Below, piece by piece: positions 1 to 34,633 of a stretch of 34,633 nucleotides of DNA. Origin of the DNA: a virus. Numbering within the stretch: the stretch's first letter is position 1; every line of letters starts with the position of its first letter. The stretch is taken from IMG/VR virus record IMGVR_UViG_3300010430_000276, positions 1-34,633 of that record. One strand, 5' to 3'. The position numbers were made by a program, and so were the translations under genes. Below the pieces are notes generated by a model that saw only the letters and a program-made list of their open reading frames with translations, had not been told where the DNA came from and did not search any database.

Positions 1-18
1 GGGTAAATAAAAATTATC

Positions 19-26
19 TATATTTG
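19..26 (+). promoter_or_regulatory. Candidate Bacteroidota -7 promoter box for the tRNA
   Basis: The bases TATATTTG match the TAnnTTTG -7 element used by the primary sigma factor of Bacteroidota. The box lies 18 bases before the mature tRNA 5' end. The matching -33 element would fall at or before the window edge and cannot be checked. Confidence 0.55.
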
Positions 27-44
27 CACCCGCAATAAAGTAAT

Positions 45-118
45 GGTCTCGTAGCTCAGCTGGATAGAGCAATAGCCTTCTAAGCTATGGGTCGCAGGTT
101 CGAGTCCTGCCGGGATCA
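45..118 (+). tRNA. tRNA-Arg (anticodon TCT)
   Basis: The cloverleaf can be folded by hand. The acceptor stem pairs 45-51 with 111-117 (two G-U pairs) and A118 is the discriminator. The D stem is GCTC/GAGC (67-70 on the 3' side). The anticodon stem pairs 72-76 with 84-88 around the loop CTTCTAA, giving anticodon TCT at 79-81, which reads AGA. The T stem pairs 94-98 with 106-110 around TTCGAGT. CCA is not encoded. The last 16 bases (103-118) are duplicated at the far end of the window because the prophage integrated here and rebuilt the tRNA 3' end, so the gene stays functional. Confidence 0.95.
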
Positions 119-123
119 CGGAA
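103..123. repeat. attL: left 21-bp copy of the attachment core
   Basis: Positions 103-123 are identical to 34511-34531. The repeat runs from the T loop through the acceptor 3' strand of the tRNA and five bases beyond. This is the usual crossover region for tyrosine integrases that use tRNA genes, and the integrase gene starts 170 bases further in. Confidence 0.93.
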
Positions 124-150
124 GCCTCTGAGAAATCAGGGGCTTTTTTT
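124..150 (+). terminator. Phage-supplied terminator for the tRNA
   Basis: An 8-bp stem (124-131 with 136-143, one G-U pair) closed by a GAAA loop is followed by seven T. It lies immediately inside attL, so it is phage DNA and replaces the host terminator displaced to the other end (34532-34560). Confidence 0.85.
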
Positions 151-293
151 ATTGATATATAGTTAGTTGTGGCGTTTTTTGCAAAATGTTCTGCATCCCA
201 AAAAGTGCCTCGTATACCCCTCTCGCATCCCTTCCAAATTTGCTTTTGCCTCCCAATTTTCATATATTTACATAAACAATAAAACTATTTGGG

Positions 294-1490
294 ATGGCAT
301 CTTTCATACGAGAAAAGAACGGAGCAATCTACATGTACCATTGGTTAGACAGCAAGAATAAAATTAAAAAGTCAACCTGGTTAAAAGTTCCAGAAGAGGA
401 ATGGGATAAGGACTTGCAGAGGCCAAAAGATCCCGGTTTTAAGCATAAAAACAGAAGTGTGGCAAAAGAGATTGCTCGATTCGAAAAAGCTCTTGATATA
501 GCCTTATATGAGTTCGGAACGCTTGATGAGTCCGAGAAGAATATTGGAAAGTTAAGAGAATTATTTGAACAGTATGAAAGGTCCGGGGGATTCCCACGTA
601 CTGGAGTAAAGCAAACAGATTTTATGAAATATTTCTCGGATCGCCTTGAACACTACAAGGAAATTGGGCAATCAAATTATAATAGCTACAGAACTACATA
701 TAGGAGGATTGAAAAATATCAGCACGGGCGTGATTTAACATTCAATGGAGTTAATAAAGATTTCTATGAAAAGTTTGGAGCCTTTTTGGTTAAAGAGGGG
801 CTTGCAAAAAATACAATCGCAAGCCAGTGGAAAAATATCAAAGTTATAATGAAAGATGCCCACGAAAAAGGGAAACATACCAATATTGCTTACCAAGGAT
901 TTAAAAGGGAACAGGAGGAAAGCGATAATATATATTTAAGCGAGGATGAGTTAAAAGCTATGTGGGATTTGGATTTGGACGACCATTTGGAAAAAGCGCG
1001 TGACTTCTTCATTTTGGGAGCTTATACTGGTCTGAGGGTTTCGGATTGGGATAAAATTCACTTGCCATCAAAAGGGGATGTGTTAATGGTTCGTAGTCAG
1101 AAAACCTCAGAGAAAAGTATTATTCCGATTCATCCGATTGTAAGAGAGATTTTAAATAAGTATGGTGGATTAATGCCCAAAAAACCGAGTGACCAGAAGA
1201 TAAATGATTATATCAAAGTTGTAGGGGCGCAGGCCGGAATTGATGAAGATGTAACCAAAAGTATTACAAAAGGCGGTAAGAAGGAGTATAAAACCGTTCC
1301 CAAATGGAAATTGATAACCACGCATACAGCCAGAAGATCACTAGCAACAAATCTTATACTTTCCGGTGCTTCACCCTATTTAGTAATGCGAATAACCGGT
1401 CATAAAAGTATAGAAAGCTTCGAAAAATATATAAAGCTTAATGATCTCATGGCAACAATGGAATTGAAGGAATTGGAATTTTTTAGGTAA
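294..1490 (+). CDS. int: Tyrosine-family site-specific integrase
   Basis: This 398-aa protein catalyses integration and excision at the tRNA-Arg attachment site. The catalytic set is visible: the first Arg in GAYTGLRVSDW (about residue 244), H-x-x-R in HTARRSLATN (about 347-350), the second His in ITGHKS (about 370), and the nucleophile Tyr in FEKYIKL (about 379). An N-terminal Arm/SAM-like region of about 90 residues and a core-binding domain of about 100 residues come first, as in the Bacteroidota phage and conjugative transposon integrases. It starts 171 bases inside attL and reads inward, the usual position. No excisionase was recognised beside it. Confidence 0.95.
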   Translation: MASFIREKNGAIYMYHWLDSKNKIKKSTWLKVPEEEWDKDLQRPKDPGFKHKNRSVAKEIARFEKALDIALYEFGTLDESEKNIGKLRELFEQYERSGGFPRTGVKQTDFMKYFSDRLEHYKEIGQSNYNSYRTTYRRIEKYQHGRDLTFNGVNKDFYEKFGAFLVKEGLAKNTIASQWKNIKVIMKDAHEKGKHTNIAYQGFKREQEESDNIYLSEDELKAMWDLDLDDHLEKARDFFILGAYTGLRVSDWDKIHLPSKGDVLMVRSQKTSEKSIIPIHPIVREILNKYGGLMPKKPSDQKINDYIKVVGAQAGIDEDVTKSITKGGKKEYKTVPKWKLITTHTARRSLATNLILSGASPYLVMRITGHKSIESFEKYIKLNDLMATMELKELEFFR

Positions 1491-1568
1491 TCAGAAATTA
1501 ATAATATATAAGAGCCGGTTGCTTTTTATAATTGTGTTTCTCGAAATTTATTTTGTTATTTCGGATAG

Positions 1569-2003
1569 TTATTTAATTTTTCTCATTCTTTCAATTAATT
1601 CATTAATTTCATTTTCTGTCAATTTATCAAGATTTATTTTGTCTGTGTAGATTTCTCCGTGCTTTTTGTACTGTTCAGTAATTGCAGGAGCTTCTCTATA
1701 ATCAATCATAATTCTTGCTGTAATATAATTTATAAAATCAGAATGTAAACGTTGGATTTCATAAAAAATTCGCTTCATATCAGCATACGAATTTATTGTA
1801 ATACCCCTATAGTTTAATTCTGTTCCTTTCCACTTTAGTGTGTAATGGAAAATTAAATTAAGATCATCCCACTTTAAATAAATATCTCTCTTGCTTATTT
1901 TCAGCGTATTATTTTTTTTGTTAAACCCTTCAAATTTTATAGCAAGTTTAAGTACTGCCGGGAAGTATTTAGATTTAGATTTTTTAAAAGTGAGCCGTAG
2001 CAT
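1569..2003 (-). CDS. Unknown protein, last gene of a minus-strand cargo operon
   Basis: This 144-aa, Lys- and Ile-rich protein has no motif I recognise. It looks soluble and mixed alpha/beta, with an N-terminal basic patch (KKSKSK) and a charged helical C-terminus ending in NELIERMRKIK. It follows the 317-aa membrane-segment protein by 12 bases on the same strand, so the two are probably co-transcribed and may act together. It is very AT-rich compared with the structural genes. Its place between integrase and early region, opposite to the lytic direction, suggests expression in the lysogen. Confidence 0.6.
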   Translation of the reverse strand: MLRLTFKKSKSKYFPAVLKLAIKFEGFNKKNNTLKISKRDIYLKWDDLNLIFHYTLKWKGTELNYRGITINSYADMKRIFYEIQRLHSDFINYITARIMIDYREAPAITEQYKKHGEIYTDKINLDKLTENEINELIERMRKIK

Positions 2004-2015
2004 ACTCTAATTTGT

Positions 2016-2969
2016 TTAAATATTTAAACTAAGTTGACTTTTGTTTAACTTCCTTAATTTCCGGTGTTTAGCTCCTTGTTTGGTTTCTGTGCTTTTAAAG
2101 TTGCGAATTACATCTAAAACAGTAATGACATTGCTTCCTGTAATTTTTATTATTCCAGACTCGTCTATTTTTCTGGTTTGGTGAAGAACGCAATTAATAG
2201 CAATTCCGTTTATGAATTCTATTTCTTTATTTCTAACAGCTTTTTTAAACTCTTCGTCTTTGACATAAAAGCTTATTATTTCATCTTTATAATACCCCTT
2301 CCATTTAAAATTACCCTGCTTTAATACAGGCGATATTATTTCAATTACAGCTTCTTCTTCAACTATAGGGGGTAACTTATCGGAATGTAGGATAAACTTT
2401 GAAAAATCTTTTCGAACAACAGCCTCCTGTTTCGTAGTCGGTTTATTGTTAAAATCTAAAGAGTTTGCTTCAATTTGGGTGATTTTTGGTGAGCTATTAA
2501 TTTTTTTATAGAAATTTGACTTGTGCCATATAATTTTATAATCTTCTTCTAAAATCTCAATAACCTTATTTACGGTCTCATCTGTAATACTGTTTGTATC
2601 ATTTACTTCCTTCTTAATCCTGTTAAGCTCAATTTTTTTCAGTTCATTATCTAATTTTAAATTTTCTAACTGCTGCTGGGTTAATTCTTTGTTTTCAACA
2701 GGTACTCTTGAAATTATAACGGTAATGACGGCCAAAATAAGTGTAATTTGTGCGCTGTTTTTTCCAAGTAATTTCCAAATATCTTTTAATCCGCCTTCTT
2801 GGTATGCCTCGCTTTCGATTTTAAGATCAATATTTAAAGAGGAGGCTACTTCATTTATGATATGTATTATTTCTCTTTCACAGCCATTCCTTAGCATTGC
2901 GTCCATTGAATGCGACTTATTATCTAAGAAATAATGTAATTCTAATTTACATGACTCTTCTTTATACAT
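2016..2969 (-). CDS. Unknown protein with one membrane segment and a coiled coil
   Basis: This 317-aa protein has a soluble N-terminal part (about 1-70), a likely membrane segment (about 72-88, AQITLILAVITVIIS), then a Glu/Lys/Leu-rich stretch (about 93-125) that looks coiled-coil. A long C-terminal domain of about 190 residues is beta-rich, with strands such as IIKITGSNVITVLDVI. The N-terminal 60 residues look compact and conserved in style (HYFLDNKSHSMDAMLRNGCE). I do not recognise the function. Position and orientation fit a lysogen-expressed membrane protein such as an exclusion factor, but that is inference. Confidence 0.65.
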   Translation of the reverse strand: MYKEESCKLELHYFLDNKSHSMDAMLRNGCEREIIHIINEVASSLNIDLKIESEAYQEGGLKDIWKLLGKNSAQITLILAVITVIISRVPVENKELTQQQLENLKLDNELKKIELNRIKKEVNDTNSITDETVNKVIEILEEDYKIIWHKSNFYKKINSSPKITQIEANSLDFNNKPTTKQEAVVRKDFSKFILHSDKLPPIVEEEAVIEIISPVLKQGNFKWKGYYKDEIISFYVKDEEFKKAVRNKEIEFINGIAINCVLHQTRKIDESGIIKITGSNVITVLDVIRNFKSTETKQGAKHRKLRKLNKSQLSLNI

Positions 2970-2993
2970 AGTAAAAGTTTTTTATCAATTGTA

Positions 2994-3170
2994 TTAAGTA
3001 ACAGTTAATTCTTCAACCTTTATAATAATGAATTCACCAACAGGAATGCATTTTCTGATTTCACCTACAGCAGAATGATAAATAGTTTCATCATCTACCT
3101 TTATCCACATACTAAAGTCTATGGATTTAATTGAGCCGCTGTGCTTGTATGTCACTCTGAAATAACGCAT
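2994..3170 (-). CDS. Small unknown protein (58 aa), first gene of the operon
   Basis: An ATG at 3170 opens 58 codons ending at TAA 2994-2996. The product begins MRYFRVTYKHSGSIKSIDFS and contains WIKVDDETIYHSAVG and IPVGEFIIIKVEEL. It reads as a small beta-barrel-like fold with an even residue mix, so it is likely real. It ends 24 bases before the 317-aa gene on the same strand and makes a three-gene operon with it and the 144-aa gene. The sequence AAAAGAAG just upstream could help initiation. Function unknown. Confidence 0.6.
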   Translation of the reverse strand: MRYFRVTYKHSGSIKSIDFSMWIKVDDETIYHSAVGEIRKCIPVGEFIIIKVEELTVT

Positions 3171-3490
3171 ATACTTCTTTTAAATGATTTCGGAAGTACT
3201 GACCAGATATATAACCCGTTTATTATGACTAAAATTCAAGCGGCCAATACTCCGAAACCAATTCCATAACAAGTTACAAAATATTTAACATGTTCCACCA
3301 CAAGACAGGGAATTTGTGGATAAATAATAACAACATGTACTTGGAAATACGAAAAAGAATATTAATTTCGCAATCGTTGATTAACCATGCTCTGTGTGGT
3401 TTTCAGCCGTTTCACCGTACGTAACGGAGTACCTGAAAACATTAAATTAAAGGTTGATAATATTATTATTAATTTTTAATCTCATTTATT
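3171..3490. promoter_or_regulatory. Divergent control region with inverted repeats
   Basis: This 320-base gap separates the minus-strand cargo operon from a rightward gene, so it should hold at least two promoters. It contains the palindrome AACATGTT (3287-3294), CCACAA/TTGTGG arms (3298-3303 and 3314-3319), one exact DnaA-box match in reverse (TGTGGATAA, 3315-3323), and the nested hairpin at 3399-3440. I see no convincing ORF in it. The mixture would suit an operator region or a replication origin; neither is proven. Confidence 0.4.
3399..3440. repeat. Nested inverted repeat upstream of the 170-aa gene
   Basis: The outer arms GTTTTCAG (3399-3406) and CTGAAAAC (3433-3440) are perfect complements. 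Inside, CCGTT (3407-3411) pairs with AACGG (3423-3427), leaving AGTAC unpaired on the right side. No T run follows, so it is not an ordinary terminator. It could be an operator or a structured 5' leader. Confidence 0.5.
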
Positions 3491-4003
3491 ATGAGTAACA
3501 TTTTTAATGTTTTTGATTTCGTAGCAGAAGATGCTACCTATGACGAGAGTGATGTTTTTAACACAGTGATTAACCAGGTAGAGTACACGTACGATCCCGA
3601 AAGTGACGTATTTGAATCGCATTCTGATATGCTTAAAGCATATTATAGCTACCAATACCAAACTGATATCACGCAATATATTGTGTGGCCGGAATGGGAA
3701 GGTGAGCCGAATGACGTAACCGAAGCGTACCGGAGGGATTTGGAAGTTTATCATCTAATCATGCAAGAGAAATCTTGGGAAGATGGTTTCAATTCAATGG
3801 TACAACATACTCTTACTGAAAAGGCAAAAAAAGCGTATCGAAAAATTCAAAAAACCAAAAGGGAGGCGGAAGTTAAACTTTTGAATGAGTTAGACGATAT
3901 TGCAATGGATGCTTTTGATGAAATGGATACTTACTTGAAAAGTCGTGATCTCACGCCAGAAGAAGCTGCTGAAGCTAAGGAAAGATTATTTAAACAAAAT
4001 TAA
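3491..4003 (+). CDS. Strongly acidic orphan protein (170 aa)
   Basis: The product has no recognised domain. Residues 1-110 carry about 24 Asp/Glu against about four Lys/Arg and are rich in Tyr, Phe and Trp. Residues 111-170 form a Lys/Glu-rich helical region (TEKAKKAYRKIQKTKREAE, then DDIAMDAFDEMDTYL). The gene is monocistronic, with a strong terminator 8 bases downstream. An acidic, aromatic surface beside a restriction-modification locus recalls DNA-mimic anti-restriction proteins, but phage scaffolding or single-strand-binding accessory roles fit as well. Function unknown. Confidence 0.7.
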   Translation: MSNIFNVFDFVAEDATYDESDVFNTVINQVEYTYDPESDVFESHSDMLKAYYSYQYQTDITQYIVWPEWEGEPNDVTEAYRRDLEVYHLIMQEKSWEDGFNSMVQHTLTEKAKKAYRKIQKTKREAEVKLLNELDDIAMDAFDEMDTYLKSRDLTPEEAAEAKERLFKQN

Positions 4004-4010
4004 TTTTGTA

Positions 4011-4043
4011 GGAGCTGCCTCTACCGGTGGCTCCTTTTTTTTT
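4011..4043. terminator. Terminator between convergent genes
   Basis: A 9-bp stem (4011-4019 with 4026-4034, two wobble pairs) with loop TCTACC is followed by nine T on the plus strand. It ends the 170-aa gene and separates it from the convergent methyltransferase gene. Confidence 0.85.
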
Positions 4044-4054
4044 ATTCAATTATA

Positions 4055-5260
4055 TTACGATTCAATGATAGGTGCTTTATTTTTCTGTTCCCTTATTGAT
4101 TCATCTGTCCATTGACCATTCTTAACTCTTTTTGTTTTTATTTTGTCTGGAAATAGCTTATTGTAATTTTCACGGTATCTAGATAAGTTTTGCTTTTCCA
4201 ATTCAATATTATCGAATCTTCTTATAATATCATCAACAGGTCCAAGCTCAACCCCAAGCCATTTTCTTTCCTTCATTTCCGCAACAATATATGACGTACC
4301 GGAGCCGCCAAATGGGTCAAAAATTAAATCTCCTGGCTCTGAAGACATTTCAATAATTCTATCAAGCAATTTTATAGATAGTTCATTGGCGTCTTTACGA
4401 CCTTTATATTTAGAGTGACGAACAGGAGGTATATCATACCAAACATCCGTCATATTAATTCCTTTAGGATTCATTTTGTCCTTATAACCACCGTAGTCTT
4501 TAATGTCTCCATAACACTTCGGGCAGGTTTCCATTGCTAATCTATCTGGATGAAACGTATTAGGTCTTTCTCCTTTAATATAGTACAGTAAAGAATAGTG
4601 AGAAGGATATAATTTCCCTTGTATTGGTAAGGAGAATTTTATATCAGTAGAAATCCAATGTCTAAATGACAAGCGTTGGTTTAGGTATTCAGAAAAATAG
4701 GTATTCCATTTTGGTATATTCCAGAGAAATAAACTTCCCCCTTTTTTTAAGGTTCTTATACATTCCTCTAACCAAGTCTCCGTCCAATTAATATATTCTA
4801 AATTTGAAAGATTATCGTCCATACCTGAAGGATAAAATTTATTTAGATTGAAAGGAGGATCTGCAAAAATCAGGTCAAAGGTTTCATCCTCTACTTTAGA
4901 TAAAAGAGATAGGCAATCACCTCGGAATAATTTACCGTTTTTAGTTTCAAATTTTTCCTTGTGGTTTTGCTCAACTGTCTTAGATCCGTTAAGATTTTTT
5001 AATATGTATGGTGCGTGGTGGCTAATCAGTTTTTTAAGTTCTGAATTATAAATGCCCATTTTGAGCATTATTTCCTCTTTTGGGATATTTAGATTTTTAA
5101 AAATTGAATCTAGCGTATTTTTATCCGGTAGAATATTATTAGTATTGTAGTGGTCCAGCTCTTTAGCCGAAACTTTGATTAAACGAGCAAGTTTTATAAC
5201 CTCTTGACGATTAGCAGCATCTATTCCCAATGCACTGTATAGTGGATTCTTCAGATTCAT
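4055..5260 (-). CDS. Type II DNA methyltransferase, beta class, of the prophage R-M system
   Basis: This 401-aa enzyme protects the restriction target by transferring methyl from S-adenosylmethionine to an amino group of adenine (N6) or cytosine (N4). Motif IV DPPF is at 134-137 and the SAM-binding motif I DPFGGSGTS at 315-323. This order, catalytic motif before SAM motif, defines the beta class. A lone CPKC pair (246-249) sits in the target-recognition region. Residues about 15-60 look like a helix-turn-helix (RQEVIKLARLIKVSAKEL), as in methylases that also autoregulate. It diverges from the C and endonuclease genes, and its probable -7 box lies at 5277-5284. Whether it is N4 or N6 specific cannot be told from DPPF alone. 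Confidence 0.9.
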   Translation of the reverse strand: MNLKNPLYSALGIDAANRQEVIKLARLIKVSAKELDHYNTNNILPDKNTLDSIFKNLNIPKEEIMLKMGIYNSELKKLISHHAPYILKNLNGSKTVEQNHKEKFETKNGKLFRGDCLSLLSKVEDETFDLIFADPPFNLNKFYPSGMDDNLSNLEYINWTETWLEECIRTLKKGGSLFLWNIPKWNTYFSEYLNQRLSFRHWISTDIKFSLPIQGKLYPSHYSLLYYIKGERPNTFHPDRLAMETCPKCYGDIKDYGGYKDKMNPKGINMTDVWYDIPPVRHSKYKGRKDANELSIKLLDRIIEMSSEPGDLIFDPFGGSGTSYIVAEMKERKWLGVELGPVDDIIRRFDNIELEKQNLSRYRENYNKLFPDKIKTKRVKNGQWTDESIREQKNKAPIIES

Positions 5261-5276
5261 TTGTCTTATTTTGTGC

Positions 5277-5355
5277 CAAATATACTAAAATCTATAGTGA
5301 CTATAGTCTGTAGTTTAAAAATAATTTTTTGATGACTTTTGTTAGTACTAAAGTC
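5277..5355. promoter_or_regulatory. Divergent R-M promoter region with C-box-like operators
   Basis: On the minus strand 5284-5277 reads TATATTTG, an exact TAnnTTTG -7 box 16 bases before the methylase ATG. The perfect palindrome GACTATAGTC (5299-5308) lies where its -33 element should be. A second inverted repeat, GACTTT (5334-5339) and AAAGTC (5350-5355), sits just before the C gene ATG at 5362. GACT/AGTC half-sites are characteristic of controller-protein C-boxes. I infer that C protein at the first site affects the methylase promoter and that the second site autoregulates C and the endonuclease. Confidence 0.6.
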
Positions 5356-5361
5356 TGAATT

Positions 5362-5589
5362 ATGATTGAAACTATATTTGGCTTAGTTCTTAAAGAAATT
5401 AGGACAGAAAGTAAAATTTCTCAGGAAAAACTTGCGGAATACTGTAACCTCGATAGGACTTATATATCCTTATTGGAGAGGGGGTTGAGGCAGCCAACAA
5501 TTACTACAATTTTTAAATTATCAAAAGCTCTAGGTATTACTCCGAGCGAATTAGTAAAAAAAATAGAAATACGATATGAAAATCAATAA
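5362..5589 (+). CDS. Controller (C) protein of the R-M system, XRE-type HTH
   Basis: This 75-aa DNA-binding protein has one XRE helix-turn-helix: SQEKLAEYCNLDRTYISLLE (about 20-39), followed by the family motif RGLRQPTITTIFKLSKALGI. Size and composition are those of C proteins, which delay endonuclease synthesis until the host DNA is methylated. The ATG is only 6 bases past an AAAGTC half-site, leaving no room for a ribosome binding site between operator and start. Some C genes are leaderless, which would fit. The last 14 bases overlap the endonuclease gene. It could also be read as the phage repressor, but its neighbours argue for a C protein. Confidence 0.85.
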   Translation: MIETIFGLVLKEIRTESKISQEKLAEYCNLDRTYISLLERGLRQPTITTIFKLSKALGITPSELVKKIEIRYENQ

Positions 5590-6166
5590 TGAGAACCTGT
5601 TTATTAGTAATGGCGAATTTTCGCAATCAGATGAGTTTAATCAAATTTTAGAAGAATTAAGAATCGCAATCGCATCCGTTACTTGGGGTAGTGAAGAAAG
5701 TTTTATTGTAAATCCAACTAAAAAAGGAAACGGTGTTGTGCCCATAAAATCAAATTTTATTGAAACTCTTGAATCTTTCGGGTGGGTAGCAGAAAAGAGA
5801 ATGAGCTTTGCCGACGGTATGAATCCTGGTCCTGTTGACGTTATTAAGGAAACTAGTTTTGGTGATTTCGCAGTAGAATGGGAAACCGGTAATATTTCAT
5901 CATCGCACCGAGCACTTAATAAAATAGCAGTTGGAATTATACAAAATGCGATAATTGGGGGCATATTAATTTTACCGATAAAAAAGCTAGCACAATACCT
6001 TACAGACAGGATAGGGAATTATGAAGAGCTTGCTCCTTATTTTCCTTTGTATGAAAACGTATCCGTTGATTCTGGGATTATTGGTGTAATTTCAGTCGAT
6101 TATGATGATGTTTCTAAAGATTCTTCTTTAATACCTAAGGGCAAGGATGGATATGCTAAGAAGTAA
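5576..6166 (+). CDS. Type II restriction endonuclease, BamHI/BglII-like
   Basis: This 196-aa protein is the length of this family. The probable PD-(D/E)xK-variant active site is D88 in GPVDVIK, with E101 and E103 in AVEWETGNISSSHRALNKI. The spacing D-x12-E-x-E matches the D, E-x-E catalytic set of BamHI-type enzymes, and the run after it is typical of the BglII/BstYI group. By analogy the target could be a GATC-centred palindrome, but that is only a guess. The gene overlaps the C gene by 14 bases and diverges from the methylase, the layout of several type II systems. No damage is seen. Confidence 0.8.
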   Translation: MKINNENLFISNGEFSQSDEFNQILEELRIAIASVTWGSEESFIVNPTKKGNGVVPIKSNFIETLESFGWVAEKRMSFADGMNPGPVDVIKETSFGDFAVEWETGNISSSHRALNKIAVGIIQNAIIGGILILPIKKLAQYLTDRIGNYEELAPYFPLYENVSVDSGIIGVISVDYDDVSKDSSLIPKGKDGYAKK

Positions 6167-6173
6167 TGATAAA

Positions 6174-6210
6174 ATAACGATTTGGTAGGTAGTTCTTACC
6201 AAATCGTTAT
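6174..6210. terminator. Long perfect hairpin between convergent genes
   Basis: The 14-bp arms at 6174-6187 and 6197-6210 are perfect complements around a 9-base loop. The hairpin sits between the endonuclease stop and the end of the minus-strand nucleotidyltransferase gene. A T-rich tract follows only on the minus-strand side, so it may mainly stop the leftward transcript. Confidence 0.7.
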
Positions 6211-6257
6211 AAAGTGGATTACTTTATGGTTTTTATATTAATTAAGTTGTGCTAAGC

Positions 6258-6617
6258 TTATATAAAAGCAATTTTTCCCTGATTGATTCTTTCAAATTCT
6301 TTATTAGGACTTGCAGAGTTTAAAAGAATAATATGGTAATGTTTTGAGGTAGTTTCATTTTCCTTGAAACCATACATCCCGTTCATTTTGTGTGGGCTAA
6401 TAGGAATACTCAACTCAAGATTGAGTAATTCGTGTTTTACGAGCTCATAATTCTCTTTACAATAAATTACCACATCAACATCATTTGCTTTATTAAACGG
6501 CTTTTCTAACATTGATCCAAAGACTCCAATTTTCTCAATTTTATTTGTAAGCTTTCTTTTGATGATATTAATATCATCTGAAATCATTTTAATGTTTTTT
6601 TCTAATAAATTTTTCAT
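6258..6617 (-). CDS. Minimal nucleotidyltransferase (MNT-like)
   Basis: This 119-aa protein contains the pol-beta-fold nucleotidyltransferase signature: GVFGS (about 32-36), then a gap of about 11 residues, then DVDVVIY with two metal-binding Asp. A later beta strand, YHIILLN, sits where the third acidic ligand is expected and lacks an obvious Asp. Proteins of this size usually act as antitoxins that AMPylate a HEPN toxin, or are orphan NTases. Here the partner is not a HEPN protein: its ATG overlaps the stop of an upstream gene with a membrane anchor (6614-7267). It is too short for a CBASS cyclase, which is normally near 300 residues or more. Confidence 0.75.
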   Translation of the reverse strand: MKNLLEKNIKMISDDINIIKRKLTNKIEKIGVFGSMLEKPFNKANDVDVVIYCKENYELVKHELLNLELSIPISPHKMNGMYGFKENETTSKHYHIILLNSASPNKEFERINQGKIAFI

Positions 6618-7267
6618 GGTAGTATCAATTTAAGAATTAGTTCATAATATTTGGGAATTAAATAACCTCCTAGAGCCGTTAATATAAAATAAAAAAAATT
6701 GTTGAACTTTGATAATTTTAAACTTGCTACATAGGATATTGCAGTAGGTTTTTGTGTTGGAATATCGTGAAAAGTGTAATTATTCAATGATTCAAAGGTA
6801 AACCTAGGAATTGCGTGTTCGATTCGATAAAATTTATTATTGAGACTTAAATTTATTTTTAGTTCCATACATTGGCAACCAAAACTTTTAATAAAAACCA
6901 TTCCGTATTTCTTACCGAATAATGATTTCTTCAAAATTTCAAAATCAACTTTATTGGTATATTCTATAATGAATGAAAAAGACTTATTTAACTGAATATG
7001 TTCTTCTATAAATATTTTTACTTTAACAATTCCACTATTTAATATTTCCTTTTTGCGGTTAAGATCATTACCTATCAGATCTTTTGCGCTGTGAAATTCA
7101 AATCCTTCTATTGGAGAGGAAATTTCCCAGCACTTTGCGCTTTCGTGAATCTGAGTAACAGTAAACTGTACCTTATAATTTGCTTTTTCAAAATTTTTCC
7201 AAACGGTACAATTTATTATACAGCTTTCTATTTTATATGTCTCAGTATTTTCAAAAAGTTTACCCAT
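6614..7267 (-). CDS. Unknown protein with C-terminal membrane anchor, partner of the NTase
   Basis: This 217-aa protein has about 175 residues of mainly beta-strand-like sequence (for example GIVKVKIFIEEHIQLNKSFS) followed by a hydrophobic C-terminal segment (about 188-216, FFYFILTALGGYLIPKYYEL). That fits a cytoplasmic or exposed beta-sandwich tethered by its C-terminus. Its stop overlaps the NTase start as ATGA, so the two are translationally coupled. I do not recognise the family. As a membrane protein coupled to a nucleotidyltransferase it may be an effector or sensor in a two-gene defence or toxin-antitoxin unit. Confidence 0.65.
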   Translation of the reverse strand: MGKLFENTETYKIESCIINCTVWKNFEKANYKVQFTVTQIHESAKCWEISSPIEGFEFHSAKDLIGNDLNRKKEILNSGIVKVKIFIEEHIQLNKSFSFIIEYTNKVDFEILKKSLFGKKYGMVFIKSFGCQCMELKINLSLNNKFYRIEHAIPRFTFESLNNYTFHDIPTQKPTAISYVASLKLSKFNNFFYFILTALGGYLIPKYYELILKLILP

Positions 7268-7641
7268 CGTAAAATAATTCTGTTGAAATTAACCTTCTAA
7301 ATAATATTGTTATAATTCTAAATAAAATTCAACCTATTTATTAAAAAAACAATTGTGATTCGAAACCTATTTTTAAATTAACAAGAGACAAGTTACAAAA
7401 AAAACATACTTGTTTGCCACTTTTATCAAAATTCCTATAAAGTGTCCATAAGGATATTCCCAGCAACATTAAATTATGCTGCGGATAAGGGCTTTGTTAC
7501 TTGTTTAAAAGCTTGAGATTTACTATAATCTGTATAGAAATCTGCAGTTGGCCACTCCACTTATTTGAATATCGTACTTAAACCCCAAGTAACCCAAAAA
7601 TTCATCATTTCCTATAATATAGGTAAGAAACTTAATACGAT
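7268..7641. promoter_or_regulatory. Divergent intergenic region, no gene seen
   Basis: This 374-base, very AT-rich gap lies between the leftward NTase operon and the rightward small-gene cluster, so it should contain promoters for both. I found no exact TAnnTTTG box. A short hairpin can form from CAGCA and TGCTG around position 7470. The minus-strand ORF across 7523-7741 is antisense to the small gene at 7642 and looks spurious. Confidence 0.35.
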
Positions 7642-7800
7642 ATGAAAAAGAAAAAGAAGATAGAATTTCAAGCAATGACATACCAGGAGAAAATGAATCA
7701 CCTGTCCAAAACCAAATGCAATTTAAAAAGAGGATCGACAAAGGAGCTTTCCCCTGAGTTAAGAGAATTTACTGATTCGTTTTTATACGATTCATTCTAA
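7642..7800 (+). CDS. Small basic protein (52 aa)
   Basis: An ATG opens 52 codons starting MKKKKKIEFQAM and ending with an acidic, aromatic tail (ELREFTDSFLYDSF). It leads a run of four small same-strand ORFs with short gaps, the pattern of a phage early operon. It has no known motif. The even codon use and clean spacing to the next gene (41 bases) favour a real gene. Confidence 0.5.
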   Translation: MKKKKKIEFQAMTYQEKMNHLSKTKCNLKRGSTKELSPELREFTDSFLYDSF

Positions 7801-7841
7801 TTATTTACCGGTTTTATCAATCACACATCAAAATTTCAGTT

Positions 7842-7976
7842 ATGAATACATTATTCCTTGCAATCGGGTTAATCCTGATAAACTGCTCGTTTACATATTT
7901 ATTCTTCACAGGAATGAAATATCAGGCAGATGCCAAAAAGAAAAAACACAAGTATAACAAGACAATTCAATACTAA
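7842..7976 (+). CDS. Small membrane protein (44 aa)
   Basis: This 44-aa product has one membrane segment (about 3-22, TLFLAIGLILINCSFTYLFF) and a basic tail (KKKKHKYNK), so it should sit N-out, C-in. It ends 2 bases before the next small gene and is in the same early-type cluster. Function unknown; small membrane proteins in this position are often exclusion or regulatory peptides, which is inference. Confidence 0.5.
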   Translation: MNTLFLAIGLILINCSFTYLFFTGMKYQADAKKKKHKYNKTIQY

Positions 7977-7978
7977 TT

Positions 7979-8164
7979 ATGGAACAAAAATTTATCAAAA
8001 TCGAAGCTCAATCTCTTCAAAGAGCCGTTGATTACCTAACTGAGCAGCCGTTTAAGCAGGTACACGATATTCTATTGGATATTCAACGATCAGCGCAGGT
8101 AATTGAAGATACACCGGAACAACCTGGTGAAACGGCACTGAATTCGGATCAGGAAAAGGTTTAA
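7979..8164 (+). CDS. Small unknown protein (61 aa)
   Basis: This 61-aa protein has a predicted amphipathic helical N-terminal half (QSLQRAVDYLTEQPFKQVHDIL) and an acidic, disordered tail (DTPEQPGETALNSDQE). It is tightly spaced after the 44-aa membrane protein. No family recognised. The composition suits a small adaptor or a regulator of another phage protein, but there is no direct evidence. Confidence 0.55.
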   Translation: MEQKFIKIEAQSLQRAVDYLTEQPFKQVHDILLDIQRSAQVIEDTPEQPGETALNSDQEKV

Positions 8165-8269
8165 GAAGAAATAAAGAGTATATCAGTTGATAGCGGTATT
8201 ACTCAGGGCTGGATGGGTTTACTTATTCGGCCTTTCTTGGTAAGAATAAACACGAACTAATACAATATT

Positions 8270-8437
8270 ATGGAAGCAGAAGAATTTTTAAATAAGTATG
8301 CAGATCTTATTGCGGAATGCCAAAAGGAAGTACGTAAAATATGTAACGATGAGTACGTAGATGATCTTGAGGAAGGAATAATCATTGGAGGAATACGTTT
8401 TCAGTCCGTAGACGGCCAACTGGCAATGGAAAAATAA
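8270..8437 (+). CDS. Small acidic protein (55 aa)
   Basis: An ATG at 8270 starts 55 codons, beginning MEAEEFLNKYADLIAECQKE and ending FQSVDGQLAMEK. It is acidic and helical at its N-terminus with a short beta-like C-terminal part. A terminator-like hairpin follows 6 bases after the stop, which supports this being the last gene of the small early cluster. Function unknown. Confidence 0.5.
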   Translation: MEAEEFLNKYADLIAECQKEVRKICNDEYVDDLEEGIIIGGIRFQSVDGQLAMEK

Positions 8438-8443
8438 AATAAC

Positions 8444-8472
8444 AGCTCATATGCTCCAGTGTATGGGCTTTT
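8444..8472 (+). terminator. Weak terminator after the small-gene cluster
   Basis: An 8-bp stem (8444-8451 with 8462-8469, one G-U pair) is followed by only four T. It ends the cluster 7642-8437 just before the 239-aa HTH gene. Confidence 0.5.
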
Positions 8473-8510
8473 GGTAGTATAAAACAATAATAATTTATAA
8501 TTTTACAAAC

Positions 8511-9230
8511 ATGGAAAGAAAGAACACGTTATTACAGCAAGGTTCGATTAAGTGGAGTAACATTCACGATTGTCCAGAAGGATACCAATTTAATGAAGAA
8601 GGCTATATTATTACAAACGAGCCCCACCCGTTAATGAAAGTGAATACACTATTTTATTTATTGAAGAGAATATCTTCTTATCAATTGGTACTACAGAATG
8701 CAATTGTATTTCTGAGATTGAATCCGGATGAACCATTACCTGTACTTAAACATGCATTGAATAAAAGGTTTTTTACTCCTTTGCTTAAATCACAGGTTGA
8801 TAATGAAACTTTTAATTCTGCATGGTGTAAAGCTGTTGAAATGTACGACCAGCCTGAATACTACCCGCCATTTAACGAAGGAATAGTTGTTGATAAGGTT
8901 GTTTGGTATTCGAAAGATTGCGAAATACAGCACGTCTCTAAGCTTAGAGCGCATGAAAATAACCGCCATATTGAACGAGTTAGAACCATGATGTCTATTA
9001 ACACCAAATGGAAAACAGAACATGTTAAAAAGGCTGCTGATGCTTCAGAATACGGAGTGAAAAAGTACTGGAAAAGTATAAATGTATCTGCAAAAGACAG
9101 ACGTAATTTAGAAATTCAGGAAGCTATTGACCAATTGCATAATGAAGGCGTTGAGAATCCTACACAACAGAAAATTGCTGATGTTGCGGGAGTGACTAAA
9201 AGGACTGTATACAACTACTTTAATGAATAA
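8511..9230 (+). CDS. Helix-turn-helix protein, possible late or replication regulator
   Basis: This 239-aa protein ends in a clear helix-turn-helix, NPTQQKIADVAGVTKRTVYN (about 216-235). The DNA-binding domain at the extreme C-terminus resembles terminal HTH domains that follow a variable partner domain. The N-terminal 190 residues are not recognised; they are aromatic-rich and end in a basic region (NTKWKTEHVKKAADASEYGVKKYWKS). It is the only sizeable protein between the early genes and packaging, so it may activate the late operon or start replication. That role is inference from position. Confidence 0.7.
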   Translation: MERKNTLLQQGSIKWSNIHDCPEGYQFNEEGYIITNEPHPLMKVNTLFYLLKRISSYQLVLQNAIVFLRLNPDEPLPVLKHALNKRFFTPLLKSQVDNETFNSAWCKAVEMYDQPEYYPPFNEGIVVDKVVWYSKDCEIQHVSKLRAHENNRHIERVRTMMSINTKWKTEHVKKAADASEYGVKKYWKSINVSAKDRRNLEIQEAIDQLHNEGVENPTQQKIADVAGVTKRTVYNYFNE

Positions 9231-9297
9231 AGTGGAAAATTCAGTCGTGCTTTTATTGTACCCTTATATTATATAACCTCGACCATATTTTCCACTT
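9230..9297. repeat. 11-bp inverted repeat between convergent genes
   Basis: Arms at 9230-9240 (AAGTGGAAAAT) and 9287-9297 are perfect complements around a 46-base AT-rich spacer. The repeat overlaps the last base of the HTH gene and lies between it and the convergent 99-aa gene. It could be a loose bidirectional terminator or mark the edge of the inserted 9316-10020 segment. Confidence 0.5.
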
Positions 9298-9315
9298 CGA
9301 ATAATTTCTCAGATA

Positions 9316-9615
9316 TTATGAGTATTTAATCATAATAAAATTCATTTGGTTAATAGGAAATTCAATCGTTTGATTACCCGTAATATTATATTCATCTTTA
9401 TACTGATCTATTTCCTTTGTTTTATCCATTGGAAATACATTTGCTAAATATTCTTCTGGGATATCTATAGTTTGGTTAACGAATTGTTCCCTAATTTTGA
9501 TGACTTTTTCGTTTTCTTCAATTGTCATGGCATATAAGTTACCCTCATTTCTTTTATCAGTAAAGAAGATATAGTCGTTTGGGTCAGCCATTATTACTCT
9601 GGTTTTCTTTCTCAT
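9316..9615 (-). CDS. Unknown protein (99 aa), cargo pair
   Basis: This 99-aa acidic protein starts MRKKTRVIMADPNDYIFFTD. No known motif is visible, and it looks like a small alpha/beta fold (strands VKIREQF and QTIEFPINQMNFIMI). It begins directly at the stop of the 134-aa gene upstream on the same strand, so the two are co-expressed. The pair faces the phage genes on both sides, the typical layout of a moron. Function unknown. Confidence 0.6.
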   Translation of the reverse strand: MRKKTRVIMADPNDYIFFTDKRNEGNLYAMTIEENEKVIKIREQFVNQTIDIPEEYLANVFPMDKTKEIDQYKDEYNITGNQTIEFPINQMNFIMIKYS

Positions 9616-10020
9616 TTATTTTTGTTTTAATTTGAAATCAAATTTAAAAGGGTATTCATCACTTTGACTAACAAATTTGCGTAGCTCATATTCACAGATT
9701 AGATTGTGTTCTGAATTACTATCAAAACCATGACTATGGATATGACCTATCCATGATTCAAGCCTTACTGATGGCCGCATGTTAAATTTTAAAAGAAATG
9801 CATTTACAAAACGTATCCATTCCTGTTTATCTTTAGTTACATATTCAAGCTCAATAGAGCCTATAATATCAGGATTATTTTCGTCAGGACAAACGTGAAT
9901 AGTATGGTCACTACAAATAATACTGATAGAATAATTTTTGTGCTTATCAGCGTCATATTTATCTCCAATAATTAAGGCGTAATTATCGTTAAAGTAGTTA
10001 ATAGCATTATCAAGTTCCAT
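9616..10020 (-). CDS. Unknown protein (134 aa), cargo pair
   Basis: I place the start at ATG 10020, giving 134 residues from MELDNAINYFNDNYALIIGD. The frame stays open to 10320, but that extension is antisense to the start of the HNH gene and is hydrophobic, low-quality sequence. The protein has strands ISIICSDHTIHVC and a C-terminal IGHIHSHGFDSNSEHN with three closely spaced His, which could bind metal. It reads into the 99-aa gene with no gap. Function unknown. An alternative start at 10113 would add a membrane segment. Confidence 0.6.
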   Translation of the reverse strand: MELDNAINYFNDNYALIIGDKYDADKHKNYSISIICSDHTIHVCPDENNPDIIGSIELEYVTKDKQEWIRFVNAFLLKFNMRPSVRLESWIGHIHSHGFDSNSEHNLICEYELRKFVSQSDEYPFKFDFKLKQK

Positions 10021-10104
10021 AGTTGTATGTATGTGTTTATCAGTAATAAATATTTCTATAACACAGTATAATAAAAAAATAATATTATACCAAATAATTT
10101 CGTT

Positions 10105-10485
10105 ATGCCACATAAAAATTTTACCCCACCATGACTGACTCCAAAGCCAATAGGAGTTGAAAAAATAAATCCCAATCGAGGAAGAACAACAGCTGCTCAG
10201 GATGGATTCTATCAGACTGGTAAATGGAGGAAGTTGAGAAATGCTTTCATTGCTGAGAATCCGATTTGCATATTCTGTGAACTGGATAATATTATTACTC
10301 CTGCTGATGTAGTAGACCATATTAATCCAATTAAGTCAAAAGATGATCCTTTAGCTCTGGATTGGGACAATCTTCAATCACTTTGTCATTCGTGTCACTA
10401 CAAGAAAACCAGAACACCGGATTATATGGAGAGAAAGATTCGTGCCAAAGAATATATGAAAGAGTTGGAAAGTGTTTGTGAATAA
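10105..10485 (+). pseudogene. Phage HNH endonuclease with an in-frame TGA at codon 10
   Basis: HNH proteins encoded next to terminase genes nick DNA and assist genome packaging. The Zn-binding and catalytic motifs are intact: CIFC, DHINPIK, a central Asn in WDNLQSLCHSCHY. Upstream, the frame continues with plausible HNH sequence (KINPN, then GFYQTGKWRKLRNAF) to an ATG at 10105 (MPHKNFTPP), but codon 10 (10132-10134) is TGA, most simply CGA mutated to TGA. No ATG lies between the TGA and the active site, so expression would need CTG 10135, TTG 10234 or stop readthrough. It normally sits directly upstream of the terminase; here cargo genes separate them. Confidence 0.7.
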
Positions 10486-10490
10486 TTTGA

Positions 10491-10709
10491 TTATTTCTCA
10501 TTTGAATCTAAGAAAACCGGAGAAAGCATAATGAAGGCACCAAGGAAAATCGCTCCACCACCAACAGGTCTCATATAATGTCTTATTTCTAATGTGTATA
10601 AATCGTACATGACAGCATCATGGTGTTTTCCAAGAATAAAAATTCCTAAAAGCATAATTAAAATTCCTAGGATGGCTAAAAAATCTTGCAATGTGAGTTT
10701 TCTATTCAT
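10491..10709 (-). CDS. Small two-segment membrane protein
   Basis: This 72-aa protein has two hydrophobic segments, about 9-26 (DFLAILGILIMLLGIFIL) and about 48-66 (VGGGAIFLGAFIMLSPVF), joined by a short polar loop with HHD and RHYMRP. It lies on the minus strand between two rightward genes and stands alone, so it is probably cargo expressed in the lysogen. Size and topology would fit an immunity, exclusion or antiholin-like protein, but no family is recognised. Confidence 0.6.
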   Translation of the reverse strand: MNRKLTLQDFLAILGILIMLLGIFILGKHHDAVMYDLYTLEIRHYMRPVGGGAIFLGAFIMLSPVFLDSNEK

Positions 10710-10849
10710 TTCTACTAATGTTGGTTCAAGACATTACTTATAAAAACAACTAAATTATGAGAGGTGTTTAATGGCTTTTAGGCGTATGTTATGCAAGGTC
10801 GTGTATAAAATATAGTTGACCTAAAGTTGAAACTTAAAAAAAAAGAATT

Positions 10850-10975
10850 ATGTCGAATTTTAATTACAAACCGCAGTACGGCATAGTCGTTATATGCGAA
10901 GATGAAGAAGATCAAAAAAAGATTTTCGAAGAATTACAAAAACTAGGTTATAAACTAAAAATCGTAGTGGTATGA
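10850..10975 (+). CDS. 41-aa peptide coupled to the ABC-GNAT gene
   Basis: An ATG at 10850 starts 41 codons. The product begins MSNFNYKPQYGIVVICEDEE and continues with QKKIFEELQKLGYKLKIVVV, a beta-alpha-beta pattern. Its stop overlaps the next ATG as ATGA (10972-10975), strong evidence that it is translated and coupled. It is the first gene of the putative modification operon. Its role is unknown; it could be a small subunit or a targeting factor for the ABC-GNAT enzyme. Confidence 0.7.
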   Translation: MSNFNYKPQYGIVVICEDEEDQKKIFEELQKLGYKLKIVVV

Positions 10976-12087
10976 TTATAGATATTAAGCACCGATGCAG
11001 CGACTACGATAGTTACCGTGCCGAAAGGGTAAAGTCGCTATTCAATGCCGATAATGGCTGTGATTGGGAGCATATGGCCGATTTACCAATAGAAGGGAAT
11101 GACTGGAAAATTGGATTAATTGTAGGTCCTTCTGGTAGTGGAAAAACAAGTATCGGCTCAAAATTATGGGGTGAAGATGCTGTTTACGACCCATATTCTG
11201 GTTGGGATAAAGATAAACCAATCATTGATTGTATTGCTCCAGGAGGAGATTTTGATCAAGTTACAGGTAGCCTTTCTGCAGTTGGACTTGGTGATGTTCC
11301 AGCATGGCTACGACCATTTAACGTATTAAGTAATGGAGAACAGTTTCGTGCCGGATTAGCAAAATTAATATGTGAAGCACCGGACAAAGTTGTAGTAGAT
11401 GAATTCACCTCGGTTATTGATCGTCAGATTGCTAAAATAGGTGCATCTGCCTTTGGTAAATCGTGGAGAAAAGGCCCCGGTGGACAGATCATTTTACTGT
11501 CGTGTCATTATGATATTATCGAATGGCTGCAACCTGACTGGGTGTATGACACTTCTAAAGCCCGTTTCGCTCGGGACAGTCTTAGGCGACCTCCAATCAA
11601 GCTGGAAATTTATAAAGTCAACAGCAAACCATGGAGATATTTTAAAGAGCATTACTATTTAGACTTACCGATGCCTCCTGCTGCGGAGTACTATGTTGGT
11701 GTTGTGGATAATGAATTGGTTGCACACGTAGCGGTCACTCCCTTATTTACTGCAAATGCATATCGTGCGACCAGGCTGGTAGTAATGCCCGAATGGCAGG
11801 GAGCTGGTGTTGGAACAAAGTTTTTAAATGCGGTGTGTCAAATGATGCTGGATGGTAAAGGTCGAAAGGGACATAAATATGGTACTTTCTTTCATACTTC
11901 TCACCCACAATTATGTGGATACTTACGTCACAGTAAGCTATGGGAACAGCGTTCAGCAAAGCTTCATGGAGCAAATAAGTTAAGAAGTATGCAAAGTATT
12001 AAAAAGGCTGGAGGAACTATCGGTACTGGATATGGAGGTCATTTCCGGGCAATTCAAGGATTCAAATATATAGGAGATGGAACTTAA
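10972..12087 (+). CDS. ABC ATPase fused to a GNAT (Mom-like) acyltransferase
   Basis: This 371-aa protein has two domains. Residues about 45-205 are an ABC ATPase: Walker A GPSGSGKTS (52-60), a signature-like LSNGEQFRAGL (119-129), Walker B KVVVDEFTS (139-147) and switch His in LLSCHYD (179). No membrane segment is present, so it is not a transporter. Residues about 211-330 are a GNAT fold with the CoA-loop motif EWQGAGVGTKFL (274-285) and a WRYFKEHYYLD stretch (221-231). That stretch recalls the His-Tyr motif of Mom, the Mu enzyme that modifies adenine. It is followed within one overlap by a formyltransferase-like gene. I infer a DNA-base modifying enzyme; protein or peptide acylation is an alternative. 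Confidence 0.8.
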   Translation: MIIDIKHRCSDYDSYRAERVKSLFNADNGCDWEHMADLPIEGNDWKIGLIVGPSGSGKTSIGSKLWGEDAVYDPYSGWDKDKPIIDCIAPGGDFDQVTGSLSAVGLGDVPAWLRPFNVLSNGEQFRAGLAKLICEAPDKVVVDEFTSVIDRQIAKIGASAFGKSWRKGPGGQIILLSCHYDIIEWLQPDWVYDTSKARFARDSLRRPPIKLEIYKVNSKPWRYFKEHYYLDLPMPPAAEYYVGVVDNELVAHVAVTPLFTANAYRATRLVVMPEWQGAGVGTKFLNAVCQMMLDGKGRKGHKYGTFFHTSHPQLCGYLRHSKLWEQRSAKLHGANKLRSMQSIKKAGGTIGTGYGGHFRAIQGFKYIGDGT

Positions 12088-12664
12088 AATATATATAAGT
12101 GGTTCCGGCTATTTCGGTGCAGAAGTACTCAAGTTATGTGTAAGCAAAGGATTTGAAATAGTTGGTATAGATACCACACAAAAAGATAAACGGCTTAGGG
12201 CTGAAGCAGAAAATAATAATGTACCAATCTATAAAAGTGTAGACCAGGCACCAGATTTTGATCTTGGTATATGCGCACATAGCTTCAAGATAATTAGTGA
12301 TCACGATATTCAAAAAGCCCGCATCGGTTGGATCGGTTACCACCCTTCGTTACTCCCAAGACACCGAGGTAAAAGTTCAATTGAATGGACTATTCGTATG
12401 CGAGATTTGATTACCGGAGGAACTATTTATTGGTTGAATTCCGGTATTGATGATGGTGAAATTGCATATCAGGATTTTGTATTTGTTGATCCGGAGCTAT
12501 GGAATATGCCGGTACGTGAAGCCACATTCAGGCTATGGACTAAAGAGCTTTGTCCGCTTGGCTTAAAACTATTTGAAAAGGCTTTAAAGGATATCCCCCG
12601 AGGTATAATTGAAAAGGAGGTTCAGGATCTTCGATTTGCTACTTATGAACCCGCGATTAAGTAA
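12077..12664 (+). CDS. Formyltransferase-like enzyme
   Basis: This 195-aa protein has the fold signature of methionyl-tRNA and glycinamide formyltransferases: an N-terminal Rossmann-type start (IYISGSGYFGAEVLKLC), the loop GYHPSLLPRHRG (87-98) and GIDDGEI (123-129). The catalytic His (H89) and Asp (D125 or D126) remain, but the usual Asn two residues before His is Gly. It is shorter than Fmt and lacks its C-terminal tRNA-binding domain. It overlaps the ABC-GNAT gene by 11 bases. It probably hands a one-carbon or carbamoyl-type group to an intermediate made by the GNAT enzyme; the true substrate is unknown. Confidence 0.8.
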   Translation: MELKIYISGSGYFGAEVLKLCVSKGFEIVGIDTTQKDKRLRAEAENNNVPIYKSVDQAPDFDLGICAHSFKIISDHDIQKARIGWIGYHPSLLPRHRGKSSIEWTIRMRDLITGGTIYWLNSGIDDGEIAYQDFVFVDPELWNMPVREATFRLWTKELCPLGLKLFEKALKDIPRGIIEKEVQDLRFATYEPAIK

Positions 12665-12781
12665 TTGCCAACGAAGGGGGGATGTGTTTCTAAAAGGGCT
12701 AAAACGCTATATACCATCGCTACCAACCACTTTTATACTGCGCAAAAAAATCAAGCCTTCGGGGGGCTAAATCAGAACGTT
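12665..12781 (+). other. G-run region upstream of the small terminase gene
   Basis: These 117 bases lie between the formyltransferase stop and the terminase small subunit ATG. They hold two G6 runs (12676-12681 and 12761-12766), rare in this AT-rich phage, and a short AGCC/GGCT hairpin around 12754-12768. The frame is open with a TTG at 12665, but the translation is not like a terminase N-terminus. Packaging sites often lie in or near the small subunit gene, so this is a candidate pac or cos region. Confidence 0.35.
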
Positions 12782-13105
12782 ATGAAAATAAAGAAATTAA
12801 CAAGGCCGCTACTTATTAGTTACTTACAGGAATATAAAATGATTGAGGATGTTGACCATACCTTGATTGAGGAGTTGTTCTTCAATATCAGATTAATGTC
12901 GATGGCGAAGGATGATATAAACGAAAGAGGTGTCCTGGTAGATGTTTCCGCTAATAACAATGGCGTTATGCAGAAGAATCAATCCATAAGTACATATGAG
13001 TCGGCGTTATCGAATATCATGAAAATATCAAAACTTTTAGGATTATCTCCAAAAGATCGGCTGGAATTGGGGCTGGAGAAACCTGTTGAAAACGATGGGT
13101 TTTAA
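12782..13105 (+). CDS. terS: Terminase small subunit, P27-like
   Basis: I choose ATG 12782, giving 107 residues. The C-terminal half (STYESALSNIMKISKLLGLSPKDRLELGL) has the pattern of the P27-type small terminase family, which recognises the packaging site and regulates the large subunit. The gene ends 2 bases before the large subunit ATG. A longer frame from TTG 12665 would add 39 residues of unconvincing sequence. The N-terminus is short for the family, so DNA recognition may lie in residues 1-50. Confidence 0.85.
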   Translation: MKIKKLTRPLLISYLQEYKMIEDVDHTLIEELFFNIRLMSMAKDDINERGVLVDVSANNNGVMQKNQSISTYESALSNIMKISKLLGLSPKDRLELGLEKPVENDGF

Positions 13106-13107
13106 CT

Positions 13108-14808
13108 ATGGAGAGAACGGTACTATTTACTGAAAAAGAGAAGTACCGGGAGCATTTACACAATATTTCAATTGAATATGAAAACAAAGTTTTATCCGGA
13201 GAAGTAATTGCTTCAGAATGGATAAAGTTAGCTGTAATACGAGAACAGGGAGATCGGGAGCGATTCGAATTTAGAAAAGATAAAGTAGACCTACTATTTG
13301 ATTTCTGCTTTTATGTTTACCTGAATGTAAAATCTAAAGTCACGCAGTTCGTTCCTTCTCCTTACCAAGCGTGGATGTTCCGAAGTATTTATGGATTGTA
13401 TTATCCCGGTACCGAAAAACGGGTGCGAAGGTTTGCCGTAATGACCACAAGCCGAAAATCAGGTAAAACTGCCGCAGCCGCTATACTATCCTTATTCTCT
13501 ATGATGAAAGAGGAAAGAAGTGCAGAAGTTTATTTTGCAGCCACAACTCAATTCCAGGCATCGCAGGCACTTCGCTATTTGAAAGATATAGTAATTGATT
13601 CCCCGGCATTAAACAAGCGTGTTGATCGTTTACAGTATAGCTTACGCTTCACCGGGAACGGAACATGTATTGCAAAACCACTTGCAAATTGTGCAGAACG
13701 GCTTGACGGTTTATCTCCTTCATTTGCAATCATTGACGAGAGTGCGGCCCTACCAGACAAAACACTTTTCAATATTCTGAAAACCGGAACACTTGCCAGG
13801 AATAATCCACTTATTATTCAAATTTCAACTGCTGGTCATAATAAAGACTATCCTTTTTACAGTGATTTGGAATTAGGGAAGCAGGTTTTGAATGGAGATG
13901 TTCAGGACGATAGTACATTTTATGCGATTTACCAATTAGATAATGAAGGCGAAATAGAAAATCCTGAAATGTGGGTAAAGTCTAATCCCAATATAGATGT
14001 TGTTATTGATTTGCAGGATTTGAAAAATGATTGGAATAAAGCCAAACTCATTTATTCCGATAGAAACGAATTTATTGTAAAGAATCTCAATGTTTATACC
14101 GATTCGACTGATACATGGATACCCGATGAAGATTATAAAAAATGCTTTAAGCCAGTTGATGTTGAAAGTTTGAAGGGTGCTGAGGCTTTTGTTGGAATCG
14201 ACCTTTCCGCTACCACCGATATTGCAAGTATGGTAATTGTCGTTAAGGATGAAGACGGCAGATTTAAGATCATTCCCGAATTTCACCTTCCTAATGGCTC
14301 TGGAATGAAAAGGGTAAGAGCTGGTGATATTGACTTATCCGAATGGGTGAAGAAAGGATATCTGTTTGGTCATTCTGGAAAAACTATTGATTATAGCTTT
14401 ATAATTGAACGGTTAGAATATTGGAACGAGTTTTTTGATATTCAAATGATCGGCTTTGATCCTTGGAATTCCGCAATGTTTATTCAGCAATTGGAGGATA
14501 CGTTTTTGACGGAACAATTAATCAAAATCCCGCAGAATACTAAATCCTTCAATACTCCAATGAAATATATTGAAGCATTGATACTAAGCGAAAATATTAG
14601 TCTTTCAACCAATCCGGTGTTAAGGTGGATGTTTCGAAATGTTGTGCTTTACATTGACGGAAATGGAAATATTAAACCTGTAAAAAACAAAAGTGCTGAC
14701 TCAATTGACGGTGTGGTTTCATTAATCATGGCTATTGGTTTATGCATCGGAAACGATTTTACAGATATGACTGACTTAATTAAACATATGAACAAACTAA
14801 ATGAGTAA
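13108..14808 (+). CDS. terL: Terminase large subunit
   Basis: This 566-aa motor protein pumps DNA into proheads and cuts it. The ATPase domain has Walker A TTSRKSGKTAAAA (about 113-125) and Walker B FAIIDES (about 206-212). The C-terminal RNase H-like nuclease has GIDLSATTDIASM (first Asp about 364), GFDPWNS (about 449) and a final Asp near DSIDGVVSLIMAIG (about 531). Length and motifs are standard for the HK97/P27-associated family. It starts 3 bases after the small subunit and leads directly to the portal gene. Confidence 0.96.
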   Translation: MERTVLFTEKEKYREHLHNISIEYENKVLSGEVIASEWIKLAVIREQGDRERFEFRKDKVDLLFDFCFYVYLNVKSKVTQFVPSPYQAWMFRSIYGLYYPGTEKRVRRFAVMTTSRKSGKTAAAAILSLFSMMKEERSAEVYFAATTQFQASQALRYLKDIVIDSPALNKRVDRLQYSLRFTGNGTCIAKPLANCAERLDGLSPSFAIIDESAALPDKTLFNILKTGTLARNNPLIIQISTAGHNKDYPFYSDLELGKQVLNGDVQDDSTFYAIYQLDNEGEIENPEMWVKSNPNIDVVIDLQDLKNDWNKAKLIYSDRNEFIVKNLNVYTDSTDTWIPDEDYKKCFKPVDVESLKGAEAFVGIDLSATTDIASMVIVVKDEDGRFKIIPEFHLPNGSGMKRVRAGDIDLSEWVKKGYLFGHSGKTIDYSFIIERLEYWNEFFDIQMIGFDPWNSAMFIQQLEDTFLTEQLIKIPQNTKSFNTPMKYIEALILSENISLSTNPVLRWMFRNVVLYIDGNGNIKPVKNKSADSIDGVVSLIMAIGLCIGNDFTDMTDLIKHMNKLNE

Positions 14809-14830
14809 GAACCCTTAAATCCTTTTATAT

Positions 14831-16078
14831 ATGGGATTTCTTCAAAATCTATCCGGTAGATTTCTAAAAATACCGGGATTCTCTTATTTCATTTCTTCAA
14901 ACGACTTTGGTGCTACTCCTAATGGGGACGTAAAACCTGAACAAACTTCAATAATTCACCTTTGCTGTAAAATTTTAAGTGATAACCTTTCAAGAATGCC
15001 GGTGAGCATTTATTCTCAGAAAAACGGAAAAGAGGAACAACGAAATCATTATTTATATTCTTTATTGAGATTTCAGCCTAATGCAATTCAAAATGCACAA
15101 ACATTCTTTTCTACCTTGGAGTATTACCGAAATAAAACTGGTAATGCATTTGCTAGGATCAGGAGAAATAAAGCTACTGGAAGAGTGACCTCACTGGAAA
15201 TTGTGCCACCTGAGAATATTACAAAAGTAACTACCAATAGAGGAAAATTATTCTACCATGTTGACTACCGATTAAATGATTTGTCGAAAAGTCAACGTAT
15301 AGAGCCTGTAAATGCGGATGATATGCTTCATTTTAAGGCTATGGGCAATGGCCTGGTTGGATTTTCACCATTAGAATTTGCTGCAAATAACGCACAGGTA
15401 TATGGGCAGGGAACTGAAACCGTAAAGCATTTTTACAAAAATAAAGCAACGCCCGCTGTAATTGTGGAAAGTAACGTACCATCAGGAGCCAAGAACAAAG
15501 AAAGCTTAATGGAATCACAAGAAAGCTTTTCTGAATCTATTGGAGGGAGCCGTAATGCGGGTAAGGCTTTATTCGCTCCGCTTGGAAGTACTGTTAAGCC
15601 TTTTGATACAAAATTCACCGATGCCCAAATGTTGGAAATTCTGAAATTTACCAGGGATGAAATTGCAAATCTATATTGCATCCCTTCTTATATGGTATCA
15701 GGAGAATCTGATAAAATTTCCGATATCGAAGGGCAAACTAGAAGCTTTAAAACTTTTTCCATTGCCCCAATTACACATATTTATCGGGCAGAAATGGAAT
15801 CAAAGCTCCTTTTGGAAAGCGAACGTGTTGCTGGTGTAACAATTGAATTTGATCTTGATTCGCTTGTTGAAATGGATATTAAAACAAAGGTTCAGGCTGT
15901 AAAAGATCAGGTTGTTAATGGGCTGATGACCCATAATGAAGGTATTGCAAAACTTGGTAATAAACCAATAGAAGGTGCCGGAAACCTCCATTATATCCAG
16001 TCACAATGGGTGGATTTAGAAACCCAAAAAAATGTCGTTGAAGAAAATAATAAAAAAAATGACACAGAAAAAAACTGA
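14831..16078 (+). CDS. Portal protein, HK97 family
   Basis: This 415-aa protein forms the dodecameric ring at the capsid vertex through which DNA passes. Family features include the N-terminal CCKILSDNLSRMPVSIYS region, the block YYRNKTGNAFARIRRN, VNADDMLHFKAM, GLVGFSPLEFAANN, and the C-terminal IPSYMVSGESDKISDIEGQT stretch. It lies between large terminase and protease. Its last 20 bases overlap the preferred protease start. The very C-terminus is Asn/Lys rich and probably disordered. Confidence 0.95.
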   Translation: MGFLQNLSGRFLKIPGFSYFISSNDFGATPNGDVKPEQTSIIHLCCKILSDNLSRMPVSIYSQKNGKEEQRNHYLYSLLRFQPNAIQNAQTFFSTLEYYRNKTGNAFARIRRNKATGRVTSLEIVPPENITKVTTNRGKLFYHVDYRLNDLSKSQRIEPVNADDMLHFKAMGNGLVGFSPLEFAANNAQVYGQGTETVKHFYKNKATPAVIVESNVPSGAKNKESLMESQESFSESIGGSRNAGKALFAPLGSTVKPFDTKFTDAQMLEILKFTRDEIANLYCIPSYMVSGESDKISDIEGQTRSFKTFSIAPITHIYRAEMESKLLLESERVAGVTIEFDLDSLVEMDIKTKVQAVKDQVVNGLMTHNEGIAKLGNKPIEGAGNLHYIQSQWVDLETQKNVVEENNKKNDTEKN

Positions 16079-16700
16079 TTTGGAAATTCGCCAAAATCAG
16101 GAAAAGATTGAAATCAGATCACTTTCAGAAAAAAATGTAGAAAATGTAATTGTTGGCTATGGTTCCGTCTTTAATCACGAAAGCCGCATTATTTACGAAG
16201 ATGGAAAATATTTTATAGAAGTAATTGAACCCGGTGCGTTTGATGAGGCTCTTCAAAGAGAAGAATTAAACGTTTTGGCTCTTATTGATCACGATAAAAG
16301 TAGAATGTTAGGCCGCACAAAATCCGGCACTCTGAGACTGTCAGTGGACGATTACGGCTTGAAATACGAAATTGATATTCCGAATACTACTTTGGGCCGG
16401 GATATAAAAGAAATGATTAATCGCGGTGATTATGCAGAGTCTAGTTTCGGCTTTTATGTTTCCAAAGAGCATATTCGTTGGAGTAAATCTGAAAGTGGTA
16501 TTCCTATAAGATATATATCAAAGATTGATTTCGTTTCGGATATTTCAATTGTCCGCAACGGAGCTTATAGTGATAGCCATGTCGCAATTCGTGAATTACA
16601 GGATTTAGAAAATGAACCTGAAGAAAATAGCCGGGCAATTCGTGACCTGGAAAAAATGAAGTTACAAATCGAGTTATTGGAAATTACAAATGAAAATTAA
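16059..16700 (+). CDS. Prohead maturation protease, HK97 family
   Basis: This serine protease cleaves the capsid scaffold (delta) domain during maturation. The catalytic His is in LALIDHDKSRMLGRT and the Ser in YAESSFGFYV, with the usual spacing and following FVSDISIVRNGAYSDS block. I prefer ATG 16059 (20-base overlap with portal, 213 aa), though ATG 16032 in the same frame would give 222 aa. The charged C-terminus (ENEPEENSRAIRDLEKM style) may contact the capsid protein. It overlaps the capsid gene by 11 bases. Confidence 0.93.
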   Translation: MTQKKTDLEIRQNQEKIEIRSLSEKNVENVIVGYGSVFNHESRIIYEDGKYFIEVIEPGAFDEALQREELNVLALIDHDKSRMLGRTKSGTLRLSVDDYGLKYEIDIPNTTLGRDIKEMINRGDYAESSFGFYVSKEHIRWSKSESGIPIRYISKIDFVSDISIVRNGAYSDSHVAIRELQDLENEPEENSRAIRDLEKMKLQIELLEITNEN

Positions 16701-17799
16701 TGATCTCAAGATCGAAAGATCTAACAAGGTTGAGGCTATGGCTGCAATTATGCAAAAAGCTGAAACCGAAAACCGCACCCGTTCACAGGAAGAAGTTTCC
16801 GAATGGGAAAATTTACGTTCTGAAGTTGAAAGCCTTGATGTCGAAATTAAAGCTGTAGAAGCTCAGGACGAATTAAACCGCAGTTTGGCGGAGGAAGAAA
16901 ACGAAACCGTTGAAAGAAATATTGAAATACCAATGGAAAAGCAAAGTACAAACGTTGAGCAATTAAGATCAATTATTGAATCTGGAGCCAAAGGAGAGAT
17001 TACCCGTTCAGTTAAAGCTGATGTTGCTGAAATTACTCCTAAGAATATTGCAACTAATTTATCAATTGTAGGTAAAGAACCTGTTTATCAAAAAATCGGT
17101 GCTACTATTATGCCTGAATTTAAGGGGACTCATGTTTTCCCTTATCAAAATCCAACAATTGCACAGGCAGTTGCGGAATCGGCTGCAGCAACTCAAAACG
17201 GGGTGAACCCATCACAGGCAACGTTAAATCTAAGCCGTATTTCTGTTTGGGAAGAGTATACCGAAGAATACCTGCAGTCAATTAATGAAGAGACCTTTAA
17301 TCAGATAATTGCAGATCTTGAAAAGGGATTGGACAGGAAAGTATCCAGTATTGTATATGATACAGCCAGAAATTTTGCAACTGAGGTGGCCGGTGCCGAT
17401 TTAACTTATAATGGTTTGACCGATTTAGAAGCTGGAGCTGAAGTAGATGGTAAGTTCTTATGTAACCGTAAGACTTTCTACGATATGAAAAAAGTAAAAG
17501 TGGATGATGGTTCCGGAATGTTCCTTGCTCGTAAAAATGGAGCGGATACAGGAGAAACGATTGATGGCAGTGAAATCACTTATAGTAATCTGTTCTCGGA
17601 CGGTACTAATGAAAAATATGTGATTTATGGTGATATGTCTGCGATTAAGGTGGGATACCAGGATAAGAAAGTTGTTATTAATCCTTATTCAAATGATAAA
17701 GAAGGAAAAATCCGAATCGTACTTTCTGCAATGTCGGGAGCGGTTTGCGTGAATCCTTTAAACTTTGTCAAAACTCCTGACTTGGATGCCGCTGCGTAA
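16690..17799 (+). CDS. Major capsid protein, HK97 fold
   Basis: This 369-aa protein builds the icosahedral shell. Residues about 1-75 form a charged coiled coil (RSQEEVSEWENLRSEVESLD), the delta scaffold domain removed by the protease, and the mature shell protein follows from about residue 90-100. Hallmarks are VYQKIGATIMPEFKGTHVFP, the E-loop region around SRISVWEEYTEEYLQ, and a C-terminal VIYGDMSAIKVGYQDKKVVI. Length is normal for the family. A weak hairpin and T-rich tract follow at 17822-17850, consistent with extra transcript processing. Confidence 0.95.
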   Translation: MKINDLKIERSNKVEAMAAIMQKAETENRTRSQEEVSEWENLRSEVESLDVEIKAVEAQDELNRSLAEEENETVERNIEIPMEKQSTNVEQLRSIIESGAKGEITRSVKADVAEITPKNIATNLSIVGKEPVYQKIGATIMPEFKGTHVFPYQNPTIAQAVAESAAATQNGVNPSQATLNLSRISVWEEYTEEYLQSINEETFNQIIADLEKGLDRKVSSIVYDTARNFATEVAGADLTYNGLTDLEAGAEVDGKFLCNRKTFYDMKKVKVDDGSGMFLARKNGADTGETIDGSEITYSNLFSDGTNEKYVIYGDMSAIKVGYQDKKVVINPYSNDKEGKIRIVLSAMSGAVCVNPLNFVKTPDLDAAA

Positions 17800-17821
17800 T
17801 CCTAAAACATAACTGTTTTAT

Positions 17822-17852
17822 GGGGATCGGTTAATACTGGTTCCCTTCTTTT
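17822..17852 (+). terminator. Weak terminator-like hairpin after the capsid gene
   Basis: GGGA (17823-17826) can pair with TCCC (17842-17845), with one more C-G pair inside and a T-rich tract after. The stem is poor. It may allow partial read-through into the connector genes. Confidence 0.35.
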
Positions 17853-17865
17853 AATACTTCCACTT

Positions 17866-18420
17866 ATGGACAAATTTATATACAATATTGAGCAAACAAA
17901 GCTCTCAGATATTATTCTCATTGATAGTGTGAAGCAGCAGTTAAGGATTGAGAGTGATTTTACCGATGATGATTCCTTTATCCAAGAACTTATTCCCGAT
18001 GCAACCAAATTAGCAGAAGATTATACTGGGCAAACGATAGCACTAACTGAATTTACCTATACATTATATAATTGGTCAGGAAGTGAACTAACCATTTCCG
18101 AAACTCCTTTTTATTCGATTATTTCACTTCAATACAAGAACGATTTAGGTGTTATGGTTGACATTCCGGATGAATATATTGTTGACAAAAAAGTTGGATC
18201 ATTTACTCTTCATTTTGATAGCACGGTTAATTACAAAGAGATAGTTTTCAAATTTAAATCCGGATATGAATCTTCAAATGTTCCGCGAAATATAAAAAGG
18301 GCGATCCTGGTTAAATGCTCAGACCTGTACGATACCGAAAGAGGTTCTTATTCGTACAATGCAAAATCAATACAGACTTTTGAGCGGTTATTGGCTGGAT
18401 CTGTAATTACGAGGTGGTGA
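17866..18420 (+). CDS. Head-tail connector, gp6/phiE125 gp8-like
   Basis: This 184-aa adaptor binds under the portal. The family pattern is clear in IDSVKQQLRIESDFTDDDSF and LIPDATKLAEDYTGQTIAL, a helical bundle at the N-terminus, followed by a beta-strand middle and a C-terminal helical segment RNIKRAILVKCSDLYDTERG. It lies after the capsid gene as expected. Its TGA overlaps the next ATG by one base. Confidence 0.9.
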   Translation: MDKFIYNIEQTKLSDIILIDSVKQQLRIESDFTDDDSFIQELIPDATKLAEDYTGQTIALTEFTYTLYNWSGSELTISETPFYSIISLQYKNDLGVMVDIPDEYIVDKKVGSFTLHFDSTVNYKEIVFKFKSGYESSNVPRNIKRAILVKCSDLYDTERGSYSYNAKSIQTFERLLAGSVITRW

Positions 18421-18743
18421 TGTTAGCGAGTGAATTAAGAATAAGGATTACACTAAAAAGAAGAGTTTCCTCTAGGTCTGAAAGTGGTTCTGTTGTCGAT
18501 GGATGGGAGAATTATCGTACCGTAAGAGCTGGATACAAATCTCAAGGCGGTAACGAGGTACTGAATAGCGAACAAGTAGTAGCGGTACAGAATGTTCGGT
18601 TTAAAATTCGTTTCGATAAAAATATCCAGGAGGATTGGATTGTCGAGTATGCCGGGCAGGAATATAACATAAAGTTTATTGAGCATGCCGGTGATGTTGG
18701 TTTTGATACCACATATCTGCATTGTGAACGAGAAAGGAGTTAA
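18420..18743 (+). CDS. Head closure protein, SPP1 gp16-like
   Basis: This 107-aa protein (from ATG 18420; two GTG codons just upstream are also in frame) closes the head channel and joins the tail. Typical family sequence: LRIRITLKRRVSSRSESGSVVDGWENYRT style start, central RFKIRFDKNIQEDWIVEYAGQ and terminal FDTTYLHCERERS. The TGATG arrangement couples it to the connector upstream, and the next gene starts 2 bases after its stop. Confidence 0.88.
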   Translation: MLASELRIRITLKRRVSSRSESGSVVDGWENYRTVRAGYKSQGGNEVLNSEQVVAVQNVRFKIRFDKNIQEDWIVEYAGQEYNIKFIEHAGDVGFDTTYLHCERERS

Positions 18744-18745
18744 TT

Positions 18746-19231
18746 ATGGCTATTAAAGGAATTGCAAATAGTGACCTAATTGTTGATCCCGGCTTGAAAA
18801 ACTTCTTTGATAATTCGATGGATTTTAAGCAAAGGCGGGCGGTATTTATGTCCGCATATAGAAAAGCTGCTAAACCACTGGTGCAAGAAACTAAGCAAAA
18901 TTTAAAATCCCGCAGAAAATCAAAAGCGGCTGGTTCAAATCTGAATAAATCAATCGGCGTTAAGGCGAAATCAAAACAAGTAATGTTGCTGGTTGGCGCT
19001 CGTACATATGGGAATTTTAAAGGCTTTCATGGGCACCTTCTTAATTATGGAACTCAGGAGCGATTCAGGAAAACCAAATCCAGAAAACGTGTGTCGACCG
19101 GTAAAATGCCAGCGATGAATTTCTGGACAGATGCCTTGGAAAGCAAAACTGAGCTTGTTGGAAATTCTATTCAAGGTGAAATTGAAAATGCTTTAAGAAA
19201 ATGGACAGAACGCAAAGGAATCTCTGTTTAA
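18746..19231 (+). CDS. Neck/tail completion protein, HK97 gp10-like
   Basis: This 161-aa basic protein joins head and tail. It has the gp10-family pattern of a helical N-terminus (QRRAVFMSAYRKAAKPLVQE), a Lys/Arg-rich middle, VMLLVGARTYGNFKGFHGHLLNYGTQER with the characteristic HLLNYGT block, and a C-terminal helix. Position between head closure and tail terminator genes agrees. Confidence 0.88.
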   Translation: MAIKGIANSDLIVDPGLKNFFDNSMDFKQRRAVFMSAYRKAAKPLVQETKQNLKSRRKSKAAGSNLNKSIGVKAKSKQVMLLVGARTYGNFKGFHGHLLNYGTQERFRKTKSRKRVSTGKMPAMNFWTDALESKTELVGNSIQGEIENALRKWTERKGISV

Positions 19232-19241
19232 ATAGTAAAAC

Positions 19242-19619
19242 ATGTTAGGCACTGAAGTATATACTATTCTTAGCAATAGTTCAGACCTTACTGCGATTGT
19301 TAGCGATAAAATATATCCGGTCGTAATTGACCAAAATGCTGCTGCCCCGATGGTAGTTTTTCATACTACGACACGACCTGTTTACTCCGGATCTGGTTTG
19401 GTAAATGATGAATCGGAAGTAAGAATTCTTGCTTTTTCTGAAGGGTATGATGAGGCAGTTTTAATTACAAAAGCGGTAAGGAATGCCCTTGAACTGTACC
19501 GGGGCGAAATAAATGGTACAGTAATAAAAAGTGTAAAACTTTCTTCAATTGATGAGGATTATGATGCACAGGACGACATGTTCGTTCACAGATTAGTTTT
19601 TAACGTTACTCACAATTAA
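19242..19619 (+). CDS. Tail completion/terminator protein (DUF3168-like)
   Basis: This 125-aa protein caps the tail tube at the head-proximal end. It shows the DUF3168 pattern: an N-terminal EVYTILSNSSDLTAIVSDKIYPVV, the strand AAPMVVFHTTTRPVYSGSG, a helical EAVLITKAVRNALELYRG and a C-terminal strand HRLVFNVTHN. It is followed after 2 bases by the tail tube gene. Family assignment is by pattern and position. Confidence 0.82.
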   Translation: MLGTEVYTILSNSSDLTAIVSDKIYPVVIDQNAAAPMVVFHTTTRPVYSGSGLVNDESEVRILAFSEGYDEAVLITKAVRNALELYRGEINGTVIKSVKLSSIDEDYDAQDDMFVHRLVFNVTHN

Positions 19620-19621
19620 TA

Positions 19622-20164
19622 ATGGCAAATACAACTAATGATACAATTTTAGGTTCCGATTTAATCTTAATGGTTTTCGATGGGACCGAATATAAGCCAC
19701 TTGCCCATGCTACGAGCCACAGTTTAGAAGTATCAAGGGAATCTCGTTCGATCAGCTCAAAAAGTACCGGTGATTTTAATGCTGCCGACTATGGTAAATA
19801 TACCTGGTCCGGATCGGCTGATGCGCTGGTAAGTTACGATACTGATAAAGTAAGTTTTGATACTTTATTGGATATGCAGATAGCAAGAACAAAAATCAAA
19901 ATCGTTTCTATTCCTTTAGGTACTGGCCCCGCAGATGATACCGGGGCAACAACTCCAATAGCGGATGCCGCTGGTTTAAAAGAAAGTTCTCCAACTTCCG
20001 TTGAGAATGCATCTACCTTCAAATTGGGTGCTACTTATCGTTACGGTGAGGCTGTTCTGACTTCGGTTTCTCTTTCGGCCGGGGGTGATGATTCTGCTTC
20101 TTACAGTATAAGTTTTTCAGGCGCAACGCCATTAACTAAAGCTACTGTCGCTGCTGATGTTTAA
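19622..20164 (+). CDS. Major tail tube protein
   Basis: This 180-aa protein polymerises into the tail tube. It is Ser/Thr/Ala-rich, with alternating beta strands such as DLILMVFDGTEYKPLAHAT and a conserved-looking EVSRESRSISSKSTGDFNAADYGKYTWSG block near the N-terminus. This is typical of TP901-1-like siphovirus tubes. The loop TGPADDTGATTPIADAAG is probably flexible. A strong terminator follows 16 bases downstream, and the tail chaperone comes next. Confidence 0.9.
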   Translation: MANTTNDTILGSDLILMVFDGTEYKPLAHATSHSLEVSRESRSISSKSTGDFNAADYGKYTWSGSADALVSYDTDKVSFDTLLDMQIARTKIKIVSIPLGTGPADDTGATTPIADAAGLKESSPTSVENASTFKLGATYRYGEAVLTSVSLSAGGDDSASYSISFSGATPLTKATVAADV

Positions 20165-20180
20165 TAATTTGTTAATACAA

Positions 20181-20213
20181 AGCTACTGCTGATTTCCGGT
20201 AGTGGCTTTTTTT
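20181..20213 (+). terminator. Terminator after the tail tube gene
   Basis: A roughly 9-bp stem (20181-20189 with 20199-20207, some wobble pairs) is followed by seven T. It would cap high-level tube transcripts before the chaperone and tape-measure genes, giving the stepwise drop needed for protein ratios. Confidence 0.75.
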
Positions 20214-20226
20214 ATACCACGTTACT

Positions 20227-20505
20227 ATGAAAGTAAAAATCAAAAGAAAAAAATATATTCTAAAACCCTCCTTTCGCGGCCTATTATTGATGGAAAAAGA
20301 ATTCAAAAACGAAGTTGGAGAGGGCAGTTTGAACGATATGCTGATAATGATTTACTGTTACCTAAAAGCCGCTAACCGAGAATCTTTTAAGTTGACTTTC
20401 GATGAATTTATTGACTGCCTGGAAGAAGATAATAAGATTTTCGATGTAGGTAAGGCGATGCTGGATCAGGAACGAAAGTCACAGGAGCTGTTAGAAAAAA
20501 AGTAG
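20227..20505 (+). CDS. Tail assembly chaperone, short form (gpG-like)
   Basis: This 92-aa protein is Lys-rich at the start (MKVKIKRKKYILKPSFRG), then helical, ending in KSQELLEKK. Like lambda gpG it should bind the tape measure protein and recruit tube subunits. It is made when ribosomes stop at TAG 20503-20505. The slippery heptamer in its last codons allows the longer fusion product. Position between tube and tape measure is diagnostic, although sequence similarity to named chaperones is weak. Confidence 0.85.
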   Translation: MKVKIKRKKYILKPSFRGLLLMEKEFKNEVGEGSLNDMLIMIYCYLKAANRESFKLTFDEFIDCLEEDNKIFDVGKAMLDQERKSQELLEKK

Positions 20506-20840
20506 AAGGGGCTGGCTCTTCGGGAGAAAAGTTTAATGTAATTGACTTATTTGGTCGGGTTGTTTTACTTGGCATTACCCCATTATATTTTTGGGATGAA
20601 ATGACCTTTCCAGAGGTTAATTCACTTTTCGAAGCTCAGTATATCCATAATCAAAATTCCTGGGAACAAACGAGGATTATTTCCTATTCCGCAGCTTCTT
20701 CATTTGGCGGATTAAAAGGAATTACCCCCCAGAAATTTCTTCCACTCGATTGGGATAAAAATACACAAAAGAACCAGCCCACAAGACCAGCCCTTTCCTC
20801 AGATCAATTCAACGAGTTATGCTTAAATCTAAAATTATAA
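20227..20840 (+). CDS. Tail assembly chaperone, -1 frameshift fusion (gpGT-like)
   Basis: The fusion is read 20227-20502, then -1 from 20502 to TAA 20838-20840, giving about 204 residues (92 + 112). The -1 frame is open from the slip point through VEGAGSSGEKFNVIDLFGRV and on to QFNELCLNLKL. No separate good start exists for the first third of that frame, so it is not an independent gene. The lambda G/GT arrangement is the model: a minority product whose T domain recruits the tube protein. Confidence 0.85.
20496..20502 (+). promoter_or_regulatory. Programmed -1 frameshift site A_AAA_AAG
   Basis: The heptamer is in the zero frame exactly as required (codons GAA AAA AAG, then TAG). AGGAG at 20483-20487 lies 8 bases before it and could stimulate slippage like the internal Shine-Dalgarno of dnaX. 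A short TTCG-loop hairpin after 20515 may add to it. Confidence 0.85.
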
Positions 20841-20843
20841 GCG

Positions 20844-22790
20844 ATGGCTAAGAAATTCAATATTGTTGCCGTCTTATCGAGCAACGTTACAAAATTCACC
20901 TCGGGATTAAAAAAGGGAGAAGGCGCACTTGGTAAATTAGGAAAATCTGTCGGTAAAGCAAAAGCTGGTATCGGAAAAGCAATGAAGGGTATTGGTATCG
21001 CTGTCGGTGCAGTTGTAGCCGCATTTACCGCCACTGCTGCTGCCTCAATGAAATTCCTAAACTTAGCCGACGCGCAGATTCAAGCCGAAACACAGGTCGC
21101 CCAAGCCGTAAAAACTACTGGTGCCGCTGCGGGGTATACAACGAAGCAGTTAAAAGCAATGGCCGGGGAACTTCAGAATGCTACCACTTACGGCGATGAA
21201 GAGATCCTGGAGAAAGTTACCAGTAACCTATTAACATTTACTTCTATTGCCGGGAATGAATTCAAGGATGCTCAAAGTATTATTCTGGATATGTCCACCC
21301 TTTTGGGTCAGGATTTAAAAAGTTCAGCAATACAGGTTGGTAAAGCATTAAATGATCCCGTCAAAGGTGTTTCGGCATTAAGTAAGGTGGGAGTTTCCTT
21401 TACCGAACAACAAAAGGAAGTGATTAAAAAACTGGTTGAAACCGGTGATGTTGCAGGAGCGCAAAAGGTTATTCTTGCTGAATTAAACAAAGAGTTTGGA
21501 GGACAGGCCGCCGCTGCTGCTAAACAAGGTATGGGTGGCTGGAAACAGTTTAAACAAACCTTGGGTGATATCGGTGAGCAAATCGGGTTTGCAATTCTTC
21601 CCGGATTTCAAAAACTGGTAGGTAATTTAAAAAGCAATCTTCCTAAAATAGTCAACTTCTTTACATCTTTTGCAAACCGTGTAATTGATGTTTATAACGA
21701 ATTTGTCGATTTATACAACAAAGCGGAATCTTTCAGGAAATTAGTTCATGGAATAAAAGCTGCCTTTGTTACCTGGTGGAATTATCAGAAAGCTTTATTC
21801 AGTTCATCGAAAGCCGGGTTCAAAGCGTTAAAGGATGGATTTAAAGCAATATTTGATCCGGATATTACTGCAAAAGAGGTATGGGATAATTTTCTAAAAG
21901 AATCGCAAGAAGCATTCAAAAAAGCTGCCCAAGATACTCGTGATATTTGGTCGGAAGAAATGGGTAAAGCCGAAACTGGTGGAGCTAAAAAAGTTGGAAG
22001 ATTTAAAGGGTTACCAACTTCAACAGGTATTGGTGATGATGTTGCAGAAACCGGAATGATCGGTGCCAATAAGGCGAGTGTAGCTGCAAAAGTTCATTTT
22101 GAGTTGGAGGAAGATCCGCTTTCTGGTTTGCTTGAAGAATTCGAAAATGAGGTTGAAAATACCCTTGATGATTCTTTAAATTTTGAAGTTGCTCCGACAA
22201 TTAATCGTGCGGGATTCGATGCTTTTCAGGTCGAATTAGATGACTTTTTAAAACAGAACGCCGATACTATTAATTCAACTTTTGAGGTGCTTTCCGGGGC
22301 TGTTTCGGCCTTCTCAAACATCTTCGAAGCCGCAAAACAAAAGGAGTTAAGTGCTGCTGGTAATAGTGCCAAGAAGCGAGAAGAAATTGAGAAAAAGTAT
22401 CACAAGAAGCAACAAGCGTTAAGTATCGCCCAGGCTATAATTAATGGGGCGGTTGGATTCACAAAAGCATTAAGTGCAGCACCACCACCATTTAACTTTA
22501 TTCTAGCAGGTTTAACCGCAGCCAGTACCGCGGGACAAATTGCAACAATTTCTGCGCAACAGTTCGCCGGAGGAGGTGTAATTGGCGGAACAAGCTACAC
22601 AGGCGATAAAATACCGGCACTTGTTAATTCCGGTGAAATGATTTTGAATCCCGGACAACAGAGAAATATGTTCAACTTACTTAACGGTAAGGGTTCTGCT
22701 GGTGGAGGGGGCGATTTCAGGTTTGTAATTCAGGGCTATGACCTTGTAGCCCTTCAGGATAAACATTCAAAAAGAAATAGTTTTTCATAA
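20844..22790 (+). CDS. Tail tape measure protein
   Basis: This 648-aa protein sets tail length and lies inside the tube. The N-terminus is Gly/Lys/Ala-rich (KKGEGALGKLGKSVGKAKAG), followed by a hydrophobic segment (about 48-70, GIGIAVGAVVAAFTATAAAS). Then comes the conserved tape-measure block LQNATTYGDEEILEKVTSNL through SAIQVGKALNDPVKG and ILAELNKEFGGQ. A long helical region continues to about 540, and a Gly-rich C-terminus ends NSGEMILNPGQQRNMFNLL. By the rule of about 1.5 angstrom per residue the tail would be near 100 nm. Confidence 0.93.
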   Translation: MAKKFNIVAVLSSNVTKFTSGLKKGEGALGKLGKSVGKAKAGIGKAMKGIGIAVGAVVAAFTATAAASMKFLNLADAQIQAETQVAQAVKTTGAAAGYTTKQLKAMAGELQNATTYGDEEILEKVTSNLLTFTSIAGNEFKDAQSIILDMSTLLGQDLKSSAIQVGKALNDPVKGVSALSKVGVSFTEQQKEVIKKLVETGDVAGAQKVILAELNKEFGGQAAAAAKQGMGGWKQFKQTLGDIGEQIGFAILPGFQKLVGNLKSNLPKIVNFFTSFANRVIDVYNEFVDLYNKAESFRKLVHGIKAAFVTWWNYQKALFSSSKAGFKALKDGFKAIFDPDITAKEVWDNFLKESQEAFKKAAQDTRDIWSEEMGKAETGGAKKVGRFKGLPTSTGIGDDVAETGMIGANKASVAAKVHFELEEDPLSGLLEEFENEVENTLDDSLNFEVAPTINRAGFDAFQVELDDFLKQNADTINSTFEVLSGAVSAFSNIFEAAKQKELSAAGNSAKKREEIEKKYHKKQQALSIAQAIINGAVGFTKALSAAPPPFNFILAGLTAASTAGQIATISAQQFAGGGVIGGTSYTGDKIPALVNSGEMILNPGQQRNMFNLLNGKGSAGGGGDFRFVIQGYDLVALQDKHSKRNSFS

Positions 22791-22797
22791 AAGGTTT

Positions 22798-22818
22798 GGG
22801 GCTTTTTGGCTCCTTTCC
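22798..22818 (+). terminator. Weak hairpin after the tape measure gene
   Basis: GGGGC (22798-22802) pairs with GCTCC (22809-22813) around TTTTTG, followed by TTTCC. The short stem and broken T tract suggest partial termination at best. Confidence 0.35.
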
Positions 22819-22837
22819 TTTCAAATTGTAAAATACG

Positions 22838-25069
22838 ATGGCTACAATTAATTATGTACCAACAGAAGAAAGCAAAAAGTTTGTGAGATTATTTTCATAT
22901 GATTCAGCGCAAAATTTAAGTGTTGACATTGATAGTTTCTACTTTGATATTCCTACGGATGGGTACAGTACAAAATACTGGGGTGAATTTAGAACTTTTG
23001 AGGATAAACTTTGCCGGGTTGAAATTCAAGTACAGGGCTCGGTATCCCCACAAGAACTTCAATTTCCTGAAAATCCTGTTGAAATCCGTTATTTGGAAAA
23101 GGGCCTGCACGAAAATATACTTTCATCTGATGCAGTTATAAAAGTTTGGAGTAATTCAGATTATCAATATGAATCGCTTTTTAGTACCAAGGAACAAACA
23201 CATAGGGTAATAATCTTTGTAGATGGTAAGCCAATATTTACTGGCCATGTTGAGCCAACCTTATTTGAGGAAGACTTTACTTCTGTTCCTTATATTACAA
23301 GCATTCCTGTAACCAATGGCCTGAAAAGGTTAAATGAGTATACTCCTGAAATAACGACTGTACGTGCAACGATGGCTTCCATTCTATGGGGAATACAAGA
23401 TTGTTTATTGCACACCGGATACGAACTTCCACTATTGGTTAATAATTCTTTATTCGATTATTATCACCATAAACCGGTCACAACACCTTACTCAAATATT
23501 GAACAAAGCTTTGTTTATACCGCAGTACTTAAGAAGTTTGAAACAGAAGAGTATGAATTTGATAATGCGTTTGATTTGCTAAACGATTTTCTGAAACCAT
23601 TTCAGGCTCGCTTATACTATTTCAACGGTGCTTGGGTAATAGATCGGGTAAAAAACAAACTGCATTCAGGAACCGTAAAATTTGTAAAGTATGATTTTGC
23701 CAATCAAAAGAAGGCGTATGTAACACTTACTGGATTGAACAAGGAACTGGATAATGGCGCAGATAACAAATTCCTTTCCGGAGCCTCGTTGAGTAAGGAG
23801 GCTGGCTTTGGTTCTCAAATTGTACAAGCCGATAGTCCGATAGGATTTAATCTAGTAAATAATGAGCCGGAAGTACCAATTCAAAGTATTGATAACGGAT
23901 ACGATAACCACGGACTTTGGTGGTATCACGCAGGTGCAGTTCCTTCAGTTTGGTTTAACAGTAATCGTGGTGGTTTATCCCCCGAATATTTCACAAATGA
24001 AAAGGGTATAAGTCAAGGGTATAAATGGACACATACAAGTGTAACTAACCATTACGCATATTTAACACAGCACGGTCAATGTGATATTCGCAAAGGTGAT
24101 AAGGTTAATATTAAATATCGTATTGCAGGTGGAACTGGTACTAATAAAGTAACTAATTGGTTGGATATAATTCAATCGAGAATGGTACTAAACATTGGCG
24201 GCCGTCATGTGAAGTTTTCACCAAAAACAGACTTGGAATATGAGCGTGATAAGTACGATGCATTAAAAAATGTTCCCTACCTTAATAAAACGCATAACGT
24301 TTTAGATTATGCTGAAAAAGCAACTACAACAGCGGGTGATTGTTTGATTTGTCACGAATGGCAGCAATTAGCCGATGGGGCTGATGATATTTATGTTGAG
24401 TTAAAGGAATTGAGCACTGGGACGGAAGTATCTTTCAGCTTTGAATGGGAATATAATAGTACCGCCTGGTATTATGCAATCTCAATTTTTCCTTTAATAC
24501 ATATGACATCATCTGAAACCTGGGCAATGAGTAATACATATATTCCTACAACTTGGATTGGTGATGTTGAAGTAAAAGTCGATAAGGCGGTAAGTGATGA
24601 CAATGCTTTTATTGTTGGGGATTCAACAACTAATCGGGAAGCTCCAAAAATTGATTTAAGGTTTTGGGATCGTGAAAATGATATTTCTGTAAACTGGACT
24701 TATCCAAACTCAATATTAAGGTTAAACGGTTCATATAATTTTCCGATGCAAGATACCGTTGACGCTAGTAATTATGAAGAAGTTTCTAAGTGGAGCGATA
24801 TTGATCGGGCATCAGATTCGTTTAACCAGGAGTGTTATTTAGCTGAAAGATTAGTCCAGGATAATTTTGATCAATATGCAGAGCCACGTGATATCATTTC
24901 CGGAACAATCCATTTTCAAAAGCAATTATCTCATGCCTTAACTTATACCGTAAACCATAGGCCGGGTCGGAAATACATAATAAAAGGCTTTACATATAAT
25001 GTCGCAAATGACGACTATAGAATTACCGTTGAGCAAATAAAAGATAGAATAATCGAAACACCCGTTTAA
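22838..25069 (+). CDS. Tail tip / baseplate protein (743 aa)
   Basis: This large protein follows the tape measure and precedes the fibre, the place of distal tail and tail-associated proteins. The N-terminal 150 residues (FEDKLCRVEIQVQGSVSP through VIIFVDGKPIFTGHVEP) read like a beta-rich tail hub domain. The middle is aromatic-rich, and the last 150 residues (ECYLAERLVQDNFDQYAEPR through YIIKGFTYNVANDDYRI) resemble the C-terminal part of phage tail-associated proteins in Bacteroidota. No peptidase or lysozyme motif was recognised. Exact role, distal tail or hub, is uncertain. Confidence 0.75.
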   Translation: MATINYVPTEESKKFVRLFSYDSAQNLSVDIDSFYFDIPTDGYSTKYWGEFRTFEDKLCRVEIQVQGSVSPQELQFPENPVEIRYLEKGLHENILSSDAVIKVWSNSDYQYESLFSTKEQTHRVIIFVDGKPIFTGHVEPTLFEEDFTSVPYITSIPVTNGLKRLNEYTPEITTVRATMASILWGIQDCLLHTGYELPLLVNNSLFDYYHHKPVTTPYSNIEQSFVYTAVLKKFETEEYEFDNAFDLLNDFLKPFQARLYYFNGAWVIDRVKNKLHSGTVKFVKYDFANQKKAYVTLTGLNKELDNGADNKFLSGASLSKEAGFGSQIVQADSPIGFNLVNNEPEVPIQSIDNGYDNHGLWWYHAGAVPSVWFNSNRGGLSPEYFTNEKGISQGYKWTHTSVTNHYAYLTQHGQCDIRKGDKVNIKYRIAGGTGTNKVTNWLDIIQSRMVLNIGGRHVKFSPKTDLEYERDKYDALKNVPYLNKTHNVLDYAEKATTTAGDCLICHEWQQLADGADDIYVELKELSTGTEVSFSFEWEYNSTAWYYAISIFPLIHMTSSETWAMSNTYIPTTWIGDVEVKVDKAVSDDNAFIVGDSTTNREAPKIDLRFWDRENDISVNWTYPNSILRLNGSYNFPMQDTVDASNYEEVSKWSDIDRASDSFNQECYLAERLVQDNFDQYAEPRDIISGTIHFQKQLSHALTYTVNHRPGRKYIIKGFTYNVANDDYRITVEQIKDRIIETPV

Positions 25070-25072
25070 GAT

Positions 25073-28000
25073 ATGGCACAATTACAAATAACAAGAGCGA
25101 GACTTGGGAAAAACGCCTCTGCCGCAAATATTGCAAGTTTTATCTCATCTACAAATACAGCAGCGGCATCAATAGATACTTCCGACTTTGCAAAATTGAG
25201 TAAGGAGAACCAATTTAATAATATTAATACATTTAATAATTTAATAACTGTCAATGGTGATGCCGATTTTAACAGTGATTTGAATGTTAGAAATAACCTA
25301 TATGCCAATACTAATCTTTTTGTTGAAAGAGATTTAATTTTAAATGGGAATTTATCTGTCGCGGGTAGCATTGATACATACAACCAAAGTGAATTAAATA
25401 TAGGTGATTCATTTATAAATTTAGCATCCGCTGGCGAAGTTGATATCGACGGAGGTGTAAGGATCTACGGTTCCGGGACGACTATTAAATCAGAACTATT
25501 CTTTGATGTAAGTGAGAATGATTGGTATGTTAATAATAACGGGGCTGGTGATAAATTAGTTTACCATAGTGGGAATGTGAATAATAGTTCAACTGATTGG
25601 GCTGCTAAAAAAGGTGCATTTTCAAGCCATGTAAGTGTAAATAATGCACCTGCTTCTTACCCCCTTGACATTAAGAGTAACGCAGAGAATACAGCCGTTA
25701 CAGGTTGGCGTTCTGCGGTGAATGATAATTTATTAGGTTTTATATACGAAACTTCTGGTAATGCAGGGGCTTTATATTTAAGGGATAATAATAATGAAAA
25801 TACTGTACGTATTACGGGAGATGAATACAGCAATTTTATTAAACAGGGTAATTTTGGAATAGGTACAGATTCTGTTAATAATAAACTGGTTGTAAATACT
25901 GGTCTTGCAAATGATAAGATAGTATTTAACACTACCCAACCGTCATATGATATAAGCTTTGATATTGGTTATGATTTATTTGCAGGAAAAAACGGGTATT
26001 CCTTAAAATATGTTGGCAGTGGTTCAGGAGATACTAATTATTTACAATTTAACTCCCTTAATATAGGAAATACTCCTTTCACTCATTTTCAATTACACCA
26101 AACGACACCCGTAATTGATATGTATTCTTCATTGAATGCTAATTCAGATATTACTTTAACGGGGGAACTTTCAAGTAATAATTTCACGTCTGGTTTTGTA
26201 GGTAATGGCTTCAATGTTGATAGCTCAGGTAATGCAGAGTTTAACGGTTTAAACGTTCGAGGCACTCTTACAGTAAATGAATTATTGATCAATCAAATCC
26301 GTGCTACTAACGGCAGTTTATTCGTTTCAGATTCAATGAAATTTGAAGTTGATAAGGGATCGGATTCTGCATATTATAGAATAGGTGTTGACATAGAAGG
26401 TGGTACACGTACACCCCCTTTTGTCGTTGGCGATATTATATTAAGCCAAAAGTTTGACGGACAAAATGTAAAACGTGTTCTTGGCGTTGTTGCTGCGAAA
26501 AACACAAGTTACATAAATATTGCAAAAAGTAGTGTTACTGGTGGAGCTTTTGAAATCGGAGACACCCTGGTAAGAATAGGTAACACAACTGATACCAACC
26601 GGCAAGGGGCGTTGTATTTGACAAATTCAGAAAGTAATTCACCTTATCTTGATATTTTCGATGGTTTTAATTCAACTTCTGATTCATTTGATAGCAAGGT
26701 ACGTTTAGGAAAGCTAGACGGTATTAATTATGAAGGTCAAAATTTATCTGGCTACGGTTTATTTTCTGATAATGTTTATCTGAAAGGTGCTATTAATGCT
26801 ACCAGTGGTTTAATCGGCAACATTGATATTAATTCTAATTCTATAGGGGTTGGTGGTGATTGGCAGTTAAATAGTAATGGTTCGGGACAATTAGCAAATA
26901 GTAAAATTTCGTGGGATAACTCAGGTAATTTAAATTTTGATTCATCTGTTAAGCTTGAATGGAATAGCTCAAATTTATTAAAAACCCCTTGGAAATATTG
27001 TACCTGGAATAATGCTCACACAATGTCTCCTCTGTTTGATAATTATTCAACTGGTACACGTAATGCAGTTGTTAATGATCTTTCAACTTATAATTTCCCT
27101 TCACATAGGCGTAATAGTAAATGGAGTTGGTTAATGCGTGGCGGAGATACTGGTGATAGTTGGGAAGGTGGTTTAATACATTCAAGAACTTTTAATACTA
27201 ATCAAGCTTATTTAATGGCTTTTTGGGTGCGTACAAAAGGTGTTGTAAATGGAATAAGTGAAAGCCGTGTTTATTTTGGTTTAGATTCTGGTGGCTTTGC
27301 TTTTGCCGAAACAGGAACGGATAATACAAACCCCTATTTCGATTCACACACTTCAACTGCTATGAGTGACCAATGGTATTTATATGTTGGCTATATCTAT
27401 CCTAAAAATTCTGAATTAGTTACTGGCGATAATTCAAAACAAATTTCAGGAATCTATAATGAGTCAGGTGTTAGAGTATCACACGGTTATGACATGGTGT
27501 TTAGGAGTTCTTTAGGTGATACTTATAACGGTTATTTTCGTGTTGGTTTTTATCGTGCAAGTAGTGGTGATGCGGCTTTACAAGACCCTCAGTTATACAT
27601 TGCAGACGGTTCAGAGCCAAGTTTATCTCAATTACTTGGGATGGATAGAAATTTAGTAACCAGTATTACAAATGATACAATTAGTACATGTCATATTAAT
27701 ACAAATACCGCGACTATTGGTAATTTTACAATGGGCGCAAATGAATTACATAATGCTAACGGTAACAAACATCTACATTTAATAAATACCGAAAGTGCAA
27801 CAACATTAGGAAGTTCGCGAGCAAGAAGGGGATTCACCATATATAACGACAATAGTACTCTACCAAGTTCAAATTCAACTAAATGCATTAGGATTGGAAT
27901 GTTAGCTAATAAAGATACGTTAACAACATTTCCATCTACGCCAAATTACGGAATACAGATTGTAAAGGGAACAAGCCCCTATAAAGACGTATTTAGAGCA

Positions 28001-28615
28001 GATAGTAGCGGTGCTATGATAGCGGGATTTGATTTCAATGAAAATATATTATCTGCTCAAAACGATACAATAAAATTAGATTCTTCAACAGCCACTATTA
28101 CATTAAAAAACGATTATGACAATAGTAGTTTAACACCCGAAATTGAATTTAAACAAACAGTTTCAAGTGTTGAATATCCAATAGGTAATATCAAAGCATC
28201 GCGAATAGATAACAAAAATACGTTCAGAATTAACGGCTATGCAAATACTGATATCTACAGCGCAGGCGATATGAATATACAAGCTGGAGGTTTAAGTGGC
28301 GGCGGTAATAGGAATATTGATTTATTTGGTATGGTCAAGCATACTGGTAAACAAAGTACTACTCTGTCATCTACAAATACAACCGCTAACGTTGACGATT
28401 GTGACGTGGTTGTGCTGACAGGTTCAAGTGGATTTAATTTCTATTTTTCAAAAACCTGGATAACCAAAAATGGCAAAACAGTAACTGTTGTAAATGCAAC
28501 CGATAATTATTGCTACTTGGGTAGTTATTACGCAAATTCAAGTTATAGAAGTTTATACAAAGGGTCTTCGGCCACCTTTGTTTTATGGGATGGCTACTGG
28601 TATAGACATAATTAA
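25073..28615 (+). CDS. Large tail fibre / receptor-binding protein (1180 aa)
   Basis: This is the longest gene. It is rich in Asn, Ser, Gly, Thr and Asp with many short beta-strand repeats of the type NVDSSGNAEFNGLNVRGTL and GNIDINSNSIGVGGDWQL, as in beta-helical trimeric fibres. The N-terminus (MAQLQITRARLGKNASAANI) is probably the attachment domain to the tail. Around 740-860 a jelly-roll-like domain (SNKWSWLMRGGDTGDSWEGG style) may bind carbohydrate. The C-terminus KGSSATFVLWDGYWYRHN lacks an S74 chaperone motif. It starts 3 bases after the tail tip gene. Confidence 0.85.
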   Translation: MAQLQITRARLGKNASAANIASFISSTNTAAASIDTSDFAKLSKENQFNNINTFNNLITVNGDADFNSDLNVRNNLYANTNLFVERDLILNGNLSVAGSIDTYNQSELNIGDSFINLASAGEVDIDGGVRIYGSGTTIKSELFFDVSENDWYVNNNGAGDKLVYHSGNVNNSSTDWAAKKGAFSSHVSVNNAPASYPLDIKSNAENTAVTGWRSAVNDNLLGFIYETSGNAGALYLRDNNNENTVRITGDEYSNFIKQGNFGIGTDSVNNKLVVNTGLANDKIVFNTTQPSYDISFDIGYDLFAGKNGYSLKYVGSGSGDTNYLQFNSLNIGNTPFTHFQLHQTTPVIDMYSSLNANSDITLTGELSSNNFTSGFVGNGFNVDSSGNAEFNGLNVRGTLTVNELLINQIRATNGSLFVSDSMKFEVDKGSDSAYYRIGVDIEGGTRTPPFVVGDIILSQKFDGQNVKRVLGVVAAKNTSYINIAKSSVTGGAFEIGDTLVRIGNTTDTNRQGALYLTNSESNSPYLDIFDGFNSTSDSFDSKVRLGKLDGINYEGQNLSGYGLFSDNVYLKGAINATSGLIGNIDINSNSIGVGGDWQLNSNGSGQLANSKISWDNSGNLNFDSSVKLEWNSSNLLKTPWKYCTWNNAHTMSPLFDNYSTGTRNAVVNDLSTYNFPSHRRNSKWSWLMRGGDTGDSWEGGLIHSRTFNTNQAYLMAFWVRTKGVVNGISESRVYFGLDSGGFAFAETGTDNTNPYFDSHTSTAMSDQWYLYVGYIYPKNSELVTGDNSKQISGIYNESGVRVSHGYDMVFRSSLGDTYNGYFRVGFYRASSGDAALQDPQLYIADGSEPSLSQLLGMDRNLVTSITNDTISTCHINTNTATIGNFTMGANELHNANGNKHLHLINTESATTLGSSRARRGFTIYNDNSTLPSSNSTKCIRIGMLANKDTLTTFPSTPNYGIQIVKGTSPYKDVFRADSSGAMIAGFDFNENILSAQNDTIKLDSSTATITLKNDYDNSSLTPEIEFKQTVSSVEYPIGNIKASRIDNKNTFRINGYANTDIYSAGDMNIQAGGLSGGGNRNIDLFGMVKHTGKQSTTLSSTNTTANVDDCDVVVLTGSSGFNFYFSKTWITKNGKTVTVVNATDNYCYLGSYYANSSYRSLYKGSSATFVLWDGYWYRHN

Positions 28616-28640
28616 AATCACGTTTTAACAAATCTAAAGA

Positions 28641-28907
28641 ATGACAAAAGAATCAATTTACAGTTTATTACCATCTGCTATTACTTTACTGATTGCGGGA
28701 ATAGGTCTAATAATTACGCTCCGGGTAACTGCTGCCAATAATGAAAGAAGATTGGATGAACTACTCAGCCAGGTAGAGCAAATGGATCAAAGTAAGGTTT
28801 CAGAAAAGGAATTTAATGCTTATAAAGAAGGTTCAAACAGACGGCTTGACCGTATCGAAGGTAAAATTGATTTGCTTTTAGAACAGGCGATAAACAAGAA
28901 GAAATAA
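28641..28907 (+). CDS. Holin-like membrane protein with coiled coil
   Basis: This 88-aa protein has one membrane segment (about 9-30, LPSAITLLIAGIGLIITLRV) and a charged heptad-like C-terminus (RRLDELLSQVEQMDQSKVSEKEFNAYK then RRLDRIEGKIDLLLEQ), like XhlA-type lysis proteins. It precedes the amidase gene and follows the fibre, so a holin or holin accessory role is likely. The phage should need at least one more membrane lysis protein; the 36-aa gene after the amidase is a candidate. Confidence 0.7.
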   Translation: MTKESIYSLLPSAITLLIAGIGLIITLRVTAANNERRLDELLSQVEQMDQSKVSEKEFNAYKEGSNRRLDRIEGKIDLLLEQAINKKK

Positions 28908-28911
28908 TATT

Positions 28912-28938
28912 AAAGGGAGCTTAACGGTTCCCTTTTTT
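28912..28938 (+). terminator. Terminator between holin-like gene and amidase
   Basis: A stem of at least 7 bp (28912-28918 with 28929-28935, extended by wobble pairs inside) leads into a T-rich tract. It is well formed and 11 bases before the amidase ATG, so lysin synthesis may depend on read-through. Confidence 0.75.
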
Positions 28939-28949
28939 AATACAACGTT

Positions 28950-29351
28950 ATGAGAAATATAAATAAGATTATAATTCACTGTTCTGCAACTGAAGCCGGA
29001 CAGGAGATTTCAATTGATACAATTAGGGAATGGCATATTGAAAGAGGCTTCAAAGATATAGGTTACCATTATGTTATTGGATTGGATGGAGCAGTGTTCA
29101 CAGGGCGCAATATCACTGAAATAGGCGCACATACTAAGGGGCAAAATAGCGATTCTGTCGGCATTTGTTATGTTGGTGGATTACTTAATGGAAAGGCGAA
29201 AGATACGCGAACTAAGGAGCAGAAAAACGTGTTAAAACTACTGATTTATCAGCTTAAACAAGTCTTCCCGGATGCAAGCGCAGAACCTCATTATAAGTAT
29301 GCAAATAAGGATTGTCCTTGTTTTAATGTGGAGGCTGAATATTATGCTTAA
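28950..29351 (+). CDS. Endolysin: N-acetylmuramoyl-L-alanine amidase
   Basis: This 133-aa amidase of the T7-lysozyme/Amidase_2 type cuts between muramic acid and the first peptide residue. Zinc ligands are probably His10 (IIIHCSA), His114 (EPHYKY) and Cys122 (KDCPCF), with Tyr41 and His61 (IGAHTKGQNSDSVGICYVGG) in the active site. It has no signal peptide and no cell-wall-binding domain, as expected for an enzyme released by a holin in a Gram-negative host. It overlaps the small membrane gene by 8 bases. Confidence 0.93.
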   Translation: MRNINKIIIHCSATEAGQEISIDTIREWHIERGFKDIGYHYVIGLDGAVFTGRNITEIGAHTKGQNSDSVGICYVGGLLNGKAKDTRTKEQKNVLKLLIYQLKQVFPDASAEPHYKYANKDCPCFNVEAEYYA

Positions 29352-29454
29352 AAGATTATTCAATAATGAAGATTCAACGGTTAACAGTAAGCTGGTATAT
29401 TCATTTATAGGAGTGCTGCTGTTGATCGTTTTGGATACCGGAGTTTTATTCTGA
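29344..29454 (+). CDS. Small membrane protein (36 aa), possible lysis gene
   Basis: From ATG 29344 this frame gives 36 residues with a polar start (MLKRLFNNEDSTVNSK) and a membrane segment (VYSFIGVLLLIVLDTGVLF). It overlaps the amidase by 8 bases in another frame, which makes translation coupling likely. The same frame is open back to 29272, but that part is antisense-free overlap inside the amidase and reads poorly. A holin, antiholin or spanin-like role fits the place; length argues for a small holin accessory. Confidence 0.55.
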   Translation: MLKRLFNNEDSTVNSKLVYSFIGVLLLIVLDTGVLF

Positions 29455-29644
29455 ATTGTATTCGAACTATAAATATTATGTGCTTTGGTTGCTCAGGTTT
29501 TGGGGGTAAATGGTGTTAATACGATTGCTGGGTTTAGGAAATAAACTATTAATAATTAATAAAGTGAACACATAGCTTAAAAATCAATTAATTAAATTAT
29601 AGGAGTAGGGCTTTATTGTTTAAGTATTTAGGTTGATTATTAAT
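29455..29644. other. Convergent spacer, nothing found
   Basis: These 190 bases separate the rightward lysis genes from the leftward cargo pair. They are AT-rich, with no clear terminator hairpin and no ORF I would trust. This is the boundary between late phage genes and the attR-side cargo region. Confidence 0.4.
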
Positions 29645-30394
29645 TTATGAAAAAATATCCTCGAATTGAGGAACTTTTTGGTTATTAATTTTGTAATTGG
29701 AATCATAAAAGCCTTTGAATCTATATTTAATTGAAGTAGAAGATATGATTTTGAAAATTTCAAAAATATATTCTTCTGGTAAACTTTTGGGTAATTTAAT
29801 TCTGTAAAATAAAATAGATTCGTTTACAGGTAAGACATATTTATCACAAGGATCGATCGTATGCACTGATTTGTCATATTTAAAATTACTATCAATATTA
29901 GGTGATATTTGTTTTGCTGCTATATTAAAAATTGTTTTTATAATTTCTTCGTAAGTATTATTTTCTTTATTATTAAAAATTATTTTGGTATAATCTATAA
30001 ATGCAGGACCTAAACCAGTATTGATTAATTTGAGCTCAAATGTATATGTAACTCTACTGTAATAAGCGTCTAGAATAATTAATGGTTTTACGGATAGTTT
30101 GTTGTGATTGTGTATTTTATCTAGGGAGAGCTCGTTATGACTTTGCATTTTCCTGTTCGATCGAATACCAAAAAACAAAGCAAAGGATGCTATTAATACG
30201 GTTAAAATAGGTACCACTAAATCGGTAACTTTTTCCATCATGCTTTTTACTTCAATAATTTGAGGAATTACAACATGGGTGGTATCTGTAACTGATACAG
30301 TTTTAATCTGGGTAATAGTGTCGTAAACCTGTATTGTGTCAAATACTTGTATTGTATCGTATACTAATTGGATATTGTCTTGGCTAATGTTCAT
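29645..30394 (-). CDS. Membrane protein of a local paralogous family, member 1 (249 aa)
   Basis: The N-terminus contains tandem DTI repeats (YDTIQVFDTIQVYDTI, about 12-27). A membrane segment lies at about 58-76, then a basic stretch, HNKLSVKP (97-104), INTGLGPA (124-131) and a beta-rich C-terminal domain with FKGFYDSNYKINNQ near the end. The same architecture occurs in the genes at 30384 and 32859. The C-terminal domain is probably cytoplasmic and the DTI region outside. Its first 11 bases overlap the end of the 208-aa paralog. No known function. Confidence 0.7.
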   Translation of the reverse strand: MNISQDNIQLVYDTIQVFDTIQVYDTITQIKTVSVTDTTHVVIPQIIEVKSMMEKVTDLVVPILTVLIASFALFFGIRSNRKMQSHNELSLDKIHNHNKLSVKPLIILDAYYSRVTYTFELKLINTGLGPAFIDYTKIIFNNKENNTYEEIIKTIFNIAAKQISPNIDSNFKYDKSVHTIDPCDKYVLPVNESILFYRIKLPKSLPEEYIFEIFKIISSTSIKYRFKGFYDSNYKINNQKVPQFEDIFS

Positions 30395-31010
30395 TATTGG
30401 TTGAATGATTTTTAAGTGTATAATTTTTATTGTATATATCTTTATATTTTATCTCGTATTTAAAACCCTTTAGTTTATTTATGATGGAGTAAAAATTTGA
30501 GACATTTCCACCAACATAAAATGAATATAAAACGACTTCATCGTTTGGGCCAAAGGTTTTATTTGTAAATTCTTCAGAATAAGGTTTGTTTATTATCTTC
30601 TGTTCTAAATTTGAGAAGAGTTTTTTATGTATTGGACCAAAGTATTCTTCACTAATATCTCCTTTTGAAATTTTTGAAGAAACGATTGTAGCTGGACCCA
30701 ATCCTTTGTTTATAATAATGATTTTTATAAAAGAAGTTTGAGGCGAACGTAATATTTTAATATCAAGTTTTGGTTTTACAGATAGCATGTTATGGTTTCT
30801 TGTCCAATAAAGCGAAAGTATACTTACTATGACAGCAGATAAGGAAATTGCAATTGCAGCAATTGTCCAAGCGTTTTTTGAAAACTTCTCCCATCCTGTT
30901 GCTGGTGTCTGTTGAATGACTACAGCTTTTATAGTGTCGTAATATGGTATTGTATCGTAAATATGGGTTGTTAATGTATCATTAATAATCTGTAGGCTAT
31001 CTGCTGTCAT
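30384..31010 (-). CDS. Membrane protein of the same family, member 2 (208 aa)
   Basis: This paralog has two YDTI repeats (18-27), a membrane segment (about 48-68, AWTIAAIAISLSAVIVSILS), HNMLSVKP (73-80), NKGLGPA (101-107) and the C-terminal signature YKDIYNKNYTLKN. It is the first gene of a two-gene leftward operon with member 1, which it overlaps by 11 bases. The pair looks like a tandem duplication that diverged, so the products may form a hetero-oligomer. The 92-base gap to the divergent Abi-alpha-like gene should hold its promoter. Confidence 0.7.
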   Translation of the reverse strand: MTADSLQIINDTLTTHIYDTIPYYDTIKAVVIQQTPATGWEKFSKNAWTIAAIAISLSAVIVSILSLYWTRNHNMLSVKPKLDIKILRSPQTSFIKIIIINKGLGPATIVSSKISKGDISEEYFGPIHKKLFSNLEQKIINKPYSEEFTNKTFGPNDEVVLYSFYVGGNVSNFYSIINKLKGFKYEIKYKDIYNKNYTLKNHSTNNEH

Positions 31011-31102
31011 TTAACTTGTTTTTGATAATGAGTAATTCAATAATGCTAAATTATAAATTAATTTCTTAATTTAGTAACAAAGTTCATGTTAACTGAATTA
31101 CA

Positions 31103-32017
31103 ATGACAACGAAAATAAATATTACTTCAACCGTTGCCGAAAAAGGAATTGACGCTGCAAAAGGTTTTCTGGATAAACTTATTGTTCCAGCCATTGAGGA
31201 AACCGGATTGCTGATAAAAGATAAAGTAGCCTCATGGCGTTTTAATAACCAAGTTAAAATATTAAATAAAGCAAAAGCCAAATGCGAAAAGAACGGAATA
31301 AAGCCTAAAGCCATAAATTTAAAACTATTGGTTCCATTTCTTGAAAATGCGTCCTTAGAGGAAGAAGAAGAGATGCAGGATAAGTGGGCAAATTTACTTT
31401 CAAATTTGGTAGATTCAGAACAGAACATTGAAAACCATGTATTTCCATATTTATTGAGTCAAATTTCTTTGAGTGAGTTTAATATACTTGAAAAAACATT
31501 AAAAGATAAAAGAATTCGGATTGCTAGGTTAGATAAAGAATTAGATTTAGAAGTAAATTTAAATGTGGATGAAAAGGAAAGGATAAGAAGAGAGATTAAT
31601 GAGATTAAAAACGAGGAAGTAGGAGAACAGCTATATGTTTTTAATGAAAAGCTTGTGGAACTAGAAATTAAGTTAAACCAACTTGAGCATGACGAAAAGG
31701 AAATTAAGAAACATTTGAAAGCTCCTGAATATATTATGGTTCATCGCCTTAAAGAATTTGAAATATCAAATTTAGTTAGGTTAGGGTTATCAAGAAGTTT
31801 ACCTATAGCATATCCAAGAGAGTCTTTGTATAAATCTGTAAATAGTGATGGCTTTCTTGAAATTGATGATATTGAGATAGAAATAGATGCAAAAGACGAA
31901 ATTTTGGTTTTATCCCAGTTAGGTGAAATGTTTATTACTGTATGTACAGAAAAGAAAAAGCAATATCCTAAACCAGAAGAAACAATTGAGCAGGAAGAAA
32001 GCTCAAAGCCTCATTAA
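31103..32017 (+). CDS. Abi-alpha-like (DUF4393) protein
   Basis: This 304-aa protein has the pattern of the DUF4393/Abi-alpha family: LVPFLENASLEEEEEMQDKWANLLSNLVD (about 73-101), with the characteristic Asn-Ala-Ser, acidic run and Trp-Ala-Asn-Leu-Leu. A charged coiled-coil region (about 130-215) and a C-terminal EISNLVRLGLSRSLPIAY block with a final beta segment follow. The family was proposed to act in abortive infection, but its mechanism is not known to me. It diverges from the paralogous membrane pair and precedes other membrane proteins. Confidence 0.7.
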   Translation: MTTKINITSTVAEKGIDAAKGFLDKLIVPAIEETGLLIKDKVASWRFNNQVKILNKAKAKCEKNGIKPKAINLKLLVPFLENASLEEEEEMQDKWANLLSNLVDSEQNIENHVFPYLLSQISLSEFNILEKTLKDKRIRIARLDKELDLEVNLNVDEKERIRREINEIKNEEVGEQLYVFNEKLVELEIKLNQLEHDEKEIKKHLKAPEYIMVHRLKEFEISNLVRLGLSRSLPIAYPRESLYKSVNSDGFLEIDDIEIEIDAKDEILVLSQLGEMFITVCTEKKKQYPKPEETIEQEESSKPH

Positions 32018-32111
32018 TTTATTCTATTGTGATTATTGCTATAGTTCTTATTCTGCAATGGCTGGGAGTGATTCAGATGTAATTATTTGAAAATTATAAT
32101 TAATCAAACTA

Positions 32112-32771
32112 ATGGAAAATAAATCTATTTTAAACCAAACTAAAGAATTTATAAAGGATACTCCAATTTTGTCTGATGTTGGAGATACTCTTAAAGAAAG
32201 AATAAAGAGCCAATTTTGGTTTTTTTATCTTTCCTTATGGATTTTCGCTAAAATTGAATTTTTCTTGATATTCTTATTTTTTAAAAAATCAAATTTTACA
32301 TATGAAAGGTTTATAGTACTGTTAAAAAATCATTGGACGCAAGATGATTATGGTCTTATATTTAAATATATTGTTTTTGCAATATTGCTGTCAATGTCTT
32401 CTACATTTCTTATTTATACAGTTAAAAGTATTAACCTTTTAATTAAGGCATTATACAATCAAATAGAGACAAGGTTAAAATTTGTTATCTTAACTAATGA
32501 AACCAACTTAAGTGGAGCAGAGAAGAAAATTAACAAGCTGAGAGTTGAGAACCAAAAACTATTTTCAATTAGCTTAGAATACTTTAAAAGGATAAATGAT
32601 AGGGCAAATGAGGGGTATTCTAATTATGATATCTTTCCTATTAGTGCAGATTTAAGAGAATTTATAAATGATTATATTAAAGAGCATCCTGATGTAGTTA
32701 CAAAAGAAAATCGAAATTTCATAATGAATTTAGTTACAGAACCAGAACCAATCAAAAGATATGAAAATTAG
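32112..32771 (+). CDS. Unknown two-segment membrane protein (219 aa)
   Basis: Two hydrophobic stretches are clear, about 34-57 (FWFFYLSLWIFAKIEFFLIFLFF) and about 85-106 (YIVFAILLSMSSTFLIYTV). A long charged cytoplasmic C-terminal half with a coiled-coil-like start (SGAEKKINKLRVENQKLFS) follows. It lies 94 bases after the Abi-alpha-like gene on the same strand. No family recognised. The topology, a membrane hairpin with a helical tail, occurs in defence effectors that damage membranes, but that is only analogy. Confidence 0.65.
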   Translation: MENKSILNQTKEFIKDTPILSDVGDTLKERIKSQFWFFYLSLWIFAKIEFFLIFLFFKKSNFTYERFIVLLKNHWTQDDYGLIFKYIVFAILLSMSSTFLIYTVKSINLLIKALYNQIETRLKFVILTNETNLSGAEKKINKLRVENQKLFSISLEYFKRINDRANEGYSNYDIFPISADLREFINDYIKEHPDVVTKENRNFIMNLVTEPEPIKRYEN

Positions 32772-32858
32772 TTTCTGTTTTGGTGATTACCTTTTCGATG
32801 TTGTGGAATAAATATTTAAAGGAATTTTAATTAAAATTAATTATTATTTAGAACAAGT

Positions 32859-33386
32859 ATGAAAGAATTTTATTGTAAAGTCATTAATGACGCTGAATTA
32901 TCGATAGCAGCAATAGCATTAATAACCTCTGTTGTTTCTATCTTTATTGGTTTTGTTGGATTACGTATTCAAAGAAAACATAATAAAAAGAGTGTTTTAC
33001 CCATTGGTACAATAAATTTAGCTGATTATGAGAATTGTCTTAGGATTAAAATTTCGAACAATGGAGTTGGCCCGCTAATTATTAAATCTTGCAATACAAT
33101 TGGTAAAAACAGCGTTAAACCTTATCCAATTAACTGGATGCCAGGAGGTGTTGTATGGAGTACGTTTCGTGAGAATCTTGATAATCATACTATTTTAAGC
33201 GGTAGTTCCTTGACACTTCTAGAATTACAAGTAAATATAAAGAATAAAGGAGAAATAAAACAAAGGGATAAAATTCGTACAATTTTAAATGACCTAGAAT
33301 TAGAGGTGGGATATGAAGACATTTATGGGAAAGAATTCAAAGTAAAGAGGAAACTAGATTGGTTCGGAAGGAATCTAAATTATTAA
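32859..33386 (+). CDS. Membrane protein of the local paralogous family, member 3 (175 aa)
   Basis: The membrane segment is at about 15-36, close to the N-terminus because the DTI repeats are missing. Then come QRKHNKKSVLP (38-48), NNGVGPL (67-73) and YEDIYGKEFKVKRK near the C-terminus, matching members 1 and 2 in order and spacing. It is on the opposite strand and separated by two other genes, so the family spread here by more than tandem duplication. Function unknown. Confidence 0.7.
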   Translation: MKEFYCKVINDAELSIAAIALITSVVSIFIGFVGLRIQRKHNKKSVLPIGTINLADYENCLRIKISNNGVGPLIIKSCNTIGKNSVKPYPINWMPGGVVWSTFRENLDNHTILSGSSLTLLELQVNIKNKGEIKQRDKIRTILNDLELEVGYEDIYGKEFKVKRKLDWFGRNLNY

Positions 33387-33402
33387 AAATGATTATCAAA
33401 AA

Positions 33403-34353
33403 ATGAGTGATCAAAAGACAAATCGAAAAAAAATTCCTTCAGACGTTGAAGCTGAGGTTATTTTTCAATCTAATAGACTCTGCTGTGTCGATCAGAAACG
33501 CGGAGATCATATACATCATATTGACGGGAATAATTCAAATAATGAATTTCGTAACCTGGCTCTATTATGTTTTGATTGTCATAATGAAGCTACTATAACA
33601 GGAAGTCTCCGAAAAAAACTAACTCCAAAAGCTATCATGAAATTTCGAGATCATCACTATAGCGTTATTTTAAACAATAGAAATCATGCTTTAAAAAAGC
33701 TAAATCATTCTATTAAGAATCTTACGTCTGAAGATTTAATAAGTGCCGCTACTACAGCTCTAATTCTTATGGAAATAACAAATGTAAAAGACGAATACTA
33801 TAATTGTGTTAAAATGGATCGCGATTATATAATTAATAAACTTGATAAACTTTCAAACCATAATAATGCAAGAATTTCCTATGAAGTATTTTCTTTTTTA
33901 ACTAAAGTTGCTTACGAAACACGAGGTGGCATGTCAGCAAAAATAGCGGGAACTATTTTTTCATTAGTAATGAAGTTTTTCCCACCAACTGATATTTTGA
34001 AAAATAAAAAACAATTGTGTGAAATAGGTAGTCAATGTATTTATATTGCTTCTACATTGGTGTATGACTCAACAATTCATATTAAAAATTTTCAAATTAC
34101 AAGCTGGGGATTATTAATTTTAAAATTTATCTATAAGCAGTCAAAAAAGATTAAAGTATCTGAATTAAATTCAAAAGTATTTAAGGCTTATGAAGAATTA
34201 GAAGATCATCTCATTAGACCAGAAAGAAATGATTTAACTGATGCGAAGCGTTTAATAAATATTTTTAAATTGGACTTGGAAAATCCTAGTTTAACTTACC
34301 CGGAAATTCCAGAAGACTTGTATAGACAAATCGAATTGCATAAGAAATCCTAA
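33403..34353 (+). CDS. HNH-domain protein with helical C-terminal region
   Basis: This 316-aa protein has an HNH nuclease motif at about 20-65: a CC pair (27-28), HIHHIDGNNSNNEFRNLALL with the catalytic His, then CFDCHNEA with the second Cys pair. About 240 residues of helical, Leu/Ile/Lys-rich sequence follow with no recognised domain. It is the last gene before attR and starts 16 bases after the member-3 membrane protein, so the two may be co-transcribed. As a nuclease at the prophage edge it may be a defence effector or a mobility gene. Confidence 0.8.
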   Translation: MSDQKTNRKKIPSDVEAEVIFQSNRLCCVDQKRGDHIHHIDGNNSNNEFRNLALLCFDCHNEATITGSLRKKLTPKAIMKFRDHHYSVILNNRNHALKKLNHSIKNLTSEDLISAATTALILMEITNVKDEYYNCVKMDRDYIINKLDKLSNHNNARISYEVFSFLTKVAYETRGGMSAKIAGTIFSLVMKFFPPTDILKNKKQLCEIGSQCIYIASTLVYDSTIHIKNFQITSWGLLILKFIYKQSKKIKVSELNSKVFKAYEELEDHLIRPERNDLTDAKRLINIFKLDLENPSLTYPEIPEDLYRQIELHKKS

Positions 34354-34510
34354 GACTGCTACTAGTACATGTTATTTATTTCCCTTCCTTAATAAAAATC
34401 CATATATTCAAAGTTGAATTTGAAATCTCCCAAAATTTTTACATTTACATCCCAAGGAATTTTCAACCTTCTGTAAGGGCTGTAGATATTGACCTGAAGA
34501 AACAAAATAA
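34354..34510. other. Spacer between the last phage gene and attR
   Basis: These 157 bases hold no ORF I would trust and no strong hairpin. In the excised phage this DNA joins the sequence 5' of the attP core, so integrase arm-binding sites may lie here. I could not identify repeats that would prove it. Confidence 0.4.
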
Positions 34511-34531
34511 AGTCCTGCCGGGATCACGGAA
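34511..34531. repeat. attR: right 21-bp copy of the attachment core
   Basis: Identical to 103-123. Only the tRNA 3' part is present here, without the 5' two thirds of the tRNA, so this copy is the displaced chromosomal end. The host terminator follows at once. Confidence 0.93.
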
Positions 34532-34560
34532 AAAAGGGAAGTCAAATAGACTTCCCTTTT
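34532..34560 (+). terminator. Original host terminator of the tRNA, now at attR
   Basis: A perfect 12-bp stem (34532-34543 with 34549-34560) with loop AAATA runs into further T (34561-34563). It is probably the native tRNA-Arg terminator separated from the tRNA by integration. Its A-rich 5' side also lets it work on the minus strand for the neighbouring chromosomal gene. Confidence 0.88.
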
Positions 34561-34586
34561 TTTGTATTTAAAAATGACAATTTTTT

Positions 34587-34633
34587 TTACAAAGCATCTA
34601 ATGCCTCTTTTTCCTTCTTTTTTTTATCTACAC
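34587..34633 (-). CDS. C-terminal end of a host gene (partial)
   Basis: On the minus strand the last bases read VDKKKKEKEALDAL followed by TAA. Only about 14 residues are in the window. The Lys/Glu-rich tail is like many basic protein C-termini, so the product cannot be named. It converges on the attR terminator. Confidence 0.4.
   Translation of the reverse strand, partial: VDKKKKEKEALDAL

Follow-up and report, generated by a model that had tools for sequence, protein, structure and literature searches.

A probable DNA base-modification cassette of phages combining an ABC ATPase-GNAT protein, a formyltransferase-fold enzyme and a ParB-tail peptide

According to the ORF calls, three overlapping genes of the plus strand immediately precede the terminase genes in a virus record of 34,633 nt, which as a whole is called the window below (Table 1). 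All three coupled frames that had been described in an earlier note made from the sequence are present; the first two share 4 bases and the last two 11. Their arrangement is far beyond chance: clearly more than 100 loci, belonging to several phyla, show it again.

Table 1. Positions of the genes and sites considered in this work (window coordinates unless loci are named)
Feature	Position	Strand	Basis or remark
N4/N6 methyltransferase of BamHI-type R-M system	4055-5260		strand opposite to REase
Controller-like HTH protein of BamHI-type R-M system	5362-5589		
REase of BamHI-type R-M system	5576-6166		PF02923 E 4e-58; PADLOC REase_II 1e-57
41-aa peptide	10850..10975	+	tail homology to ParB-like proteins; putative adapter
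ABC ATPase (aa 1-205) with GNAT acyltransferase domain (aa 210-368), 371 aa	10972..12087	+	phrog_11143, Pfam, AF2
ABC-GNAT linker (approximate)	11560..11610	+	in frame in the window; slippery A7-A11 run and -1 frame change in ~20 close relatives
Formyltransferase (FMT), 195 aa	12077..12664	+	PF00551, PDB profile search, AF2
Terminase small subunit (P27 type), start inferred	12782..13105	+	PF05119 E 5e-12; directly downstream context
Terminase large subunit	13108..14808	+	phrog_9 E 5e-127; context
Split ABC-GNAT linkers	loci L012-L020, L080, L082-L086, L088-L092		-1 change at A7-A11 run

The product of the middle gene matches phrog_11143, a family of unknown function, with E 1.7e-144. Pfam registered an acetyltransferase domain in it (Acetyltransf_1, PF00583, E 1.7e-06), while ABC_tran remained just under the cut-off. 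The ABC motifs G52-K58 (Walker A), L119-G122 (LSNGE signature), D143-E144 (Walker B-Glu) and H179 (H-loop) are conserved in 63 relatives, among which the CoA motif of the GNAT part, RxVxxPxxQGxG, is invariant. In the AlphaFold (AF2) model, built on 63 relatives with a mean pLDDT of 89, residues 1-205 resemble ABC nucleotide-binding domains (2awn, Z 15.8, 3.0 A over 178), and residues 210-368 resemble GNAT acetyltransferases (1y9k, Z 15.7, 2.8 A over 134; RimI 5isv, Z 14.6). The fusion of an ABC ATPase with a GNAT domain, as claimed in the earlier note, is thus supported by Pfam, by conserved motifs and by a model showing both folds. One detail had to be amended: the motif given as W-x-x-F-x-x-x-HYY actually reads W-x-x-F-x-x-HYY (W221..Y229), with a gap of two residues between F and H.

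The kinship of this GNAT domain with Mom of phage Mu (PF25680, PDB 8bv8), which had also been suggested, found no support. No match to PF25680 was obtained at E<=1, while Mu Mom itself scores 2.4e-75, and hhalign of ABC-GNAT against Mu Mom gave a probability of 0.3% over 10 columns. In the structure comparison ABC chains dominate the matches listed for the ABC-GNAT model and 8bv8 is absent among them; the nearest GNAT folds among these matches are ordinary small-molecule or protein acetyltransferases, RimI included. Kinship with Mom is not supported by sequence, having neither Pfam nor profile backing, and the two systems are alike in outline at most, as members of the GNAT superfamily and as DNA modification by a phage gene, whereas Mom has no counterpart of the ABC domain, adapter and FMT of the window cassette.

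The third gene encodes a PF00551 protein (E 1.5e-17 in Pfam) that does contain the expected formyltransferase loop, GYHPSLLPRHRG, in which Gly takes the place of Asn. In a fold comparison with its AF2 model (pLDDT 94.6) Fmt and the hydrolase domain of 10-formyl-tetrahydrofolate dehydrogenase (FDH) were tied (Z 27.2 and 26.9), while the PDB profile search placed the FDH domain closest (2e-47 vs 3e-29 for Fmt). His89, Ser91 and Asp125 are invariant in the alignment of relatives, and Gly87 of the window protein stands at the Asn position; across 128 FMT relatives this position is taken by Gly (96), Ile (23), Val (6) or Ala (3) and never by Asn. Amine-formylating enzymes need this Asn (PMC4388273). 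It belongs to the Asn-His-Asp set of the amine formylases PurN, Fmt and ArnA, which differ from FMT in this respect, and its loss makes unlikely the PurN-type role suggested by the PHROG name. FDH has no such residue either (Ile104), and its formyl acceptor is the phosphopantetheine thiol; in the case of HypX, transfer of formyl to CoA was proposed from structure (PMC4388273, PMC6802093). The FDH hydrolase domain is thus the closest solved family of FMT by sequence, and the two share both the His-Ser-Asp set and the absence of Asn at the Ile104 position. Unlike FDH and the N-terminal domain of HypX, however, FMT is a single short domain without carrier or dehydrogenase, and its genetic partner is a GNAT protein.

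The 41-aa peptide (phrog_28816, E 6.8e-17) had been regarded as a small subunit. It matches the ParB-like gene 1 of Gordonia phages and the ParB ORFs of loci L018 and L020, although Pfam found no ParB_N domain in the 41-aa gene and the homology is confined to the tail. Judged by this homology, the peptide is the detached C-terminal tail of the ParB-like protein that other phages encode just upstream of ABC-GNAT. It is homologous to the C-terminus of ParB-like proteins from phage DNA-modification operons, but their ParB domain is missing from the window operon, where only the tail is found. Among ParB proteins adjoining ABC-GNAT, 69 carry the tail and 3 do not; it is absent from the ParB proteins of two other cassettes considered below and from four of five non-adjacent ones. 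A scan of 50,697 phage records gave 19 tail-bearing records; they coincide exactly with the 19 records closest in ABC-GNAT, of which 18 also contain FMT. In the Sourvirus phages described below the tail accompanies ABC-GNAT only, and the exchange of cassettes there points to a tail that belongs with ABC-GNAT.

A homologous small ORF bears the annotation 'acr candidate' in locus L007 (5876-6004) and in other phages of P. gingivalis. Taken together with a weak PADLOC match between mad3 and the ABC part (E 1.4e-06), this label, which is also found in BK068090 and its relatives, could mean that the genes form an anti-restriction or defence module that targets restriction enzymes, CRISPR or incoming DNA and leaves the phage DNA unmarked. 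We consider such a module very improbable: the mad3 match covers only a 39-aa ABC motif, and the small ORF is homologous to the ParB tail, which occurs in phage records only beside ABC-GNAT. Both the homology and this restricted occurrence make anti-CRISPR an unlikely conserved role for the small ORF, and for the phages of P. gingivalis the sequence similarity renders an adapter the more likely function.

To follow the linkage of the genes, IMG/VR and GTDB species genomes were scanned with an ABC-GNAT protein or an alignment, and annotated phage and plasmid records were added, which gave about 190 loci; the counts below refer to the best-scoring loci, which are not phylogenetically independent. 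In the window clade (about 45-72% identical) FMT is the next gene after ABC-GNAT in 137 of the 143 loci having at least 600 bases downstream, and in 150 of 154 the gene directly before ABC-GNAT encodes the small peptide or else a ParB-like protein that ends with its sequence. In locus L119 ABC-GNAT and FMT are even fused into one ORF of 534 aa. The co-occurrence of the three genes in other phages, for which the earlier note had proposed a survey, is thus broad and conserved. In the distant ABC-GNAT group (mostly 28-43% identical) FMT accompanied none of 29 loci, and ParB with the tail was present in most. Record titles of the loci include Bacteroidota, Bacillota, Verrucomicrobiota, Planctomycetota, Pseudomonadota, Spirochaetota and Chloroflexota. 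In 394 other genomes of Bacteroidia the ABC-GNAT family was met once (E 1e-60), fitting a sporadic mobile gene.

Some loci carry additional genes. In phage Jace (L023, 2962-5182) the genes behind ABC-GNAT encode the aspartate decarboxylase PanD (E 2e-33) and a protein with a class III CoA-transferase domain, which could supply an acyl-CoA (possibly beta-alanyl-CoA) to build another kind of DNA adduct. Streptococcus phages have, after the ABC-GNAT gene pair, a gene for an ASCH-domain protein (L008, 5105-5473; L033, 4089-4466), which might be a reader or processor of a modified base.

Coupling of GNAT with an ABC ATPase for an uncharacterised acyl modification of DNA was predicted in 2013 (Iyer et al.), according to a 2021 paper that restates the prediction with QAX98348.1 and phage pT24 as examples (PMC7824862). 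Identity between the window protein and QAX98348.1 is 38%, with 77% of the query aligned (E 7e-44), and pT24 is matched as well. The core idea of an ABC-GNAT modifier is consequently not new, and the opinion that no characterised case exists holds for the chemistry, while ABC-GNAT as such had been predicted to modify DNA by acylation in 2013 and again in 2021. The window system has the same domain pair as this prediction and homologous proteins, but it belongs to a distinct clade bearing FMT and has, in the window itself, a free adapter peptide; PMC7824862 names no formyltransferase. The papers searched, a set that does not include Iyer 2013 and 2009, mention no formyltransferase in phage DNA hypermodification, and they contained neither the FMT partner nor the ParB-tail adapter nor the frameshift of the relatives described below.

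The strongest evidence that ABC-GNAT and FMT make up a DNA-modification cassette comes from the Gordonia phages of the genus Sourvirus, where the ParB-like gene 1 is conserved, as is the terminase, while the genes between them differ. ABC-GNAT with FMT occupies this slot in Mariokart, NHagos and BiggityBass. In CloverMinnie it holds a TET/JBP-like oxygenase, whose match is weak (E 6e-4, under the cut-off), an amino acid:DNA transferase (ADDT, PF18724) and a P-loop kinase, with the same layout in AnarQue; in Sour it holds a deazaguanine set made up of QueC, QueD, QueE, GTP cyclohydrolase and, by annotation, a tRNA-ribosyltransferase (TGT). Across the flanks of the slot the terminases are 66-81% and the N-parts of ParB 55-68% identical. 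The genes that CaiB has there were already described as nucleotide-modification enzymes (PMC9302106). When relatives of the terminase of the window were searched for a similar swap, just two loci came up, one nearly identical and one distant.

With the exchange against two known DNA-modification pathways, the association with ParB, the position beside the terminase and the conserved linkage, the DNA-modification operon proposed in the earlier note is retained as a cassette, while its tie to Mom is not. We regard it as quite likely that the three genes constitute a phage DNA base-modification cassette, an estimate that leaves aside the formyl-CoA step. One can also imagine that the target is a protein, for instance host RNA polymerase or a ribosomal or virion protein, because phage GNATs modifying host proteins are known (PMC7824862), Rac of phiKMV being such an enzyme, and the nearest GNAT folds among the matches listed include RimI and other ordinary acetyltransferases. 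Neither the slot exchange and the shared ParB-like partner nor the terminase adjacency and the published prediction for the ABC-GNAT family agree with this possibility, which we consequently hold to be improbable.

Assuming DNA modification, for which the case for DNA as the substrate is strong, the cassette very probably puts a chemical group on the phage's own DNA and so hides it from bacterial defences; the group itself may be formyl-derived. The ABC ATPase part, which probably works as a dimer driven by ATP, would engage the phage DNA, while the small adapter peptide would dock ABC-GNAT to a ParB-like or other DNA-bound partner, and before the DNA is packaged the GNAT part would acylate a base with acyl-CoA as donor. 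Use of acyl-CoA by GNAT can be assumed with moderate confidence from the retained CoA motif and the accessory genes of Jace. As for FMT, its closeness to FDH and the absence of Asn from 128 of 128 relatives favour formyl-CoA for the GNAT domain as its product: formyl would be moved from 10-formyl-tetrahydrofolate to CoA, as FDH does to phosphopantetheine and as was proposed for HypX, and the GNAT part would then use formyl-CoA. By this analogy formyl-CoA may well be the donor, although we stop short of calling it probable.

The order of the two reactions may also be the reverse, in which case GNAT would first add an aminoacyl-type group to the base and FMT would formylate the free amine of the adduct in a PurN-like manner. 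This competes with the formyl-CoA step only, and it draws on the amine-formylating activity of most enzymes with the FMT fold and on the free amine of beta-alanine, the product of the Jace aspartate decarboxylase; such an adduct should moreover outlast a bare formyl group. We nevertheless consider it rather unlikely, as the Asn required for amine formylation is absent from all 128 relatives (PMC4388273) and the window operon encodes no source of aminoacyl-CoA. In the formyl-CoA scheme the stability of the product deserves attention as well. An N-formyl group is easily lost from an exocyclic amine by hydrolysis; a base bearing formyl alone would therefore give little protection, and the final adduct may be larger.

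An additional level of control is suggested by the linker between the two domains. In 20 relatives from the window clade ABC and GNAT are encoded in two overlapping frames, GNAT always being in the -1 frame; 7 to 11 consecutive A stand at the start of the overlap, often in the context GTA AAA AAA AAG or AAC, and the stop of the 0 frame comes about 30 codons further on. Continuous ABC-GNAT genes have no more than 6 A in the linker in 154 of 155 cases, and the window copy is continuous and free of such a run. The split label changes about five times on the tree, and several distant phages of Bacillota (L008, L029, L033 and L034) have their split near this position too; isolated splits at other positions (L021, L077, L081, L093 and L106) may be errors and were left out of the count. 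Sequencing indels were rejected as the cause, because the 20 splits share one site, are always -1 and have at least 7 A, while continuous genes almost uniformly stay at 6 A or fewer. No stable RNA structure stood out 3' of the slippery site (z from -1.2 to 0.8). We read the splits as putative programmed frameshifting, ribosomal or, for longer runs, due to transcriptional slippage, which would yield ABC alone together with ABC-GNAT, perhaps providing dimers that bear one GNAT.

All these elements can be tentatively combined in a scheme where a base of phage DNA receives a formyl or formyl-derived group and becomes a new kind of DNA base, a dedicated FDH-like enzyme makes formyl-CoA for a DNA-acting GNAT, an exchangeable ParB-tail adapter guides this GNAT to the DNA, and -1 frameshifting, with ABC alone and ABC-GNAT as products, tunes the system in many phages; that every part holds at once is doubtful. 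If true, it would bring one-carbon metabolism based on folate into the known chemistry of DNA modification by phages and explain the recurrent block of phrog_28816, phrog_11143 and phrog_9240, presently labelled as unknown, 'acr candidate', 'tRNA-methyltransferase' or 'phosphoribosylglycinamide formyltransferase'. It would also suggest that ParB-like proteins are shared parts with a tail matched to the modification cassette. Since sequenced isolates grow on laboratory hosts, the base can be sought directly; among the phages carrying the cassette are Gordonia phage Mariokart and Pseudomonas phage Komp_PAO1_1, the latter on the laboratory strain P. aeruginosa PAO1.

Other regions of the window also contain genes with possible relation to defence. 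A BamHI-type restriction-modification system occupies 4055-6166, so that this phage carries both restriction-modification and probable DNA modification. The segment 2016-2969 strongly matches the PADLOC candidate defence family PDC-S42 (E 8.5e-119). The right end looks like an accessory or defence region, with a Pfam Abi_alpha match (E 8e-20) at 31103-32017, small proteins having membrane-like segments near it (30384-31010 and 32112-33386) and an HNH protein at 33403-34353.
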